Below, one piece after another: positions 1 through 64,000 of a DNA stretch of 64,000 nt. Origin of the DNA: Paenirhodobacter ferrireducens (lineage in GTDB: Bacteria; Pseudomonadota; Alphaproteobacteria; Rhodobacterales; Rhodobacteraceae); NCBI RefSeq assembly GCF_004022265.1, contig NZ_SAVB01000002.1, forward strand, positions 186,001-250,000. Reading direction: 5' to 3'. The notes below the pieces were generated by a model. It saw only the letters and a list, made by a program, of their open reading frames with translations, searched no databases and was not told where the DNA came from. The position numbers were made by a program, and so were the translations under genes. Position 1 is the first letter of the stretch, and each line of letters starts with the position of its first letter.

Positions 1-568
1 CGCGTGCGAGGGTCTCCTCCTCGATCATCCGCTTCAGCGCGGCGCGCCCGGCAACGGTGATCTCATAGCTCGTCACCCGGCCGGCGCGGTGCAGCTGGAT
101 CCAGTCCTTCAGCGCGAAGACCCGGGCCAGCGCGCGTTCGGTCACCGCGGTACGGACCGTGCCGCGCAGCACCACGGCCTTGTCCATGTCATCGGCGATG
201 AGCAGCAGCGCCGAGGGTTCGGCGAGGCGGCGCAGGATCCGGCGCCCCTCGCGCGCCACAAGCTCCTCGTCCGCGGGCAGGCCCGCAGGGCGGATCGGTG
301 CGGTCATCTCGGTCTCGTCCTTTCGATGAACGGCCGTCCCGACGAAAGCGGAGCCATGCCCGAGCCGCGCCAGCGCCTCGTCGACCAGCGGGTCGTCCCG
401 GCGCGCCTCGACCTGGCGCACGCGGCGCAGCACCGTCGAGGCGTGACAGCCCTCGGCCCGCGCCAGCGCACGCAGCGGGATCCCCTCCTCGACATGGCGC
501 AGATAGAGCCGCGCATGGTCCGGCAGCCATGCCGGAAGCGGTGCCAGGGCCGGGCTGGTCGTCGTCAT
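1..568 (-). CDS. DUF6456 domain protein, helix-turn-helix-like (3' end outside window)
   Basis: The reading frame opens with ATG at 568 (MTTTSPALAPLP...) and stays open to the window edge, so the C-terminus is missing; 189 residues are visible. Residues about 15-50 contain a helix-turn-helix-like stretch (ALARAEGCHASTVLRRVRQ) of the kind used for DNA binding. A second region from about residue 100 (LPADEELVAREGRRILRRL) leads into the segment I recognise as DUF6456, common in Rhodobacterales proteins of unknown role. It is divergent from the DUF6477 gene across a 226-bp gap. A DNA-binding role is inferred from the HTH look; no target is known. Confidence 0.75.
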   Translation of the reverse strand, partial: MTTTSPALAPLPAWLPDHARLYLRHVEEGIPLRALARAEGCHASTVLRRVRQVEARRDDPLVDEALARLGHGSAFVGTAVHRKDETEMTAPIRPAGLPADEELVAREGRRILRRLAEPSALLLIADDMDKAVVLRGTVRTAVTERALARVFALKDWIQLHRAGRVTSYEITVAGRAALKRMIEEETLAR

Positions 569-794
569 GTCTTCCCCCGGATCGGCGCGGCGCAGGCGCC
601 GTCGCCCTGCCGCCGTTTCGTCGGTAACAACCGTGGGTTGCTTTGATTACCCGTTCGTTAATAACTCGGGCGACCCCCAGATTTCTTTAAAAATTCTAAA
701 GATTTCCATATGGGCCGCGCGGTTCTGCGGGGCTTCGCGCAACACCCGTATAGGTTGAGTGATGCTACTCTGGTCTTTGCACGGGGGATCTGCC
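569..794. other. divergent intergenic region with an AT-rich inverted repeat
   Basis: This is the gap between two divergent genes. Bases 640-712 are unusually AT-rich for this DNA. They hold an inverted repeat, TCTTTA (684-689) and TAAAGA (697-702), separated by 7 bases. I could not assign a confident -35/-10 pair to either gene. The repeat may be an operator or simply promoter-melting DNA. Confidence 0.4.
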
Positions 795-1082
795 ATGACC
801 GACCTTCACGACAGTATCGCCGCGCTGCGCCGGCCGCGTCTGCTGATCCGCGCCGCGCGCTGTGGCCAGGGCGAGTACAACCGCGCGCGCGATCTGAAGC
901 GGCTGATGCGGCTTGCCGAGGCGCCCCCCCCCGAGGCGGCGCTGCGCGCGCTGATTGCCGAAGAGGCGACGCTCGAGGCGCATCGGCGCGAGGGGGGCGC
1001 GCAGTACAGCCTGGCGCGCCACATCGAGTTGTTGATCGCGATGATGGCCGAGGCGCGGCTTCTGCCGCGTCCCGGCGCCTGA
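795..1082 (+). CDS. DUF6477 family protein
   Basis: A 95-aa, probably cytoplasmic protein starting at the ATG at 795 (MTDLHDSIAALRRPRLL). I prefer this start to the upstream one at 759, because homologs typically begin close to the motif L-R-R-P-R-L-L-I-R-A-A-R. The body is rich in Arg, Leu and Glu, with a conserved G-x-x-x-Y-N-R-x-R-D-L-K-R core and no membrane segment. I recognise it as the DUF6477 family, found in Rhodobacteraceae and without known function. Its TGA stop directly abuts the stop of the convergent HerA-like gene, with no room for a terminator. Confidence 0.7.
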   Translation: MTDLHDSIAALRRPRLLIRAARCGQGEYNRARDLKRLMRLAEAPPPEAALRALIAEEATLEAHRREGGAQYSLARHIELLIAMMAEARLLPRPGA

Positions 1083-2663
1083 TCAGCGGGCGCGAAACAG
1101 CGTGCCGAGCACACCGCGCACGATCTGCTGCCCGGCCTTGGTGCCAAGCTGGCGCACCAGGCTCTTGCCGAAGGTCTCGAGCAGGCTGTCGTTGCGGGCG
1201 GAGGAGTTGCGCCGCGGCGCGGTCCTGGCCGTCTTGTCGCTGCCGCCGCCGTCATAGCGGCGGGCATTGCGGAACTCGCGCGCCGCGTCGGCCGTCGCGG
1301 CCTTGTCCTGCGCGGCCTTCTCCTCGGCCTCGGCCGCATCCTGTGCGGCGGCGGCCGCGCGCGCGGTCAGGATTTCATAGGCCGACTCGCGGTCGATGAC
1401 CTTGTCGTATTTCAGCCCGAAGGGCGAGGCGGCCAGAATCGCGCGGCGCTCCTCGGGCGTCAGCGGGCCAAGGCGCGATTGCGGCGGGCGCACCAGGGTG
1501 CGCTCGACCATGCCGGGCACGCCCTTCGCCTCGAGGAAGGAGGTCACCGCCTCGCCGGTGCCGACCTCGCGGATCGCGTCTTCGGTGTCGAAGCGCGGGT
1601 TGGCACGGTAGTTCTCGGCGGCGCGCTTCAGATCCTTCTGGTCGCGGGCAGTGAAGGCGCGCAGCGCGTGCTGCACCCGGTTGCCAAGCTGCCCGAGGAT
1701 GTCCTCGGGCACGTCCGCCGGGTTCTGGGTGACGAAATAGACCCCCACCCCCTTCGAGCGGATCAGCCGCGCGACCTGCTCGACCTTGTCGACCAGCGCC
1801 TTCGGCGCGTCGTCGAAGAGAAGATGCGCCTCGTCGAAGAAGAAGACGAATTTCGGCTTTTCCGGATCGCCCACCTCGGGCAGCTGCTCGAAGAGTTCCG
1901 ACAGCAGCCAGAGCAGGAAGGTGGCGTAGAGCCGCGGGCTGCCCATCAGCCTGTCGGCGGCCAGCACGTTGACCCGGCCGCGCCCGTCGGGCGCCGGGAT
2001 CATCATGTCGGCGAGATCAAGCGCCGGCTCGCCGAAGAATTTCACCGCACCCTGGTTTTCGAGGACCAGCAGCGCGCGCTGGATCGCGCCCACCGATTGC
2101 GGCGCGACATTGCCGTAGCGCAGCGACAGCTCGTCGGCGCGCTCGCCCACATTCACCAGCATCGCCCGCAGGTCCGCCATGTCGAGCAGCGCGAGCCCCT
2201 CGCTGTCGGCGACGTGGAAGGCGATGTTCAGCACCCCCTCCTGCGCCTCGGTCAGGCCAAGCAGGCGCGACAGCAGCAAGGGCCCCATGTCCGAGACCGT
2301 GGTCCGCACCGGGTGCCCCTGCTCGCCGAAGAGATCCCAGAAGGTGACCGGAAAATCGCGATAGGCAAGGTCATAGCCGATCGTCGCGGCGCGGGCGGCA
2401 AAGGCCGCGTGCAGCTTGCCCGCGGCCGTGCCCGGCATCGCGATGCCGGCCAGATCGCCCTTCACATCGGCCATGAAGACCGGCACGCCGGCGGCCGAGA
2501 AGGCCTCGGCCAGTACCTGCAGCGTCACGGTCTTGCCGGTGCCGGTGGCCCCCGCCACCAGCCCGTGCCGGTTGCCGTATTTCAGCAGCAACTGCTGTGG
2601 CTGCGCATGCCCCTCGCCGCCGCCGCCGACAAAGATCCCCGCCTCGGTCAGAACACCCGTCAT
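1083..2663 (-). CDS. HerA-like/DUF853 ATPase
   Basis: A 526-aa P-loop ATPase of the HerA/DUF853 family. The start is the ATG at 2663 (MTGVLTEAGIFVGGGG); the upstream in-frame sequence is low-complexity and non-homologous in appearance. Walker A is GATGTGKT at residues 38-45. Walker B is within FFFDEAHLLF near residue 270, followed by a sensor-like VTQNPADVP. The C-terminal quarter holds an Ala/Glu/Lys-rich coiled-coil-like region and a basic tail. Family members resemble DNA-translocating HerA/FtsK ATPases, but the cellular role of the DUF853 branch is unproven. The usual nuclease partner NurA is not adjacent here. Confidence 0.9.
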   Translation of the reverse strand: MTGVLTEAGIFVGGGGEGHAQPQQLLLKYGNRHGLVAGATGTGKTVTLQVLAEAFSAAGVPVFMADVKGDLAGIAMPGTAAGKLHAAFAARAATIGYDLAYRDFPVTFWDLFGEQGHPVRTTVSDMGPLLLSRLLGLTEAQEGVLNIAFHVADSEGLALLDMADLRAMLVNVGERADELSLRYGNVAPQSVGAIQRALLVLENQGAVKFFGEPALDLADMMIPAPDGRGRVNVLAADRLMGSPRLYATFLLWLLSELFEQLPEVGDPEKPKFVFFFDEAHLLFDDAPKALVDKVEQVARLIRSKGVGVYFVTQNPADVPEDILGQLGNRVQHALRAFTARDQKDLKRAAENYRANPRFDTEDAIREVGTGEAVTSFLEAKGVPGMVERTLVRPPQSRLGPLTPEERRAILAASPFGLKYDKVIDRESAYEILTARAAAAAQDAAEAEEKAAQDKAATADAAREFRNARRYDGGGSDKTARTAPRRNSSARNDSLLETFGKSLVRQLGTKAGQQIVRGVLGTLFRAR

Positions 2664-2870
2664 CCGTCCCTCACACGCCAGCGCCCCGGCCGGGGCGCGC
2701 ACCATCGTTACCGGGCAGAATACAAATTTAACCTCTCGGTGCCAGCCCGAACCTGCCCGGCAGCGACTTGCGGCCGCGTCAGGACTGTTCTCTCCGTTGG
2801 ACTGGCCGCAGCCGTTCCGGTGCAGCATTCTTTCACGAAAACAGGTGTTTACAGAACCGTCATTTGACTG
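2664..2870. other. intergenic, no gene seen
   Basis: Upstream of the HerA-like gene and of the candidate small RNA. The part after 2720 is moderately AT-rich (for example around 2720-2735 and 2826-2880) and probably holds the HerA-like promoter on the minus strand. I found no convincing ORF or hairpin. Confidence 0.4.
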
Positions 2871-2899
2871 TTGACGAAATTTTCGTTCCGTTTTAGCGT
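2871..2899 (+). promoter_or_regulatory. sigma70-type promoter for a candidate small RNA
   Basis: The -35 TTGACG (2871-2876) is separated by exactly 17 bases from the -10 TAGCGT (2894-2899). A further TTGACT lies just upstream at 2864. The -35 matches consensus in 5 of 6 positions; the -10 is weaker. The predicted start of transcription is about 2906. Confidence 0.5.
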
Positions 2900-2905
2900 T
2901 CCTCC

Positions 2906-2976
2906 CAATGACAAAGTCGGCCGGTCCGACAGGGGGAAAAATGAAAAGGGCTCCACATTCGGGGCCCTTTTCTTCT
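2906..2976 (+). ncRNA. candidate small RNA, about 70 nt, with its own terminator
   Basis: Between the promoter at 2871-2899 and a strong terminator there is room for a transcript of about 70 nt. It has a small 5' hairpin, GTCGG (2916-2920) with CCGAC (2926-2930) and loop CCGGT. A single-stranded purine stretch containing AGGGGG follows (2931-2936), then the 11-bp terminator stem (2944-2971) with a U/C-rich tail. The architecture resembles trans-acting bacterial sRNAs. The G-rich stretch could equally be a Shine-Dalgarno for an ATG at 2941. I know of no named homolog. Confidence 0.4.
2944..2971 (+). terminator. rho-independent terminator
   Basis: The arms 2944-2954 (AAAAGGGCTCC) and 2961-2971 (GGGGCCCTTTT) pair over 11 bp with one G-U, around a 6-base loop. 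The tail reads CTTCTGTCT. The minus-strand reading also ends in T-rich DNA, so it may act in both directions. Confidence 0.7.
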
Positions 2977-3053
2977 GTCTCCGGCATCACCCGCTGTTCA
3001 CGCAACTGTAATGCGCTGCCGCCGCCCGGACCGCCTCAGCGCAGTTTTGCCCG

Positions 3054-3082
3054 CTGACAGCCGCGAGCCGGCGTGCTAATGG
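3054..3082 (+). promoter_or_regulatory. probable promoter of the IalB-like gene
   Basis: CTGACA (3054-3059) as -35 and TAATGG (3077-3082) as -10 are separated by 17 bases and lie 34 bp before the start codon at 3116. A clear GGAAGG ribosome site lies about 6 bases before the ATG. Confidence 0.4.
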
Positions 3083-3115
3083 CGCGGTGACACCTGTTCA
3101 GCATGGAAGGCAAAA

Positions 3116-3808
3116 ATGACTGAGCTGACGAAACACCTCGCGATCGCATTGGTCCTGGGCCTTGCCGCCCCGGCAGCCTTCGCGCAGGACGCCACCGCGA
3201 CCGACGGCGCCGCGACGCCCCCCCAGGCGGCCGAGGCTCCGGCTGCGACGGCCCCCGCCGCCGGCGATGCCGCGGCGCAGCCCCCTGCCCCGGCCCAGGC
3301 CCCGGCCGCCGACAAGAAGCCCGATGGCCCCGGCTCGACCTATATCGCCAAGACCTTCGATGACTGGTCGCTGCAATGCGTCCACACCGAGGACGGCAAC
3401 GATCCGTGCCAGATGTACCAGCTGTTGAAGGACGAGAAGGGCAACAACGTCGCCGACATCTCGTTGGTGGCTCTGGCCGGCAGCGCCAAGGCCGTGGCCG
3501 GCGCGACGATCATGACCCCGCTCGAGACGCTGCTGACGCAGGGCGTGGTGCTGAAGATCGACGCCAACGAGCCGCGCTCCTATCCCTTCACCTTCTGCGC
3601 GCCGGTGGGCTGCTTCGCGCGCGTCGGCCTGACTGCCGAGGAACTTGCCACCTTCAAGAAGGGCAACAAGGTGTCGATGACGGTGGTCCCGGTCGCTGCG
3701 CCCGATCACCCGGTCACCGTGGCGATCTCGCTCAAGGGCTTCACCGCTGCCTATGAGGCTGTGACGAAGACCAGCACCGCCACCGTGGTCGAGCCCAAGA
3801 AGCAGTGA
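3116..3808 (+). CDS. invasion-associated locus B (IalB) family exported protein
   Basis: A 230-aa secreted protein. Residues 1-24 form a Sec signal peptide ending in AAFA-Q. Residues 25-75 are a low-complexity Ala/Pro/Thr linker. The IalB domain follows from about residue 80 (F-D-D-W-S-L-Q-C), with four Cys in the domain (LQC, DPC, FC, GC) that can form disulfides. IalB-family proteins are periplasmic or outer-membrane associated; in Bartonella they affect erythrocyte entry, but in free-living relatives the role is unknown. It is a single gene with its own promoter and a strong terminator. The next gene is convergent. Confidence 0.85.
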   Translation: MTELTKHLAIALVLGLAAPAAFAQDATATDGAATPPQAAEAPAATAPAAGDAAAQPPAPAQAPAADKKPDGPGSTYIAKTFDDWSLQCVHTEDGNDPCQMYQLLKDEKGNNVADISLVALAGSAKAVAGATIMTPLETLLTQGVVLKIDANEPRSYPFTFCAPVGCFARVGLTAEELATFKKGNKVSMTVVPVAAPDHPVTVAISLKGFTAAYEAVTKTSTATVVEPKKQ

Positions 3809-3839
3809 GCTGCGTCTGCAGCTGGCCCGCAAGGGTTTG

Positions 3840-3865
3840 AAACGCCTCCCCTCGGGGAGGCGTTT
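3840..3865. terminator. bidirectional terminator between ialB-like and ketoacyl synthase genes
   Basis: A perfect 12-bp stem, AAACGCCTCCCC (3840-3851) with GGGGAGGCGTTT (3854-3865), is followed by T-rich DNA on the plus strand. It serves the IalB-like gene and probably also the convergent ketoacyl synthase operon. Confidence 0.8.
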
Positions 3866-3871
3866 TCCGTT

Positions 3872-5074
3872 TCATCCCCGGCTCAGCACCAGCACTGCGT
3901 TCAGCCCGCCGAAGGCGAAGGCGTTCGACATTGCAACCGGGACATCGGCCTTGCGCGCCGCGTTCGGCACCACGTCGAGCGGGCAGTCGGGATCGGGCGC
4001 CTGAAAACCGAGAGTCGGCGCCAGCACTCCGTCGCGCAACGCGAGCAGACAGGCGATCATCTCGATCGCCCCGGTCGCGCCGATGCAATGCCCGTGCATC
4101 GCCTTGGTCGAGGAGACGGGCGGCGGTGCCTCACCAAAGACCGCGCGGATCGCCGCGGCCTCGGTGCGGTCGTTCGCCGCAGTGCCGGTGCCATGGGCGT
4201 TGATGTAGCCGACCTCGCCGGGCGCGATGCCGGCATCGGCAAGCGCGCCGCGCATCGCCCGCGCCGCGCCATCGACCGAGGGCATGACGATGTCGCCCGC
4301 ATCCGAGGTCATCGCGAAGCCGCGGATCTCGGCGAGGATCTCGGCGCCTCGCGCCCGCGCGGCCTCGTATTCCTCGAGCACGAAGACGGCGGCGCCCTCG
4401 CCCTGCACCATGCCGGTGCGACCGAGGCTGAACGGATGACAGCCCTCGGGCGACATCACCCGCAGCCCTTCCCAAGCCTTCAGCCCGCCGAAGGTCAGCA
4501 TTGCTTCCGAGCCGCCCGCCAGCATCCCGTCGGCCATGCCGGCGCGGATCATCTGGAATGCGAGACCGATCGCGTGGTTCGAACTCGCACAGGCGGTGGC
4601 GACCGAGAAGGCCGGCCCCATCAGCCCCCAGGCCATGGTGATGTGCGAGGCGGCGGCGTTGTTCATCAGCCGCGGCACGGTAAACGGATGGACGCGGTTC
4701 TTGCCCTCGGCAAAGACGGCGCGGAAGGCGTCGTTCACCGTGCCGTTGCCGCCGCCTGCGGTGCCCATCACGCAGCCCCAGCGGACCGGATCGCCCGGCA
4801 CCGCCGCAAGCCCCGCCTGCGCCATCGCCTCGACCGCGGCGACGAGGGCGAATTGCGTGAAGCGGTCATAGAGGGAAAGCTTCGTGCGGTCGAACAGCGC
4901 CTCGGGCTCCCAACCCGTCACCTGCGCCCCGATCTGCACCGAGAGACGCTCGACATCGGCGAGTTCGAGCGGCCCGATTCCCGTGCGCCCCTCGGCCATG
5001 GCCGCAAGGGTTCCGGGCAGGTCCCGGGCCAGGGCGTTGACCGTCCCGGCCCCGGTGATGACAACGCGCCGCAT
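3872..5074 (-). CDS. beta-ketoacyl-ACP synthase (KAS II/FabF type)
   Basis: A 400-aa condensing enzyme of fatty acid synthesis that extends an acyl chain with malonyl-ACP. The KAS catalytic triad is visible: Cys162 (VATACASSNH), His294 (NAHGTGTAANDRTE) and His329 (KAMHGHCIGATG). I chose the ATG at 5074 (MRRVVITGAG), 4 bases after the ACP stop, because the only upstream option is a TTG at 5086 inside the ACP gene. It is the last gene of the L,D-transpeptidase - lpxD - acp - KAS operon. That context suggests a dedicated acyl supply for lipid A or another envelope lipid rather than bulk fatty acids. This is probably not the housekeeping fabF, which normally sits with fabD, fabG and acpP. Confidence 0.85.
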   Translation of the reverse strand: MRRVVITGAGTVNALARDLPGTLAAMAEGRTGIGPLELADVERLSVQIGAQVTGWEPEALFDRTKLSLYDRFTQFALVAAVEAMAQAGLAAVPGDPVRWGCVMGTAGGGNGTVNDAFRAVFAEGKNRVHPFTVPRLMNNAAASHITMAWGLMGPAFSVATACASSNHAIGLAFQMIRAGMADGMLAGGSEAMLTFGGLKAWEGLRVMSPEGCHPFSLGRTGMVQGEGAAVFVLEEYEAARARGAEILAEIRGFAMTSDAGDIVMPSVDGAARAMRGALADAGIAPGEVGYINAHGTGTAANDRTEAAAIRAVFGEAPPPVSSTKAMHGHCIGATGAIEMIACLLALRDGVLAPTLGFQAPDPDCPLDVVPNAARKADVPVAMSNAFAFGGLNAVLVLSRG

Positions 5075-5078
5075 CGGC

Positions 5079-5357
5079 TCAGGCAACCGCCGCCGCCGAA
5101 GGCCCGGAGATCAGCCGCTCGACTGCCCGCACGATCGCGCCGACCGAGGAAATGTCGAAATCGGTCTGCGCCGGCTCGTTGGCGTTGAAGGGCACGGAAA
5201 CTCCGAAGGTCTCCTCGATGGCGAAGATCATCTCGACGAGACCGAGGCTGTCGAGCCCCAGCTCCTCGAGCGTCATCTCGGGGCGCACCTCCGCAGGCTC
5301 GAGCACCGCCTCGCGGGCGATGATGGAAATGATCTGGTCTTGCACGTCTGGCCTCAT
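5079..5357 (-). CDS. acyl carrier protein, probably specialised for lipid A acyl chains
   Basis: A 92-aa carrier protein. The 4'-phosphopantetheine attachment site is Ser37 in G-L-D-S-L-G-L. The following FAIEETFGVSVP and the long C-terminal helix resemble the AcpXL/AcpP-like group rather than housekeeping AcpP, and the Ala-rich tail is not typical of AcpP. The start is the ATG at 5357, 6 bases after the lpxD stop. It sits between lpxD, whose product transfers a 3-hydroxyacyl chain from ACP, and a ketoacyl synthase. I infer it carries the acyl donor for LpxD or for a long-chain secondary acyl group. Confidence 0.85.
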   Translation of the reverse strand: MRPDVQDQIISIIAREAVLEPAEVRPEMTLEELGLDSLGLVEMIFAIEETFGVSVPFNANEPAQTDFDISSVGAIVRAVERLISGPSAAAVA

Positions 5358-5363
5358 CTGCCG

Positions 5364-6464
5364 TTAATTTCCGCCCCTCTTCTCGGACAGCTTTGCAACA
5401 GTTTCGCGAAGCTCGGCCACCTGTGCAAACAATCTCGTCAGACGGCGGATATTTTTCCAGGCCTCGACATGGGTCTTCATGTTGATCGCCGGATATCCGA
5501 GCAGCACGCGGCCGGCCGGCGCGTTCGACAGGATCTTGGTGGCGCCGCCCGCGATCACGTCATCGCCGATGAAGATGTTGTCGGAGACGCCCACCTGCCC
5601 CGCCAGCACCACCCGGTCGCCGATCCGGGTCGAACCGGCGATGCCGACCTGACCGCACAGCAGGCAATCCTCGCCGACCTGCACATTGTGGCCGATGTGC
5701 ACGAGATTGTCGATCTTGGTGCCGCGCCCGACCGAGGTCGCGCGCACCGTGCCGCGGTCGATACAGGCATTGGCGCCGAGTTCGACATCGTCACCGATCT
5801 CGACGGTGCCGAGCGAATGGATGCGGTGCCAGTGCTGGTCGTTGAAATGGGCGCGTTCGCCGAGCGTCTCGCGGATCTCCTCGACCCCCGATTTCTCCGG
5901 CGTGACGAAGGAGAAGCCGTCGGCGCCGATCACCGCACCGGGCTGACAGATGAAGCGATCGCCGATCACCACCCGCGCGCCGATCTTGGCGCCATAGAGG
6001 ATCAGCGCGTCGGCACCGACCCTGGCCCCCTCGGCGATCACCACCTGGGCTCCGATCCGGGCGTTCGCACCGATCGTCACGCCGCGCCCGATCATCACGA
6101 AGGGACCGATCGCCGCATTCTCGCCGATCTCGGCACTGGCGTCGATCACCGCCGAGGGGTGGATGCCGGGTGCGATCTCGGGGCCCGGATCGAAGGCCTT
6201 CGACAGTCCCGCCATCGCAAGCCGCGGCCGCGCGACGAAGATCGCGGCCTGAAGCCCGTAGGAGCGCCAGTCGGCGCCCTCGAACAGAAGCGCCACGCGC
6301 GCCTCGCCCGCCCGGATACCATCGGCGTATTTCGGGCTCATCGCCAGGGCAAGCTGGCGCGGGCCGGCGGCGGCGGGCTCGGACGCGCCGTCGATCGGCA
6401 GGCTCAGATCGCCCTCCGCCCGCGCATTCAGTACCCGCGCAATGGTTTCAACCGTCTGTGCCAT
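5364..6464 (-). CDS. lpxD: UDP-3-O-(3-hydroxyacyl)glucosamine N-acyltransferase LpxD
   Basis: A 366-aa acyltransferase for the third step of lipid A synthesis: it adds a 3-hydroxyacyl chain from ACP to the 2-amine of UDP-3-O-acylglucosamine in the cytoplasm. It has an N-terminal uridine-binding domain (1-100), then the left-handed beta-helix of hexapeptide repeats (about 100-320). The catalytic His is His259 in the VHIGHNVQVG motif. A loop around 190-215 interrupts the repeats, as in other LpxD proteins. It lies 50 bp downstream of the L,D-transpeptidase and just before acp. In many Gram-negatives lpxD sits between skp and fabZ; here it does not. Confidence 0.95.
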   Translation of the reverse strand: MAQTVETIARVLNARAEGDLSLPIDGASEPAAAGPRQLALAMSPKYADGIRAGEARVALLFEGADWRSYGLQAAIFVARPRLAMAGLSKAFDPGPEIAPGIHPSAVIDASAEIGENAAIGPFVMIGRGVTIGANARIGAQVVIAEGARVGADALILYGAKIGARVVIGDRFICQPGAVIGADGFSFVTPEKSGVEEIRETLGERAHFNDQHWHRIHSLGTVEIGDDVELGANACIDRGTVRATSVGRGTKIDNLVHIGHNVQVGEDCLLCGQVGIAGSTRIGDRVVLAGQVGVSDNIFIGDDVIAGGATKILSNAPAGRVLLGYPAINMKTHVEAWKNIRRLTRLFAQVAELRETVAKLSEKRGGN

Positions 6465-6514
6465 GCTTGCCTCCTCGAAATCATCGCCTGCGGGCGCAAG
6501 CGCCCGTCCCCGAT

Positions 6515-8137
6515 CTAGTTCGGGAGCACCGGCAATTCCACCCCTGCCTTCTCGAGCGCGGCAAAGAGCGCCGCATCGCGGCCGTAGACATCACGGCGAT
6601 ATTCCATCCGCCCGCTCGCCGTCGGCCAGGCGGTGAAATAGACCAGATGCACCGGCACCGGCGTGTCCAGCCGAACCGTCGTCTCCTGCCCGGTGGCGAG
6701 GATCCTCTGGAAATAGGCCTCGGGATCGGGCGCCTGCGGCGCAAGCAGCGCATAGGCCAGCTCGAAGGGCTTGCCGACCCGCACGCAGCCATGGCTGAAG
6801 GTGCGCACGTCCTTGCTGAACAGCGACTTCGATGGCGTGTCGTGCAGGTAGATGTTCCAGGGGTTCGGGAACAGGAACTTCACCAGGCCGAGCGCATTGC
6901 CGTCGGATGGCGGCTGTCGCATCGCGAAGGGGAAGGTCTTTGCGGTATAGGCGGCGAAATTCACCGCCGAGCGCGGCACGGTGCGGCCGCGGCTGTCGAC
7001 GAGGTTGATGTGCGCCGCCGCGTTCGGGTTGCGCTGCATCATCGGCAGATATTCCTTGACGGTGATCGAGCGCGGCACCGACCAGCTCGGGTTGATCACC
7101 ATCATCTCCATCTCATCGGAGAATTCGGGCGTGCGGCGGTCGGCCTGGTTCTGGCCGACGACGGTCACCGTCTCGAAGGTGGTCTTGCCGTGATCGACGA
7201 TGCGGGCGGAGAAATCGGTGATGTTCACCCAGATGTGGCGCGCGCCAAGGTCGATGCCGTTCATCCAGCGCAGCCGCTCCATCGCGACAAGGATCGCGCC
7301 CATCCGTTCCTCGGGGCTGCGGTTGATCTCGGCAAGCGTCGCCTCGCCGGCGACGCCGTCGGACTTGAGACCGAGGTCGAGCTGATACTGCTGCACCGCC
7401 TTCTGCAGCGCCGCGTCATAGCGCGGGCTGGCCGAGCGGCCGAGATACCCCATCGCCTGTAGCCGGTGGCGCAGCGCGATCACCGCCGCCCCGCTTTCGC
7501 CCGGGCGCAGCACCTTCGCCGGCACCGTCGCGCCCCAGCCGCCCTGCGTCATCTGCGTCGCAAGATTGAGCCGTGCGCGCATCAGCTGGGCGTATTGCGG
7601 CGCGTTCGGGGCGAGATCGCGCAGGAAGCGCGCCGGCACCTCGGCCGCGGCAAAGCCTGCGATCAACTCGGCGGTGTCGCGGCGGGGGATCTCGCGCACC
7701 AGCCCCGGATCGATCTTCTTCGGTTCGAGCACGCCGTTCGAGACATCATGCGCATAGGCGGCCCAGGTGCGGGACATGTCGGCCTCGAGCAGGCCACGCT
7801 CGCGCTCGGAGCGGATCGAGGCGAAGCGCGCACGCAGTCCCGCGGCATCGTAGTGCGCGACCGGCAGGCCATGCGCCCCGGCATTGTCGAGCGCGGCAAA
7901 AAACGCCGCGCGGCGGTCGGCATCGGCGCCGGTGGTCCAGATCGGGGCATAGCTGCGCCCGGCATAGAAGGCGGCGAGTCTCTCGTCACCCGCCACGCCC
8001 TCGGCCACCGCTTGCGCGAAGCCATCCATCATCGGCGCGTCGGTGACGGTTGGCGCCATCGTCCCGCCGATCGCCGTGCCCGCCATCAAGGCCACCAGCA
8101 GCGCCGCGCCGCCGACACCGCGCATCGCACCCCACAT
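6515..8137 (-). CDS. L,D-transpeptidase, YcbB/LdtD-like
   Basis: A 540-aa periplasmic enzyme that forms 3-3 crosslinks in peptidoglycan. The start is the ATG at 8137 (MWGAMRGVGG), with a hydrophobic export signal over residues 5-28. A YcbB-type scaffold region (50-200) and a peptidoglycan-binding helix bundle (about 215-290, V-I-A-L-R-H-R-L-Q-A-M-G-Y-L) follow. The YkuD catalytic domain covers about 330-500, with the nucleophile Cys451 in S-H-G-C-V-R-V. It starts the operon with lpxD, acp and KAS, linking wall remodelling with outer-membrane lipid synthesis. The alternative start is the ATG at 8125. Confidence 0.88.
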   Translation of the reverse strand: MWGAMRGVGGAALLVALMAGTAIGGTMAPTVTDAPMMDGFAQAVAEGVAGDERLAAFYAGRSYAPIWTTGADADRRAAFFAALDNAGAHGLPVAHYDAAGLRARFASIRSERERGLLEADMSRTWAAYAHDVSNGVLEPKKIDPGLVREIPRRDTAELIAGFAAAEVPARFLRDLAPNAPQYAQLMRARLNLATQMTQGGWGATVPAKVLRPGESGAAVIALRHRLQAMGYLGRSASPRYDAALQKAVQQYQLDLGLKSDGVAGEATLAEINRSPEERMGAILVAMERLRWMNGIDLGARHIWVNITDFSARIVDHGKTTFETVTVVGQNQADRRTPEFSDEMEMMVINPSWSVPRSITVKEYLPMMQRNPNAAAHINLVDSRGRTVPRSAVNFAAYTAKTFPFAMRQPPSDGNALGLVKFLFPNPWNIYLHDTPSKSLFSKDVRTFSHGCVRVGKPFELAYALLAPQAPDPEAYFQRILATGQETTVRLDTPVPVHLVYFTAWPTASGRMEYRRDVYGRDAALFAALEKAGVELPVLPN

Positions 8138-8440
8138 CTGTCCCGTTCCCCCTGAAACATCAATGTTCCCAGAGTCCTGCAAAACCCCGGCACTGTCCAG
8201 ATCTGCGCAACAAAGCGGCCTCGGCTGCGGCGCCGAAGGCACAGCACTGCGACGGACGGGCAACAGGCAAGAATTTTGGGCAGAAAACTGCCGATTTTCC
8301 CCCTTGCGCTTTTTGATCCGGATTCCGCGATTGGAACGCGACAGAGGCTGTGCCATAACTGTGCCATGGTAAGGGGGAGGCAGGTCTCAACCGCACGTCG
8401 AATGACGGCACCCTCGAACGACAGGACAGGCGAACTGGAT
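8138..8440. other. divergent intergenic region
   Basis: About 300 bp between the L,D-transpeptidase and the YcbK-like gene. It holds the probable plus-strand promoter at 8331-8359 and must also hold the promoter of the leftward operon. I see no ORF or RNA gene. If translation of the plus-strand gene begins at the ATG at 8402, the gap is shorter. Confidence 0.5.
8331..8359 (+). promoter_or_regulatory. probable promoter of the YcbK-like gene
   Basis: TTGGAA (8331-8336) and CATAAC (8354-8359) are separated by 17 bases, each matching consensus at four of six positions. Confidence 0.4.
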
Positions 8441-9001
8441 ATGAGCATGACGACACTTTCCCGCCGCGGGCTTCTTGCAGCCTTCGCCGCGACCGCTGTC
8501 ACGGCCGCGCCGACCGCATCGAACGCCTTCGGCTTCCTGCGCGGCGCCGGTGATATCCGACGCATCAAGATGTATTCCGGCCGCACCGGCGAGAGCATCG
8601 ACACGATCTATTGGATCGAGGGCGAGTACGTCCCCGAGGCGCTCAAGGAAATCAACCATTTCATGCGCGACTGGCGGACTGACCAGAAGGTCGTGATCGA
8701 CCCGCGCACGATCGACATCGCCGCCGCCTCGCACCGGCTGATGGACACCGGCGAACCCTACATGATGCTGTCGGGCTATCGCTCGCCGGCGACCAACGCG
8801 ATGCTGCGCGCCCGCTCGCGCGGGGTGGCGAAGAACTCGCTGCACATGAAAGGCATGGCCGCCGATCTGCGGCTGAAGTCGCGCTCGGTACCGCAGATCT
8901 ACGCCGCGGCAGCGGCCTGCCACGCCGGCGGCGTCGGCCGGTACATGCGCTCGAACTTCGTGCACATGGATTGCGGCCAGGTCCGCACCTGGAACGGCTG
9001 A
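8441..9001 (+). CDS. YcbK-family (DUF882) peptidase-like protein, Tat-exported
   Basis: A 186-aa protein with an N-terminal twin-arginine signal (L-S-R-R-G-L-L-A-A-F) and probable cleavage near residue 30. The mature part matches the DUF882/YcbK family, related to M15 D-Ala-D-Ala peptidases. Metal-binding residues expected for that fold are visible: His and Asp in SLHMKGMAADL, and His in FVHMDCG. A murein endopeptidase or carboxypeptidase role is inferred. The start could also be the ATG at 8402, which adds 13 residues. It is divergent from an L,D-transpeptidase, so two wall-acting enzymes share one control region. Confidence 0.85.
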   Translation: MSMTTLSRRGLLAAFAATAVTAAPTASNAFGFLRGAGDIRRIKMYSGRTGESIDTIYWIEGEYVPEALKEINHFMRDWRTDQKVVIDPRTIDIAAASHRLMDTGEPYMMLSGYRSPATNAMLRARSRGVAKNSLHMKGMAADLRLKSRSVPQIYAAAAACHAGGVGRYMRSNFVHMDCGQVRTWNG

Positions 9002-9023
9002 GACGCCCCCATCGCTGCCCGGA

Positions 9024-9051
9024 AAAAAGCGCCGCCCTTGCGGCGCTTTTT
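9024..9051. terminator. strong bidirectional terminator
   Basis: A 12-bp stem, AAAAAGCGCCGC (9024-9035) with GCGGCGCTTTTT (9040-9051), around a CCTT loop. T runs follow on both strands, so it ends both the YcbK-like gene and the convergent AbrB-type gene. Confidence 0.85.
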
Positions 9052-9071
9052 CGTTTCGGTACGCGGCCGGA

Positions 9072-10097
9072 TCAGGCTCCGGTCCGCCCTCCCCGGGTGG
9101 CGAGCGGCACCAGCACGATCAGCGTCAGGATCCGGACGAAGTGATGGAGCGCGACATAGGCCGGGTCGAAGCCGAGCGACAGGCCGATCGCTGCCATTGC
9201 CTCGACCCCGCCCGGTGCGAAGGCGATCCAGACCTCGGCGAGCGGCAGTCCGGTGACCGCCGAGGTCAGCGCCGCGAAGATGAAGGAGACGGCGAGCGTG
9301 GTGGCAACGAGCGCAGCCCCCGCCTTCGCCATCCGCACAATCGCGACCAGCCCGACCGAGGTCAGCCGGGTGCCGAGCGTCGCACCGGTCAGGGTGAAGC
9401 CGGCGAACAGCGCCCAGGCCGGCGCCGCGCCCTGCACCAGCCCCGCCGCATGACCGCCGCCGCTCAGCACCAGCCCGGCAAGCAGACAGGCCGCCGGCAC
9501 GCCCCGCCGCTGCCCGAGAAAGCCAAGGCCATAGGCCGCCGCCAGCAGCAGGGCGAAAGGCGCAACCGGCATCGCCGCCCGTGCGGCCGGCACCACCGGC
9601 GCGGTGTCGAGCAGCGTCGCCAGCGGCGGCACCAGCGCCACCAGCACCAGCATCCGCACGATCTGCAACACCATGATCGCGTTGACATCGCCCCGCCCCT
9701 CGAGCGCCAGCGCGATCACGTTCGACATCGTGCCCGGGGCTGTGGCCAGAACCGCGGTCTCGCGTGTGTAGCCGAAGCCGCGCGTCAGCACGAGCGCGCC
9801 GCAGGCCAGCGTGACGATCAGAGACAGCACGAGGAAGCCGAGGCTCAGCCCCCAGGCGATCACCCGGTGCCCGATATCGGGGTCGATGCCCGAGCCGAGT
9901 GAGATTCCGATCACGCAAAAGGCGACGTCGCGCAGCCGGGCCGGCACGTCGACCGGCAGGTTCGCCGCCGCCGCCAGTGCCACCGCAAGGCTCGCTCCGA
10001 TCAGTGCCCCCGCCGGCACGCCGAGCGCAGTGAAAGCCCCGGCCCCCGCCGCGCCGATCAACACCGCCAGGACCAACGCTTTCGCTTTCTCCCGCAT
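9072..10097 (-). CDS. AbrB-family membrane protein (ammonia monooxygenase-like)
   Basis: A 341-aa integral membrane protein starting at the ATG at 10097 (MREKAKALVLAVLIGAAG). It has about ten hydrophobic segments in two repeats of the AbrB type, with the recurring motif G-x-x-x-G-A (PAGALIGASLAVAL; FAPGGVEAMAAIGLSLG). Many databases call it a transcriptional regulator or ammonia monooxygenase, but there is no DNA-binding domain; the real activity, perhaps transport, is unknown. It stands alone and is divergent from the transglutaminase operon. Confidence 0.8.
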   Translation of the reverse strand: MREKAKALVLAVLIGAAGAGAFTALGVPAGALIGASLAVALAAAANLPVDVPARLRDVAFCVIGISLGSGIDPDIGHRVIAWGLSLGFLVLSLIVTLACGALVLTRGFGYTRETAVLATAPGTMSNVIALALEGRGDVNAIMVLQIVRMLVLVALVPPLATLLDTAPVVPAARAAMPVAPFALLLAAAYGLGFLGQRRGVPAACLLAGLVLSGGGHAAGLVQGAAPAWALFAGFTLTGATLGTRLTSVGLVAIVRMAKAGAALVATTLAVSFIFAALTSAVTGLPLAEVWIAFAPGGVEAMAAIGLSLGFDPAYVALHHFVRILTLIVLVPLATRGGRTGA

Positions 10098-10327
10098 TCC
10101 AGTCCCTTCTGCGCAAACTGTCACGCGCCCTGATATAGCGCCTTGAGTGCAAAAGGGAAAACCCCGTCCGGGGCGAAGAGTGCCGGACCCGGCGCCGGCC
10201 AGCGGCCGCCCATTTTTTAAGCGCCCCCTCCGCTGCCGTCGCTTTCGGGCCCGCCTGCCATGCGTTAGGGGTGGTGGTGTCAGGGCCATCGCCTAATCTG
10301 GCCGCACCGAACGAAGAAGGCGCGACC

Positions 10328-13300
10328 ATGGCGATTTACGCATCCATCCATCACCTGACGCATTACAAGTATGACCGGCCCGTCACTCTGGGCCCGCAGA
10401 TCATCCGCCTGCGTCCCGCGCCGCATTCGCGCACCCGGGTGATCTCGCATTCACTGAAGGTCTCGCCCGGCGGGCACTTCGTGAACCACCAGCAGGACCC
10501 CTACGGCAACTGGCTCGCCCGCTTCGTCTTCCCCGAGCCGGTGACCGAGCTGAAGATCGAGGTCGATCTCGTCGCCGACATGACGGTCTACAACCCCTTC
10601 GACTTCTTCGTCGAGGAAAGCGCCGAATACTGGCCCTTCGAGTATCCTGAAGAGCTGCGCGACGACCTGTCGATCTATCGCACGCCCGAGCCCGAGGGCC
10701 CACTGCTGGCCCAGCTCCTCGGCACGATCGATTACAGCAAGACCCGCACCGTCGATTTCCTCGTCAACCTGAACGCGCGGATCGCGAACGGGATCAACTA
10801 CACGATCCGGATGGAGCCCGGCGTGCAGACCCCGGACGAGACGCTCGGCCTGCGCTCGGGCTCGTGCCGCGACAGCTCGTGGCTCTTGGTGCAGGCGCTG
10901 CGACACCTCGGCTTTGCCGCGCGCTTCGTCTCGGGCTATCTCATCCAGCTCAAGCCCGATGTCGTCTCGCTCGACGGGCCGGCGGGCACCGACCACGATT
11001 TCACCGACCTGCACGCCTGGTGCGAGGTCTACCTGCCCGGTGCTGGCTGGATCGGGCTCGACCCGACCTCGGGGCTTTTGACCGGCGAAAGCCACATCCC
11101 GCTCGCCGCAACGCCGCATTACCGCAATGCCGCGCCGATCGTTGGCGGCTTCACCGCCGCCGGCACGCCCGAGGTCAGCTTCGATTTCGACATGAAGATC
11201 AATCGTGTGGCCGAACACCCGCGGATCACCAAGCCGTTCTCGGACGAGGCCTGGGAGCGACTCAACGCGCTTGGCCGCAAGGTCGATGAGACCCTGCGCG
11301 ACGGCGACGTGCGGCTGACCATGGGCGGGGAGCCGACCTTCGTCTCGGTCGACGATTTCGAATCGGCCGAGTGGAACACCGCCGCCGTCGGCCCGCAGAA
11401 GCGCGGGCTGGCCGATACCCTGATCCGCCGGCTGAAGCAGCGCTTCGCGCCCGGCGGCTTCCTGCATTACGGTCAGGGCAAGTGGTATCCGGGCGAAAGC
11501 CTGCCGCGCTGGACCTTCTCGCTCTACTGGCGCAACGACGGGCTGCCGGTGTGGCAGAATCCCGAGCTGATCGCGCGCGAGGATGCCCCGCAGCAGATGG
11601 GCTCGGCCGAGGCGGGAGCGTTTCTCTCGACCTTCGCGACCAGGCTCGGCCTCGACGGCAATTATGCCCAGCCCGCCTACGAGGATCCGGCCGAGTGGAT
11701 ACTGAAGGAAGCGAACCTGCCGCCGAATGTCTCGCCCGAGAACTCCAGGCTGAAGAACCCCGAGGACCGCGCCCGCTATGCCCGCGTCTTCAACCGCGGC
11801 CTGACCGAGCCCTCGGGCTATGTGCTGCCGCTTCAGCGCTGGTGGCAATCGGCCGACAGGCCGTCGCACTGGCGCTCCGAGCTGTGGAAACCGCGGCGCG
11901 GCCATATCTTCCTGATCCCCGGCGACAGCCCGGTGGGCTTCCGCCTGCCGCTCGGATCGCTGCCCTATATTCCGCCCGCGCAATATCCCTACAGCTACCC
12001 GGCCGATCCGACGGTGCCGCGCGCGCCGCTGCCCGATTATCAGGCCGTGGTCGCGGAACGCCGCCGCAAGATCCAGGAAGAGATCGACCGCCTCGCGCAG
12101 GAAGACGCCGAGCGCGCCGCGCTGCTGCCCGGGGTGACGCCGGGCCATGCGCAGGGCTTCCGCGCCGGTGCGAAAGAGGCCGAGCGGCAGACATGGGTGC
12201 CGCAGGACACCCATCTCGGCGACGGGGTCGATCCCGCAATCGGCGCGGTGCGCACCGCGATCGCGATCGAACCGCGCGACGGCCGGCTGTGCCTCTTCAT
12301 GCCGCCCTGCGACACGCTCGAGGATTACCTCGAACTGATCGCCACCGCCGAGGCGACGGCGGCCGAGCTGAACCTGCCGATTCACATCGAGGGCTATGCG
12401 CCGCCGCATGACCCGCGGCTGAACGTGATCCGCGTCGCCCCCGATCCGGGCGTGATCGAGGTCAACATCCACCCCGCGCACAGCTGGGAGGATTGCGTCG
12501 CCACCACCGAAGCGATCTATGAAGAGGCGCGGCTGTCGCGCCTTGGCGCCGACAAGTTCATGATCGACGGCCGCCACACCGGCACCGGCGGCGGCAACCA
12601 CGTGGTTGTCGGCGGCGCCACACCGAATGACAGCCCGTTCCTGCGCCGCCCCGATCTGTTGAAATCGCTGATCCTGATCTGGCAGCGCCACCCCTGCCTC
12701 AGCTACCTGTTCTCGGGCCTGTTCATCGGCCCGACCTCGCAGGCCCCGCGCATCGACGAGGCGCGCCACGACACGCTTTACGAGCTTGAGATCGCCCTTT
12801 CGCAGATCACGCCGCCCTGGAAGGGGATGACGCCGCCGCCGTGGCTGGTCGACCGGCTGTTGCGCAACATGCTGACCGACGTCACCGGCAACACGCATCG
12901 CGCCGAGATCTGCATCGACAAGCTCTATTCGCCCGACGGGCCGACCGGCCGGCTGGGTCTGGTCGAGTTCCGCGGCTTCGAGATGCCGCCGCATCCGCGC
13001 ATGTCGCTCGCCCAGCAACTGCTGCTGCGCGCGCTCATTGCGCGGTGCTGGATCGCCCCGGTCGAGGGCCGGCCGGTCCGCTGGGGCACGGTGCTGCATG
13101 ATCGCTTCATGCTGCCGCACTACCTGTGGGAAGACCTGCTCAGCCTGCTCACCGACCTGAAGAACCACGGTTTCGAGATGGATCCGGTCTGGTTCGAGGC
13201 GCAGGCCGAGTTCCGCTTCCCGTTCTGCGGCCAGATCCAGGCCGAGGGCGTTCATCTCGAGGTGCGTCAGGCGCTCGAGCCTTGGCATGTGCTGGGCGAA

Positions 13301-13768
13301 ACCGGCGCGATCGGGGGCACCGTGCGCTACACCGACAGTTCGGTCGAAAGACTTCAGGTGAAGTTGACCACCCTCCATCAGGACCGCTACAAGGTGATGT
13401 GCAATCGCCGCCCCGTGCCGATGGCCAAGACCCAGACCTCCGGCGTCTCGGTCGGCGGCGTGCGCTTCAAGGCCTGGCAGCCGCCCGAGGCGCTGCACCC
13501 GACGCTGCCGGTGAATGCGCCGCTCGTCTTCGACATCTACGACACCTGGACGGGGCATGCGCTGGCCGGCTGCACCTATCACGTGGCCCATCCCGGCGGG
13601 CGCAACTACGACACCTTCCCGGTCAACGCCTACGAGGCCGAGGCGCGGCGCCTCGCCCGGTTCGAGCCCTTCGGCCACAGTGCCGGCGTCTATGCCCCCG
13701 CCAGCGAGACCCCGCATCCGGAATTCCCCTTGACGCTGGACCTGCGCCGGCCCATCGGACTGTTCTGA
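10328..13768 (+). CDS. transglutaminase-like protease domain fused to DUF2126 amidoligase-like domain
   Basis: A 1146-aa cytoplasmic protein. The N-terminal transglutaminase-like domain (1-275) has the triad Cys180 (G-S-C-R-D-S-S-W), His229 ([10 protein letters not shown]) and Asp245 (GLDPTSG). The DUF2126 region (about 320-1130) contains [22 protein letters not shown] and V-E-F-R-G-F-E-M. These recall glutamine-synthetase/GCS-like COOH-NH2 ligases, a relationship proposed for this family from sequence analysis. The ATG at 10328 gives the usual [18 protein letters not shown] start. It is first in an operon with an ATP-grasp/alpha-E protein and a second transglutaminase. The substrate is unknown; peptide or protein amide modification is inferred. 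Confidence 0.85.
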
Positions 13769-13789
13769 CCAAAGAGCCAGAAATGAACC

Positions 13790-16207
13790 ATGACCGAGCC
13801 AGCCCCGATGCCCCCCGCCCCGGACCTCTTCTCCGACTACCGGCTTACCCCGGGCGTCGCGGACGAGCTGTTCGACGCCGAGGGGCGGATGCGGCCGGTC
13901 TGGCGCCGTTTCGTCGACCGCTTCTCGCGCCTCAACCGTGACGAGATTGCCGCGCGCTTCGAGCGCGGCAATCTCTATCTGCGCGATGCCGGCGTGTTCT
14001 TCCGGCAATATTCGAACGACCCGCTGCAGGAACGGGAATGGCCGCTCAGCCATATCCCGGTGATCCTGCACGAGGACGAATGGCGGGGCATCTGCGACGG
14101 GCTGGCGCAGCGCGCCGACCTGCTCGAGGAGGTGATGGCCGATCTCTACGGTCAGGGCCGCCTCGTGCGCGACGGGCATCTCCCCGCCGAGCTGATCGCG
14201 GGCTCGCGGCAATGGCTGCGGCCGATGGTCGGCGTGCCGCCGCGCGGCGGCCATTACCTGCATTTCCTCGCCTTCGAGGTCGGCCGCTCTCCCGACGGCT
14301 CGTGGCTGGTTCTGGGCGACCGCACGCAGGCGCCCTCGGGCGCGGGCTTTGCGCTGGAAAACCGGATGGCGACCGGGCGGATCTTCCCCGAACGCTTCCC
14401 GCGCGCCCATATCCACCGCCTTGCCGGCTTCTTCGGCGCCTATCGCGAGGCCCTGCAACGGCTTGCCCAGGGCCCGAACGGGCGCGAGCGCACGGCGGGC
14501 ATCCTCACACCCGGACCGCATAACGACAGCTATTACGAACACACCTACATCGCGCGCTACCTCGGCCTGATGCTGCTCGAGGGCGAGGATCTTCTGGTCG
14601 AGAACGGTCAGGCGATGGTGCGCACGATCGAGGGGCCGCAGCCGCTCGGCGTGCTGTGGCGGCGCATCGACGGCGCCTTCGCCGATCCGCTCGAACTCGA
14701 CCCTTCCAGCCGGATCGGCACGCCGGGGCTGATGGAGGCGGTGCGGCTTGGCAACCTCGCCCTCGTCAACGCGCTCGGGTCTGGCGTGCTCGAGATGCGG
14801 GCGATGATGGCCTTCCTGCCGCGGATCTCCGAGGTGCTGGCAGGCGGGCCGCTGAAACTGCCGAACATCGCCACCTGGTGGTGCGGCGGCGCGACCGAGC
14901 GCGGCTATGTGCAGGAAAACGCCGCGCGGATGATGATCGGCCCGGCCTATGCCTGCGACCTGCCCTTCGACCTCGGCGCCGAGTCGGCGCTTGGCGGCGC
15001 CTTCCGCGACGGCGGCACCCGTTCGATCGCCGACTGGCTCGAACGCGACGGCAAGGGCCTCGTCGGCCAGGAGGCGGTGACGCTGTCGACAACGCCCGTC
15101 TGGGTCGATGCCGAGGACGGCGGCCGGGTCGAGCCGCGGCCGATGACGATCCGCATCTTTGCCGCGCGCACGCCGCGCGGCTGGCGCTTCATGCAGGGCG
15201 GCTATGCCCGGATCGGCAAGACCGGCGACGCGACGGCGCTGGCGATGCAGCGCGGCGGGTCGGTCGCCGACGTCTGGGTTGTCTCCGACCGGCCGGTGCC
15301 GCAAGAAACCCTCGCGCCGCGCCCGACGCCCGACTTCCACCGCGCCACCACCGCGATCCTGCCCTCACGCGCGGCCGACAACCTCTATTGGCTCGGCCGC
15401 TATGTCGAGCGCAGCGAAGACGCGATCCGCCTGATCCGCGCCTATCACCTGCGCCTTGCCGCGACCGACAACCCGAATGACGCGCGCCTGCTGCGGCTCG
15501 ACGAGTTCCTCACCGGCTATGGCTATGACCTCGCCGAACCGGTGCCGGCGGCGCTGATCGACCGGCTCGAGGCGGCGCGCAGCTGCGCGGGCAAGGTGCG
15601 CGACCGGTTCTCGACCGATGGCTGGGCGGCACTGAGCGACATGCTGAAGACGGCGCGGCGGATGACCACGACGGCCAAACCCGGCGACGATGCCGCCCGC
15701 GCGATGTCGGTGCTGCTGCGCAAGATCACCGGCTTTTCCGGCCTCGTGCACGAGAACATGTATCGCTTCTCGGGCTGGCGTTTCCTCAGCTTCGGCCGGG
15801 CGCTCGAGCGGGCGGATTCGCTCGCTGCGCTGCTCGCCACCTTTGCCGATGCCGAGGCACCCGAGGGCTCTCTCGACATGGCGGTCGAGGTCGCCGACAG
15901 CGTCATCACCCACCAGCGCCGCTACCGGGTCGAGACCTCGCGCGATACCGTCGTCGATCTGCTCGCGCTCGATGCCGACAACCCGCGCGCGATCCTGTTC
16001 CAGGTGCAGCGGCTGCGCTATCTGGCCGAGGCCCTGCCGGATGCGCGCGAGAACGGCCGGCTGACGGCGCTGCTGCGCGCGATCGTGCCGGTCGAAAGCG
16101 CGCTGCTGATCGCCACGCCGGCCGAGATCGACACCGGGCGGCTGTCGGCCCTGCGTGGCGATCTGGCCGGGATTTCGGATCTCATCGGCGCCGCCTATCT
16201 GCGGTAA
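13790..16207 (+). CDS. circularly permuted ATP-grasp (type 2) fused to alpha-E domain
   Basis: An 805-aa fusion. Residues 1-500 are the circularly permuted ATP-grasp domain (DUF404/DUF407). Its landmarks are G-V-F-F-R-Q-Y, TPGPHNDSYYEHTYIARYLG, L-P-N-I-A-T-W-W-C-G and P-M-T-I-R-I-F. Residues 523-805 are the helical alpha-E domain (DUF403), beginning SRAADNLYWLGRYVERSED. In many bacteria these are separate genes. ATP-grasp enzymes join a carboxylate to an amine using ATP; the partner substrate here is unknown. The gene starts 21 bases after the DUF2126 gene and is followed 9 bases later by a second transglutaminase. Confidence 0.88.
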   Translation: MTEPAPMPPAPDLFSDYRLTPGVADELFDAEGRMRPVWRRFVDRFSRLNRDEIAARFERGNLYLRDAGVFFRQYSNDPLQEREWPLSHIPVILHEDEWRGICDGLAQRADLLEEVMADLYGQGRLVRDGHLPAELIAGSRQWLRPMVGVPPRGGHYLHFLAFEVGRSPDGSWLVLGDRTQAPSGAGFALENRMATGRIFPERFPRAHIHRLAGFFGAYREALQRLAQGPNGRERTAGILTPGPHNDSYYEHTYIARYLGLMLLEGEDLLVENGQAMVRTIEGPQPLGVLWRRIDGAFADPLELDPSSRIGTPGLMEAVRLGNLALVNALGSGVLEMRAMMAFLPRISEVLAGGPLKLPNIATWWCGGATERGYVQENAARMMIGPAYACDLPFDLGAESALGGAFRDGGTRSIADWLERDGKGLVGQEAVTLSTTPVWVDAEDGGRVEPRPMTIRIFAARTPRGWRFMQGGYARIGKTGDATALAMQRGGSVADVWVVSDRPVPQETLAPRPTPDFHRATTAILPSRAADNLYWLGRYVERSEDAIRLIRAYHLRLAATDNPNDARLLRLDEFLTGYGYDLAEPVPAALIDRLEAARSCAGKVRDRFSTDGWAALSDMLKTARRMTTTAKPGDDAARAMSVLLRKITGFSGLVHENMYRFSGWRFLSFGRALERADSLAALLATFADAEAPEGSLDMAVEVADSVITHQRRYRVETSRDTVVDLLALDADNPRAILFQVQRLRYLAEALPDARENGRLTALLRAIVPVESALLIATPAEIDTGRLSALRGDLAGISDLIGAAYLR

Positions 16208-16216
16208 GGGGCTGAC

Positions 16217-17101
16217 ATGCTGTATGAAATCAAGCTCTCGATCGACTACGACTATGCCGCGCCCTCGGATCACATCCGCAATCTGGTGCGGCTTCTGCCC
16301 TCGGACATCCCCGGTCGGCAGCGGGTGCTGTCGCGGCTGCTGACGGTCGATCCGATGCCAGACGAGCGGCGCGAGGCGATCGATTTCTTCGGCAATCCGA
16401 CGACCTCGGTCGCCTGGCATGCACCGATTGACGCGGTCTCGTTCCAGCTCGCCGCCAAGGTCGAGCGCCGCACCGCGGCGCCGAGCGGCGACCTCTCCGC
16501 CCTGCTCGACCGGCTGCCCGCCGAGATCGCGGCGCAGCAGAGCCTTGCCCCCGAGGTGCCGCACCACTTTCTGGGCGCAAGCCCCCGCGTCGCGCCGATG
16601 ACCGAGATCACGGCCTTCGCCCGCAAGCAACTGGCGGCCGGGATGACGGCGCAGCAGGCGGTGGTGGCGGTCGGGCGCGCGCTGAACCGGACGATGACCT
16701 TCGACGCCGAGGCGACCACCGTCGACACCTCGGCGCGCGAGGCCTTCGCGCAGCGCCGCGGCGTGTGTCAGGACTTCACCCATATCATGATTGCCGCCCT
16801 GCGCGGTCTCGGCATTCCGGCGGGCTATGTCTCGGGCTTCCTGCGCACCTTCCCGCCGCCCGGCAAGCCGCGGCTCGAGGGCGCGGATGCGATGCACGCC
16901 TGGGTCCGGGCCTGGGTCGGTTTCGAGGCCGGCTGGATCGAGTTCGATCCGACGAACGACCAGTTCGCCGGTGACGATTACGTCACCATCGCCGTCGGCC
17001 GCGACTATTCCGACGTCGCCCCGGTGCGCGGCGTGATGCGCACCGCGGGCGGGCACGAGACCCGCCAGGCAGTCGACGTGATCCCGCTCGAGAAGATCTG
17101 A
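16217..17101 (+). CDS. transglutaminase-like cysteine protease family protein
   Basis: A 294-aa protein with an N-terminal bacterial transglutaminase-like domain (M-L-Y-E-I-K-L-S-I-D-Y-D-Y) and a catalytic core at about 150-260. The triad is Cys184 (R-G-V-C-Q-D-F-T-H), His227 (DAMHAWVRAW) and Asp244 (EFDPTNDQ). Proteins of this type more often cleave or hydrolyse amide bonds than crosslink proteins. It is third in the operon, preceded by a GGGG ribosome site in the 9-base gap. It may remove what the ligases add, or process their product; this is inferred from gene order only. Its stop lies 3 bases from the convergent cytochrome stop. Confidence 0.88.
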   Translation: MLYEIKLSIDYDYAAPSDHIRNLVRLLPSDIPGRQRVLSRLLTVDPMPDERREAIDFFGNPTTSVAWHAPIDAVSFQLAAKVERRTAAPSGDLSALLDRLPAEIAAQQSLAPEVPHHFLGASPRVAPMTEITAFARKQLAAGMTAQQAVVAVGRALNRTMTFDAEATTVDTSAREAFAQRRGVCQDFTHIMIAALRGLGIPAGYVSGFLRTFPPPGKPRLEGADAMHAWVRAWVGFEAGWIEFDPTNDQFAGDDYVTIAVGRDYSDVAPVRGVMRTAGGHETRQAVDVIPLEKI

Positions 17102-17104
17102 GGC

Positions 17105-17389
17105 TCAGCGCTGCGCCAGCCAGCCGGCCAGTGTCTCGATCTTGTCATGCGCCGGCGGGTGGTGGTTCAGGATGAAATCGCGCAGCCAGACCGCGCGCTC
17201 GGGCGGCAGCTGGCCGGTCAGTACCCAGCTCACCCGGGCAAGCGCCTTGTCCGCATCGCGGTGACAGCGCGCGCAGCTTGCCTCCCAGATCGCCTCGCCC
17301 GCCGGCTCCTCGATCACCGGCGTTCTCTCTCCGGCACATGCCGGTGCCGCCAGCACCGCCAGCAGCCCAAAAGCCCAAACGCCCCGCAT
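17105..17389 (-). CDS. small c-type cytochrome-like protein
   Basis: A 94-aa exported protein. Residues 1-19 are a signal peptide (MRGVWAFGLLAVLAAPACA). A single heme c motif, C-A-R-C-H, follows, with downstream His residues (LNHHPPAHD) but no obvious M-x-P ligand segment. The first base of its ATG is the last base of the lpxB stop (TGATG), so it is translationally coupled to lpxB. It may be an electron carrier or a heme-binding accessory protein. The link with lipid A synthesis is unexplained. Confidence 0.8.
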   Translation of the reverse strand: MRGVWAFGLLAVLAAPACAGERTPVIEEPAGEAIWEASCARCHRDADKALARVSWVLTGQLPPERAVWLRDFILNHHPPAHDKIETLAGWLAQR

Positions 17390-18543
17390 CAGCCCCTCCG
17401 TTCGATCGCCGCCAGCACCGAGCGCGCCGCGCGCAGCCCCGGCGCCTCGCCGCCTTCGCCAAGGCGGCGCATCGTTTCCTCCATCGCCGCGTGCTGATCC
17501 GCCCGCGCCTCAGGGCTTTCCAGAAGCCGCACGAGGGCGCGGCAGATCCGGTCTGGCCGGCACTCGGGGCCAAGGAATTCCGGGATCGCCCGGGTCTCGG
17601 ACACCAGGTTGACCAGTGTCACCGTGTCGATCCGCAGCATCCGCCAGATGATGTGCCAGGTGAGAAAGCTCGCATCATAGGCGATCACCATCGGCGTGCG
17701 GCTTGCCGCAAGTTCCAGGCTGACCGTGCCCGAGGCGGCCAGCGCCAGATCCGCCGCGGCAAAGGCCGCGCGCTTGTCCGCTGCCTCCTCGACGACAATC
17801 GGCGCGACCGGCCAGCGCGTGGTCATTTCGCGCACCAGCGAGGAGACGCCGCGCACCGTGGGCAGCACCACCCGCAGCCCGGGTTCGCGGTCGCGCAGTC
17901 GCATCAGCGCCTCGTCGAAGCGCGGACCGAGCCGCTCGACCTCGCCGCGGCGCGAACCGGGCAGGCACAGCACCAGTGGCTGCTCGTCGCCAATGCCATG
18001 GCGCTCGCGGAAGAGCGCGGCCTCGACGGCACTTGCCCGCGGCTCGGCGACCACCGGATGGCCGACGAAATCGCAGCTCATGCCGGCGGCTTCCATATAG
18101 GGCGGCTCGAACGGCAACAGTGCCAGAACGTGGTCGATCACCTGCGCCATCTTCGCCGCGCGGCCGGGGCGCCAGGCCCAGACCGAGGGCGCGACGTAAT
18201 GGATGGTGCGCAGATCCGGCCGCGCCGCCTTGACGAGGCGGGCGACGCGCAGCGAGAAATCGGGGCTGTCGATGGTGACGAGCGCGGCGGGCGCGGTGTC
18301 GAGCACCGCCTGCGCGGTCTCGGCGATGCGGCGCTTGAGCTGGCGATATTTCGGCAGCACCTCGGCGAGGCCCATCACCGAGAGCTCTTCCATCGGGAAC
18401 AGGCTGACGAGGCCCTCGGCCTCCATCAACGGGCCGCCGACGCCGGCGAACTCGACGCCCGGCGCAAGCGCCTTCATCCCGGCCATCAGCGCCGCGCCGA
18501 GCTTGTCGCCCGAAGCCTCGCCCGCGACCAGGAACAGCTTCAT
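17389..18543 (-). CDS. lpxB: lipid-A-disaccharide synthase LpxB
   Basis: A 384-aa glycosyltransferase (GT19) joining lipid X to UDP-2,3-diacylglucosamine to make the lipid A disaccharide at the inner face of the inner membrane. The start is the ATG at 18543 (MKLFLVAGEASGDKLG), with the family G-E-A-S-G-D signature. S-V-W-A-W-R-P-G-R, L-C-L-P-G-S-R-R-G-E-V and the C-terminal GTVSLELA donor-binding motif are present. The ATG overlaps the lpxI stop by four bases (ATGA). It is last but one in the lpx operon. Confidence 0.95.
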   Translation of the reverse strand: MKLFLVAGEASGDKLGAALMAGMKALAPGVEFAGVGGPLMEAEGLVSLFPMEELSVMGLAEVLPKYRQLKRRIAETAQAVLDTAPAALVTIDSPDFSLRVARLVKAARPDLRTIHYVAPSVWAWRPGRAAKMAQVIDHVLALLPFEPPYMEAAGMSCDFVGHPVVAEPRASAVEAALFRERHGIGDEQPLVLCLPGSRRGEVERLGPRFDEALMRLRDREPGLRVVLPTVRGVSSLVREMTTRWPVAPIVVEEAADKRAAFAAADLALAASGTVSLELAASRTPMVIAYDASFLTWHIIWRMLRIDTVTLVNLVSETRAIPEFLGPECRPDRICRALVRLLESPEARADQHAAMEETMRRLGEGGEAPGLRAARSVLAAIERRG

Positions 18544-19352
18544 CCTGCCCGCCCCCACAGGAAAATGCCGGCGGTCACGGCCGCGGCGATGGTCGCGGCG
18601 CGGTCAAGGAGCAGCACGCCCCCCGCCTCGAAGGCAATGCCGGAAAGCCCCGCCGCCGCGGCCTTCGCGACCGTCTGCGGCCCGATCGCCGGCAGGTCGA
18701 TGCGACGATCCTGCCCGGGTTTCGGCGCCTTGAAGAACAGCCCGCCCGCCGGTGCGGGGTGCAGCGCGCGATGTGCGGCGACGAAATCAAGCATCGCATC
18801 GGTGCCCGGCAGACTCTCGACCGCAAGGCAGAGCCCGCGCGCAACAACCGCACCCTGCCCGACATCGACCGAACCAAGCGCGGCGACGATCGCCGCCGCA
18901 CGCTTGGCGTCGGCCTCGTCCGTCGCGGTGACGGTGCCGGTCAGCACGCCTGCGCCCGGCACCAGATCGGGCGCGATCTCGTCGGCCCCAACGGCGACAA
19001 GGCCCCAGTCCTCGAACAGCTCGATCACCGCGCGCAGCGTCGCGTCATCCCCCGCCTGCATCGCGCCGACGAGCCGCGGCACCAGCAGTGCGGTCTGCGC
19101 GTCGAACATCTCGGGTTCGATCTTCGGGCGGCGGATCGCGCCGGCAAAGCAGACCCGCGACACGCCCCGCGCGACCAGCGCGTCGAGGAAGGGTACCAGC
19201 CGCTCGATGCGGAAGCGCAGCGGCTCGGCCCCCGGCACGGCCGAGGGAAAGCCGTCAAGCTCGCACAGCAGCATCCCCGGCGCCGCCGCCGCCAGCAGCG
19301 CCGGCAGCCCGCCCGTCCCCGCGATCAGCGCGGTTTCGGCGCCGGCGCTCAT
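18540..19352 (-). CDS. lpxI: UDP-2,3-diacylglucosamine diphosphatase LpxI
   Basis: A 270-aa enzyme that hydrolyses UDP-2,3-diacylglucosamine to lipid X in lipid A synthesis. It replaces LpxH in alphaproteobacteria and is unrelated to it in sequence. Features are the N-terminal G-T-G-G-L-P, GVSRVCFAGAIRRP, the conserved A-V-I-E-L-F-E-D-W-G, and the C-terminal metal/substrate region around IDLPAIGPQTVAKA. Both ends use ATGA overlaps (with lpxA and lpxB). Length and order lpxA-lpxI-lpxB match the family's usual arrangement. Confidence 0.93.
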   Translation of the reverse strand: MSAGAETALIAGTGGLPALLAAAAPGMLLCELDGFPSAVPGAEPLRFRIERLVPFLDALVARGVSRVCFAGAIRRPKIEPEMFDAQTALLVPRLVGAMQAGDDATLRAVIELFEDWGLVAVGADEIAPDLVPGAGVLTGTVTATDEADAKRAAAIVAALGSVDVGQGAVVARGLCLAVESLPGTDAMLDFVAAHRALHPAPAGGLFFKAPKPGQDRRIDLPAIGPQTVAKAAAAGLSGIAFEAGGVLLLDRAATIAAAVTAGIFLWGRAG

Positions 19353-20143
19353 CGCGGCGTCAGGAAGCTGCGGTCCGACGGACCGAGAATGAAATCAAGC
19401 ACCTCGCGGGCAAGTGCGCTGTCGGTGCCCTCGTCATGGAGTTTGCGTGCCTGTTCGCGGAAGTTGCCCTCGGACAGCGCCATGTAAAGCTCGCGGAGCG
19501 CGCCGATCTCGGCGCGCGACACGCCGCGCCGCTTCAGCCCGACGAGGTTCAGCCCCTCGAGCTGCGCCCGCGGCCCGGCAACGAGCGCATGCGGGATCAC
19601 GTCCGAGGTCACCATCGACAGCGCGCCGATGATCGCGCCATGGCCGATGCGCACCCATTGGTGCACGCCCGACAGCCCGCCGACGATCACGTCATCCTCG
19701 ATGTGGCAATGCCCGGCGATCGCGACCGAATTGACCAGGATCACCCGGTTGCCGATGGTGACGTCATGGGCGACATGGCTCGAGGACATGAACAGCCCGT
19801 CGTCACCGACCCGGGTGATGCCGCCGCCGCCCTCGGTGCCGGGGTTCATCGTCACATATTCGCGGATCCGGTTGCGCTTGCCGATCACCAGGCGGGTCTT
19901 CTCGCCCTTGTATTTCAGGTCCTGCGGCACCTGACCGAGCGAGGCGAAGGGAAAGACCGTGGTGTCCTCGCCGATCTCGGTCAGCCCGGAGATCACCACA
20001 TGCGACTTCAGCTCGACGCCCTCGGCAAGCACGACTTCGGGCCCGACGTGACAGAACGGCCCGATGCGGACCCCCGCGGCGATCGCGGCGCCCTCTTCGA
20101 TGACGGCGGAAGGATGAATGACGGCGCCCGGATCAATGCTCAT
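19349..20143 (-). CDS. lpxA: acyl-ACP--UDP-N-acetylglucosamine O-acyltransferase LpxA
   Basis: A 264-aa enzyme for the first step of lipid A synthesis, transferring a 3-hydroxyacyl chain from ACP to UDP-GlcNAc. The first about 180 residues are hexapeptide repeats of a left-handed beta-helix; the C-terminal about 75 form the helical domain. The catalytic His is His126 in S-S-S-H-V-A-H-D-V, matching His125 of the E. coli enzyme. The start is the ATG at 20143, 3 bases after the fabZ stop; the stop overlaps lpxI by ATGA. Confidence 0.95.
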   Translation of the reverse strand: MSIDPGAVIHPSAVIEEGAAIAAGVRIGPFCHVGPEVVLAEGVELKSHVVISGLTEIGEDTTVFPFASLGQVPQDLKYKGEKTRLVIGKRNRIREYVTMNPGTEGGGGITRVGDDGLFMSSSHVAHDVTIGNRVILVNSVAIAGHCHIEDDVIVGGLSGVHQWVRIGHGAIIGALSMVTSDVIPHALVAGPRAQLEGLNLVGLKRRGVSRAEIGALRELYMALSEGNFREQARKLHDEGTDSALAREVLDFILGPSDRSFLTPR

Positions 20144-20146
20144 GGA

Positions 20147-20611
20147 TCAGGCCTTGAGGTCCATCATCGCGGTGAACTCGGCCTGCGCCGCAAGCTGGCC
20201 CTCGACCAGCGCCTGCCCCTCGAACTTCCAGATCTTGCCGCCGCCGCGCTTCACCTTCACATGCATCTCGAGCACGTCGCCCGGCACCACCTTGCGGCGG
20301 AATTTCACCCCGTCGATGCCCATGAAATAGGTCGCCAGCGGCTTGTCGATGACATTGAGCGAGATCCCCACGACGATCGCCGCGGTCTGCGCCATCGCCT
20401 CGACGATGGTGACGCCAGGCATCACCGGCTCGTCCGGGAAATGGCCCTGGAAATGCGGCTCGTTGCAGGTGACGTTCTTGATGCCGACGGCCGACTCGAA
20501 GGGCACGATGTCGCGCACCTTGTCGATCAGCAGGAACGGGTATCGGTGCGGAATGATCCGCTTGATCAGGCTGAGATCGGCAAAGGTATGGGGGGCGGGT
20601 TCGGTCATCAT
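20147..20611 (-). CDS. fabZ: 3-hydroxyacyl-ACP dehydratase FabZ
   Basis: A 154-aa hot-dog-fold dehydratase that removes water from 3-hydroxyacyl-ACP and so competes with LpxA and LpxD for their substrate. Active-site residues are His57 (H-F-Q-G-H-F-P) and Glu71 (V-E-A-M-A-Q). Two adjacent ATGs (20611 and 20608) follow an AAGGACAG site; I use 20611. A 13-base palindrome CTTGATCATCAAG (20617-20629) overlaps the ribosome-binding region. A possible promoter with TTGCCA and TTAGCA lies further upstream. Confidence 0.95.
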
Positions 20612-20688
20612 CTGTCCTTGATCATCAAGCATCCGCGGTCGAGCCTTGCTAACAACGCAGGCGCCGCTTGGCAAGAATGCGGGCGGCC

Positions 20689-21375
20689 TCAGTTGCCCTG
20701 AGTGGCCGGCGCGGCGGGAGTTTCGGGCGCCGCGGCCCCCTCGGTGCCGGCGCTGGTGCCGGGAGCCGGCGTCTCGGCCGGCGGCGGTCCGTCGCCCACT
20801 TTCTCGTCGACGAGGCGGGCCAGATCGTCGGTGACGTCGGCCTCGGTCAGCCCGCGGATAATCACCCGCCGGTCAAGCACGACAACCGCGCCGCGTTTCG
20901 TCAGGATGTCATCGAGCATCGGCGTCACCGCCTCGAGAAAGGCCTGCCGGTCCTCTTCGAACCGCCGCGTGAGCGCCTGCGCCTTCGCCTTTTGCGCGTT
21001 GCGGATGCCCGTCGCGCGCTCGTCGAAGGCGTTTGCCTCGGCGCGGAAGGCCTTCGGGTCCATCGTCGCGCGCCGTTCGGTCAGCGCCTTCTCCTCGGCG
21101 ATCAGTTCGTCGGCGATGCGGTTGTTCTCGTCCGACAGCGCCCGCGACTCGCTGGCGAGATCGGCGCGGATGCGCTTGCCCCAGCGGGTCGCCTCGAACA
21201 GGGCCTCCCAGTCGAGGGTCAGCACCGGGCTCGGCACGCGGATCACCGTGTCGCCATGGCCCTGCGCCTGCTGTGCGGAGAGCGGCGCAGCGGCGAGACC
21301 GGCAAGCCCCGCCGAAAGCAAGACGAGGCCGAGGCGAAGCCCCGGCCCCCCGATGAAACGCGACAAGATCCGCAT
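20689..21375 (-). CDS. OmpH/Skp family periplasmic chaperone
   Basis: A 228-aa exported protein. Residues 1-35 are a signal peptide ([20 protein letters not shown]). The OmpH/Skp domain spans about 45-185, largely charged coiled-coil helix ([20 protein letters not shown]), with the strand pair [13 protein letters not shown] near its end. The Ala/Pro/Thr-rich tail (190-228) is probably disordered. Skp-type chaperones hold unfolded outer-membrane proteins on the way to BamA. It begins 9 bases after the bamA stop. Confidence 0.9.
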
Positions 21376-21384
21376 CGCCCTGCC

Positions 21385-23763
21385 TCAGAACTGCGTCGAG
21401 ATCGTCAGGTCGAAGTTCTGTTCCTTGTCGTAGTCTTCCTTCTTGATCGCCTTCGAGAAGTTCAGACGCAGCGGCCCGATCGCCGAACGCCAGAACACCG
21501 AGAAGCCGATCGCCGAGCGCAGGTGCATGCCGTCGTCGACAGAAACATTATTTGCGCCGGCGGTATCATCCAGCCCCCAGAGCGAGCCGATATCCCAGAA
21601 CAGGCCGCCGGTGACGCCGTATTCCTCGGGAATGCCGATCGGGAATTCGCTCTCCATCCGCAGCGCGGCGAAATACTTGCCGCCGAGCGCATCCTTGTTC
21701 GGCGCTTCGAGGTCACGCGGGCCATAGCCGTTCGATTCGAAGCCGCGGATCTTGCCGTTGCCCGAGAACCGGTCGAGCAGCGTCAGCTTGGTGTTGCTGC
21801 GCTTGTTCACCATGCCGCCTTCAAGCTCGGCGCGCAGCGTCACCTCCTCGTTCCAGACCTTGCGCTCGGCGCGCAGCAGGGCGGTGGAGGTCAGGCTGTC
21901 GACATCGCCGCCGAAGCCCGCGAGATCCTGCGACAGCTTGAAGGTGAAGCCATAGCGCGGATCGATGCCGGTGCGGCGCGTGTCCCAGGTGTAGCTGTAG
22001 CCGAGCGACGAGGTGTCCTTCTCGCCCGCTTCCCGGGTCAGGATCGGCGAGGAGCCGGTGGCGTCGCTAAAAACTCCATCGTTATTCGGATCCTTAACAT
22101 ACTCAGTCAGGCCAAAGAGCTTGTCGCGGCTGAACGTGTAGCGCAGCTCGAGCCGCGAATTCTCGGCCAGCGGGAACTCGATCGAGGGCGAGATCCCCTG
22201 CCGGCGCGTCGAATAATCGGAGTTGTCGTTATTCGTGGTGTTGTACCACATGTGATAGCGGAACTTCAGGTCGCGCCCGAGCAGATAGGGCTCGATGAAG
22301 TCGAGATCGCTTTGCTGCGTGCCGGAGGTCGTGCCGATCTGCACGCCGAGATACTGACCGCGGCCGAGGAAGTTCGATTCCTGCAGCCCGACGTTCACCC
22401 CAAAGCCCGACGAGGCGCCATAGCTTGCGCCGAAGCTGAGCGAGCCGGTGGGCTGTTCTTCGACGTTGACGTCGACGATGACCTGATCCGGGCCCGAGCC
22501 CTGACGGGTGTTCACATCGGCCTTGGTGAAGAAGCCAAGCGCGCGGATGCGTTCTGCCGAGTTGCGGATCTCGCGCGGGTTGAAGGGGTCGCCTTCGACG
22601 GTGTGAAACTCGCGCCGGATCACGCTGTCGAGCGTGGTGGTGTTGCCCTCGATGTCGATGCGCTCGACGAAGACGCGCTCGCCGCGCACCAGCGCGAATT
22701 CGACATTCAGGGTCTGGGTTTTCGGATCGCGGGTGATGCGCGGATCGACGCGCACGAAGTTCGCCCCCTTGCGCAGCGCCGTCTCTTCCATCCGGGTGAT
22801 GGCGAGGTCGATGGCCGTGGGCGAATAGATCACCCCTTCTCGGATCTTCGCGAGCTTCTCGAAGTCCTTCGCGTCAAGCTCGGGCACCTCGGAGACGGTG
22901 CTGATCTTGCCGAAGTGATACTGCTGACCTTCGCGGATGTTGAAGGTCATAAAGAAGCCCTGGCGGTCGCGCGCCATTTCCGACGACACGCCGGTGACCT
23001 GCACGTCGGGGTAGCCGCGCGAGTGGTAGAAGTCGGTCAGCAGCTGGCGGTCGAGATCGACGCGATCGGCGATGAAGCTGTCGCGCTGGATCAGCCGGTG
23101 CAGGATGCCTGCCTGCTTGGTCTGCAGCACGTCGCGCAGACGACGGTCGGAATAGGCGGTGTTGCCGGTGAAGCTGATGCGCTCCACTTCCGAAACATAG
23201 CCTTCCTTCACCTCGAACACGACGTCGACGCGGTTGTTCGGGCGCTTGATGACCTTCGGATCGACGCGGACGTTCGGGCGCCCGGCATCGGCATAGCCCT
23301 TGGCGATCTCGGCGGCGTCGGCCTCGACCATCGCCGGGTTGTAGACCTTGCGCGGCTGCGTCTTGACCTGCGAAGCAAGGACCGAATCCTTCAGCACCTT
23401 GTTGCCTTCGAAGGAGACGATGTTGACGCTCGGGAACTCCTGCACCCGGATCACCAGCGTGCTGCCTTGCGGCACCAGATCGACCTTCTCGAACAGGCCC
23501 GAGCCCTGGATCCGCTGATAGGCGTCATTGAGCTGCGCCGCGCTCACTGCCGAGCCGCGCGCGATCTTGGCATAGGCGAGAATCGTCGCCGCCTCGATCG
23601 TGTCGTTGCCTTCGATCTTCACCTGCGAAAAGCGATATTCCTGCGCCATCGCCGCCACCGGCGGCAACGCTGCGGCGAAACCGCCGCCCAGAAGCGTCAC
23701 CGCGACAAGCCGGGTCGTGAGAAGGGAACGCCCGAGAAATGCGTTCTTCCGCCGGTTCGTCAT
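21385..23763 (-). CDS. bamA: outer membrane protein assembly factor BamA
   Basis: A 792-aa Omp85 protein that folds beta-barrel proteins into the outer membrane. There is a signal peptide in the first about 40 residues, then five POTRA domains (about 45-440), each with the recurring strand pattern such as R-F-S-Q-V-K-I-E-G-N. The C-terminal barrel runs from about 455, contains the R-G-F-E-S-N-G-Y-G-P-R motif, and ends in the aromatic Q-F. The start is the ATG at 23763. A near-consensus promoter at 23807-23835 suggests it can be transcribed apart from rseP. Confidence 0.96.
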   Translation of the reverse strand: MTNRRKNAFLGRSLLTTRLVAVTLLGGGFAAALPPVAAMAQEYRFSQVKIEGNDTIEAATILAYAKIARGSAVSAAQLNDAYQRIQGSGLFEKVDLVPQGSTLVIRVQEFPSVNIVSFEGNKVLKDSVLASQVKTQPRKVYNPAMVEADAAEIAKGYADAGRPNVRVDPKVIKRPNNRVDVVFEVKEGYVSEVERISFTGNTAYSDRRLRDVLQTKQAGILHRLIQRDSFIADRVDLDRQLLTDFYHSRGYPDVQVTGVSSEMARDRQGFFMTFNIREGQQYHFGKISTVSEVPELDAKDFEKLAKIREGVIYSPTAIDLAITRMEETALRKGANFVRVDPRITRDPKTQTLNVEFALVRGERVFVERIDIEGNTTTLDSVIRREFHTVEGDPFNPREIRNSAERIRALGFFTKADVNTRQGSGPDQVIVDVNVEEQPTGSLSFGASYGASSGFGVNVGLQESNFLGRGQYLGVQIGTTSGTQQSDLDFIEPYLLGRDLKFRYHMWYNTTNNDNSDYSTRRQGISPSIEFPLAENSRLELRYTFSRDKLFGLTEYVKDPNNDGVFSDATGSSPILTREAGEKDTSSLGYSYTWDTRRTGIDPRYGFTFKLSQDLAGFGGDVDSLTSTALLRAERKVWNEEVTLRAELEGGMVNKRSNTKLTLLDRFSGNGKIRGFESNGYGPRDLEAPNKDALGGKYFAALRMESEFPIGIPEEYGVTGGLFWDIGSLWGLDDTAGANNVSVDDGMHLRSAIGFSVFWRSAIGPLRLNFSKAIKKEDYDKEQNFDLTISTQF

Positions 23764-23806
23764 TGCCTGTCACCCCGCCCTGTATTTCTCTCAGACTGCA
23801 AGATCG

Positions 23807-23835
23807 TGAGTAGCTGGAAAGGGGAAGCTTGTCAA
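23807..23835 (-). promoter_or_regulatory. promoter of bamA
   Basis: On the minus strand, a perfect -35 TTGACA (23835-23830) is followed by 17 bases and a -10 TACTCA (23812-23807). The predicted start is near 23800, giving a leader of about 37 nt to the bamA ATG. An imperfect hairpin (23851-23873) lies just upstream and could end transcripts from rseP. Confidence 0.55.
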
Positions 23836-23980
23836 AACCGCAAGATGTCGGAATCGCCGCCTTGGCGGCATTCCTTCCGGGGCGTTGCGCCATTGCCCGC
23901 CGACCCGGCACAAAGCCGCTTGGCGCGCCATGGCGGACATGGTGCGGCAGGCGGTCCGGGAGGGAGAAACCGCTTCCGGA

Positions 23981-24154
23981 TCAGAGCTGATAGGGCGAGC
24001 CTGCGGCCGGGCCGAAGAGCTGGACCAACTCGTAGCCGAGCACCCCGCCGATCATCAGCGCGATCAGGATTGCAGCCGGGGCCATCAAGCGATCAAGCGC
24101 CAGATCGACGACGAGCGACAGGCCGCGATGGCTGTCTGCGAGCATCATTTGCAT
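23981..24154 (-). CDS. small single-pass membrane protein of unknown function
   Basis: A 57-aa ORF starting with the ATG at 24154, preceded at 6-8 bases by an excellent AGGAGGGG ribosome site, which decides this start over one at 24187. The protein begins MQMMLADSHRG. It has one strong hydrophobic helix (APAAILIALMIGGVLGYELV, about 28-47) and a short C-terminal tail. It lies between rseP and bamA on the same strand. I do not recognise a family. The ribosome site and the clean membrane helix argue that it is real. Confidence 0.6.
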   Translation of the reverse strand: MQMMLADSHRGLSLVVDLALDRLMAPAAILIALMIGGVLGYELVQLFGPAAGSPYQL

Positions 24155-24245
24155 GAGCGACCCCTCCTGCGTACGGACCTTCCGCACACCTGCAGGTAGT
24201 CGATCATTGTGGCCGAATTGCGGCCGGGCCGCGCCGGCGCAGCGC

Positions 24246-25589
24246 TCAGGGGCAGAAGATGTCGTTCCACAGCCCGAACAGCATCATCGTCAGCACCAGC
24301 GACAACCCGAGCGCGGTGAGCAGGTTCATTGCCCGGTCCGACGGCGGCTTGCCGGTGACGGCCTCCCAGACGTGGAACATCAGATGCCCGCCGTCGAGCA
24401 CGGGAATCGGGAACAGGTTCAGGAAGCCCACGGCCGTCGACAGCACCGCGACGAACCAGATGAAGCTGGCCGTGCCCGCCTTCGCCGCCGCCGCCGAGCC
24501 CTGCGCGATGCCGATTGCACCATGCAGGTTGCACGAGGAGATCTGGCCGAGAATCATATGCTTGAGCGCCGAGACCGAGGAGGCGGCGACCTCCCAGGTC
24601 TGCGCCGCCCCGCCCTTCACCGCTTCGAGCACGCCGGTCGGGCGGGTGCGCGGGGTGAAGACCGGCTCGCCCGTTGCGCCGATCATCCAGCGCGTCTCGA
24701 ATCCCCCCGCAGCGGTCGGCACGTCGGTGCGGCGCGGGGTCAGCGTCATCTGAAGCGTCTCGGCCCCGTCCTTGCCCGTCCGCCAGACCGTCAGCGCCAC
24801 AGGGGCGCCTTCGCTGGTCGTCACCTTCTGCTGCAGATCGGCAAAGCGCCAGACCGGCGCGCCGTCGATCGCGGTGATGACGTCGCCCGCAGCCAGCCCC
24901 GCGGCATAGGCCGCCGAAGACGGCACCACCCCGCTCAGCCGCGGCGGGAACAGCTGCGGCCCGCTGACCTCGGCCACCTGCCCGTCGCGCTCGACCCGCC
25001 AGGTGAGCGCAGGCTGCGACGGCAGCTCGTCCGTCACCGCGCTCAGCGTCGTGTAATCGGGCGTGTCGCGCCCCTCGATCGCCAGCACCCGGTCGCCGAC
25101 GCGCAGATCGCCCGTGCCGCCCGGCAGAACCGCAAGCTGCCCCACCGTCGGCACATCGGTCGCGGTGCCGGTCCAGATCATCATGCCTGCAAAGATCGCG
25201 ATCGACAGCACGAAGTTGAACACCGGCCCCGCCGCCACCGTCACCGCCCGCGCCCAGAGCGGCGCGCCGTGCATGGTGTGGCGCTTTTCCTCGGGGCTGA
25301 GTTCCGCCATCGCGCCCTCGTCCGCGCCGGCCGAGGCGGCATTCGCATCGCCCAGGAACTTGACGTAGCCGCCGAGCGGAATCGCCGAGACCTGCCAGCG
25401 CGTGCCGTGCCGGTCGACGCGCGACAGCAGCCGCGGCCCGAAGCCGATCGAGAAGGCCTCGGCCTTGATCCCCGACCAGCGGCCGACGATGTAATGGCCG
25501 AACTCGTGCACCGTCACGATGATCATCAGCGCGACGACGAAGGCCACCAGCGTATAGAGCGCGTTGCCGAAATCGGGGAGAAACTCCAA
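24246..25589 (-). CDS. rseP: RIP metalloprotease RseP
   Basis: A 447-aa inner-membrane site-2 protease that cleaves membrane-bound anti-sigma factors in envelope stress signalling. The zinc motif is H-E-F-G-H at 28-32 in the first membrane helix; the third ligand lies in PIPVLDGGH near 390-400. Two PDZ-like regions lie between. The start codon appears to be TTG at 25589, supported by GGAAGGA 8 bases upstream; the first ATG further in would remove the first membrane helix. It is downstream of dxr with a 3-base gap. Confidence 0.92.
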   Translation of the reverse strand: MEFLPDFGNALYTLVAFVVALMIIVTVHEFGHYIVGRWSGIKAEAFSIGFGPRLLSRVDRHGTRWQVSAIPLGGYVKFLGDANAASAGADEGAMAELSPEEKRHTMHGAPLWARAVTVAAGPVFNFVLSIAIFAGMMIWTGTATDVPTVGQLAVLPGGTGDLRVGDRVLAIEGRDTPDYTTLSAVTDELPSQPALTWRVERDGQVAEVSGPQLFPPRLSGVVPSSAAYAAGLAAGDVITAIDGAPVWRFADLQQKVTTSEGAPVALTVWRTGKDGAETLQMTLTPRRTDVPTAAGGFETRWMIGATGEPVFTPRTRPTGVLEAVKGGAAQTWEVAASSVSALKHMILGQISSCNLHGAIGIAQGSAAAAKAGTASFIWFVAVLSTAVGFLNLFPIPVLDGGHLMFHVWEAVTGKPPSDRAMNLLTALGLSLVLTMMLFGLWNDIFCP

Positions 25590-25592
25590 GGC

Positions 25593-26771
25593 TCAGATCC
25601 TTCCGGTCGAAATTCTTTCGCGGCCGAGGGCACGGGCCTCGGCGTCGGTCTGCAAGACGTTATCGAGGCTGACGGCGGCATTTCCAAGCCCTTGCCGCGC
25701 GCACATGTCCGCGAGCACCGACTCGACCAGCCGTGCCATGTCGAGAAAGCCGATCTGCCCGGCGATGAAGCCGTCGAGTGCGACCTCTTTTGCCGCGTTG
25801 AAGGCCGCCCCGGCCGTGCCGCCGATCGCCATCACCTCACGCGCGAGGCGCAGCGCCGGGAAGCGGACCGGATCGGGGGCGCGGAAGCTGAGCGATCCGA
25901 TCTGCGCCAGGTCGAGCCGCGCCACCGGCAGCTCGGCCCGCTCGGGCCAGTTCAGCGCATAGCCGATCGCGTGGCGCATGTCGGGCGCGCCCAGATGCGC
26001 CATCAGCGCCCCGTCGCGGAAGCCGACCAGCGCATGCACCAGGCTCTCGGGATGCACGAGAACCTCGATGATATCCGGATCGACGCCGAAAAACTCTTTT
26101 GTTTCGATGACTTCCAGCGCCTTGTTGAACATCGAGGCGCTGTCGATGGTGATCCGCTGCCCCATCGCCCAATTCGGATGGGTCGAGGCCTCGGTGACGG
26201 TCGCGGTCGCCAGTTTCTCGAGCGGCCAGTCGCGGAACGCGCCGCCCGAGGCGGTGATGATGATCCGCTCGACCGCCGTCATCTCCTCGCCGACGAGGGC
26301 CTGAAAGACCGCCGAATGCTCGCTGTCGACGGGCAGGATGTGCGCGCCCTGCCGCCGCGCCTCGGCCAGAAGCAGCGGCCCGGCGGCGACAAGGCTTTCC
26401 TTGTTGGCAAGCGCCAGCGTCGTGCCATGCTTCAGCGCCGCGAAGCCCGGCGCGATCGCCGCCGCGCCGACGATGGCCGACATGATCCAGTCGGCCGGCC
26501 GCTCCGCCGCCTCGATCAGCGCCGCGGGGCCCGCCGCCGCCTCGATCCCCGAGCCGTGCAGCGCCGCGCGCAGCGCCGGCAGCCTGTCCTCATGCGCGGT
26601 CACCGCGATCTCGGCGCGCAGCTCGCGCGCCTGGCTCGCCAGCAGGTCGACATTGTGCCCGCCGGTCAGCGCCACCACCTGAAACGCCGCTGCCCCGCCC
26701 TGCCGCACCAGCAGGTCGAGCGTGTTCACACCGATCGAGCCGGTGGAGCCGAAAACCGAAACCTTGCGCAT
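25593..26771 (-). CDS. dxr: 1-deoxy-D-xylulose 5-phosphate reductoisomerase Dxr
   Basis: A 392-aa NADPH-dependent enzyme making 2-C-methyl-D-erythritol 4-phosphate in the non-mevalonate isoprenoid pathway. The N-terminal nucleotide-binding motif is GSTGSIGVNTLDL. The metal and substrate site is seen in LPVDSEHSA, ITASGGAFRD and T-H-P-N-W-A-M-G, followed by MFNKALEVIE. Length matches the family. It sits between cdsA (3-base gap) and rseP in the classical uppS-cdsA-dxr-rseP order. Confidence 0.95.
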   Translation of the reverse strand: MRKVSVFGSTGSIGVNTLDLLVRQGGAAAFQVVALTGGHNVDLLASQARELRAEIAVTAHEDRLPALRAALHGSGIEAAAGPAALIEAAERPADWIMSAIVGAAAIAPGFAALKHGTTLALANKESLVAAGPLLLAEARRQGAHILPVDSEHSAVFQALVGEEMTAVERIIITASGGAFRDWPLEKLATATVTEASTHPNWAMGQRITIDSASMFNKALEVIETKEFFGVDPDIIEVLVHPESLVHALVGFRDGALMAHLGAPDMRHAIGYALNWPERAELPVARLDLAQIGSLSFRAPDPVRFPALRLAREVMAIGGTAGAAFNAAKEVALDGFIAGQIGFLDMARLVESVLADMCARQGLGNAAVSLDNVLQTDAEARALGRERISTGRI

Positions 26772-26774
26772 CCG

Positions 26775-27596
26775 TCACATCCCGTCGAAGGGCAGCCGCA
26801 TGAATTTCATCACGACCAGCAGGAAGACCACCGCCCCGATCAGCGCGTCGAACCGGTCGAGCACGCCGCCATGGCCGGGGATCAGGTGCGAGCTGTCCTT
26901 CACACCCGTCCGCCGCTTGATCGCGCTTTCCGCGATATCGCCCATCTGCCCGGCAAAGGCGGTGAGCGGCGAAAGCCACACGAGCGTCCAGCCGCCCCAG
27001 CCGAGCGCGGCAAAGCCCGCGCCCACGGCCACCGCGCCGATCCAGCCCGCGACGGTGCCCGACCAGGTCTTCTTCGGGCTGACCCGTGGCCAGAACTTCG
27101 GCCCGCCGATCGCTCGGCCGGCGAAATAGCCCGCCACGTCGGACACCACGACGATGGTCACGATCCACAGGATCACCAGCGCCCCCGCGTTGATGCGCAG
27201 CACGATCAGCCCATAGCTCGCCGCCATCACTGCAAAGGCGTAAAGCGCAAAGACCAGACGGTCGCGCCGCGGCAGCGCAGCGCCCACGATCACCGGCACC
27301 AGCAGCGCCCAGCGGGTGAGCGCGCCCGGCCAGTAGAGCACCACCGCCATCAGGGCCGCAGCAAGCAGGGCAAGTCCCATCGAGTGGCCGCGCCCGCTGC
27401 CCGCCGGCGCCGTCATCGTCGCCAGCTCCCAGATCATCAGCCCGCAGACGACCACCGCGAGCAGGCCGAAGGTCTTGCCGCCCAGCCAGATGGTGACGGC
27501 GCCGATCGCCACCATCACCAGCCCCGACAGTACCCGCGGCCGCAGGTCGGTCCAGCGCGAGCCGCTCGCCGGTGTCGTCGTGCCCTGGGTGCTCAT
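26775..27596 (-). CDS. cdsA: phosphatidate cytidylyltransferase CdsA
   Basis: A 273-aa inner-membrane enzyme that makes CDP-diacylglycerol, the branch point of phospholipid synthesis. It has seven to eight hydrophobic helices. The conserved SPKKTWSGTVAGWIG and the C-terminal CDP-alcohol signature (SAIKRRTGVKDSSHLIPGHG, then G-V-L-D-R-F-D) are intact. It overlaps uppS by ATGA. The start ATG at 27596 gives a short polar N-terminus. Confidence 0.94.
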   Translation of the reverse strand: MSTQGTTTPASGSRWTDLRPRVLSGLVMVAIGAVTIWLGGKTFGLLAVVVCGLMIWELATMTAPAGSGRGHSMGLALLAAALMAVVLYWPGALTRWALLVPVIVGAALPRRDRLVFALYAFAVMAASYGLIVLRINAGALVILWIVTIVVVSDVAGYFAGRAIGGPKFWPRVSPKKTWSGTVAGWIGAVAVGAGFAALGWGGWTLVWLSPLTAFAGQMGDIAESAIKRRTGVKDSSHLIPGHGGVLDRFDALIGAVVFLLVVMKFMRLPFDGM

Positions 27597-28336
27597 GCCT
27601 TCGCTCCGCCAAAGCGCCGCTCGCGCGTGCTGAACACCGCAAGGACCTTCTCGAGCTCGGCCGGCCCGAAATCGGGCCAGAGCGTGGGGGTGAACTCGTA
27701 TTCCGAATAGGCCGCCTGCCAGGGCAGGAAGTTCGAGGTTCGGGTCTCGCCCGAGGTGCGGATCACCAGATCCGGATCGGGAATGCCCGCGGTGTCGAGC
27801 CGGGCAGCAAAGGCCGCCTCGTCGATCGCGTCGGGGGCGATGCGACCTGCGGCGGCATCTTCCGCCAGCCGCACCGCAGCGCGGCGCAGCTCGTCGCGGC
27901 CGCCGTAATTGATCGCCACGGTCAGATTCAGCCGGGTGTTCGGCGCGGTGCGCGCCTCGATCCCCGCCATCAGCGCCTGCAGCTTTGGGTCAAGCCGCTC
28001 GCGCGCACCGATGAAGCGCATCCGCACGCCTTCGGCCGACAGCCCGTCGGCTTCCTTCTCGATGTAGCGCGCGAAGATGCCCATCAGCCCAAGCACCTCC
28101 TCGGTCGAGCGCTTCCAGTTCTCGGTCGAAAAGGCATAGACGGTGAGCCAGCGCACGCCCAGATCCGGGCAGGCGCGGACGATCTCCTTCACCCGCTCGG
28201 CGCCGCGGCGGTGGCCGACGAGCCGCGGCCAGCCGCGGTTCTTCGCCCAACGGCCGTTGCCGTCCATGATGATGGCGACATGCGGCACGCCGTAATCGAC
28301 GGGGCCACAGCCGGCCGGGGGCTCACTCGCGGGCAT
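27593..28336 (-). CDS. uppS: undecaprenyl diphosphate synthase (isoprenyl transferase) UppS
   Basis: A 247-aa cis-prenyltransferase supplying the C55 carrier lipid for peptidoglycan and polysaccharide synthesis. Catalytic Asp25 lies in I-I-M-D-G-N-G-R-W. The G-H-R-R-G motif, S-T-E-N-W-K-R and the C-terminal R-T-S-G-E and Y-S-E-Y-E-F motifs are all present. I use the ATG at 28336; an in-frame TTG directly precedes it. It is 36 bases downstream of frr. Confidence 0.95.
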   Translation of the reverse strand: MPASEPPAGCGPVDYGVPHVAIIMDGNGRWAKNRGWPRLVGHRRGAERVKEIVRACPDLGVRWLTVYAFSTENWKRSTEEVLGLMGIFARYIEKEADGLSAEGVRMRFIGARERLDPKLQALMAGIEARTAPNTRLNLTVAINYGGRDELRRAAVRLAEDAAAGRIAPDAIDEAAFAARLDTAGIPDPDLVIRTSGETRTSNFLPWQAAYSEYEFTPTLWPDFGPAELEKVLAVFSTRERRFGGAKA

Positions 28337-28372
28337 CAAAGGCCTCTTTGCTTGCGGGGAATGCAGGTCGGC

Positions 28373-28936
28373 TCAGACCTGCATGATCTCCGCCTGTTTC
28401 GCCTCGAGCGCCTTGTCGATGACAGCGATATGCTTCTTCGTCAGCTCCTCGACCTCGGCTTCCCAGAACTTCACATCGTCCTCGGACATGCCCGAGGCCT
28501 TTGCCTTCTTGATCTGGTCCATGCCGTCGCGGCGCACGTTGCGGATCGCGACGCGGGCGCTTTCGGCATATTGCGCGGCAACCTTGGTCAGCTCCTTGCG
28601 GCGTTCCTCGTTCAGCTCGGGGATCGGCAGCATGATGATCGGGCCGTTGGTCTGCGGGTTGATGCCAAGGCCCGACTCGCGGATCGCCTTCTCGACCTTG
28701 TTGATCAGGCCCTTGTCCCAGACGTTGACGGTGACCATCCGCGGTTCGGGCACGTTGATCGTGCCGACCTGGTTGATCGGCGTCAGCGAGCCGTAGGCGT
28801 CGACCAGGATCGGCTCCACCATCGAGGCAGAGGCCCGGCCGGTACGCAGCGTGCCGAATTCATGCTTGAGCGACGCCATCGCGCCTTCCATGCGGCGTTC
28901 GAGGTCGTCGGTGTCGATTTCGATGTCGTCGGACAT
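28373..28936 (-). CDS. frr: ribosome recycling factor Frr
   Basis: A 187-aa factor that splits ribosomes after termination together with EF-G. Two long helices of domain I flank the beta-rich domain II. Visible landmarks are [30 protein letters not shown] and [12 protein letters not shown]. Length matches the family (185). It is followed by uppS. pyrH lies upstream, but a terminator stands between them. Confidence 0.96.
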
Positions 28937-29004
28937 GGGTTATCCCCCGGATCTTGAAGTCTGTCTTTCTTTAGCCGCAGCGCGCGGCCTTGGGTAGGGC
29001 TTTC

Positions 29005-29046
29005 GGGGGCCAGCCCCCGAACCCTTGGAGTATTTCGGCAAGGAAA
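29005..29046 (+). repeat. intergenic repeat, copy A (GTATTTCGG...CAAGGA type)
   Basis: A short palindrome of five G and five C (29005-29018), then the sequence GGAGTATTTCGGCAAGGAAAA (29027-29047). The same pattern, GGGGGC..GCCCCC followed by GAGGTATTTCGGGCAAGGAGAAA, occurs at 60731-60792. The shared core suggests a dispersed repeat family; see findings. Confidence 0.5.
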
Positions 29047-29047
29047 A

Positions 29048-29079
29048 GGCCCGGACGCGGAAATCCGCCGGTCCGGGCC
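29048..29079 (-). terminator. terminator downstream of pyrH
   Basis: The arms GGCCCGGAC (29048-29056) and GTCCGGGCC (29071-29079) pair perfectly over 9 bp, and an inner GCGG/CCGC stem extends it. Read on the minus strand it is followed by TTTTCCTT. It lies just after the pyrH stop. Confidence 0.75.
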
Positions 29080-29088
29080 GGCCTCGGG

Positions 29089-29820
29089 TCAGCCCTTTAC
29101 CGTGGTGTAGGTGCCCTGCCCGGCCAGGATGCCGCGGAAGCCACCCGGCTCGTCGAGCGAGAAGACGATGATCGGCAGATTGTTGTCACGCGCGAGCGCG
29201 ATCGCCGAGGCATCCATCACGCCGAGGTTCTTCTGCAGGCACTCGTCATAGCTGACCTGATCGTAGCGCTTGGCGTCGGGGAACTTCTTCGGGTCCTTGT
29301 CATAGACGCCGTCGACCTTGGTGCCCTTGAAGATCGCCTCGCAGTTCATCTCGTTCGCGCGCAGCGTGGCTGCGGTGTCGGTGGTGAAATAGGGGTTGCC
29401 GGTGCCCGCGGCGAAGATGCAGATCCGCTTCTTCTCGAGGTGGCGCACGGCACGGCGACGGATGTAGGGCTCGCAGACCTGATCCATCGGAATCGCCGAG
29501 ATCACCCGGGTGTGGATGCCGAGCGCCTCGAGCTGCGCCTGCATGCCGAGCGCGTTCATCACCGTGGCGAGCATGCCCATGTAATCGGCGGTGGTGCGTT
29601 CCATCCCCTGCGCGGAGCCCGCAAGGCCGCGGAAGATGTTGCCGCCACCGATCACCATGCAGATCTCGACGCCGAGATCATGCACCGTCTTCACCTCGCG
29701 GGCGATGCGGGCGACGGTCGGCGGGTGCAGCCCGTAGCCCTGATCCCCCATCAGTGCCTCGCCCGAGATCTTCAAAAGCACACGTTTGTACTTCACAGTC
29801 GGCTCTGCCTCTGCACTCAT
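29089..29820 (-). CDS. pyrH: UMP kinase PyrH
   Basis: A 243-aa amino-acid-kinase-family enzyme phosphorylating UMP to UDP. Start at the ATG at 29820 ([20 protein letters not shown]), chosen because GAGGA lies 8 bases upstream; ATGs at 29835 and 29847 have poor sites. Motifs are [32 protein letters not shown] and [13 protein letters not shown] kinases are hexamers regulated by GTP and UTP. A terminator follows, so frr may be transcribed mainly from its own start. Confidence 0.95.
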
Positions 29821-29955
29821 CCCGGGGATCCTCATTTCGGTTGTCATCGCGGCGCAAAATGTCGCAAATGGCCTCCGGGTTCAACTCGGGAATTCCATCC
29901 GTCGTCAGCGGGCGTCAGCGCCCTGCCCCTTGCCTTTGGACTGCTCCGCAAGCCA

Positions 29956-30846
29956 ATGATACCGCTTGATAAAATTCCGGATGACCGGCCGGTCCTGATC
30001 GCCGGCGCGACGGCCAGCGGCAAATCGGCACTGGCACTTTCGCTTGCGCAGGCGCGCGGCGGGGTGGTGGTGAATGCCGACGCGCTGCAGGTCTGGTCGT
30101 GCTGGCGGCTGCTGTCGGCACGCCCTTCGGCCGCGGAAGAGGCGCTCGCGCCGCACCGGCTCTATGGTCACAAGGCGCCCGGAGAGGAGTATTCCGTCGG
30201 CGCCTGGCTGCGCGAGGTGGCGCCGGTCCTGGCGGCGTTCCGCGCCGGCACCGGGCCGCGCCCGATCATCGTCGGCGGCACCGGGCTTTACTTCACCGCA
30301 TTGACCGAGGGGCTGGCCGAGATCCCGCCGACGCCGCCGGCCGTGCGGGCCGAGGCGGACGCGCGGCTCGCGGCCGACGGCATGGCGGCGCTGCTGGCCG
30401 CGCTTGACCCCGAGACGGCGACGCGGATCGACCGGCTGAACCCGGCGCGGGTGCAACGGGCCTGGGAGGTGCAGCGGGCAACCGGGCGCGGCCTCGCGGC
30501 CTGGCAGGACGCGACGCCCGCGCCGCTCTTGCCGCTTGCCGATTGCACACCGCTGCTTCTGGACGCCGACCGCGACTGGCTCGCCGAGCGGATCGACCGC
30601 CGCTTCGGTCTGATGCTGGAACAGGGCGCGCTCGAGGAGGTGCGGGCGGTGCTGCCGATCTGGGAGCCGCGCGCACTCTGGGCGAAGGCGATCGGCGCGC
30701 CCGAGCTCGTGGCGCATCTGCGCGGCGAGATCGACCTTGCGACGGCAACGGCGCAGGCGCAGGCCGCCTCGCGCCAATATGCCAAGCGGCAGCGCACCTG
30801 GTTTCGTGGCCGGATGCGAAACTGGCACAACATCCAGACCCCCTGA
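29956..30846 (+). CDS. miaA: tRNA dimethylallyltransferase MiaA
   Basis: A 296-aa enzyme adding a dimethylallyl group to A37 of tRNAs that read UNN codons. The P-loop is [12 protein letters not shown] near residues 17-24, and the DMAPP/tRNA motifs N-A-D-A-L-Q-V-W and V-G-G-T-G-L-Y are present. The C-terminal [14 protein letters not shown] is the family's tRNA-binding segment. The start ATG at 29956 ([12 protein letters not shown]) is divergent from pyrH across 135 bp. The protein uses isoprenoid made by the nearby pathway. Confidence 0.93.
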
Positions 30847-30947
30847 GTCGCGCCGGCAACATCCCGCAAGGGCCTGAATTTTCTGTTGGTAACGGAAACG
30901 GCTTCTCTCCTATGCTGCGCCCGTAGCAAGCCAACCGGATCCTGCCC

Positions 30948-31823
30948 GTGAAACTCTTCACCGCACCGCCGCTGTCGCATCTGTCCCGTTCCCCCGCTGG
31001 CGAGACGCCGCGCGAGCGGCAGGCCGCCTGCCTGCCCTCTGCGCCCTCGCAGCTGCGTCTGATGCCGATCGCCCGGCTTGCCCAGGGCGGGCGCTGGCGG
31101 GTCGAGGCGATGCGGGCGCTCTCGGAGCCCTGCCTGCTGTGGTTCACCCGCGGCCAGGGCCGGATCACCGTCGGCGGCACCACCCGCGGCTATGGCGCGC
31201 ATAACGCGATCTTCATTCCCGCGGGCGTGATGCACGGTTTCGATATGAGCCCGCAGACGCATGGCTCTGCAATCTTCTTCGGTGCCGACTGCAATCTGCC
31301 GCTGCCGCAAGGCGCGCTGCATCTGCGCATCCGCGACGCCGCCTCGCAGGTCGAGCTGAACGCCCTGCTCGAGGCGGCGCAGCGAGAAAACGAAAGCGAC
31401 CGGCCCGCGGCCGATCGCGCGGTGCATCACCACCTTGGCCTGCTCAGTGTCTGGCTCGAGCGGCAGGCGGCGTCGGGCGCGAACGACCTGCCGGCGCCCG
31501 ATGCGGCGCGCAAGCTGGTGGCGCGCTATGCGACGCTGCTCGAACGCGAGTTCCGCTCGGGTCATGGCGTTGCCGATTACGCCGCCCAGCTTGGCGTGAC
31601 GCCCACCCATCTGACCCGGTCGTGCCGCTCAAGCTGCGGCCGCGCTGCCTCCGACCTGCTGCAGGATCGTCGCCTCTACGAGGCGCGCCGGCTGCTGTCG
31701 GAAACCCGTGCGCCGGTGAAGGAAATCTCGGAGGTGCTGGGCTATACCAGCGCCGCCTATTTCACCCGCGCCTTCCACGCCCGCACCGGCAAGACCCCGT
31801 CGCAGTTCCGCAAGGCGCCCTGA
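30948..31823 (+). CDS. AraC-family transcriptional regulator
   Basis: A 291-aa regulator with a GTG start at 30948. Residues about 35-110 form a cupin-like ligand domain (F-I-P-A-G-V-M-H-G-F). The C-terminal about 100 residues carry two helix-turn-helix motifs: GVADYAAQLGVTPTHLTRSC, then VKEISEVLGYTSAAYFTRAF with the family-typical F-H-x-R-T-G-K-T-P-S-Q-F-R. It is convergent with the aldehyde dehydrogenase and stands alone. Target genes cannot be deduced from position. Confidence 0.85.
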   Translation: MKLFTAPPLSHLSRSPAGETPRERQAACLPSAPSQLRLMPIARLAQGGRWRVEAMRALSEPCLLWFTRGQGRITVGGTTRGYGAHNAIFIPAGVMHGFDMSPQTHGSAIFFGADCNLPLPQGALHLRIRDAASQVELNALLEAAQRENESDRPAADRAVHHHLGLLSVWLERQAASGANDLPAPDAARKLVARYATLLEREFRSGHGVADYAAQLGVTPTHLTRSCRSSCGRAASDLLQDRRLYEARRLLSETRAPVKEISEVLGYTSAAYFTRAFHARTGKTPSQFRKAP

Positions 31824-31928
31824 GCTCCCCCCCGTCGCCGCGCGCGGGGCCTGTCTGCGCAACGAAAAGGCCGCCCGCGGGGCGGACGGCCGAGCCGGAC
31901 GGAAAGGGGGGAGGTGTCCGGAAAAGAG

Positions 31929-31950
31929 GACCGCCCCCGAAGGGGCGGCC
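31929..31950 (-). terminator. terminator of the aldehyde dehydrogenase gene
   Basis: On the minus strand a stem of GC pairs (arms 31942-31950 and 31929-31937) closes a TTCG tetraloop, followed by TCCTCTTTTCC. UUCG loops are typical of strong terminators. Confidence 0.7.
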
Positions 31951-31969
31951 CCGCTGGGCTGGGGAGGTC

Positions 31970-33496
31970 TCAGAAGAAGCCCAGCTTGTTCGGATTGTAG
32001 GAGACCAGCATGTTCTTGGTCTGCTGATAATGGTCGAGCATCATCTTGTGGGTCTCGCGACCGATGCCCGACTGCTTGTAGCCGCCGAAGGCCGCGTGGG
32101 CCGGGTAGGCGTGGTAGTTGTTGACCCAGACGCGCCCGGCCTGGATGTGGCGGCCGAAGCGGTAGCAGGTGTTGATGTCGCGCGACCAGACGCCGGCGCC
32201 GAGGCCATACATCGTGTCATTGGCGATATGCAGCGCTTCCGCCTCGTCCTTGAAGGTGGTCACCGAGACGACCGGCCCGAAGATTTCCTCCTGGAACACG
32301 CGCATCTTGTTGTGGCCCTTGAGGATCGTCGGCTGGATGTAGAAGCCGTTCGACAGCTCGCCGTTGAAGCGCGCGGCGTCGCCGCCCACCAGCACCTCGG
32401 CGCCTTCCTGGCGGCCGATCTGCAGATAGGACAGGATCTTGTCCTGCTGTTCCTGGCTCGCCTGAGCGCCGACCATGGTCTCCATCAGGCGCGGGTCGCC
32501 CTGCTTGATCGCTTTCACGCGGGCGATGGCGCGCTCGATGAAGGCCTCGTAGATGTCTTCCTGGATCAGGGCACGCGACGGGCAGGTGCAGACTTCGCCC
32601 TGGTTGAAGGCGAAGAGCACGAAGCCTTCGACCGCCTTGTCGAGGAAGGCGTCATCCTTCGCCATCACATCCGAGAAGAAGATGTTCGGCGACTTGCCGC
32701 CCAGTTCCAGCGTGACCGGGATCAGGTTCTCGGTCGCGGCCTGCATGATCTTGCGGCCGGTCGCGGTCGAGCCGGTGAAGGCGATCTTGGCGATGCGCGG
32801 CGATTTCGCCAGCGGCGCGCCGACTTCCGGGCCCATGCCGTTGACGATGTTCAGCACGCCGCCCGGCAGCAGGTCGGCGATGAGTTCCGCCAGCACCATG
32901 ATTGCGGCCGGGGTCTGTTCGGCGGGCTTCATCACCACGCAGTTGCCGGCAGCCAGCGCCGGGGCGAGTTTCCACGCCGCCATCAGGATCGAGAAGTTCC
33001 ACGGGATGATCTGGCCGACGACGCCGAGCGGCTCGTGGTAGTGATAGGCGACGGTGTCGTTGTCGATTTCCGACATCGTGCCTTCCTGGCTGCGCAGGAC
33101 ACCGGCGAAGTAGCGGAAGTGGTCGATCGAGAGCGGGATGTCGGCGGCGGTCGTCTCGCGGATCGGCTTGCCGTTGTCCCAGGTCTCGGCGGCGGCGAGC
33201 AGGTCGAGGTTCGCTTCGAGCCGGTCGGCGATCTTCAGCAGCACGTTCGAGCGGTGCGCGGCCGAGGTGGTGCCCCAGCCATCCTTCGCGGCATGCGCGG
33301 CATCAAGCGCCAGCTCGATATCCGCGGCGTCCGAACGGGCGACTTCGCAGATCTTGCCGCCGGTGATCGGGGTGATGTTGTCGAAATACTTGCCGCTGAC
33401 CGGCGGCACGAATTTGCCGCCGATGAAGTTGTCGTAGCGCGCCTTGAACGGCGACACCATCACGCCCTTGAACTCGGCCGACATGTCGGTTGCCAT
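31970..33496 (-). CDS. NAD-dependent aldehyde dehydrogenase (ExaC/AcoD-like)
   Basis: A 508-aa aldehyde dehydrogenase closest in look to the acetaldehyde dehydrogenases ExaC and AcoD. Start at the ATG at 33496 with GGGAGGAAA upstream. Cofactor and active-site motifs: [18 protein letters not shown], general base Glu in T-L-E-L-G-G-K-S, and nucleophile Cys in [11 protein letters not shown]; two Cys in close spacing are typical of this subgroup. The C-terminal N-P-N-K-L-G-F-F is also family-typical. It is a single gene with its own terminator and an 18-bp palindrome about 109 bp upstream. ALDHs of this group are usually controlled by AcoR-type regulators; an AcoR-like gene lies at 39541. Confidence 0.92.
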
Positions 33497-33604
33497 CTGG
33501 ATTTCCTCCCTGAATGCTGCGGGTCCTCCACGACCCGCGATGCGATCAGGGTGCGCCAGCTTTCCCGAGTTGCATAGCCGCAATGCGTGCCCCGAATGGC
33601 AGAC

Positions 33605-33622
33605 TGTCTCGGGGCTGAGACA
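33605..33622. promoter_or_regulatory. palindromic operator-like site upstream of the aldehyde dehydrogenase
   Basis: A perfect inverted repeat TGTCTC (33605-33610), 6 bases, GAGACA (33617-33622) lies about 109 bp before the aldehyde dehydrogenase ATG. The 18-bp symmetric size suits a Fis-type dimeric regulator. I found no second full copy in the window. Confidence 0.45.
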
Positions 33623-33665
33623 GGTGCAGGCGCAGAAACCCGGAAGTTGCGGAAAAGGACGGGGC

Positions 33666-34757
33666 TCAGAAGCCCTCGTCCTCTTCTTCCGTTTCCTCGG
33701 CGCTGCGCAGATCCTCGGGCAGCACCGCCACCGGCGCGGCGCCGCCGACCGGATCGGCAAGCAGCGCATCGAGACGCGCATCGCGATCGGGCGCCTCCTC
33801 GAGCAACGCCCAAAGGGCCCGCATGTCCTCCTCGAAGCGCGCCTCGCCGACCTCGCCCGCATCGCGCAGCTTCTCGACCTCGCGCATCACCTCGATCGCA
33901 TATTCCGACAGGCCAAGCGCGCGCATCTCGCCATGGAACAGAATGTCATGGCGGATCGCATGGGCGAAGGCGAAGAGCACCAGCTGCGACAGTGCCTCGC
34001 CGGCCGAGAAGCCCTGCGCGATACGGGTGCCGATCAGCGCCTCGCCGGCCATGGTCATTTCCATGCCGAGGCTTTCGAGCAGCTCGCGCAGCCCGTCCAT
34101 CACCGCCGGATCGACGGCAACGGGGGCGATCGGCGGCGCTTCCTCGGGGGCGCCGCCCAGCTCCTCGGTGAAGCCGATCACCCGCGCGCGGGCCGGCGTC
34201 GGGCGCGGCGGTGCGGCCGCGACAGGGATGTCTTCGGCGGCCGGTTCGACCGGCGCCACCTCGACGGCCGCGGCTTGCGCGACCAGCGGCTCGGTCACCG
34301 CAATCTCGGCCACCGGGGCTTCCGACGCAGACGGCGCAGGCTCCAGCGGTGCAGCCTCCGGGACGGCCGGGGCCTCGACGGGCACCTCTTCCGGGGCCGC
34401 CTCGACGACGACAGGCATTTCCGGCGCGACGCTCTCGGCGGCAACCGGTTCGGCCGCTGCAGCTTCGATCACCGTCTCGCCGTTCAGCGCGGCGATCAGG
34501 GCCTGTCCGGCCTCGGTCGGTGCCAGCACCACCTCGTCACGGGCGCCGAACAGGCGCTTCAGGAAGGACGGCCGGCGGGTGATCTCGGTGACAAGGCCGG
34601 CGCCGATCAGCCCCGGCAGCGGCCGCGCCACCTCGAGCCCACGACCCCGCGCCACCACCTGCAGCGCGGCACGGTCGACGGCACCGCGCTCGGCGTGCAG
34701 CTCCGTGACGACGATCAGCAGATCCAGTTCCGGGCGCTCGGGCAGTTTGTCCTGCAT
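33666..34757 (-). CDS. unrecognised protein with winged-helix-like N-terminus and long Ala/Glu/Pro linker
   Basis: A 363-aa protein I cannot assign to a family. Residues 1-85 ([20 protein letters not shown]) look like a winged-helix fold, with a wing-like T-R-R-P-S-F-L. Residues 95-200 are a low-complexity Ala/Val/Glu/Pro linker. Residues 220-320 form a helical domain ([20 protein letters not shown], then [20 protein letters not shown]). The tail is very acidic ([10 protein letters not shown]). No signal or membrane segment. It is divergent from the phosphoesterase gene. A nucleoid- or DNA-related role is only a guess from the winged-helix look. Confidence 0.65.
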
Positions 34758-34927
34758 GATGCTCTCCTTCGTCAGAGGCGAGCGGCATCGCAGATCGAGC
34801 CCGCGCCGTCAATGGAGCGCGGTGCCGCCGCGGGGGTTTCCGCCTGCGCGCCGGCTGCGCTTTCCGCTTGCCTCGCCCTGCCCCGATCTGGTCTTCTGGC
34901 CCGGTTTCCGAAAGGCCCCCTCCCGCC

Positions 34928-36181
34928 GTGGCAGTCCGTTTCGTCCATACCGCCGACCTGCATCTCGACTCGCCGCTCGTGTCGCTGGCGCTGCGCGATC
35001 CGGCGCTGGCCGAAGAGGTCGGCACCGCCACCCGCACCGCGCTGAGCCGGATCGTCGATCTGTGCCTTGCCGAAGCGGTCGATGCACTGCTGATCGCGGG
35101 CGATCTGTGGGACGGCGCGCAGGGCTCGGCGAAGACGCCGCGGTTCCTGCGGCAGGAGCTTGCCCGCCTGGGGGCTGCGGGGATTCGCAGCTTCCTCATC
35201 CGCGGCAACCATGACGCGATGTCGAAGGTCACGCGCGAGCTGGAGCCGCCCCCCGGCACCCATGTCTTCGGCGGCCGCGCCGCGACCGAAGTGTTCGAGG
35301 CGGCGGGCTGCACCATCGCCGTGCACGGGCTGAGTTTCGCGCAGGAGAGTGCGCCCGAAAGCCTGCTGCCGCGCTATCCCGCCCCGGTGCCCGGCGCGGT
35401 CAACATCGGCATGATGCACACCAGCCTGAACGGCAGCCCCGGGCACGACAATTACGCCCCCTGCGCGGTCGCCGATCTGGATGCGCAGGGCTATGACTAC
35501 TGGGCGCTTGGCCATATCCACCGCCGCGCCGAATACCGCGGCCGCTCGGTCGTCGTCATGCCCGGCATGCCGCAGGGCCGCGACATCGGCGAAAGCGGGG
35601 AAAAGACCGTCACCCTCGTCACCGTGGCTGACGATGGCACGGTGACGACCGAGCCGCGCGCCGTCGCGCCGCTGCGCTTCGAGCGGGTCGAGCTTGACCT
35701 GAGCGGCATCGCCGACTGGGCCGCCCTGCCCGGCCGGCTGGCGTCGGCTTTGCGCGACGCGGCCGCCGGCGCCGCGGGCACGGCGCTGGTGCTGCGCCCG
35801 GTTCTTGTCGGCGTGACGCCGCTTGCCTGGCGGATCGGGCGCGACCTCGACCGGGTGACCGAGGAGGCGCGCGCCGCCGCCGAGGCGATCGGCGGGGTCT
35901 GGATCGACAAGCTCGAGGCCCGGGTGAGCGGTGGCGATGTGCAGGCCGGCCGCCTGCCCGCCGACCTGCTGCGCCTTCTGAACGACGATCTGCCCCGCGA
36001 CGCGGGCCTTGCCGCGCAGCTGCGCAAGACCGCCGAGGAGCTGCTGCACGACCTGCCGCCCGAGCTGCGCGGCCTTCTGGGCGAGGACGAGGCCGCGCTT
36101 GACGCCGCCTGTGCCGCGCTTCTCGCCACCGGCACGGCACAGCTTCTGGCCCGTCTCGCCCCCGGCGGGGAGGAAGGCTGA
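34928..36181 (+). CDS. metallophosphoesterase, SbcD/YhaO-like DNA exonuclease
   Basis: A 417-aa calcineurin-type phosphoesterase. GTG start at 34928 (MAVRFVHTADLHLDS); the only upstream option is a TTG. Metal ligands: Asp10 and His12 (T-A-D-L-H), Asp in A-G-D-L-W-D, R-G-N-H-D, and the later H-T-S-L-N-G and W-A-L-G-H-I-H. The C-terminal domain caps the core as in SbcD/YhaO/Mre11. Its stop overlaps the next start by one base, coupling it to the YhaN-like ATPase; together they resemble Mre11-Rad50 type nuclease complexes. Confidence 0.88.
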   Translation: MAVRFVHTADLHLDSPLVSLALRDPALAEEVGTATRTALSRIVDLCLAEAVDALLIAGDLWDGAQGSAKTPRFLRQELARLGAAGIRSFLIRGNHDAMSKVTRELEPPPGTHVFGGRAATEVFEAAGCTIAVHGLSFAQESAPESLLPRYPAPVPGAVNIGMMHTSLNGSPGHDNYAPCAVADLDAQGYDYWALGHIHRRAEYRGRSVVVMPGMPQGRDIGESGEKTVTLVTVADDGTVTTEPRAVAPLRFERVELDLSGIADWAALPGRLASALRDAAAGAAGTALVLRPVLVGVTPLAWRIGRDLDRVTEEARAAAEAIGGVWIDKLEARVSGGDVQAGRLPADLLRLLNDDLPRDAGLAAQLRKTAEELLHDLPPELRGLLGEDEAALDAACAALLATGTAQLLARLAPGGEEG

Positions 36182-39100
36182 TGCGGCTCGACCGGCTTGA
36201 CCTCGCGCGCTACGGCCGCTTCACCGACACCGTGCTCGACTTCCCCGCGCCCACGCCCGGCGGCGCCGATCTGCATGTCATCTTCGGCCCGAACGAGGCC
36301 GGCAAATCGACGATCTTCTCGGCCTGGCTCGACCTGCTGTTCGGCATCCCGCTGCGCAGCCGCTATGACTTCCTGCATCCGGGCCCGACGATGCGCATCG
36401 GCGCCACGATCCGCACCGAGGCCGGGCCGCTCGCCCTCACCCGGATCAAACGCGGCACGGGCAGCCTGCTCGATGCCCATGGCGCGGCCCTGCCGGAAAC
36501 CGTGCTGCAGGCGGCGCTTGGCGGGCTGGGCCGCGAGGGCTATGGCGCGATGTTCTCGCTCGACGACGACACGCTCGAACGCGGCGGCGAGAGTATCCTT
36601 GCCAGCCGCGGCGACCTTGGCGAGATGCTGTTTTCCGCGAGCGCCGGGCTCGCGGGCCTCGGCCCCGAACTCGAGGCGATGCGGGCAGACCTCGACGCCT
36701 TCCACGCACCGGGCAAGCGCAAGGGCGCGGTTCGCGAGGCGAAGGCGCGGCTGGCCGAGCTCGACCGGGCGCGGCGCGATCTCGACACCAGCGCAGCGGC
36801 GGCACAGAAACTGGCGCGCGAGGTGGTGGTGGCGGAAGACGGCTGGACCCGCGCCAAGGCCGCCGCCGATGCGGCCGATGCGGCCCTTGCCGCCGCCCGC
36901 GCGACCCGCACCGCGCGGCCGCTGCGCGCCCGCCTTGTGGCCGCCGAGGCCGAGCTTGCCCCCCTCGCCGCCCTGCCCGAGGCCGACCCGGCGCTTGACG
37001 AACAGCTGCGCGCGCTGACCGAGGCGCGGATTGGCATCGACAGCCGTCTGGCCGCCGCCGCGGCACAGGGCCAAACGCTCGGGGACCGGCTCGCGGCCCT
37101 CGCCCCCGATCCGGCGGTGCTGGCGCTCGCCACCGATCTGGCCGCGGCCGAGGGGCTGCGCGCGGCGCATGACACCGCGCTGGCCGATCTGCCGCACCGG
37201 ATCGACGCGGCGCAAGAGATCGAGGCGAGCCTGCGCGCAACGCAGGCGGCGCTTGGCCAGGCCGGCGTGCCGGTGGCGGGCCTTCTGCTCAGCCCCGCCC
37301 GGCTGGCATCCCTGCGCGCGCTTCTCGCCCGTCGCTCGGGCCACGAGGCGGCCGTGGCCGCCGCCCGGGCCGAGGCCGAGACCGCGCAAACCGCCCTGGC
37401 CGAAGCCGAAGCGCGCCGCACCGCCGCCGGCGCCGGCAGCGATGCGCGCGCGCTGACCGCCCTGCTCGCGCAGATCGGCCGCGACGATCCGGCGGCCGCG
37501 CTGGCGCTCGCCCGTCGCGCCGAAGACCTCGCGCGCGCAGACCTTGCGCAAGCGCTTGCCGCACTGGCGCCCTGGCGCGGCGATGCCGAGGCGCTGGCCG
37601 CCCTTGCCGTGCCCGCGCCGTGGCAGCTCGCCGCCTGGCAGGCGGCAGCCGAGACGACCCGCGCCACTCTCGCCGATGCCACCCGCGCGCTTGCGGCGAC
37701 CGCCCCCGCGCCCGACGAAACGGCAGCCGCCCCGGCAGCCGATGCCGATGCCGCGCGCAGCCGGCGCGAGGCGCTCTGGGCCGCGCATCTGGCTACGCTG
37801 ACCCATGAGAGTGCCCGCGCCTTCGAGGCGGCGCTGCGTGCCGATGACCGGATCACCGCCGAGGCGGCCGACCGGCTGGCCGCGGCGCGGCTTCAGGTCC
37901 GTGCGGCCGCCGCGCGCGACCGGGCCACGGCGGCGCTGAGCGCGGCACAGGCCGCCCGCACCGCGCATCTGGCCGAGGTGGCGGCGGTGACCGAAGCGCT
38001 CGGCCTCTCCGGCGCCGGGCTCGACGCGTTGCTGTCGTGGCTTTCGGCGCGCGAGACGGCGCTTGCGGCGCAGGCAAAGTTCGCCGCCGCCGAGGCCGAG
38101 ACCACACGCGCCAGCGCGGCCGTCGACGCCGCCGCGCAGGCGCTTGCGGCGCTGCTGGGACAGCCGGTGCCGGCCCCGGGCGGCTTTGCTGCGCTGCGCG
38201 CCGAGGCGCTCGCCCGGGTCGAGGCCGCAGGCCGGATCGCCGATCTCGACCGCGCTGCCGAGGCCGCACGCGAAACCGCCCTGCGCCGCGCGCAGGCGCT
38301 GGCACAGGCCGCGGCGCAGCTTGCGGCATGGGATACCGACTGGGCCGCGCAGACCGCAGACACGCCGCTCGCCGCCGAGCCCATCGAAATCGAGGGGCTG
38401 GGCCGGATGCTCGATCTGCTCGAGCGGCTTGGGCAGGAGGCCGCAAGCCATGCGGCACTCGCCGATCGGATCGCGAAGATGGAGGCGAACCGCGACCGTT
38501 TCCGCGCGGCGCTCGCCGATCTGCGCACCCGTCTGGGCATGGGCGACGACGCGCCCTGGACGGCACTGACCGGCCGCTTGCGCCGCGCCGAGGAGATCGA
38601 GCGGCAGCGCGAAGGTCTCGGCGCCGATCTGGCCGCCCTGCGCAAGGCGCAGGACGCAGACAGCGCCGCACAGCTGGCGAACGAGGCCGGACAAGCCGGG
38701 ATCGCCGCCCATCTCGGTGCGCCCATGCTGCGCGGGCGCGAGTTGGCCGCGCATCTGGCGGCCTGCCGCAGGGCAAGCGCGCTGCGCAGCGAGATCGCGC
38801 GGCTGACCCGCGATCTTGCCGCGCAGCCCGAGCCGGAGGCCGGGGACGACGATGACGCCACCCTTGCCGCGCGCGAATCCGCACTGCAGGGCGCCGCCGC
38901 GACCACCCGCGCCGTAGCCGAGGAAAGCTTCGCCGCGCTGCGCGAGGCACGCCGGCGGCTCGAGGCGGTGGGCGGCGACGATGCCGTGGCGCGGATCGAG
39001 GCCGAGCGCGCGAACCTGCTCAATGCGCTGGCCGAGGACAGCCGCGCCCATCTGGCCGCCCGCTTCGGCCTGATCGCTTTCGAGACCGCGCTGCGGCGCT

Positions 39101-39525
39101 ATCGCGACAGCCATCGCAGTGCCATGCTCGCCCGCGCCTCAGAGGCCTTCGCGGCGCTGTCGCGCGGCGCCTATGCCGGGCTTTCGGCCGAACCCGACGG
39201 CGCGCAGGAACGGCTGGTGGCGCTGCCCGCCGCGGGCGGGGCGAAGCTCGCGGCGGATCTGTCGAAGGGCACGCGGTTCCAGCTTTACCTGGCGCTGCGG
39301 ATCGCGGGCTATGCGGAACTCGCCCGCAGCCGCCCGACCGTGCCCTTCGTCGCCGACGACATCATGGAAACCTTCGACGATGGCCGCGCCACCGCGGCCT
39401 TCACCCTGCTGGGGCAGATGTCGCACCACGGCCAGGTGATCTACCTGACCCACCACCGCCACCTGTGCGAGATCGCACGCGAAGCCTGCCCGCAGGCGCG
39501 GGTGCTCGACCTCACCGCACTCTGA
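36181..39525 (+). CDS. Rad50/SbcC-like AAA ATPase, YhaN type
   Basis: A 1114-aa SMC-like ATPase. Walker A is F-G-P-N-E-A-G-K-S-T (36-44) near the N-terminus. The middle about 700 residues are Ala/Arg/Glu/Leu-rich coiled coil. The C-terminal half-site includes DLSKGTRFQLYLALRIA (ABC-signature-like) and the Walker B P-F-V-A-D-D-I-M-E at about 1055-1063, then V-I-Y-L-T-H-H for the switch His. I see no C-x-x-C zinc hook, so it is YhaN-like rather than classical SbcC. Very high GC and Ala content create long antisense shadow frames across it. Confidence 0.88.
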   Translation: MRLDRLDLARYGRFTDTVLDFPAPTPGGADLHVIFGPNEAGKSTIFSAWLDLLFGIPLRSRYDFLHPGPTMRIGATIRTEAGPLALTRIKRGTGSLLDAHGAALPETVLQAALGGLGREGYGAMFSLDDDTLERGGESILASRGDLGEMLFSASAGLAGLGPELEAMRADLDAFHAPGKRKGAVREAKARLAELDRARRDLDTSAAAAQKLAREVVVAEDGWTRAKAAADAADAALAAARATRTARPLRARLVAAEAELAPLAALPEADPALDEQLRALTEARIGIDSRLAAAAAQGQTLGDRLAALAPDPAVLALATDLAAAEGLRAAHDTALADLPHRIDAAQEIEASLRATQAALGQAGVPVAGLLLSPARLASLRALLARRSGHEAAVAAARAEAETAQTALAEAEARRTAAGAGSDARALTALLAQIGRDDPAAALALARRAEDLARADLAQALAALAPWRGDAEALAALAVPAPWQLAAWQAAAETTRATLADATRALAATAPAPDETAAAPAADADAARSRREALWAAHLATLTHESARAFEAALRADDRITAEAADRLAAARLQVRAAAARDRATAALSAAQAARTAHLAEVAAVTEALGLSGAGLDALLSWLSARETALAAQAKFAAAEAETTRASAAVDAAAQALAALLGQPVPAPGGFAALRAEALARVEAAGRIADLDRAAEAARETALRRAQALAQAAAQLAAWDTDWAAQTADTPLAAEPIEIEGLGRMLDLLERLGQEAASHAALADRIAKMEANRDRFRAALADLRTRLGMGDDAPWTALTGRLRRAEEIERQREGLGADLAALRKAQDADSAAQLANEAGQAGIAAHLGAPMLRGRELAAHLAACRRASALRSEIARLTRDLAAQPEPEAGDDDDATLAARESALQGAAATTRAVAEESFAALREARRRLEAVGGDDAVARIEAERANLLNALAEDSRAHLAARFGLIAFETALRRYRDSHRSAMLARASEAFAALSRGAYAGLSAEPDGAQERLVALPAAGGAKLAADLSKGTRFQLYLALRIAGYAELARSRPTVPFVADDIMETFDDGRATAAFTLLGQMSHHGQVIYLTHHRHLCEIAREACPQARVLDLTAL

Positions 39526-39540
39526 ACAGCGCTGTGACGC

Positions 39541-40512
39541 TCAGACCTGCAGCCCGAGCGCCTTCGCCTTGCGGTAGAAGGTGGCGCGGCCGATGCCGAG
39601 ATCGCGCGCCGCGGCCGAGACGTTGCCGCCCGAACGCGCGAGTGCCCGCGCCATCTCGGCGCGCTGCGCCTCCTCGAGCCCGCCGCGCGTGGTCTGCCCA
39701 CTGAACAGATCATCCGCCGGCAGCCGGCCGATGGCGCTGTCCTCGATGCCGAGGTGGCGCCGCGCCGCGCGCGTCGCGCCGATCACCAGATCGTCGCGGT
39801 CGAGCGCCAGCAGCATCACGCCCTGCGGCGCGTTCTCGCCCGCCCCGGCCGAGAGGATCCGCGCCCCCTCGAAGGAGGCGCGGAAGAGATCCGCCTCGAT
39901 CCGCTGCGCCGCGTCCTGCACGGTGAGGGCGACGATCCGGGCATAGCCCTCGGCCATGTCGTCGCGCACCGAGGAAATGTCGATCACCCCGGCGAGCTCG
40001 CCGGTCGCGCCGAAGACCGGCGAGCCCATGCAGGTCAGCCCGGTGTTGGTCGAGCGGAAATGCTGGTCGCGCCAGACGGTGACGGCGCGCCCCTCGGCCA
40101 GACAGGTGCCGATGCCGTTCGTGCCCTCGGCCCCCTCCGACCAGTCGGTGCCGGGCGCAAGGTTCGAGGCGTGGAACTCGCGCTTGTCGCCGTCGCGCAC
40201 GCGCTCATCCAGGATCAGCCCCTGCGCGTCGGACAGAAGCACGGTGCAGCCCGCGTCGCAAGCGGCGCGGGCGAGCCGGTCGAGCACCGGGCTCGCCACC
40301 CGCACCAGAAGCCCCGCCGCCTCGCGCCGGGCGCGCATCTCGGGCGTCGACAACCGCTCGATCGGGCGTTGCGTCGCCGGGTCGAGCTTGTGATGGATGA
40401 GCGAGCGGCGCCAGCTTGCCGCAAAACCCGCCCGGCCGAGCGCGGCCGGCGAGGTCACCACCGACTGCACGATGTCGGCATGGTTGCGTTGCATGGTGTT
40501 CATCGACGGCAT
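39541..40512 (-). CDS. AcoR-like GAF regulator with Fis HTH, lacking the AAA+ domain
   Basis: A 323-aa regulator, start ATG at 40512 with GGGGAGG 9 bases upstream. The N-terminal part (15-60) and GAF domain (about 75-210, GTNGIGTCLAEGRAVTVWRD and GSPVFGATGELAGVIDIS) match AcoR/DhaR-type regulators. The C-terminus is a Fis HTH (VSAAARDLGIGRATFYRKAK). The central sigma-54-activating AAA+ module (Walker A, GAFTGA) is absent, replaced by about 60 residues (SAGAGENAPQGVMLLALDRD). It must therefore act without sigma-54, probably at sigma-70 promoters. AcoR relatives often control aldehyde or alcohol dehydrogenases; the one at 31970 is a candidate target. Confidence 0.85.
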   Translation of the reverse strand: MPSMNTMQRNHADIVQSVVTSPAALGRAGFAASWRRSLIHHKLDPATQRPIERLSTPEMRARREAAGLLVRVASPVLDRLARAACDAGCTVLLSDAQGLILDERVRDGDKREFHASNLAPGTDWSEGAEGTNGIGTCLAEGRAVTVWRDQHFRSTNTGLTCMGSPVFGATGELAGVIDISSVRDDMAEGYARIVALTVQDAAQRIEADLFRASFEGARILSAGAGENAPQGVMLLALDRDDLVIGATRAARRHLGIEDSAIGRLPADDLFSGQTTRGGLEEAQRAEMARALARSGGNVSAAARDLGIGRATFYRKAKALGLQV

Positions 40513-40552
40513 GGCGAAAAGCCTCCCCTCTTTCCGATGCGTCAGGCACGAA

Positions 40553-40580
40553 AGGATAGCCGGTTCGGGGCAAGTGTAAA
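40553..40580 (-). promoter_or_regulatory. probable promoter of the GAF-Fis regulator gene
   Basis: On the minus strand TTTACA (40580-40575) and TATCCT (40558-40553) are separated by 16 bases. A GC palindrome CCCCCGCGCGGGGG (40583-40596) lies just upstream and may weakly terminate rlmE. Confidence 0.45.
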
Positions 40581-40607
40581 TGCCCCCGCGCGGGGGTGCC
40601 TTACGAC

Positions 40608-41369
40608 TTAGGTCGCAGGCTCTTCCCCATCTTCCGCCCCGCCCTCGTGGCGCTTGCCGCGAAAGCCCTGCGCGACCACGAATTTCTCGGAACTGTCCTT
40701 GCGCGAGGCCGGCGGCTTGACGTTCGCGACCTTGGTGAAATTCTTCTTGAGGATGGTCAGCAGCTCCTGCTCGGCCCCGCCCGCCAGCACCTTGGCGACG
40801 AAGGTGCCGCCCTCCTCGAGCACGTCGAAGGCGAAATAGGCGGCGTGTTCGCACAGGGTGATGATGCGCAGGTGGTCGACCTGCTGGTTGCCCGAGGCCG
40901 CCGCGGCCATGTCCGACATCACCACATCGGCTTTGCCGCCAAGCCAGGTCTTCACCTTCTCGTCGGCGTCATCCTCGAGGAAGTCGAGCTGATGGATCTC
41001 GGCGCCGGTGATCGGCGTCACCTCCTGCAGGTCGACGCCCAGCACGGTGCCCACCTTCTTGCCCGACTTCTCGCCAAGCGCGTTCACCCGCTGCACCGCC
41101 ACCTGGCACCAGCCGCCCGGCGCACAGCCAAGGTCGACGACCCGCGCGCCCGGCACGAGGAAGCGGAACTTGTCGTCGAGTTCGAGGATCTTGAAGGCGG
41201 CGCGGCCGCGATAGCCTTCCTTCTTCGCCCGCACGACATAGGGGTCGTTCAGCTGCCGCTCGAGCCAGAGCGTCGAGCTGAGCTTGCGCCCCTTCGCCGT
41301 CTTCACGCGCACGCGCAATTCGCGCTGGCCGCGGCCCGAGCTGTTCTTTCCGGAGGGTGTCTTCGCCAT
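40608..41369 (-). CDS. rlmE: 23S rRNA (uridine-2'-O-)-methyltransferase RlmE/FtsJ
   Basis: A 253-aa SAM-dependent methyltransferase acting on U2552 (E. coli numbering) of 23S rRNA during large-subunit assembly. An N-terminal basic extension (1-30) precedes the domain; SAM site at [11 protein letters not shown]. The K-D-K-E catalytic tetrad appears as Lys in A-A-F-K-I-L, Asp in V-M-S-D-M-A, Lys in T-F-V-A-K-V and Glu in D-S-S-E-K-F. The C-terminal tail is acidic. It follows the Ppx/GppA gene by 17 bases. Confidence 0.93.
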
Positions 41370-41386
41370 TTTTCTCTCCTTGCCCC

Positions 41387-42508
41387 TCAGATCGGCGGCA
41401 TTTCTTCGAGCACGCCATCGGCGGCCATCTGGGCGTAAAGCAGCCCCTCGCGCAGACCCCGGTCGGCAACCGACATCCGGTCGGTCGGCCAGACCCGCAT
41501 CAGCGCCTGCAAGATCGCCGCGCCGGACATGATCAGCGTGTGCCGGTCGCGCCCGATGCGCGGATCGGCGCGCCGGCCCTCGGGGCCAAGCTGCAGGAAC
41601 CGCCGGATCACCGCGTCGATCTGCGCCGAGGACATCGCCAGCCCGTCGACGCGGGTGCGGTCATAGCGCTTCAGCCCGAGGTGACAGGCGGCGACCGTCG
41701 TCACCGTGCCCGAGGTGCCGATAATCTGGAACCCCTCTTGCGGACTGCCCGAGCTGTAGGGGGTGAAATCGGCCAGTTTCTCCTCGAAGAACCAGCTCAT
41801 CAGCGCGAAACGCGCCGCGTCGTCCTCGACATCGGCGAACTGGTCCTTGAGCGTGGCGACGCCAAGCGGCACCGAGATCCAGTCGACCACCCGCGCCGAG
41901 GGCTCGGGGCCTTCGAGCGCGCGGAACCCGCCCGCCCCCGACATCCGCATGATCGCCCGCGCCCGGTCGGCCGGCGGCACCTTCGAGATATCGATCCAGA
42001 CAAGCTCGGTCGAGCCGCCGCCGATGTCGACCACCAGCACCTGTTCAGTGCGCGGGCTGACGAGCGAGGCGCAGGAGATCACGGCAAGACGTGCCTCCTC
42101 CTCGGGCGGGATGATTTCAAGCGGCAGGCCGGTCTCGCGCCGCACATAGCGGATGAAATCGCGGGCATTGCCGGCGCGGCGACAGGCCTCGGTCGCGACC
42201 AGTCGCATCCGTTTCACGCCATGGGATTCGATCTTGCGCCGGCAGATCTGCAACGCCTGCACCGTGCGCGCCATGGATGAACGCGACAAGCGGCCCGAGG
42301 CTTCAAGCCCCTGGCCGAGCTGGACCGCCTTGGAAAAGCTGTCCACCACCTGAAACTGATCGCCCTTCGGTCGGGCAATCAGCATCCGGCAACTGTTGGT
42401 GCCAAGATCGAGCGCAGCATAAAGCTCGCCCTTCTCGGCGGGGACGGTCGCGGTCGGCTCTACCGTTTTCGGGAACGCGCCCGCAGACCTGGGACGCCTG
42501 GGCGCCAT
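41387..42508 (-). CDS. Ppx/GppA-family phosphatase
   Basis: A 373-aa member of the sugar kinase/actin-fold family that hydrolyses polyphosphate ends or pppGpp. After a short basic, Pro-rich N-terminus comes the phosphate-binding [11 protein letters not shown], then [16 protein letters not shown], catalytic Glu in I-P-P-E-E-E-A-R-L and [11 protein letters not shown]. The short length points to an exopolyphosphatase-like single-lobe type. Whether the main substrate is polyphosphate or pppGpp cannot be read from sequence. It starts a two-gene operon with rlmE. Confidence 0.88.
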
Positions 42509-42964
42509 TGCACGCCCTCCGATTTCAAGTTGTCCCCAAGGTAGCGATTTGAACGCCCGGGTTCAAGGCGAGAGGTGACGCCGCGGTGACACGATCGCGA
42601 GGGCCCGGCGTGGACATGCGATTCGACGCGCCCCACACCGTGACGGCGCAACAATGCCTCCCGAACGGACGGATTGGTTGCGCGATCACCGGGGGATGAA
42701 AGGGACCGACTGCCGCAGCCATGCTGCGCGGACTGTTTCCGCCGCTGCAACGCCGCCGCCGGCGGCATGGCAGCGCAGCGATGATTCGGCGGAACCGGCC
42801 AACCGGCGTTTCCGCCGGAAGGACAATTTCGGGCCAGTTTCGCAACCAGTGTGCCGCAATCGCCGGGCGGCATCACCTCGGGGCCGTCATTTCTGCTTGC
42901 GAGCCACGGGCTTGCCGGACGAAGCTGAGGCACCGCAATCGTTTGCACCCGGGGAACGACGGCC
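42509..42964. other. 456-bp divergent intergenic region, no gene seen
   Basis: Separates the Ppx/GppA gene from the DUF2927 gene. There are only short GC-driven open frames with no ribosome sites. An imperfect inverted repeat around 42784-42823 (TTCGGCGGAA and TTCCGCCGGAA) could form a hairpin. I could not define promoters with confidence. Confidence 0.4.
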
Positions 42965-44368
42965 ATGCGTCCGACATCTTCCACGCCGCGCGCGCTGCAT
43001 GCCGCACCGCGGCACGCCCTTGTGGCGTTCGCGCTTGCGGTCGTGCTTGCCGCCTGCGCCGGTCCTGCGCCGCAAACGCCGCCGAGCCGCGCCGGGGCGG
43101 TGAGTGCCGAACTGCCGCTCGACACGCCGGTCCCGACGCCGCGGCCCGGCGAGCTTTCGAACGCCGCCCTCGCCCGCGACTTCCGCGAGCTGTCCTTCGC
43201 GCTGGAAACCGGGCGTGCCCTGCCCGTCTTCACCCGCTTCGAGGGGCCCGTGAGCATCTCCTTCGCCGGCGCGGTGCCCGCCAATGCGCCCGCCGAGCTT
43301 GACCGTCTGACCGCGCGACTGCGCAGCGAGGCCGGCATCGCGATCGGCACCGGCCTTGGCGGGGCGAACCGGATCACCCTTGAGTTCGTGCCGAAACGGG
43401 TGCTGCAGGCCGAAGTGCCCGGCGCCGCCTGCTTCGTGGTGCCGAATGTCGCGGGCTGGGACGATTACCGCGCCCGCCGGCGCGACCGCGCGACCGACTG
43501 GGCGACGCAGACGGTGCGTCGCGATGCCACCGTCTTCATCCCCGCCGAGGCCAGCCCGCAGGAGCTGCGCGACTGCCTGCACGAAGAGGTCAGCCAGGCG
43601 CTCGGCCCGCTGAACGACCTCTACCGGCTGCCCGACTCGATCTGGAACGACGACAATTTCCAGGCGGTGCTGACGCGCCACGACATGCTGATCCTGCGCG
43701 CGACCTATGCGCCCGAGCTGTCCTCGGGCATGACCGAGGCCGAGGTGGTGGCGCGGCTGCCCGCCGTGCTCGCCCGGATCAACCCCGCGGGCGGCGCCGT
43801 CACGCCGCTCCCCGCCGATCCGACGCCGCAGCGCTTCTCGCGCGCGATCGACACGGCCTTCGGCACCGGCACACCTGCCCGGCGCAAGGCCGCAGCCGCC
43901 CAGGCGGTCGCGATCGCCCGCGCCGAGGGCTGGAATGACAGCCGCACGGGCTTTGCCCTCTTCGCGCTCGGCCGGCTCAGCCTGAAGGACGACCCGCAGG
44001 GGGCGCTGTCGGCCTTCCGCACCGCCGGCGCGATCTTCCGCGCCACGCCCGGCGCCGCGGTGCAGGCCGCCCATGTCGACATGCAGCTTGCGGCCCTTGC
44101 CCTTGCCTCGGGCCAGCCCGGCGAGGCGCGCGCACTGAGCGAACGCGCCCTGCCGCCCGCGCGCACGGCCGAGAACGCCGCGCTGACCGCGACACTATCC
44201 ATGATCCGCGCCGAGGCCTGCGAGGCGCTTGGCGACAGCGCCGGGGCCAAGGCCGCCTGGCTCGACTCGCAGCACTGGGCACGCTATGGCTTTGGCTCGG
44301 ACGCCGCGGTGCGGGCCCGCGCCACCGAGGTGGCGGCGCTGGCCGGGGCCGGGGCGCAGGTGAACTGA
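42965..44368 (+). CDS. DUF2927 lipoprotein, possible metalloprotease
   Basis: A 467-aa predicted lipoprotein. The signal ends in a lipobox (V-L-A-A-C near residue 32). The DUF2927 domain covers about 60-270 and contains L-H-E-E-V-S-Q-A-L-G, an H-E-x-x-x motif suggestive of a metal site, flanked by SIWNDDNFQAVLTRHDMLIL. Residues 300-460 form TPR-like helical repeats (DPQGALSAFRTAGAIFRATP). The role is unknown. It heads a plus-strand row of envelope-related genes up to the M48 peptidase. Confidence 0.8.
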   Translation: MRPTSSTPRALHAAPRHALVAFALAVVLAACAGPAPQTPPSRAGAVSAELPLDTPVPTPRPGELSNAALARDFRELSFALETGRALPVFTRFEGPVSISFAGAVPANAPAELDRLTARLRSEAGIAIGTGLGGANRITLEFVPKRVLQAEVPGAACFVVPNVAGWDDYRARRRDRATDWATQTVRRDATVFIPAEASPQELRDCLHEEVSQALGPLNDLYRLPDSIWNDDNFQAVLTRHDMLILRATYAPELSSGMTEAEVVARLPAVLARINPAGGAVTPLPADPTPQRFSRAIDTAFGTGTPARRKAAAAQAVAIARAEGWNDSRTGFALFALGRLSLKDDPQGALSAFRTAGAIFRATPGAAVQAAHVDMQLAALALASGQPGEARALSERALPPARTAENAALTATLSMIRAEACEALGDSAGAKAAWLDSQHWARYGFGSDAAVRARATEVAALAGAGAQVN

Positions 44369-44402
44369 GCCGGCGCTGCCCGGCCGCATCCGGGGAGGCG
44401 GG

Positions 44403-44567
44403 ATGTATATTCTGGCAGGGCTGGTGATCGGCGCGCTGATCGGTGCGGCACGGGCGCGGCGACGCGGCGGCAACGGGCTCGACCAGCTGCAATATGCGGC
44501 GGTCTTCGGCATTCTCCTTGCGCTTGCGGGGCTTTTCGTCACCATCGTGCTGAACCGGATGGTGTGA
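44403..44567 (+). CDS. small two-helix membrane protein
   Basis: A 54-aa ORF beginning MYILAGLVIGALIG, with a GGGGAGG ribosome site just upstream. Two hydrophobic segments (2-16 and 33-52) flank a basic loop (A-R-A-R-R-R-G-G-N-G). A Q-Y-A-A-V-F-G-I-L segment starts the second helix. It lies 34 bases after the DUF2927 gene and 7 bases before the VWA gene, so it belongs to that operon. It is below usual ORF length cutoffs. Family not recognised, function unknown. Confidence 0.65.
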   Translation: MYILAGLVIGALIGAARARRRGGNGLDQLQYAAVFGILLALAGLFVTIVLNRMV

Positions 44568-44574
44568 GGCGCGG

Positions 44575-45756
44575 ATGTTCCTGCCCTTCTTCGAAGCCCT
44601 GCGGCGCGGCGGCGTGCCCGTCTCGCTGCGCGAATACCTGGCCTTTCTCGAGGGGCTGGCGGCGGGGCTGTGCACCTATGATCTCGACGGTTTCTACTAT
44701 TTCGCCCGCACCACGATGGTGAAGGATGAGCGCCACCTCGACCGTTTCGACCGCGCCTTCGCCGAGGCCTTTTCGGGCATCGAGGCGATCGCCCCCGAGG
44801 CGGTGCTCGAGGCACTCGATCTGCCCGGCGACTGGCTGGCGAAGCTCGCCGAGAAGCACCTCAGCGACGAGGAGAAGGCGGCGATCGAGGCGCTTGGCGG
44901 TTTCGACAAGCTGATGGAGACGCTGCGCCAGCGCCTGGCCGAGCAGAAGGAGCGCCACCAGGGCGGCTCGAAATGGATCGGCACCGCCGGCACCTCGCCC
45001 TTCGGCGCCTATGGCTACAACCCCGAGGGGGTCCGCATCGGGCAGGACAAGTCACGTCATCAACGGGCCGTAAAGGTCTGGGACAAGAGGGAATTCCAGG
45101 ATCTCGACGACACGGTCGAACTCGGCACGCGCAACATCAAGGTGGCGCTGAAGCGGCTGCGGCAATGGGCCCGCGCCGGTGCGCATGAGGAACTCGACCT
45201 GCCCGGCACGATCCGCGCCTCGGCCGAGGCGGGTTACATCGACGTCAAGACCCGGCCCGAGCGGCGCAACGCCGTCAAGGTGGTGCTGTTTCTCGACATC
45301 GGCGGCTCGATGGATGCGCATGTGAAGCTGGTCGAGGAGCTGTTCTCGGCGGCCCGCGCCGAGTTCAAACATCTCGAACATTTCTATTTCCACAACTGCC
45401 TTTACGAGGGGGTGTGGAAGTCGAACAAGCGCCGCTGGGACGAGGTCACGCCGACCTGGGAGGTGCTGCATCGCTTCGGCCCCGACTACAAGTGCATCTT
45501 CGTCGGCGACGCCTCGATGAGCCCTTACGAGATCACCCATGCGGGCGGCGCGAACGAGCACTGGAACCCGGAACCCGGCGCGCTCTGGCTTGCCCGCGCC
45601 CGCGAGCAATGGCCGGCGCATGCCTGGCTCAACCCGGTGCCCGAGCGGCACTGGGGCTACACCGCCTCGATCGGCATCGTGCAGCGCGAATTCGAGGGGC
45701 GGATGTTCCCGCTGACCCTCGACGGCATCACCCGTGCGATGCGGACCCTCGGATGA
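44575..45756 (+). CDS. VWA domain protein, CoxE-like
   Basis: A 393-aa cytoplasmic protein. The N-terminal two thirds are helical, starting FLPFFEALRRGGVPVSLREY as in CoxE-type proteins. The VWA domain (about 230-393) has a MIDAS motif D241-I-G-G-S-M-D. Such proteins usually work with a MoxR-type AAA+ ATPase as metal-chaperone or activation factors; no MoxR gene lies in this window. It follows the 54-aa membrane protein and overlaps the next gene by ATGA. The client protein is unknown. Confidence 0.88.
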   Translation: MFLPFFEALRRGGVPVSLREYLAFLEGLAAGLCTYDLDGFYYFARTTMVKDERHLDRFDRAFAEAFSGIEAIAPEAVLEALDLPGDWLAKLAEKHLSDEEKAAIEALGGFDKLMETLRQRLAEQKERHQGGSKWIGTAGTSPFGAYGYNPEGVRIGQDKSRHQRAVKVWDKREFQDLDDTVELGTRNIKVALKRLRQWARAGAHEELDLPGTIRASAEAGYIDVKTRPERRNAVKVVLFLDIGGSMDAHVKLVEELFSAARAEFKHLEHFYFHNCLYEGVWKSNKRRWDEVTPTWEVLHRFGPDYKCIFVGDASMSPYEITHAGGANEHWNPEPGALWLARAREQWPAHAWLNPVPERHWGYTASIGIVQREFEGRMFPLTLDGITRAMRTLG

Positions 45757-46130
45757 GGTTGCGCGCCGCCCTCGCCCGGCTCTGGCACGAGCAGCGCCTC
45801 GTGGTCATCGCCTTTGCGCTGGCCGTGGGGCTGACCGCCTTCTTCGGCGGGCGGATGGTGGTGCGGGCACTCTATTGGTCGAACCCCGCGCATCACCGGC
45901 AGATGCCCGAGCCCTGGATGACGCCGGGCTATCTCGCGCGCAGCTGGCACCTGCCGAACGGCGCACTCGATGCGGTGCTGGGCCCCCGCGAGGGCGCGCG
46001 GCGCTCGCTCGAGGAGATCGCGCGCGACCGCGGCATTCCGGTGGCGCAGCTTCTGGATGAGCTGACGGCGGTGCTGCCGACACTCCCCCCGCTCGCCCCC
46101 GGCGCCGATCCGGACCAGCCGCCGAAATGA
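45753..46130 (+). CDS. conserved hypothetical single-pass membrane protein
   Basis: A 125-aa protein starting in an ATGA overlap with the VWA gene. After a short basic N-terminus, one hydrophobic helix (LVVIAFALAVGLTAFFGG, about 16-33) anchors it. The remainder (HHRQMPEPWMTPGYLARSWH) looks periplasmic and ends with a Pro-rich tail. R-R-S-L-E-E-I-A-R-D-R-G-I-P-V resembles a LysM- or HTH-like helix pair but is too short to call. It overlaps the DedA gene by ATGA. Function unknown. Confidence 0.7.
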   Translation: MRLRAALARLWHEQRLVVIAFALAVGLTAFFGGRMVVRALYWSNPAHHRQMPEPWMTPGYLARSWHLPNGALDAVLGPREGARRSLEEIARDRGIPVAQLLDELTAVLPTLPPLAPGADPDQPPK

Positions 46131-46738
46131 GCCTCGCCGACCTGTCCGACTGGTTCCTCGCACAGCTGCCGCTCTACGGGCCGGTGCTGCTCGGGCTGAC
46201 CACCTTCCTCAGCTGTCTGGCGCTGCCGGTGCCCTCGTCACTGATGATGATCGCGGCGGGCGCCTTCGTCGCCTCGGGTGACCTGTCGCTGCCGATGGTG
46301 GCCGCAGCCGCCTATGCCGGCGCGGTGGCAGGTGACCAGCTGGGTTTCCTGCTCGGTCGCCGCGCCGGGAACTTCCTGCCGGCACCGGGCACGCGGCGCG
46401 GCGATCTGATCGCCTCGGCGATGGCGAGCCTGCGCCGGCGCGGCACCGTCACGGTCTTCCTCAGCCGCTGGCTGTTCTCCGCGCTCGGCCCCTGGGTGAA
46501 CCTTGCCGCGGGCGCCTCGGGCTTTGCCCATCCGCGCTTCGCCCTTGCCGATCTGCTGGGCGAGGCACTCTGGGTCGCGGCCTATGTCGGGCTGGGCATC
46601 GTCTTCGGGGCGAACCTGCAGGCGGCGGCCGATCTTGCGGCAAACGCCGTGGGTTTCCTCGGCGCCGGCGCCGCGGCCCTCGCCCTTGGCGCGTGGCTGT
46701 GGCATGCGCTGCGCGCGAACGCGCGCGGCGGCGCTTGA
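46127..46738 (+). CDS. DedA-family membrane protein (VTT domain)
   Basis: A 203-aa integral membrane protein with five or six helices. The DedA pattern is visible in the N-terminal F-L-S-C-L-A-L-P-V-P-S re-entrant loop, G-A-V-A-G-D-Q-L-G-F-L-L-G-R and F-L-S-R-W-L-F-S-A-L-G-P-W. DedA proteins are required for membrane homeostasis, and some flip undecaprenyl phosphate or phosphatidylethanolamine. This specific role is inferred from the family. It overlaps the preceding gene by ATGA. Confidence 0.88.
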   Translation: MSLADLSDWFLAQLPLYGPVLLGLTTFLSCLALPVPSSLMMIAAGAFVASGDLSLPMVAAAAYAGAVAGDQLGFLLGRRAGNFLPAPGTRRGDLIASAMASLRRRGTVTVFLSRWLFSALGPWVNLAAGASGFAHPRFALADLLGEALWVAAYVGLGIVFGANLQAAADLAANAVGFLGAGAAALALGAWLWHALRANARGGA

Positions 46739-46769
46739 CGCCCCCGGCCCAAGTCCCCACATCGGCCCC

Positions 46770-47450
46770 ATGTTGCTGCGCCTTCTGCCCATCCTGCTGA
46801 TGCTCGCCTATGGCCTCGCGCTGTGGCAGTTTTCCGCACGCAGCCTTGCCCGCTCGCTCGACGCGAAATCGCGCCGGCTGAACGACAGCCGCCTCGCCCC
46901 GGTGCTCCACCGCCTCGCCGCCGCGCTTGGCGTCGCCACCGTGCCCGTCCATGTCTACGAGGTCGAGGCGGTGAACGGCCTTGCCGCCCCCGACGGCCGC
47001 GTCTTCCTGACCGAGGGGTTCCTGCGCCTGTACCGCGAGGGTCGGGTCAGCGCCGAGGAGATCGGCGCCGTCATCGCGCACGAACTGGGCCATGTCGCGC
47101 GCGGCCATGCCCGGCGGCGGATGATCGACTTCACCGGACAGAACGCCCTGCGCGCCGTGCTGACCGGCGTTCTCGGCCGGATGATCCCCTTCGCCGGCGT
47201 CTGGATCGCCAACACGCTGACCACGGCCCTTGCCGCGAAACTCAGCCGCCGCGACGAGTTCGAGGCCGATGAATTTGCCACCGCGCTGCTGATCAAGGCG
47301 GGCTATGGCGCCGGCCCGCAGATCGCGCTGTTCGAGAAGCTCGAAGCGCTGACCGGGGCGACAGCGATGCCCGCCTGGCTCGCCACCCACCCGGCCGCGC
47401 CCGAGCGCATCGCCGCGATCCGCCGTCATCTCGCCCGCTGGCAGGGTTAA
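46770..47450 (+). CDS. M48-family zinc metalloprotease
   Basis: A 226-aa protease with an N-terminal membrane anchor or signal (MLLRLLPILLMLAYGLAL). The zinc motif is H104-E-L-G-H108, with the third ligand in R-D-E-F-E-A-D-E-F. M48 proteins such as HtpX, BepA and LoiP act in membrane and envelope protein quality control. This one is short and lacks TPR repeats, so it is closest to the stand-alone type. It starts 31 bases after the DedA gene. Confidence 0.88.
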   Translation: MLLRLLPILLMLAYGLALWQFSARSLARSLDAKSRRLNDSRLAPVLHRLAAALGVATVPVHVYEVEAVNGLAAPDGRVFLTEGFLRLYREGRVSAEEIGAVIAHELGHVARGHARRRMIDFTGQNALRAVLTGVLGRMIPFAGVWIANTLTTALAAKLSRRDEFEADEFATALLIKAGYGAGPQIALFEKLEALTGATAMPAWLATHPAAPERIAAIRRHLARWQG

Positions 47451-47503
47451 TCCCTTACCTTCGGCCGTTTTGCCCGCTAGTCTCGGAAAAAACCGGGGCC
47501 CGC

Positions 47504-48745
47504 ATGACCGCAGATCAGCCGCAGACAGAGGAGGCGCGCCGCGTGCGCCGGCGCCGGGTGTTCTACATCCCGGGCTATGACCCGATCCACCCGCGCCGCT
47601 ACCGCGAGCTTTACCGCAAGGAAGGCGCCGCGCAGGCCGGGATCTCGGGCTATGAGATCGCGCTCGCCCCAAAGCGTGGCGGCGGCCCCTATGGCTGGCG
47701 CGTGCAGTCGGTGCAGGCGGGCGAGACGGTCGAGGCCGCGGTCGAGGTGCTGGTCTGGTCCGACATCGTGCGCGACAGCATGGGCGCCTCGATCCCCGAA
47801 ACCTATGCGCAGCTTCTCCGCACCGCCTGGGCCTATATCGGCTCGGGCGCGCTGTTTCGCCTGATGCGGCTGCGCAAGGGGCCGATCATCGCCGCGCTCT
47901 ACCCGATCTTCGCCCTGCTGGCCCAGGCCCTTGTCGGCGCGCTGCTCGGCTGGGCCATCGCGGCCGCGCTGCTGGCGCTGTTGCCGCCCTTCCCGTTCCG
48001 GGCCCTTGCGGGACTGGCCGTCGGCGCCGCCGTGCTGGCCCTCACGCTGCGCTGGTTCCGGGCGAAGGACGGCAAGTTCTACGCCTATTACCTGATGCAC
48101 GACTATGCCTTCACCGCGCGGTGGGGCGGCGCCAACCCGCCGCGCCTCGAGGCGCGGATGGCCGACTTCGCCGACACCATCGCACAGGCCCTGACCGAGG
48201 ACTGGGACGAGGTGCTGGTCGTCGGCCACAGCTCGGGCGCGCATCTCGCCGTCTCGATCCTCTCCGACCTGATCCGCTCGGGCCGCGTGCCCGCCACGGG
48301 CCCGGCGCTCGCCTTCCTCTCGCTCGGCCAGGTCGTGCCGATGGTCAGTTTCCTGCCCCGCGCCACCCGGCTGCGCGCCGACCTCGCCTTCCTTGGCGCG
48401 CGGCCCGAACTGACCTGGGTCGATGTCACCGCGCCGGGCGACGGTTGTGCCTTTGCGCTGTGCGATCCGGTCAAGGTGACGGGCGTCGCACCGCCCGAGC
48501 AATTCCAGCCGCTGATCCTGTCGGCGGCCTTCACCCAGACCCTCAGCCCCGAACGCTGGAAGGCGCTGCGCTGGCGCTTCTTCCGGCTGCATTTCCAGTA
48601 TCTGTGTGCCTTCGACCGGCCCGGCGACTACGATTACTTCCGCATCACCGCCGGCCCGCAGACGCTGGCCGAGCGCTTCCGCGACCGCCCCCCGTCAAAA
48701 AGCCGCATTGAGCGTGCCGGGAACCGCTTTACCACGATCGCATGA
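47504..48745 (+). CDS. alpha/beta-hydrolase-like protein with two membrane helices
   Basis: A 413-aa protein. Near the N-terminus, V-F-Y-I-P-G-Y-D-P-I-H-P-R-R-Y looks like the oxyanion strand of an alpha/beta hydrolase. Two hydrophobic helices (about 125-185) form a hairpin inserted in the domain. The nucleophile elbow is V-V-G-H-S-S-G-A-H-L near residues 240-248. Later conserved parts include D-V-T-A-P-G-D-G (possible acid) and LHFQYLCAFDRPGDYDYF. The substrate is unknown. Its stop overlaps the P450 start by ATGA, so the two are translated together. Confidence 0.75.
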   Translation: MTADQPQTEEARRVRRRRVFYIPGYDPIHPRRYRELYRKEGAAQAGISGYEIALAPKRGGGPYGWRVQSVQAGETVEAAVEVLVWSDIVRDSMGASIPETYAQLLRTAWAYIGSGALFRLMRLRKGPIIAALYPIFALLAQALVGALLGWAIAAALLALLPPFPFRALAGLAVGAAVLALTLRWFRAKDGKFYAYYLMHDYAFTARWGGANPPRLEARMADFADTIAQALTEDWDEVLVVGHSSGAHLAVSILSDLIRSGRVPATGPALAFLSLGQVVPMVSFLPRATRLRADLAFLGARPELTWVDVTAPGDGCAFALCDPVKVTGVAPPEQFQPLILSAAFTQTLSPERWKALRWRFFRLHFQYLCAFDRPGDYDYFRITAGPQTLAERFRDRPPSKSRIERAGNRFTTIA

Positions 48746-50151
48746 CCGCACCGCTGCCCCCGAAACCCGCCCCTCGCCCCGACAAGGTGTCGCTCTGGCG
48801 TTATTTCCGCCTGTTCCGCGCCGATATCCTCTCGGCCCAGCCCGCGCGGCTCTACCGCGCCTGGATGGCCGAGTTCCGCACCCCCTTCTTCCGCTCCTTC
48901 CTGTGCAACGACCCCGCGCTTGTCGCCCGGGTGCTGAAGGAGCGGCCGATGGATTTCCCGAAATCCGACCGGGTGCGCGAGGGGCTGGCGCCGCTGCTGC
49001 GCGACAGCGTGTTCCTGACCAATGGCGAGACCTGGCTGCGCCAGCGCCGGATCATCGACCCGGCCTTCGAGGGCGGACGCCTGCGCGACACCTTCCCCGC
49101 GATGTGGGAGGCGGGCCAGGCCTGCGTCGCCAGACTTCGTGCAAAGATCGGCCCGGAACCGATTGAAATCGAATCGGAAACATCGCATGCCGCAGCCGAT
49201 GTGATCTTCCGCACCCTGTTCTCGATCCCGATCGAGGATGCCACTGCCTCGGCCGTCTTCCACGAGTTCCGCACCCATCAGAACGCCTCGCCGGTGGTCA
49301 ATCTCGGCGCGCTGCTGCCGCTGCCGCGCTGGTTCCCCCGCTTTCACTCGCGCGCGACGAAACGCACCGCCGCCCGGATCCGCACCCTGATCGAGCAGCT
49401 CACTGCCGCCCGCGCGGCCGAGATCGCGGCGGGCACCGCGCCCGATGACCTCGCGACAAAGATCATGACCACCCCCGATCCGGTGACGGGCGCCCGCTTC
49501 GGCACCGCCGAGATGGTCGATCAGGTGGCGATCTTCTTCCTCGCCGGGCACGAGACCTCGGCCTCGGCACTCGCCTGGTCGCTCTATCTGCTTGCTCAGA
49601 ACCCCGACTGGCAGGACCGGGTTGCGGCCGAGGCCGATGCGGTCATTGGCGAGGAAATCCCTTATTTCTCAATCCTGAACCGGCTGAAGCTCAGCCGGGC
49701 GGTGTTCCGCGAGGCACTGCGGCTCTACCCGCCGGTGCCGATGTTCGTGCGCGAGGCGCGTTGCCCCGAGACCTTCCGCGAGCGACCTGTGCCGAGGGGC
49801 GCGCAGGTGGTGATCAGCCCCTGGCACCTGCACCGGCACGAACGGATCTGGCACAACCCCGATGGTTTCGACCCGGCCCGCTGGGACAGCGAGAACGGCA
49901 AGGAGGCGCAGCGCTGCGCCTATATCCCGTTCTCGACCGGCCCGCGGGTCTGTCCGGGCGCCGGCTTTGCCATGGCCGAGGGGCCGCTGCTGCTGTCGCT
50001 GCTCATCCGCGCCTTCCGCTTCGAGACGGTGGCGGGCGCGGTGCCGGTGCCGGTCGCGCATCTGACGGTGCGCGGCAAGGACGGCATCCGGCTGCGGCTG
50101 AGCCCGCGCGAGGGGGCAGGCAGCCCCCCCTGTCGCGCTCACAGCCCGTAG
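48742..50151 (+). CDS. cytochrome P450
   Basis: A 469-aa soluble P450. The heme thiolate is Cys404 in F-S-T-G-P-R-V-C-P-G-A-G. The I-helix is F-F-L-A-G-H-E-T-S-A-S-A-L; the K-helix E-x-x-R is E-A-L-R-L-Y-P-P. It hydroxylates an unknown hydrophobic substrate and needs a ferredoxin/reductase pair not encoded here. The family resembles fatty-acid or lipid P450s of alphaproteobacteria, but I cannot name the substrate. Its 3' end overlaps the convergent carboxypeptidase by 13 bases. Confidence 0.92.
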   Translation: MTAPLPPKPAPRPDKVSLWRYFRLFRADILSAQPARLYRAWMAEFRTPFFRSFLCNDPALVARVLKERPMDFPKSDRVREGLAPLLRDSVFLTNGETWLRQRRIIDPAFEGGRLRDTFPAMWEAGQACVARLRAKIGPEPIEIESETSHAAADVIFRTLFSIPIEDATASAVFHEFRTHQNASPVVNLGALLPLPRWFPRFHSRATKRTAARIRTLIEQLTAARAAEIAAGTAPDDLATKIMTTPDPVTGARFGTAEMVDQVAIFFLAGHETSASALAWSLYLLAQNPDWQDRVAAEADAVIGEEIPYFSILNRLKLSRAVFREALRLYPPVPMFVREARCPETFRERPVPRGAQVVISPWHLHRHERIWHNPDGFDPARWDSENGKEAQRCAYIPFSTGPRVCPGAGFAMAEGPLLLSLLIRAFRFETVAGAVPVPVAHLTVRGKDGIRLRLSPREGAGSPPCRAHSP

Positions 50152-51608
50152 ATCGCGCCGAATTTCGCCTCGAGGTAATCGAGCAGCGGGCCTTCCGTCG
50201 GGGCAAAGCCGCAGGCCGCCTCGATCGTCTCGACCGGCGGGCGCAGCCCGCCGTGGCGATGCAGGCTCTCGCGCAGCCATTCGGTCGCGGGCCGCGCCGA
50301 GCCACCGGCCAGCGAGGCGTCGAGATCGGGGAGTGCCGCGCGCAGCGTCTGGTGCAGGCAGCCGGCATAGACATTGCCAAGCGCATAGGTCGGGAAATAG
50401 CCGAAGAGCCCCACCGCCCAATGCACGTCCTGCAAGAACCCCTGCGAGGGCGTGGGCACCGCAACGCCGAAATCCTGTTCGAACCGCGCGTTCCAGGCCT
50501 CCTCGAGGTCGTCGACCGCAAGCCGCCCGGCGATCAGCTCGCGCTCGAGATCGAAGCGCATCATGATGTGCAGGTTGTAATGCAGCTCGTCCGCCTCGGT
50601 GCGGATGAAGCCCGGGGTGACGCGGTTCACGCAGGCATGGAAGGCCTCGGGCGTGCGGATGCCGAAATCGCCGAAGGCCTCGGTCATGCGCTGATAGAGC
50701 CAGCCGGTGAAGGCGGCCGAGCGGCCGATCTGGTTCTCGAAGATCCGGCTCTGGCTTTCGTGCACGCCCATCGACACGCCATGCCCCATCGGAGTGAAGG
50801 CGTATTCCTCGTCGATGCCGAGCTCATAGCAGGCGTGGCCGGTCTCGTGGATCGTCGAGTAGAGGCAGTTGAACGGATCGCTTTCGACCACGCGGGTGGT
50901 GATGCGCACGTCGCGCCCCGAGCCCGAGGAGAAGGGATGCACCGCGATGTCGAGCCGGCCGCAGCTCCAGTCATAGCCGAAGGCCGAGGCGCAGATCCGG
51001 GCGAGACGCAGCTGTGCCGCCTCGGGGAAGACCTGATCGAGCACCGGCGGGCGGAATTCGGCGCCGAGCACCCGCTCGCGCAGCGCCACAAGCCGCGGCC
51101 GCATCCGGTCGAACATCGCACCAAGGGAACGGTGGGTCGCGCCGGGCTCGTAATCGTCAAGGAGCGCATCGTAAAGATCGCCCTCGGCCAGGCATTCGGC
51201 CTCCTCGCGCTTCAGCGCCAGCACCTGTTTCAGCACCGGCACGAAGGCGGCGGGGTTTTCCTCGGCCCGCGCCTCGGCCCAGATGCCTTGCGACAGCGAG
51301 GTGAGGCGGGCCAGTTCCGTCGCCAGACGCGCGGGCACCCGGGTGTTGCGGTTGTAGCTGCGCCCGGCAAGGTCGAGGAAACGCGCCTCGAACGGCGTTT
51401 CCGCCTCGGCCCGGGCAAGCCAGTCCTCGATCCGCGGATCGGTGCGGCGGGCGTGCAGCACGGATTCGAGCGCGGCGGTCTCCTCGGCGCGCTGTTCGGC
51501 CGCGCCGCGGGGCATCACCGTCTCCTGGTCCCAGCCCAGCCGTTCGGCGATGCTGGCCAGTGCCTCGGTCTCGCGCTGGAACGCGACAAGCTCCTGAAAT
51601 GCCGTCAT
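50139..51608 (-). CDS. M32-family metallocarboxypeptidase
   Basis: A 489-aa zinc carboxypeptidase. The active-site H254-E-T-G-H258 lies in S-T-I-H-E-T-G-H-A, with further M32 motifs D-V-R-I-T-T-R, G-V-H-E-S-Q-S-R and F-I-R-T-E-A-D-E-L-H-Y. The start ATG at 51608 has a strong GGGGGGAG site. It removes C-terminal residues from peptides in the cytoplasm, giving a general peptide-turnover role. It overlaps the ctaA stop by ATGA. Confidence 0.93.
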   Translation of the reverse strand: MTAFQELVAFQRETEALASIAERLGWDQETVMPRGAAEQRAEETAALESVLHARRTDPRIEDWLARAEAETPFEARFLDLAGRSYNRNTRVPARLATELARLTSLSQGIWAEARAEENPAAFVPVLKQVLALKREEAECLAEGDLYDALLDDYEPGATHRSLGAMFDRMRPRLVALRERVLGAEFRPPVLDQVFPEAAQLRLARICASAFGYDWSCGRLDIAVHPFSSGSGRDVRITTRVVESDPFNCLYSTIHETGHACYELGIDEEYAFTPMGHGVSMGVHESQSRIFENQIGRSAAFTGWLYQRMTEAFGDFGIRTPEAFHACVNRVTPGFIRTEADELHYNLHIMMRFDLERELIAGRLAVDDLEEAWNARFEQDFGVAVPTPSQGFLQDVHWAVGLFGYFPTYALGNVYAGCLHQTLRAALPDLDASLAGGSARPATEWLRESLHRHGGLRPPVETIEAACGFAPTEGPLLDYLEAKFGAIYGL

Positions 51609-52756
51609 CTTGCTCCCCCCCTGATGGATTGCACCTGCGGGTATCGCGCGAGGAAACGCGCGCGCAGGATGAGAACGAAGGCCATCACCGCGCCCAGCTG
51701 ATGCGCAAGGCCAAGCGCCATCGGCGCGGCATGGATCAGCGTGACGATGCCAAGCGCCACCTGCACCAGCAGCCAGGCGCCCATCCAGGCGAAGGCGGTG
51801 CGGGTCGCGCCATGGGCCGCGCGGCGGCCGCGCAGCGCGGTGACCGCGCCGAAGATCAGCACGAGATAGCCGATCATCCGGTGGTCGAACTGCACCAGCC
51901 CCGGGTCTTCGAAGAAGTTGCGCCACAGCGGCGAAAGCGAGAACGGCTCGGGCGGTAGGAATTGCCCGCCCATCAGCGGCCAGTCGGTGAAGCCGCGCCC
52001 GGCGTCGATGCCGGCGACCAGCGCGCCAAGCAGCACCTGCAGGAAGGCGAGATGCAGCACCCCCGTCGCCATGCCGAACAGCCGCGGCTCGGCCAGACGG
52101 CGGGCCTGCAAAAGCTCGGCCTCGCTGCGGCCCAGCAGCAGCGCATACCAGGCGATCAGGCCGAGGATGGTGAAGCCGATGCCGAGATGCACGGCGAGGC
52201 GATAAGAGGCGACCGAGGTCATCCCCTCGCCCAGCCCCGAGCTGACCATCCACCAGCCGATCGCGCCCTGCAGCCCGCCGAGCACGCCCAGACCGAAGAG
52301 CCGCAGCCCCCAGCCCTTCGGGATCCGCCGCGTCAGCGCAAAGCCCGCAAAGCCCGCCGCCCAGACAAGGCCGATCATCCGGCCAAGCGCGCGATGCGCC
52401 CATTCCCACCAATAGATCGCCTTGAACCCGGCCAGATCCATCGTCGCATTCGCCAGCGCGAATTGCGGCGTCGCCCGGTATTTGCCAAATTCGGCCTGCC
52501 AGTCGGCCTCGTTCAGCGGCGGCACCATGCCGGTGACGGGTTTCCATTCGGTGATCGAGAGCCCCGCATCGCTGAGCCGGGTCGCGCCGCCAAGCGCGAT
52601 CATCGTCGCGACCAGCGCGAAAAGCGCGAACAGCCAGACCCGGATCGCGGCGCGCGCGCCCTTCGGGCGGGCGTCGATCAGCCCGCCCCTGGGGGCGGTG
52701 GGGATGGCAGGCTTTTCGGCGCCGACCTCTTCGAAGATGCTGCGTTTGGGGCTCAT
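51605..52756 (-). CDS. ctaA: heme A synthase CtaA
   Basis: A 383-aa, eight-helix inner-membrane protein that oxidises heme O to heme A for aa3-type oxidases. Features are the N-terminal G-G-A-T-R-L-S-D-A-G-L-S-I-T-E-W-K-P motif with the conserved Glu, His in W-W-E-W-A-H-R-A-L-G-R, V-H-L-G-I-G, F-D-H-R-M-I-G-Y and A-H-Q-L-G-A, all candidate heme ligands. It matches the alphaproteobacterial type 2 form. It is usually near cox genes but here stands with a peptidase. Confidence 0.94.
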   Translation of the reverse strand: MSPKRSIFEEVGAEKPAIPTAPRGGLIDARPKGARAAIRVWLFALFALVATMIALGGATRLSDAGLSITEWKPVTGMVPPLNEADWQAEFGKYRATPQFALANATMDLAGFKAIYWWEWAHRALGRMIGLVWAAGFAGFALTRRIPKGWGLRLFGLGVLGGLQGAIGWWMVSSGLGEGMTSVASYRLAVHLGIGFTILGLIAWYALLLGRSEAELLQARRLAEPRLFGMATGVLHLAFLQVLLGALVAGIDAGRGFTDWPLMGGQFLPPEPFSLSPLWRNFFEDPGLVQFDHRMIGYLVLIFGAVTALRGRRAAHGATRTAFAWMGAWLLVQVALGIVTLIHAAPMALGLAHQLGAVMAFVLILRARFLARYPQVQSIRGGAR

Positions 52757-52877
52757 GGGGGTCTCCGTCGTCTCGGCCCGACACTAGGCGGCGGCGACCG
52801 GGGCGGCAAGGGGGCGCGGCATCCCGCCCCGGCCCCGCCCGCCACCACCGAAGCCGCCCGGGCCTTGCCTTTTCACC

Positions 52878-52906
52878 TTGCCACCAAGACGCGCGCCCAA
52901 TAGAAG
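52878..52906 (+). promoter_or_regulatory. probable promoter of tig
   Basis: TTGCCA (52878-52883) and TAGAAG (52901-52906) are separated by 17 bases. A GCGCGC/GCGCGC hairpin (52927-52946) sits in the leader, just before an AGAGGAAA ribosome site and the tig ATG at 52968. Confidence 0.5.
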
Positions 52907-52967
52907 GGCGGCTGAAATTCGGAATTGCGCGCGTTACCGGGCGCGCCTTTGAGACAGAGGAAAACCC

Positions 52968-54302
52968 ATGCAGGTCACCGAGACCCTCAACGACGGCCTC
53001 AAGCGCGGCTACCAGATCACCGTCACCGCGGCCGAACTCGAGAAGACTGTCACCGAGAAGCTGCTCGAAGCGCAGCCCGAGATCGAGATGAAGGGCTTCC
53101 GCAAGGGCAAGGTGCCGATGGCGATGCTGCGCAAGCAGTTCGGCCCGCGCGTTCTGGGCGATGCGATGCAGGACGCCGTCGACGGCGCGATGAAAGAGCA
53201 TTTCGAGAAGACCGGCGACCGCCCGGCGATGCAGCCGAAGGTCGAGATGGAAGGCGGCGAGAACTGGAAGGAAGGCGATGACGTCATCGTCAACGTTTCC
53301 TACGAAGCGCTGCCGGAGATCCCGGAAGTCGACCTGAGCGACGTCAAGCTCGAGAAGCTGGTGGTGAAGGCCGAGGAGGCCGCCGTCGCCGAGGCGCTCG
53401 AAAACCTCGCCAAGACCGCGCAGAGCTTCGAAGACCGCCGCAAGGGCTCGAAGGCGAAAGAGGGCGACCAGGTCGTCATCGACTTCGAAGGCTTCCTCGG
53501 CGACGAGCCCTTCGAAGGCGGCAAGGGCGAGAAATACCCGCTCGTGCTCGGCTCGAACTCGTTCATCCCGGGCTTCGAGGATCAGCTCGTCGGCGCCAAG
53601 GCCGGTGACGATGTCGAAGTGAAGGTCACCTTCCCGGCCGAATACGGTGCGGCACATCTCGCGGGCCAGGAAGCCACCTTCAAGTGCCACGTGCACGAGG
53701 TGAAGGCACCGAAGGCGGCCGAGCTCGACGACGAGCTGGCGAAGAAGTTCGGCGCCGAAGACCTCGAAGGTCTGAAGAAGCAGATCGCCGAGCGTCTGGA
53801 AGCCGAATATCAAGGCGCGGCCCGCGCGATCCTGAAGCGCGGTCTGCTCGACGTGCTCGACGCGAAGGTCAAGTTCGACCTGCCGCCGTCGCTGGTCGAG
53901 GCTGAAGCCCATCAGATCGCCCACCAGCTCTATCACGAAGAGCACCCGGACGATCACGGCCACGACCACGGCGCGATGGAACCGACCGACGAGCACAACA
54001 AGCTCGCCGAGCGCCGCGTGCGCCTTGGCCTGCTGCTCGCCGAACTCGGCCGCAAGCAGGAAATCGAAGTGACCGACGCCGAGTTCACCCAGGCCGTGCT
54101 GAACCAGGCCCGCCAGTATCCGGGCCAGGAACGCGCCTTCTTCGAATTCGTGCAGCAGAACCCGCAGATGCAGCAGCAGCTGCGCGCCCCGATCTTCGAG
54201 GACAAGGTCGTCGACTTCATCGTCAACGGTGCCAAGGTCGCCGAGAAGGAAGTCTCGAAGGAAGACCTGCAGAAGGCCATCGAGGCTCTCGACGAGGTCT
54301 GA
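52968..54302 (+). CDS. tig: trigger factor Tig
   Basis: A 444-aa ribosome-associated chaperone and prolyl isomerase. The N-terminal ribosome-binding domain contains the signature G-F-R-K-G-K-V-P (about 42-49). The FKBP-like PPIase domain spans about 160-250 ([10 protein letters not shown]), then the helical C-domain. A His-rich loop ([12 protein letters not shown], about 325-336) is inserted in the C-domain and could bind metal. It is preceded by its own promoter and followed by a strong terminator. Confidence 0.95.
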
Positions 54303-54325
54303 TCGACCCCCTCGACCGCATTCGG

Positions 54326-54350
54326 AAGGGCCGCCCCTCAGGCGGCCCTT
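54326..54350. terminator. terminator between tig and sulfotransferase genes
   Basis: The arms AAGGGCCGCC (54326-54335) and GGCGGCCCTT (54341-54350) pair over 10 bp around CCTCA, followed by TTGCTTTT on the plus strand. It ends tig; the convergent sulfotransferase gene may use it less efficiently. Confidence 0.8.
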
Positions 54351-54426
54351 TTGCTTTTCCACAACGGGCGGTGCCAATGCGCGCGCGCGGCGGTGGCCCC
54401 GGCCGCAATCTGCCGCTGCGGCCGTT

Positions 54427-55290
54427 TCACGTTTTCCGGAAATTCCGGATTTTTCGGGAATCCCGGGGCTGATGGTTGGGGGCGCGCACGGAGCTTTCCT
54501 TCGGCGCGGCCTGCGGCACTGACGGAACCTCTGCGGGCGGCTCGCTCCAGCCCGAGATGTCGAGCCCGCTCAGCGTTGCGAATTCCGCCATCTCGCCCGC
54601 AAGGCGGCTTGCGACGAAGTTGAAATCGGCTCGGCGCGGCGGCGCATCTTTCCTGCCACGCCGCTTCATCTCGTGCCGCGCCTCGACCCGGGCAAAGGGC
54701 GCGATGCCGAGGAATGTGGCGATCCGGTTCAGCGTGTCCATATGCGCCTTGAACAGGTCTTCCGAGCGCAGGTTCAGGATCTGCGCACGCGGGAACAGGG
54801 CATAGGCACGGCGCAACTGGCTCGCATAGCGGCCGCGGTCGACATAGGAATGGAGCCGCCGCCCCTTGCCGAGCGGGCCGGCCTCGGCCAGGCGCTTTTC
54901 CTCGGCGGCCAGCGCCTCGGAAAAGCTCAGCGTCTCTGCCCCGCGTGCGACCTGCATCGCCCAATGCGACTGTGCCCGCTGGAACGGGTCGCGCCACAGG
55001 AAGATCAGCTTCGCCTCGGGATTGTAGGCCCGGATGCGGGCAAGAGACGGCTCCCAATAGCCATAGATCGGGGTGACGTCGACGCGCAGCCGGCCGCCGT
55101 CATCGCCGGGATAGAAGGTGTCGTAGCGCCGATAGTCGGGCCGCGACCAGTCCTGCGCCTCGTCGTCGAAGAAATGCGTCTCCTTGCGGGTCGGCGCCGT
55201 CAGTCCGCGATGACCGCAGAGATAGGCGTGCAGCGTCGTCGTGCCGCCCTTCTGCCCGCCGCAGCCAAAGACCGAAACCCGTTGCGCCAT
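54427..55290 (-). CDS. PAPS-dependent sulfotransferase-family protein
   Basis: A 287-aa protein, start ATG at 55290 with GGGAG 6 bases upstream. The 5'-phosphosulfate loop is C-G-G-Q-K-G-G-T-T-T-L-H near residues 10-20, and the 3'-phosphate motif is W-R-D-P-F-Q-R-A-Q-S-H-W. It probably moves sulfate from PAPS to a carbohydrate or small molecule. The C-terminal 40 residues are low-complexity and basic and may not belong to the fold. The acceptor is unknown. It follows the MscS-type gene by 23 bases. Confidence 0.82.
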   Translation of the reverse strand: MAQRVSVFGCGGQKGGTTTLHAYLCGHRGLTAPTRKETHFFDDEAQDWSRPDYRRYDTFYPGDDGGRLRVDVTPIYGYWEPSLARIRAYNPEAKLIFLWRDPFQRAQSHWAMQVARGAETLSFSEALAAEEKRLAEAGPLGKGRRLHSYVDRGRYASQLRRAYALFPRAQILNLRSEDLFKAHMDTLNRIATFLGIAPFARVEARHEMKRRGRKDAPPRRADFNFVASRLAGEMAEFATLSGLDISGWSEPPAEVPSVPQAAPKESSVRAPNHQPRDSRKIRNFRKT

Positions 55291-55313
55291 CGTCTCCCGC
55301 TTTGTTGCTCGCC

Positions 55314-56615
55314 TCAAAAGCGCATGCCGCCCTCGGGGCCGCGCAGCTCGACCACGCGATGCGGATAGGGGATCTCGATCCCCGCCTCCTTCAGCGCGTT
55401 CCAGATCAGGAACAGCACGTCCGAGACATATTTGTTCGGACCGTCATCGAGTCCCGAGACCCAGAATTCGACCGCGAAGTCGATGCCGCTGTCGCCAAAG
55501 CCGCGCAGCTCGCAATCGGGGGCCTCGGGATGGCCGAGCACCTTCGGATGCTTTGCCACCGCCGCCTCGATGATTGCGGGCACGCGGTTGATATCGGTGT
55601 CGTAGCTGACCGAGAAGGCCGCCTCGAGCCGGTTCGCCGAGCCCTGATCAGAATAGTTCACCACGCGGGTGGTGATGAAATGCTCGTTCGGCACCACGAT
55701 CCATTTGCCGTCGAAGGTCTCGAGGATGATCGAGCGCAGCGTCATCTTGACGATCGTGCCGGCCTCGCCGCCGTCGAGCTCGACATAGTCGCCGACCGTC
55801 GCCTGCCCCTCGATCAGCAGGATGATGCCGGAGATGAAGTTCGAGGCGATCTGCTGCAGGCCAAGGCCGATACCGACGCCGATCGCACCGCCGATCACCG
55901 CGAGCGAGGTCAGGTTCACCCCCATCACGTTCATCAGCACGAGGAAGGCGAGACCGAAGATGGCCACCTCGGCGGTCTTGATCGCGAGCTGGCGGGTGGC
56001 CGGGCGCAGCTCCTCCTGACCCGCGAGATAGGCGGTCGAGCGCTCGTTCGACCAACGCCCCGCCCAGAAGATCAGCCCCCCGAACAGCGCGAATTTCATC
56101 GCCCAGAGCAGGTCGAAGGACAGATTGCCGAGCGGCATCCGCATCGTCGAGAGCGCCGCGGCAACGGTCGGCATCAGCCCGACGGCATAGACCGCGACGA
56201 TCGGCAGCACGACGAAACGGCCGTAGGCCCGCAGGAAGGGCTCGCGCAGGACATCGCGCACGAAGGCGCGCACGGCGAGGAACAGGAACACCCGCTTGCC
56301 GAAAGCGGCAATGCCGGCGGTGCCGAAGAGCGCGCGCAGGGCCTCCTCGCCGAAGGCCGCAAACGCCGCGGCAAAGAGCGGACCGAGCAGCGGCAGCAGG
56401 CGGCGCAACTGCCGGCGCAGCAGCGACAGCGAGCCGGTCGCACCCGCTGCCGGGCTCAGCAGTCGCAAGAGCATCGGCCGCACAAGTGCCGCCGCGCCCC
56501 AGCCGAGCAGCACCGCGAGCGCCAGCGCCACGATCTGCCCCCAGGCGGAGGGGGTGACGATCCAGTCCCGTGCCGCGGCGAGCGCCGGCTCGATCTGCTG
56601 CAGATAGCGCTCCAT
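55314..56615 (-). CDS. mechanosensitive ion channel (MscS family)
   Basis: A 433-aa inner-membrane channel. Five or six membrane helices end in the pore-lining Gly/Ala helix (V-I-G-G-A-I-G-V-G-I-G-L-G-L-Q, about 248-262), then the cytoplasmic beta domain (G-D-Y-V-E-L-D-G-G-E-A-G-T) and vestibule. The long N-terminal part is typical of the larger MscS homologs. I use the ATG at 56615 because AAGGGG lies 9 bases upstream; 56624 is the alternative. It opens on membrane tension to release solutes. Confidence 0.9.
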   Translation of the reverse strand: MERYLQQIEPALAAARDWIVTPSAWGQIVALALAVLLGWGAAALVRPMLLRLLSPAAGATGSLSLLRRQLRRLLPLLGPLFAAAFAAFGEEALRALFGTAGIAAFGKRVFLFLAVRAFVRDVLREPFLRAYGRFVVLPIVAVYAVGLMPTVAAALSTMRMPLGNLSFDLLWAMKFALFGGLIFWAGRWSNERSTAYLAGQEELRPATRQLAIKTAEVAIFGLAFLVLMNVMGVNLTSLAVIGGAIGVGIGLGLQQIASNFISGIILLIEGQATVGDYVELDGGEAGTIVKMTLRSIILETFDGKWIVVPNEHFITTRVVNYSDQGSANRLEAAFSVSYDTDINRVPAIIEAAVAKHPKVLGHPEAPDCELRGFGDSGIDFAVEFWVSGLDDGPNKYVSDVLFLIWNALKEAGIEIPYPHRVVELRGPEGGMRF

Positions 56616-56686
56616 CCCGACCATCCCCTTGTCCGTTTCGCCTTCCTCCTAGGATGCCCCGACGCGGCAGGCAAGCCGGCAAGAAA

Positions 56687-56712
56687 AAACCGCGCCCCGA
56701 AGGGCGCGGTTT
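56687..56712 (-). terminator. terminator of the rpsF-rpsR-rplI operon
   Basis: The arms AAACCGCGCCC (56687-56697) and GGGCGCGGTTT (56702-56712) pair over 11 bp with a TTCG loop on the minus strand, followed by TTTCTTGCC. It is 26 bases past the rplI stop. Confidence 0.85.
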
Positions 56713-56737
56713 CCGGTCACCGGGCGGATGGGCCCGA

Positions 56738-57304
56738 TTATTCCTCGTCGCCGGCAGCAGCGCCGACTTCGTCGAAGAGCTCGGCGATCTCGAACTCGGC
56801 TTCGGCTTCGGCGGCGAGCTCCTGGATCGACTTGCCCGACGCCTGCAGCTCGGCCTCTTCGGCCGAACGGGCGACGTTCATCACGATCGTCACTTCGACT
56901 TCCGGGTGCAGCACGACGTGAACGTCATGCAGGCCCAGGTCCTTGATCGGAGCCTTCAGCGCGACCTGCTTGCGGTCGAGCGAGAAGCCACCGGCGGTCG
57001 CGGCTTCGGCGGCGTCACGCGGGGTGACCGAGCCGTAGAGCGCGCCCGAATCCGAGGCCGAGCGGATGACGATGAAGGTCTGGCCGTCGAGCTTCTCGGC
57101 GAGAGCCTCGGCTTCCTTCTTGGTCTCGAGGTTGCGGGCCTCGAGCTGCGCCTTGCGGGCCTCGAACGACTTGATGTTCGTTTCCGACGCGCGAAGGGCC
57201 TTGCCCTGCGGCAGCAGGAAGTTGCGGGCGTAACCGTCCTTGACGTTCACGACCTCGCCCATCTGGCCGAGCTTGGCCACACGTTCCAGCAGGATGACTT
57301 GCAT
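56738..57304 (-). CDS. rplI: 50S ribosomal protein L9
   Basis: A 188-aa primary 23S rRNA-binding protein. The N-terminal domain is intact: [27 protein letters not shown] long linker helix and the C-terminal domain follow. It is about 40 residues longer than the E. coli form because of an acidic Glu/Ala tail common in alphaproteobacteria. AAGGAGCGAG precedes the ATG at 57304. It is last in the S6-S18-L9 operon. Confidence 0.97.
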
Positions 57305-57316
57305 GGGTCTCGCTCC

Positions 57317-57544
57317 TTACTTCACGGCGTAGGGGAGCAGGGCGAGGAAACGCGCGCGCTTGATGGCACGGGCGAGTTCACGCTGCTTCTTGGCCGAGAC
57401 GGCGGTGATGCGGGCGGGCACGATCTTGCCGCGCTCGGAGATGTAGCGCTGCAGCAGACGGACGTCCTTGTAGTCGATCTTCGGCGCGTTCTCGCCCGAG
57501 AACGGGCAGACCTTGCGGCGACGGAAAAACGGTTTGTTGGCCAT
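57317..57544 (-). CDS. rpsR: 30S ribosomal protein S18
   Basis: A 75-aa 30S platform protein that pairs with S6. The sequence starts [20 protein letters not shown]. The S18 signature is [19 protein letters not shown]. One Cys remains of the possible zinc site. It sits 17 bases after rpsF and 12 before rplI. Confidence 0.97.
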
Positions 57545-57561
57545 GGGTCAGGTCCTTTCGA

Positions 57562-57924
57562 TCAACGGCGTTCGCGACGCTCGCGACGGTCGTCGCGCTC
57601 TTCGCGTTTCTGCATCTGCACCGACGGGCCGTCTTCGTGCGCATCGACCTTGACGGTCAGAACGCGCATGACGTCGTCATGCAGACGGGCGAGACGTTCC
57701 ATCTCCTGCACCGCGGCCGAGGGGGCATCGGTGCGCAGATAGGCGTAGTGGCCCTTGCGGTTCTTGTTGATCTTGTAGGCCATCGTCTTCACGCCCCAGT
57801 ATTCCGAGGCAACGACCTTGCCGCCGTTGTCGGCGAGAACGGTCGAGAAGTGTTCGACGAGACCTTCGGCCTGCGCGTTGGACAGGTCCTGGCGCGCAAT
57901 GAGGACATGCTCGTAAAGCGGCAT
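57562..57924 (-). CDS. rpsF: 30S ribosomal protein S6
   Basis: A 120-aa protein of the 30S platform. M-P-L-Y-E-H-V-L-I-A-R-Q-D-L starts the ferredoxin-like fold; Y-W-G-V-K-T-M-A-Y-K-I-N-K is the S6 core. The basic C-terminal tail (R-E-E-R-D-D-R-R-E-R-R) extends past the fold. AGGAG precedes the ATG at 57924. A near-consensus promoter and a structured 95-nt leader lie upstream. Confidence 0.97.
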   Translation of the reverse strand: MPLYEHVLIARQDLSNAQAEGLVEHFSTVLADNGGKVVASEYWGVKTMAYKINKNRKGHYAYLRTDAPSAAVQEMERLARLHDDVMRVLTVKVDAHEDGPSVQMQKREERDDRRERRERR

Positions 57925-57965
57925 GTTTGCTCCTGTTTCTCGGGCGGCTTCATAGGAGGGCCAGT

Positions 57966-58019
57966 GACTTCCGCGGCCCACCACGAGAGGCTCCGCCGGT
58001 TCACATGAATGCGGAAGTC
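57966..58019 (-). promoter_or_regulatory. structured leader of rpsF, candidate S6:S18 autoregulatory element
   Basis: The arms GACTTCCGC (58019-58011 on the minus strand) and GCGGAAGTC (57974-57966) form a perfect 9-bp long-range stem enclosing 36 bases with an internal ACCGGCGG segment. It begins at the predicted transcription start. rpsF leaders in many bacteria bind the S6:S18 complex to repress translation; I infer the same here, but cannot fold it with certainty. Confidence 0.5.
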
Positions 58020-58024
58020 CGCGC

Positions 58025-58052
58025 CTTATAGGCCATGGCGCGCGCGATGCAA
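58025..58052 (-). promoter_or_regulatory. promoter of the rpsF operon
   Basis: On the minus strand TTGCAT (58052-58047) and TATAAG (58030-58025) are separated by 16 bases; both are close to sigma70 consensus. The predicted start at about 58018 gives a leader of about 95 nt. Confidence 0.65.
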
Positions 58053-58132
58053 GCATTGATTGCCATGGCCGGGCGGGTTTACCTGAGCCCCGGGGGCGGG
58101 GTATCACGAAAACCGCAGACCGGGGAGCTTTC

Positions 58133-58675
58133 ATGTCGCGCTTTTTCACCACGCTCGGGACGTTCGGAGAACTCTTCATCCAGGCGGCCCTGCTGATGCT
58201 TGCCGGTGGGATGGCCTTCCTCATCACGCTCCTTGGCACGCAGATCCTGCATTTCGTCACGGACGAGGGATCGCCGCTGGCGGTCGGCCGCTGGGCGCAG
58301 CTGCCGCAGGCGCTGCTCAGCGTCCCGCAGATGGGGGCGATGCTCGGAGTCTGGTGTCTCGTCGTGCTGGCCCTGCCGAGCCGCCCTGCCGTGACCACGA
58401 TGACCGATATCGCCGGCGAGGGCATCGCCTTCCTCGCCGGGATCGTCGCCGGTGCCGCGACCTTCCTTGCCGTGCAGGATCTGGCCAGCCGGGGCGCCGC
58501 GCCCGAGCCCGTGCTCACCGCCTTCGGGCTGCGGCTTGCGATCCTCTATGGCGCGGCCTGCGTGGTGATGTGGTTGCCTGGCATGCTGGCACGCCTGTCG
58601 CTGCCGGGCTGGCAGCGGGGGATCTTGCTGCTTGCCCTCGTTGGCCTCACCCTCGCCTCGGTCTGGCAGCCCTAG
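58133..58675 (+). CDS. four- to five-helix membrane protein of unknown function
   Basis: A 180-aa integral membrane protein with hydrophobic stretches at about 12-40, 65-82, 92-112, 125-145 and 158-178. No family motif is recognised. It is divergent from rpsF; its stop is shared in a CTAG tetranucleotide with the convergent LLM gene. No partner gene is suggested by its neighbours. Confidence 0.65.
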
Positions 58676-59658
58676 CCGATCCGCGCCATCACCCCGGCGC
58701 CGATCTCGAAGCTGCGCAGCCGTGCGTGGTGGTCGAAGATATGGCCGGTGAGGATCACCTCGTCGGGGCGATAGGTGTCGATCCAGCTGCGCAGCTGCGC
58801 CTCGACCGTGGCCGGGCTGCCGACGGCCGCGACACGCAGTGCCCGCTCTGCCATGGCGATCTCGGCGCGGTTTGCAACCGTCGTCAGATCGGCACAGGGC
58901 GGCGGCAGCGGCCCCGCGGTGCCGCGGCGCAGGTTGATGAAGCTTTGCAGCATCGAGGAACGCAGCAGATGCGCCTCGGCATCGGTCTCGGCGGCAAAGA
59001 GGTTGACCGCCAGCATGAAGCGCGGCGCCGCGGTGACACCCGGACGGAAGCGCGCCCTATAGGCCTCGAGCGCCTCGCCCAGCATGTCCGGGGCGAAATG
59101 GCTGGCGAAGGCATAGGGCAGACCGAGATAGGCCGCAAGCTGCGCCCCGAAGAGCGACGAGCCCAGCATCCACACCGGCACATGCGTGCCCTGCCCCGGC
59201 ACCGCGCGTACCGGCGCCTCGGGGTCGGCCTCGCCAAGATACCCCATCAGCTCGACCACATCCTCGGGGAAGCGGTCGGCGCCGCTCATCCCCCGCCGCA
59301 GCGCCTGCGCGGTGCGCTGATCGGTGCCAGGTGCCCGCCCGACGCCCAGGTCGATGCGGCCGGGATAGAGCGTGGCAAGCGTGCCGAAGGCCTCGGCCAC
59401 CTGCAGCGGCGAATGGTTCGGCAGCATGATCCCGCCCGAGCCCACGCGGATGCTGTGGGTCTGGCCCGCGACATGGCCGATCACCACCGCGGTCGCGGCG
59501 GAGGCGATGCCGGTCGAGTTGTGATGCTCGGCCAGCCAATAGCGATGATAACCGAGCGCCTCGGCATGGCGGGCGAGCGAAACGCTGTTCGCCAATGCCT
59601 CGGCCACGCTGGCACCAGCGGGAATGGGCGAGAGATCGAGGATCGAATAGGGGATCAT
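58672..59658 (-). CDS. LLM-class flavin-dependent oxidoreductase
   Basis: A 328-aa TIM-barrel flavoenzyme of the luciferase-like monooxygenase family (YhbW/MsnO8-like). Family marks are the N-terminal [29 protein letters not shown] and G-V-G-R-A-P-G-T-D. It needs FMNH2 or F420 reduced by a partner not found here. The substrate cannot be read from sequence. The gene is single. Confidence 0.9.
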
Positions 59659-59746
59659 GGCAGGCTCCTTCCGCGGCCTATCTAGGCCCGCGGCGCGACA
59701 GGGAAAGGGCGCACCCGCCCTGCCCCCGCGTCAGCCCTCTCCGGGG

Positions 59747-60658
59747 TCAGCGCCCGGCCCGTCCGGCGATCACGATGCCCGCCAGGATCGCCCCGAAACC
59801 GACGGCATGATAGAGGTGCAGCTCCTCGCCCAGGAACAGCGTCGAGAGCACCGCGCCATAGACCGGCAGCAGGTGGATGAACTGCCCCGCCCGCGCCGGC
59901 CCCGCGATCGAGACCGCACGCATGTACAGCAGCGTCGCCAGCACCGAGGGCACGACACCCACGTAAAGCATCGCCGCGATGCCGGCGCCGGAAAAGCTCG
60001 GCACCCGGCCCGCGGCGATCTCGAGCCCGAGGAAGGGGGCCAGCAGCACGAGCGTCATCGCGCTGTGCACGGCGAGCAGCCCGAGCCGGTTGACCGAGGC
60101 GGGGATCCGCGTCAGGCCAAGGGTGTAAAGCGCCCAGCAGATCATCGCGACGAAGATGATCAGATCCCCGCGCGAGAATTCCAGCGTCACCAGCCGCTGC
60201 CATTCGCCATGCAAGATGATGACGGCCACGCCGAAGGTCGAGACCAGCAGGCCGAACGCCTGCAGCGCGCGCATCTTCCGCCCCCAGAACAGCGCGCCCA
60301 GCACCAGGATCAGCACCGGGATCGTCGAGTTCAGCAGCATGCCGTTGGTCGCGGTGGTGTATTGCAGCCCGACATAGACGAGGGTGTTGAAGCCGGTGAC
60401 GCCCGGAATGCCGACCAGCGCCACGAGCTTCCAGTTTTCCCGATACCAGGCCGCGTCGCGCTTGAGATAGGGCCAGGCGAAGGGCAGCATGCACAGCAGC
60501 GCAAGGCCCCAGCGAACGCAGGACAGCGCCATCGGCGGCACCTCGCCACGCGCCGCGCGCGCGACGATGAAATTGCCCGCCCAGAACAGCGGCGGCAGCG
60601 CCAGCGCCGCGATCCCCTCGAGTCCGAGCCGTGCCCGGCCCTCCGTTGCCTCGCTCAT
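59747..60658 (-). CDS. EamA/DMT-family transporter
   Basis: A 303-aa inner-membrane protein with ten predicted helices in two EamA repeats (F-W-A-G-N-F-I-V-A-R-A and V-G-V-V-P-S-V-L-A-T-L-L-Y-M-R-A). Start ATG at 60658 with GGGAGGGAA upstream. It likely exports metabolites or amino acids; substrate unknown. The gene stands 201 bases from the next operon. Confidence 0.88.
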   Translation of the reverse strand: MSEATEGRARLGLEGIAALALPPLFWAGNFIVARAARGEVPPMALSCVRWGLALLCMLPFAWPYLKRDAAWYRENWKLVALVGIPGVTGFNTLVYVGLQYTTATNGMLLNSTIPVLILVLGALFWGRKMRALQAFGLLVSTFGVAVIILHGEWQRLVTLEFSRGDLIIFVAMICWALYTLGLTRIPASVNRLGLLAVHSAMTLVLLAPFLGLEIAAGRVPSFSGAGIAAMLYVGVVPSVLATLLYMRAVSIAGPARAGQFIHLLPVYGAVLSTLFLGEELHLYHAVGFGAILAGIVIAGRAGR

Positions 60659-60730
60659 GTCCGTTCCCTCCCTGCAACCGGCCCGGTTTGCGGCAATTCC
60701 GCCCGGCGGGCAAGGGGGCGGGCGGCAGAA

Positions 60731-60792
60731 GGGGGCGCTGCCCCCTCTTGGCTGCGCCAATTCACCCCCGAGGTATTTCGGGCAAGGAGAAA
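60731..60792 (+). repeat. intergenic repeat, copy B (GTATTTCGG...CAAGGA type)
   Basis: It has a short GGGGGC/GCCCCC palindrome (60731-60745), a spacer, then CACCCCCGAGGTATTTCGGG followed by CAAGGAGAAA. The GTATTTCGG..CAAGGA core is shared with 29005-29046. It lies between two minus-strand genes. Confidence 0.5.
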
Positions 60793-60859
60793 GCACGAAG
60801 GGGCTTTTGCGTCCAGTTGCCTCGACGATCCCGGCGGCGAGGGCGTCCCCCTGCCCGGC

Positions 60860-62251
60860 CTATCCCACGAGCCGCTGCACCAGCTTCGCAAGCCGCGCCT
60901 TCGCCCCGGTATAAGGCGGCATCAAGAGGCCCAGCGAGGAGAAGCGGTCCTCGAGCACCGGCTTTTCATGGCTGAAGGCGCGAAAGCCCCAGATCCCGTG
61001 CGCCGCGCCGAGCCCGGAATTGCCGATGCCGCCGAAGGGCAGGTTCAGATGCAGGTAATGCGCGAGCGTGATGTTCACCCCGAGCGCGCCCGAGGTGGTG
61101 GTGGCACTGATGTGCTCGATCACCGCGCGGTCGCGCTCGAAGAGGTAAAGCGCAAGCGGTTTCTCCCCCGCCTCGATCTGGCCGAGCACCGCGTCGAGGT
61201 CGTCATAGGCGATCACCGGCAGCACCGGGCCGAAGATCTCCTCGCGCGACACCGCCATCGCCTCATCGGTGCGGGTGAGCACGGTGGGGGCGAGATAGCG
61301 CGCGGCTTCGTCGGCCTCGCCACCCGCGACGATCTCCGCCCCGCCCGACCGGGCCTCGTCGAGCATTGCCTTCAGACGGGCGAAATGGCGCCCGTTCACG
61401 ATCCGCGCGAAGCTGTTCGAGCTGCGCGGATCGGTGCCGTACATGCGCGCGATCTCGGCGCGCAGGGCGGTCAGGAACGCGGCCTCCTGCGCGCGCGGCA
61501 CGAAGACGTGGTCTGGCGCGATGCAGGTCTGGCCGGCATTGGCGAACTTGCCCCAGGCGACCATCCGCGCGGCGCGCTTCAGATCCGCCCCGGGGCCGAG
61601 GATCACCGGCGACTTGCCGCCGAGTTCCAGCGTGACCGAGGCGAGGGTCTTCGCCGCCGCCGCCATCACCACCCGTCCGACCGCGGGCGAGCCGGTGAAG
61701 AAGATGTGGTCGAAGGGCAGCGCCAGAAGTTCCGTCGAGGTCTCGACCCCGCCCTCGACCACCGCCACCACATCCTCGGGAAGCGCGGCCGCGACCAGCC
61801 GCACGATCAGCGCCGAGGTCGCGGGGGCAAGCTCCGATGGTTTCACCACCGCGCCGTTGCCGGCCGCCAGCGCCGAGACGAGCGGGCCGAGGGCGAGCGA
61901 GAACGGATAGTTCCACGGCGCGATCACCAGCACCGTGCCCTTCGGCTCGGGCCGCAGCCGGGCGCGGGTGCCGAGCATGGCAAGCGTCGGCAGGACGCGG
62001 CGCACCTTCATCCAGCGCCGCAGATGGGCGAGGGTATGGCGGATCTCGGCCAGCACCGGCACGATCTCGGTCAGCCGGGTCTCGGTCTCGGGCTTGCCGA
62101 GATCGGTGGCCAGCGCCGCCATGATCTCGGCCTCATGCGCGCGGATGGCCTTCGCAAGGGCCGTCAGCGCGGCGCGGCGCTCGGCGTAACCGAACCCGGT
62201 GCGGCGCGTGGCATTGCCGGCGGCAAGACGGGCGAAGGCGGCCCCGCTCAT
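60860..62251 (-). CDS. coniferyl-aldehyde-dehydrogenase-like enzyme (CalB type)
   Basis: A 463-aa aldehyde dehydrogenase of the CalB/ALDH3-like group, shorter than ExaC. Motifs are [26 protein letters not shown] (Glu base) and A-N-A-G-Q-T-C-I-A-P (Cys nucleophile). The C-terminal S-H-E-K-P-V-L is typical of this group. It probably oxidises aromatic or long-chain aldehydes; substrate not provable here. It overlaps the FAH gene by ATGA. Confidence 0.9.
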   Translation of the reverse strand: MSGAAFARLAAGNATRRTGFGYAERRAALTALAKAIRAHEAEIMAALATDLGKPETETRLTEIVPVLAEIRHTLAHLRRWMKVRRVLPTLAMLGTRARLRPEPKGTVLVIAPWNYPFSLALGPLVSALAAGNGAVVKPSELAPATSALIVRLVAAALPEDVVAVVEGGVETSTELLALPFDHIFFTGSPAVGRVVMAAAAKTLASVTLELGGKSPVILGPGADLKRAARMVAWGKFANAGQTCIAPDHVFVPRAQEAAFLTALRAEIARMYGTDPRSSNSFARIVNGRHFARLKAMLDEARSGGAEIVAGGEADEAARYLAPTVLTRTDEAMAVSREEIFGPVLPVIAYDDLDAVLGQIEAGEKPLALYLFERDRAVIEHISATTTSGALGVNITLAHYLHLNLPFGGIGNSGLGAAHGIWGFRAFSHEKPVLEDRFSSLGLLMPPYTGAKARLAKLVQRLVG

Positions 62252-63090
62252 GCCGGCACCACGCGCTGGCTCTGCGTGCCGAGCCCCTCGCCCGTCAGCG
62301 CGACCACATCGCCGGGCTGCAGGAAGCGCGGCGGCTTCATGCCCATGCCGACGCCCGGCGGCGTGCCGGTGGTGACGATGTCGCCCGGTTCCAGCGTCAT
62401 GAAGCGGCTGAGATAGCTCACGAGGAAGCGCACGCCATAGACCATCGTCGCCGTCGTGCCGGCCTGCATCACAGCCCCGTTGACCGAGGCACCAAGCGCC
62501 AGCGCCTGCGGATCGGCAATCTCGTCGCGGGTGACGAGCCAGGGGCCGCAGGGGAAGAAGGTGTCGTGGCTTTTGCCCTTGGTCCATTGCCCGGAACGCT
62601 CGGTCTGGAAGGCCCGCTCGCTGACGTCATTGGCCAGCATGTAGCCCGCCACATGCGCCATCGCGTCGGCCTCCTCGACGTATTTCGCGCGGGTGCCGAT
62701 GACGAAGGCGAGCTCCACCTCCCAGTCGAGCTTTTCGGCGCCGCTCGGCAGCTCGACCGGGTCGTCGGGGCCCGAGATCGCCGAGGATGCCTTGAGGAAG
62801 ATCACCGGCTCGGGCGGCACCGCCATGCCCGCCTCCTCGGCGTGATCGGCATAGTTCAGACCGATGCAGATCACCTTGCCGGTGCCCGCGACCGGCGGGC
62901 CAAGCCGCGTGCCGGGCGCCACCACGGGCAGGGTCGCGGGGTCGAGCGCCGCCAGCCGGGCGAGGCTTTCGGGCGAAAGCGCAGCCCCCGACAGATCCGT
63001 CAGCACGCCGCCAAGGTTGCGGATCGAGCCATCGGGCGCCAGCATCCCCGGCCGCTCGGCCCCCGCCGTGCCCCATCGCAGAAGTTTCAT
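62248..63090 (-). CDS. fumarylacetoacetate hydrolase (FAH) family protein
   Basis: A 280-aa FAH-fold enzyme. N-terminal M-K-L-L-R-W-G-T-A-G; metal-binding acids in D-W-E-V-E-L-A-F-V-I-G; then N-D-V-S-E-R-A-F-Q and G-D-I-V-T-T-G-T-P-P-G-V-G. Family members hydrolyse or decarboxylate diketo acids, often in aromatic or sugar catabolism. It overlaps both neighbours by ATGA, forming an operon with the aldehyde dehydrogenase. Confidence 0.9.
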   Translation of the reverse strand: MKLLRWGTAGAERPGMLAPDGSIRNLGGVLTDLSGAALSPESLARLAALDPATLPVVAPGTRLGPPVAGTGKVICIGLNYADHAEEAGMAVPPEPVIFLKASSAISGPDDPVELPSGAEKLDWEVELAFVIGTRAKYVEEADAMAHVAGYMLANDVSERAFQTERSGQWTKGKSHDTFFPCGPWLVTRDEIADPQALALGASVNGAVMQAGTTATMVYGVRFLVSYLSRFMTLEPGDIVTTGTPPGVGMGMKPPRFLQPGDVVALTGEGLGTQSQRVVPA

Positions 63091-64000
63091 CGGTGCGTCT
63101 CCTCTCCTGTCGCGACCTCTGCCGCGACCTCCTCCACCAGCCGGTCGAGGCGCGCCTGCGCGCCCCGCCGGCCCTCGTTCAATGCGGCCAATGCCTGACC
63201 AAGCGCGGCAAGCCGCGCGGGCGGCACCCGGCGCAGGTCGGGCACGGAAATCTCGAGCAGGTCGCGCGGTTCGATCTTGCGCAGGCCGCCGCCATAGCGG
63301 CGCAGCTGCGCCTCGGCGAGGCACGCGACTGGGGCGGCGTTCAGGCAGGCGGTCAGCGCGCGCAGGAAGGCGCGGTCGCGGCGCTCGGGAAAGATGCCGT
63401 GAAAGGCCGTCAGCTGCAGCGCGCCCGCCTCGTTCAGCACGAAGCGCAGCCGGTCTCGGGCGAAGGTCGCAGCCCAGATCGGCGCGACAGAGAGCCGTTC
63501 GGGCGCGTGCCAGGGCGTGCGGTTGCGGGTGAGGAAGCGCGCATCAAGCCCCTCGGCGGCCCCCGCGTCGACATAGGCCGCCTCGGCGGGCGCGAGCGGC
63601 GGTGTCAGGTCGAGAAAGACCGTGGGCCGGCCCGCCGCCTCAAGCGTGTCGAGGTCTGCCGCGGTGAAGACCGGGCCCGGCGCATCGCCCGCCTTCGCCA
63701 CGCAAGGAAGCCACCGGTGCGGCGCGATGCCCTGCGCAAGCGCCGCGGCCCGGCTCAGGTGGAAGAAGCCGTTCGCCCCGGTCGCAAGGCCCCGCCGGGT
63801 GGTTGCAAGCGCGGCAAGCCGGACGAAGCCCGGCGGCGGGGCCGCGGGCAGATCGCGCAAGAGCACGTCCCATTTCGGCGCCGCGCGCAGCGCCGCCACC
63901 GGCACCGGCCGGCCGGAGGTGCCCGGGCCCGGCAGCGCCGCGCCCTCGGGCACGAAAAGGCAGGCGACACTTTCGGGCAGGGCCTCGCCCGAACGCGGCG
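63087..64000 (-). CDS. C-terminal part of a probable N6-adenine DNA methyltransferase (5' end outside window)
   Basis: The frame is open to the window edge; 303 codons are visible. The part Y-V-D-A-G...F-L-T-R-N-R-T-P-W, then L-N-E-A-G-A-L-Q-L-T-A-F-H-G-I-F-P and Y-G-G-G-L-R-K-I-E-P-R-D-L, matches the target-recognition end of Eco57I/HsdM-like adenine methyltransferases. The catalytic N-P-P-Y/F and SAM motifs would lie upstream, out of view. It overlaps the FAH gene by ATGA. It may be a solitary epigenetic methylase or half of a restriction system. Confidence 0.6.
   Translation of the reverse strand, partial: PRSGEALPESVACLFVPEGAALPGPGTSGRPVPVAALRAAPKWDVLLRDLPAAPPPGFVRLAALATTRRGLATGANGFFHLSRAAALAQGIAPHRWLPCVAKAGDAPGPVFTAADLDTLEAAGRPTVFLDLTPPLAPAEAAYVDAGAAEGLDARFLTRNRTPWHAPERLSVAPIWAATFARDRLRFVLNEAGALQLTAFHGIFPERRDRAFLRALTACLNAAPVACLAEAQLRRYGGGLRKIEPRDLLEISVPDLRRVPPARLAALGQALAALNEGRRGAQARLDRLVEEVAAEVATGEETHR

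Follow-up and report, generated by a model that had tools for sequence, protein, structure and literature searches.

The window analysed here, 64,000 nucleotides of Paenirhodobacter ferrireducens (contig NZ_SAVB01000002.1), carries a tight operon of three genes on one strand at positions 10328-17101. An earlier note on this DNA had claimed such an operon, and the claim was borne out by three open reading frames at these positions with matching Pfam domains. The first gene (10328-13768, forward strand, as are the others) encodes a protein of 1146 amino acids with an N-terminal transglutaminase-like (TG) domain at 10328-11170, followed by a DUF2126 amidoligase-like domain at 11171-13768. Its Pfam matches are DUF2126 (E = 0, 1322.5 bits), Bact_transglu_N (2.2e-28) and Transglut_core (3.5e-15). 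In the second gene product (13790-16207, 805 aa) a circularly permuted ATP-grasp (CP-ATP-grasp) part is fused to an Alpha-E domain (CP_ATPgrasp_2, 2.9e-125; CP_ATPgrasp_1, 6.1e-75; Alpha-E, 6.5e-54). The third gene (16217-17101) codes for a stand-alone transglutaminase-like protein of 294 aa, TG2, recognised by Transglut_core (5.9e-19) and Bact_transglu_N (1.5e-15). None of the three proteins matched an NCBIfam entry at E <= 0.001. As the intergenic gaps measure only 21 nt (13769-13789) and 9 nt (16208-16216), no precursor peptide gene lies between the three genes. The start of the first gene at 10328 agrees with the family alignment A1 (27 sequences); an in-frame GTG at 10271 is an alternative start.

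Both TG-like domains have intact Cys-His-Asp triads (C180/H229/D245 in the first protein, C184/H227/D244 in TG2) and are predicted cysteine enzymes. In alignments, Cys, His and Asp were each invariant in 105/105 non-redundant DUF2126-fused TG domains and likewise in 105/105 members of the operon's stand-alone TG group. The earlier note had described two TG-like proteins with such triads flanking two predicted amide-forming ligases. The triads stand, but the first TG forms the N-terminal part of the DUF2126 protein and is not a protein of its own. The ligase predictions, including the ATP-grasp/Alpha-E fusion, are supported by Pfam, and the predicted fold of DUF2126 agrees with modest scores.

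The Pfam entry of DUF2126 is titled putative amidoligase, and Iyer et al. reportedly proposed in 2009 that this family (COG4196), to which the window protein belongs, consists of amidoligases. In a Foldseek search with an AF2 model of the domain (865 aa, pLDDT 77.1, pTM 0.79), the best 50 of 180 matches all belonged to the glutamine synthetase or glutamate-cysteine ligase superfamily. YbdK/GCS2 carboxylate-amine ligases, glutamine synthetases and GmaS were the best listed matches, the closest among them being YbdK 1r8g (E 4.6e-3, probability 0.99, TM 0.17/0.35); no match reached E <= 0.001. Profile comparison by hhalign with glutamine synthetase and GCS was not significant, and neither was the positive control of glutamine synthetase against GCS2. 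Taken at these modest scores, the model suggests a glutamine-synthetase-like fold, with which an amide-ligase role is in agreement. Unlike the enzymes that it resembles in fold, DUF2126 is much larger, is fused to a TG-like domain and had no detectable relative in a sequence search of the PDB.

The operon belongs to a family that is known, widespread and uncharacterised. We found it in 44/289 sampled genomes of the class of the window organism and in 71/249 sampled genomes of Pseudomonadota. Of 73 named loci whose sequence extends 4 kb or more downstream, 67, from many genera, kept the three-gene order; Sinorhizobium fredii USDA 205 (L153) is one carrier of the canonical operon. The overlap cut-off accounts for two of the six apparent exceptions, L169 and L183, where all three genes are in fact present. 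This shared order, together with the Pfam scores, excludes a chance grouping. At a further locus, L171, the contig stops after DUF2126. Alpha-E was present in 43 of the 44 genomes with DUF2126, the lone exception being a genome that is 63% complete. The flanks of 124 loci, clustered from open reading frames of at least 90 aa with the 30 largest clusters examined by eye (Peptidase_Mx was assigned otherwise), held no family commoner than one found at 23 loci, by eye a generic ABC ATPase. A reading of the locus as a RiPP or tag-precursor system was rejected on the two short gaps and on these flanks, within the same size limit. A phage origin was likewise rejected after a pattern scan of viral contigs gave no relative; a single phage record aligned with the TG part alone (28.9% identity, 26% of the query covered).

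A related arrangement has been published as the operon of Anbu, a proteasome relative first described in 2008 according to PMC5666114. This operon, here called type I, shares the CP-ATP-grasp, Alpha-E and TG families with the window operon, and its ATP-grasp and Alpha-E proteins are paralogous to those of the window. It differs in that ATP-grasp and Alpha-E are stand-alone proteins and not joined in one, whereas the window operon has a TG-DUF2126 protein and lacks an Anbu gene. A phmmer search of window positions 4001-26000 found no Anbu. We define as type II an operon in which TG-DUF2126, the CP-ATP-grasp-Alpha-E fusion and TG follow each other, adjacent and on the same strand, as they do in the window. 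In a tree of 35 fused and 35 stand-alone ATP-grasp domains one branch with 100/100 support separates the groups, and the window protein falls into the fused clade, outside the stand-alone, type I clade. By sequence comparison the type II operon of the window is thus the paralogous partner of the type I operon, and the same genome also has a type I operon with Anbu on another contig (C38).

The two halves are often found together. Of 47 loci with a DUF2126 match from other classes of Pseudomonadota, 40 were scored. The type I pair lay in the same stretch as DUF2126 in 33/40, the fusion in 35/40, Anbu in 12/40 and Peptidase_Mx in 3/40. Plasmid loci likewise have both halves together, and Anbu shares a stretch with a DUF2126 gene at L081, L089, L102 and L104 as well. 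Peptidase_Mx, a family of zinc metallopeptidases, accompanies the system (18/18 genomes). Over all genomes the co-occurrence of DUF2126 and Anbu was strong (p 2e-11). Given Alpha-E, however, it was not above expectation (31/43 vs 47/64), and because it is absent within Alpha-E-positive genomes we do not use it as evidence. The type I TG triad was intact in only 6/26 type I loci where the genome also has type II, compared with 14/16 where it does not (50 loci, less 4 cut and 4 with DUF2126 only). The latter count becomes 15/16 after correction of L225, whose Cys was misread by the pattern and is intact in the alignment. The raw p of 8e-5 predates this correction, and after correction for relatedness the correlation was not significant, with only 4 supported independent pairs.

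Among the matches listed in our literature searches, no paper joined the type I and DUF2126 operons, and none linked Peptidase_Mx or sigma-54 motifs to them. A search by the name DUF2126 found no paper, and no substrate was found for any enzyme of the DUF2126-operon family, in keeping with the statement of the earlier note that no defined product is known to it. The rlo operon of P. aeruginosa offers a partial likeness, as it is described as containing genes for an ATP-grasp protein, a transglutaminase-fold protein and a peptidase (PMC12239564). It differs in that its transglutaminase is reported to be an inactive membrane protein, its peptidase a secreted aspartic protease and its ATP-grasp protein an enzyme resembling RimK, with 24% identity (PMC12239564).

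Upstream regions of relatives point to a possible physiological context. In the set of loci that generated the idea, a sigma-54-like motif preceded the type I ATP-grasp gene at 9/10 non-alpha plasmid loci and at 9/51 other loci; the latter are nearly all alphaproteobacterial, with L315 (Acidobacteriota) and a handful of MAG records labelled otherwise, e.g. L207 (Nitrospirales), among them. In a test set fetched afterwards from the same phylum, outside the class of the window organism, and scored by the unchanged criterion, the motif stood before the type I operon at 16/30 loci against a background of 1.8%. It occurred at 2/145 control genes and 0/106 inner system genes, an imperfect match, as the first possible start codon set the position of control genes, whereas tested genes were positioned by alignment; random stretches of the test loci (1.8%) gave the same picture as the control genes. 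Upstream of TG-DUF2126 the motif was found at 1/9 and 9/122 loci (background 2.4% and 1.2%) and, in the test set, at 5/40 (1.7%). Thus, with 113/122 and 35/40 lacking it, most DUF2126 operons have no sigma-54 motif. The region upstream of the window operon contains no -24/-12 motif of this type, and L073, the type I locus that this genome carries, was not among the matches. Therefore, we do not extend nitrogen control to the window organism. NtrC-like operator sites were not enriched (1/30 type I and 0/40 DUF2126 loci), and sigma-54 also serves responses other than nitrogen.

The motifs before the type I operon of relatives nevertheless agree with a published NtrC regulon, in which the B. cenocepacia H111 cluster I35_5080-83 (DUF404/407, DUF403, TG and a large TG) is reported as NtrC- and sigma-54-dependent, with changes of -6.0 to -9.4 fold in an ntrC mutant (PMC5491218). 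The gene order CP-ATP-grasp, Alpha-E, TG and DUF2126 in another B. cenocepacia strain (L322) agrees with that of the cluster, suggesting that its large protein is probably TG-DUF2126. Moreover, Anbu was induced in nitrogen-limited P. putida, as cited in PMC5666114.

Gene content, gene order, TG triads, the paralogy of the two halves and their frequent union in other Pseudomonadota, in part with Anbu or Peptidase_Mx, are established by sequence. We propose, with a probability of roughly 0.4, a nitrogen-limitation-linked amide conjugation-and-release pathway, of which we infer activity, substrate and product. In this proposal amides are made and cleaved by a system, probably cytoplasmic, that has two parts: the three window genes would be its type II half, and the published Anbu operon, with stand-alone CP-ATP-grasp, Alpha-E, TG and Anbu, its type I half. 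The DUF2126 and ATP-grasp proteins may activate a carboxylate with ATP and then join it to an amine, Alpha-E may aid in substrate binding or hand-over, and cleavage of the amide product may fall to the TG-like enzymes, joined by Anbu or Peptidase_Mx in loci that have them. We thus infer a cycle of conjugation and release for the operon, as the earlier note had suggested. A role in nitrogen limitation is suggested by the promoter motifs of relatives and by the published regulon. Most likely, an amine or peptide that supplies nitrogen would be scavenged or turned over via a transient amide conjugate. Comparable transient conjugates of small amines are made by PuuA/PuuD or GmaS.

We also put forward, tentatively and as a less probable extension, that the Anbu operon, the DUF2126 operon and Peptidase_Mx might constitute one widespread amide conjugation-and-release pathway of nitrogen starvation, controlled by NtrC/RpoN in many lineages. 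Its glutamine-synthetase-fold and permuted ATP-grasp ligases might make a new class of amide conjugates, in which the partner would be an amine nutrient or, as a counterpart of pupylation, a protein, and from which partly interchangeable TG, Anbu and Peptidase_Mx enzymes would return nitrogen. No function has been established for Anbu or for its neighbouring families. The sigma-54-type motifs in relatives and the tracking of the system by Peptidase_Mx are new leads, and a link between Anbu, the DUF2126 operon, the peptidase and nitrogen-type promoters would turn an open-ended search for substrates into a defined experiment under nitrogen limitation.

An unlikely alternative to such a nutrient pathway is protein tagging, Pup-like in function, in which the ligases would add a peptide or residues to proteins and TG, Anbu or Peptidase_Mx would detach the tag or degrade the target. 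The proteasome-like Anbu in one stretch with DUF2126, at the 12 of 40 and the four further loci given above, fits this idea. So does the match of the DUF2126 model to the glutamine synthetase superfamily, to which the Pup ligase belongs, although neither PafA nor Dop was among the best 50 of 180 fold matches. Furthermore, gaps of 21 and 9 nt leave no room for a tag gene inside the operon, and no flanking family occurs in more than 23/124 loci, a count from open reading frames of at least 90 aa that a small tag gene would escape. The tagging hypothesis is in print (Valas and Bourne; Iyer et al., as cited in PMC6376114), but the published test reported Anbu to be without peptidase activity and without binding of its operon partners (PMC6376114).

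We consider it similarly improbable that the operon serves small-molecule biosynthesis, i.e. production of a secreted or storage peptide-like metabolite, such as a modified amino acid or oligopeptide, that is trimmed by the hydrolases. Two ligase types and hydrolases in one operon do look like a biosynthetic set, and a possible involvement of COG2308 in small-peptide biosynthesis has been described (PMC8407117). Against this, no flanking family, transporter or otherwise, exceeds the 23/124 loci mentioned above, with open reading frames of at least 90 aa. The three-gene set is also constant in 67/73 loci of many genera, whereas secondary-metabolite clusters are typically not kept so constant across genera.

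The ATP-grasp part of the second protein has one solved sequence relative, 3n6x (profile E 3.4e-132), the only strong score among 5 PDB matches at E <= 1. Its depositors named it a putative glutathionylspermidine synthase, which would fit a polyamine-peptide conjugation resembling glutathionylspermidine synthetase/amidase, with ATP-grasp joining peptide to polyamine and the TG-like enzymes hydrolysing the conjugate; since none of the 5 matches was a characterised glutathionylspermidine synthetase, we take the name as a depositor's guess and regard this reading as very unlikely.

Three lysines, each found in 95% or more of the 48 stand-alone ATP-grasp domains, have not been conserved in the 96 fused ones, their columns aligning to R337, G384 and A493 of the window protein, and the fused group is the more variable in the alignment. 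Because of these differences from its stand-alone kin, among which the type I enzyme of Y. bercovieri is reported to release phosphate from ATP (PMC6376114), ligase activity of the fused protein is not assured, and its use of ATP may differ or be lost. The missing lysines and the greater variability would suit a fusion that is a former ligase turned binding or scaffold partner of the DUF2126 protein, leaving the latter as sole ligase of the operon. We hold this to be hardly probable; against it stand 28 columns in which fused and stand-alone domains agree on one residue at a level of at least 95%, including R108, D118, R166, R192, E250, D267, R291, D299, R455 and D494.

The Alpha-E domain (15344-16204) is predicted by AF2 to be all-helical (pLDDT 93.1). 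Compared with PDB folds, the model gave no match at E <= 0.001, the best having an E of 0.45. Two conserved GR..ER motifs, a repeat recognised by eye, lie at residues 536-541 and 669-674 in the numbering of the fused protein.

The operon consists, on the forward strand and by Pfam assignment, of a protein joining the N-region and core of a transglutaminase-like (TG) domain to DUF2126 (10328-13768), a fusion of a circularly permuted ATP-grasp domain with Alpha-E (CP_ATPgrasp_2/1 plus Alpha-E, 13790-16207) and a stand-alone TG with N-region and core (16217-17101). An NCBIfam search with the three proteins gave no match. The gene description in the earlier note named these parts correctly apart from its first TG, which belongs to the DUF2126 protein as one of its domains. 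The TG triad residues Cys, His and Asp are present in 105/105 sequences in each of the two TG groups. According to Pfam and NCBIfam the gene neighbours are ordinary: a divergent AbrB-type membrane protein upstream, a MepK-type peptidase, an L,D-transpeptidase, and lpxB downstream on the opposite strand. The operon is a typical representative of an uncharacterised family that is widespread. Its most likely role is ATP-dependent amide conjugation, in which the DUF2126 and ATP-grasp enzymes would join amides and the TG-like hydrolases would release the conjugate; in many relatives this would be subject to nitrogen control. Observed for this system are the genes present, their paralogy and linkage, and the promoter statistics; its catalysis, physiology, substrate and product are what we infer.

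The AlphaFold2 model of DUF2126 (pLDDT 77, pTM 0.79) had 180 fold matches. The 50 listed all belong to the glutamine synthetase/glutamate-cysteine ligase superfamily, the first being YbdK (E 4.6e-3), with low TM-scores and none of the listed matches at E 0.001. Sequence profiles did not confirm a relationship to the glutamine synthetase superfamily, the positive control failing likewise, and DUF2126 has no sequence relative among solved structures. For the ATP-grasp part, 3n6x is such a relative. When 96 fused ATP-grasp domains were aligned with 48 stand-alone ones, 28 columns held one residue at ≥95% in both groups. Many further columns are fixed in the stand-alone group only, including three lysines (R337, G384 and A493 in the window protein), so that the fused enzyme may use ATP differently; this counts against a simple ligase reading and lowers our confidence. 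The Alpha-E model (pLDDT 93) is all helical and found a best match of only E 0.45 among PDB folds. Alpha-E residues R537, E540, R541, G669, E673 and R674 are conserved at ≥95% in the fused and stand-alone sets. By eye, two GR..ER motifs (15389-15412 and 15788-15811) give the appearance of an internal repeat or duplication.

The paralogous type I operon encodes a stand-alone ATP-grasp protein, Alpha-E, TG and Anbu. The genome of the window carries it on another contig (C38), and the gene set corresponds to the operon described in the Anbu papers (PMC5666114, PMC6376114). A tree was built from 35 of the 96 fused and 35 of the 48 stand-alone ATP-grasp domains; in it the two groups lie on opposite sides of one branch with 100/100 support. 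Among 289 genomes of the class, 44 contain DUF2126, accompanied by Alpha-E in 43 and by Anbu in 32; within Alpha-E-positive genomes Anbu is not commoner with DUF2126 (31/43) than without it (47/64). Physical linkage is better evidence than co-occurrence for a tie between DUF2126 and type I. In the class, DUF2126 adjoins Anbu or the type I pair at several loci (L079, L081, L087, L089, L102-L105, L107 and L108). A further 40 loci were taken from the phylum's other classes, where 47 genomes had a DUF2126 match; 33 of these loci have the type I pair within the DUF2126 stretch, 35 the fusion, 12 Anbu and 3 Peptidase_Mx. In Enterobacter roggenkampii, genes for type I ATP-grasp, Alpha-E, TG-DUF2126, the fusion and TG follow one another on a 90-kb IncFII plasmid; this five-gene set (L313, NZ_CP116251.1) has IS elements and a gene for arsenate reductase nearby. 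In several genomes of the class, a divergent, solitary Anbu-like protein (35-40% identity) occurs (L113, L114, L116 and L117), whose 12-kb stretches contain neither an ATP-grasp nor an Alpha-E gene. On C38, some 20 kb separate the Anbu operon from two glutamine-synthetase-like genes (52161-55335); their family has nine matches in this genome.

The type I TG is intact at 6 of 26 type I loci in genomes with the fusion operon, compared with 14 of 16 in genomes without it (15 of 16 with locus L225 corrected). The raw p is 8e-5, but once relatedness is taken into account only four supported pairs are left and the test lacks power; the pattern is a hint that the TGs of the DUF2126 (type II) operon might replace the type I TG.

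The sigma-54 motif has the consensus TGGCACG-N4-TTGCW. We required at least 10/12 matches with GG and GC fixed, between 300 bp upstream and 30 bp within the gene. In the initial set, where the sigma-54 idea arose, the motif precedes the type I ATP-grasp gene at 9/10 non-alpha plasmid loci (background 2.5%) and 9/51 others, nearly all alphaproteobacterial (0.9%); the figures for TG-DUF2126 are 1/9 (2.4%) and 9/122 (1.2%). Later loci, scored under the criterion fixed beforehand, gave 16/30 for type I ATP-grasp (background 1.8%), these 16 spanning eight families with seven from a single one, and 5/40 for TG-DUF2126 (1.7%). Controls gave 2/145 unrelated genes and 0/106 inner system genes. Three results speak against the nitrogen link: NtrC operator sites were not enriched in the later loci, no sigma-54 motif lies upstream of the window operon, and the type I operon of this genome is not among the matches. 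In B. cenocepacia H111, a DUF404/407, DUF403, TG and large TG cluster is listed as NtrC- and sigma-54-dependent under nitrogen limitation (PMC5491218). Two observations lend the nitrogen link weak support: in marine metagenomes the operon domains are reported to associate with those of urea metabolism (PMC3597751), and on an Acidithiobacillus plasmid the system lies close to ntrBC and to a gene for an aliphatic amidase.

DUF2126 occurs in 71/249 genomes of the phylum; in the collection of named genomes it has at least 591 matching stretches, the best 80 of which were retained. On plasmids 26 records matched, one through its TG part only; a pattern scan of viral contigs found no DUF2126. Of 73 named loci with enough sequence downstream, 67 keep the canonical gene order, and two of the other six deviate only as artefacts of the cut-off. 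At L125, L130 and L327 the DUF2126 frames are in pieces, which could be assembly errors or decay. Among the matches listed, the closest to the window are a Sphingomonadales MAG (86%) and then Rhodobacterales such as Thioclava marina (79%), with other Sphingomonadales (L194, L201, L209) near 60%. DUF2126 is absent from all 13 other listed genomes of the bacterial family to which the window belongs (three also among the class genomes); taken with the relatives just named, this suggests horizontal acquisition or repeated loss.

Clustering of flanking ORFs at 124 DUF2126 loci revealed no constant neighbour; the largest cluster, judged by eye an ABC ATPase, covers 23 loci. Another combines a Zn-ribbon with Peptidase_Mx (PF15887), homologues of which occur at 12 of the DUF2126 loci and 5/13 plasmid loci. 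Two of the 12, L162 and L177, possess the homologue without an adjacent fusion gene despite room for one. Peptidase_Mx was found in 18/289 genomes from 14 families (E below 1e-50, leaving out six weaker matches, three of them above the family cut-off). With kinship considered by family count only, it is accompanied by Alpha-E in 18/18 (p 6e-9) and by DUF2126 in 12/18 (p 4e-7), the latter association giving p 0.017 within Alpha-E-positive genomes.
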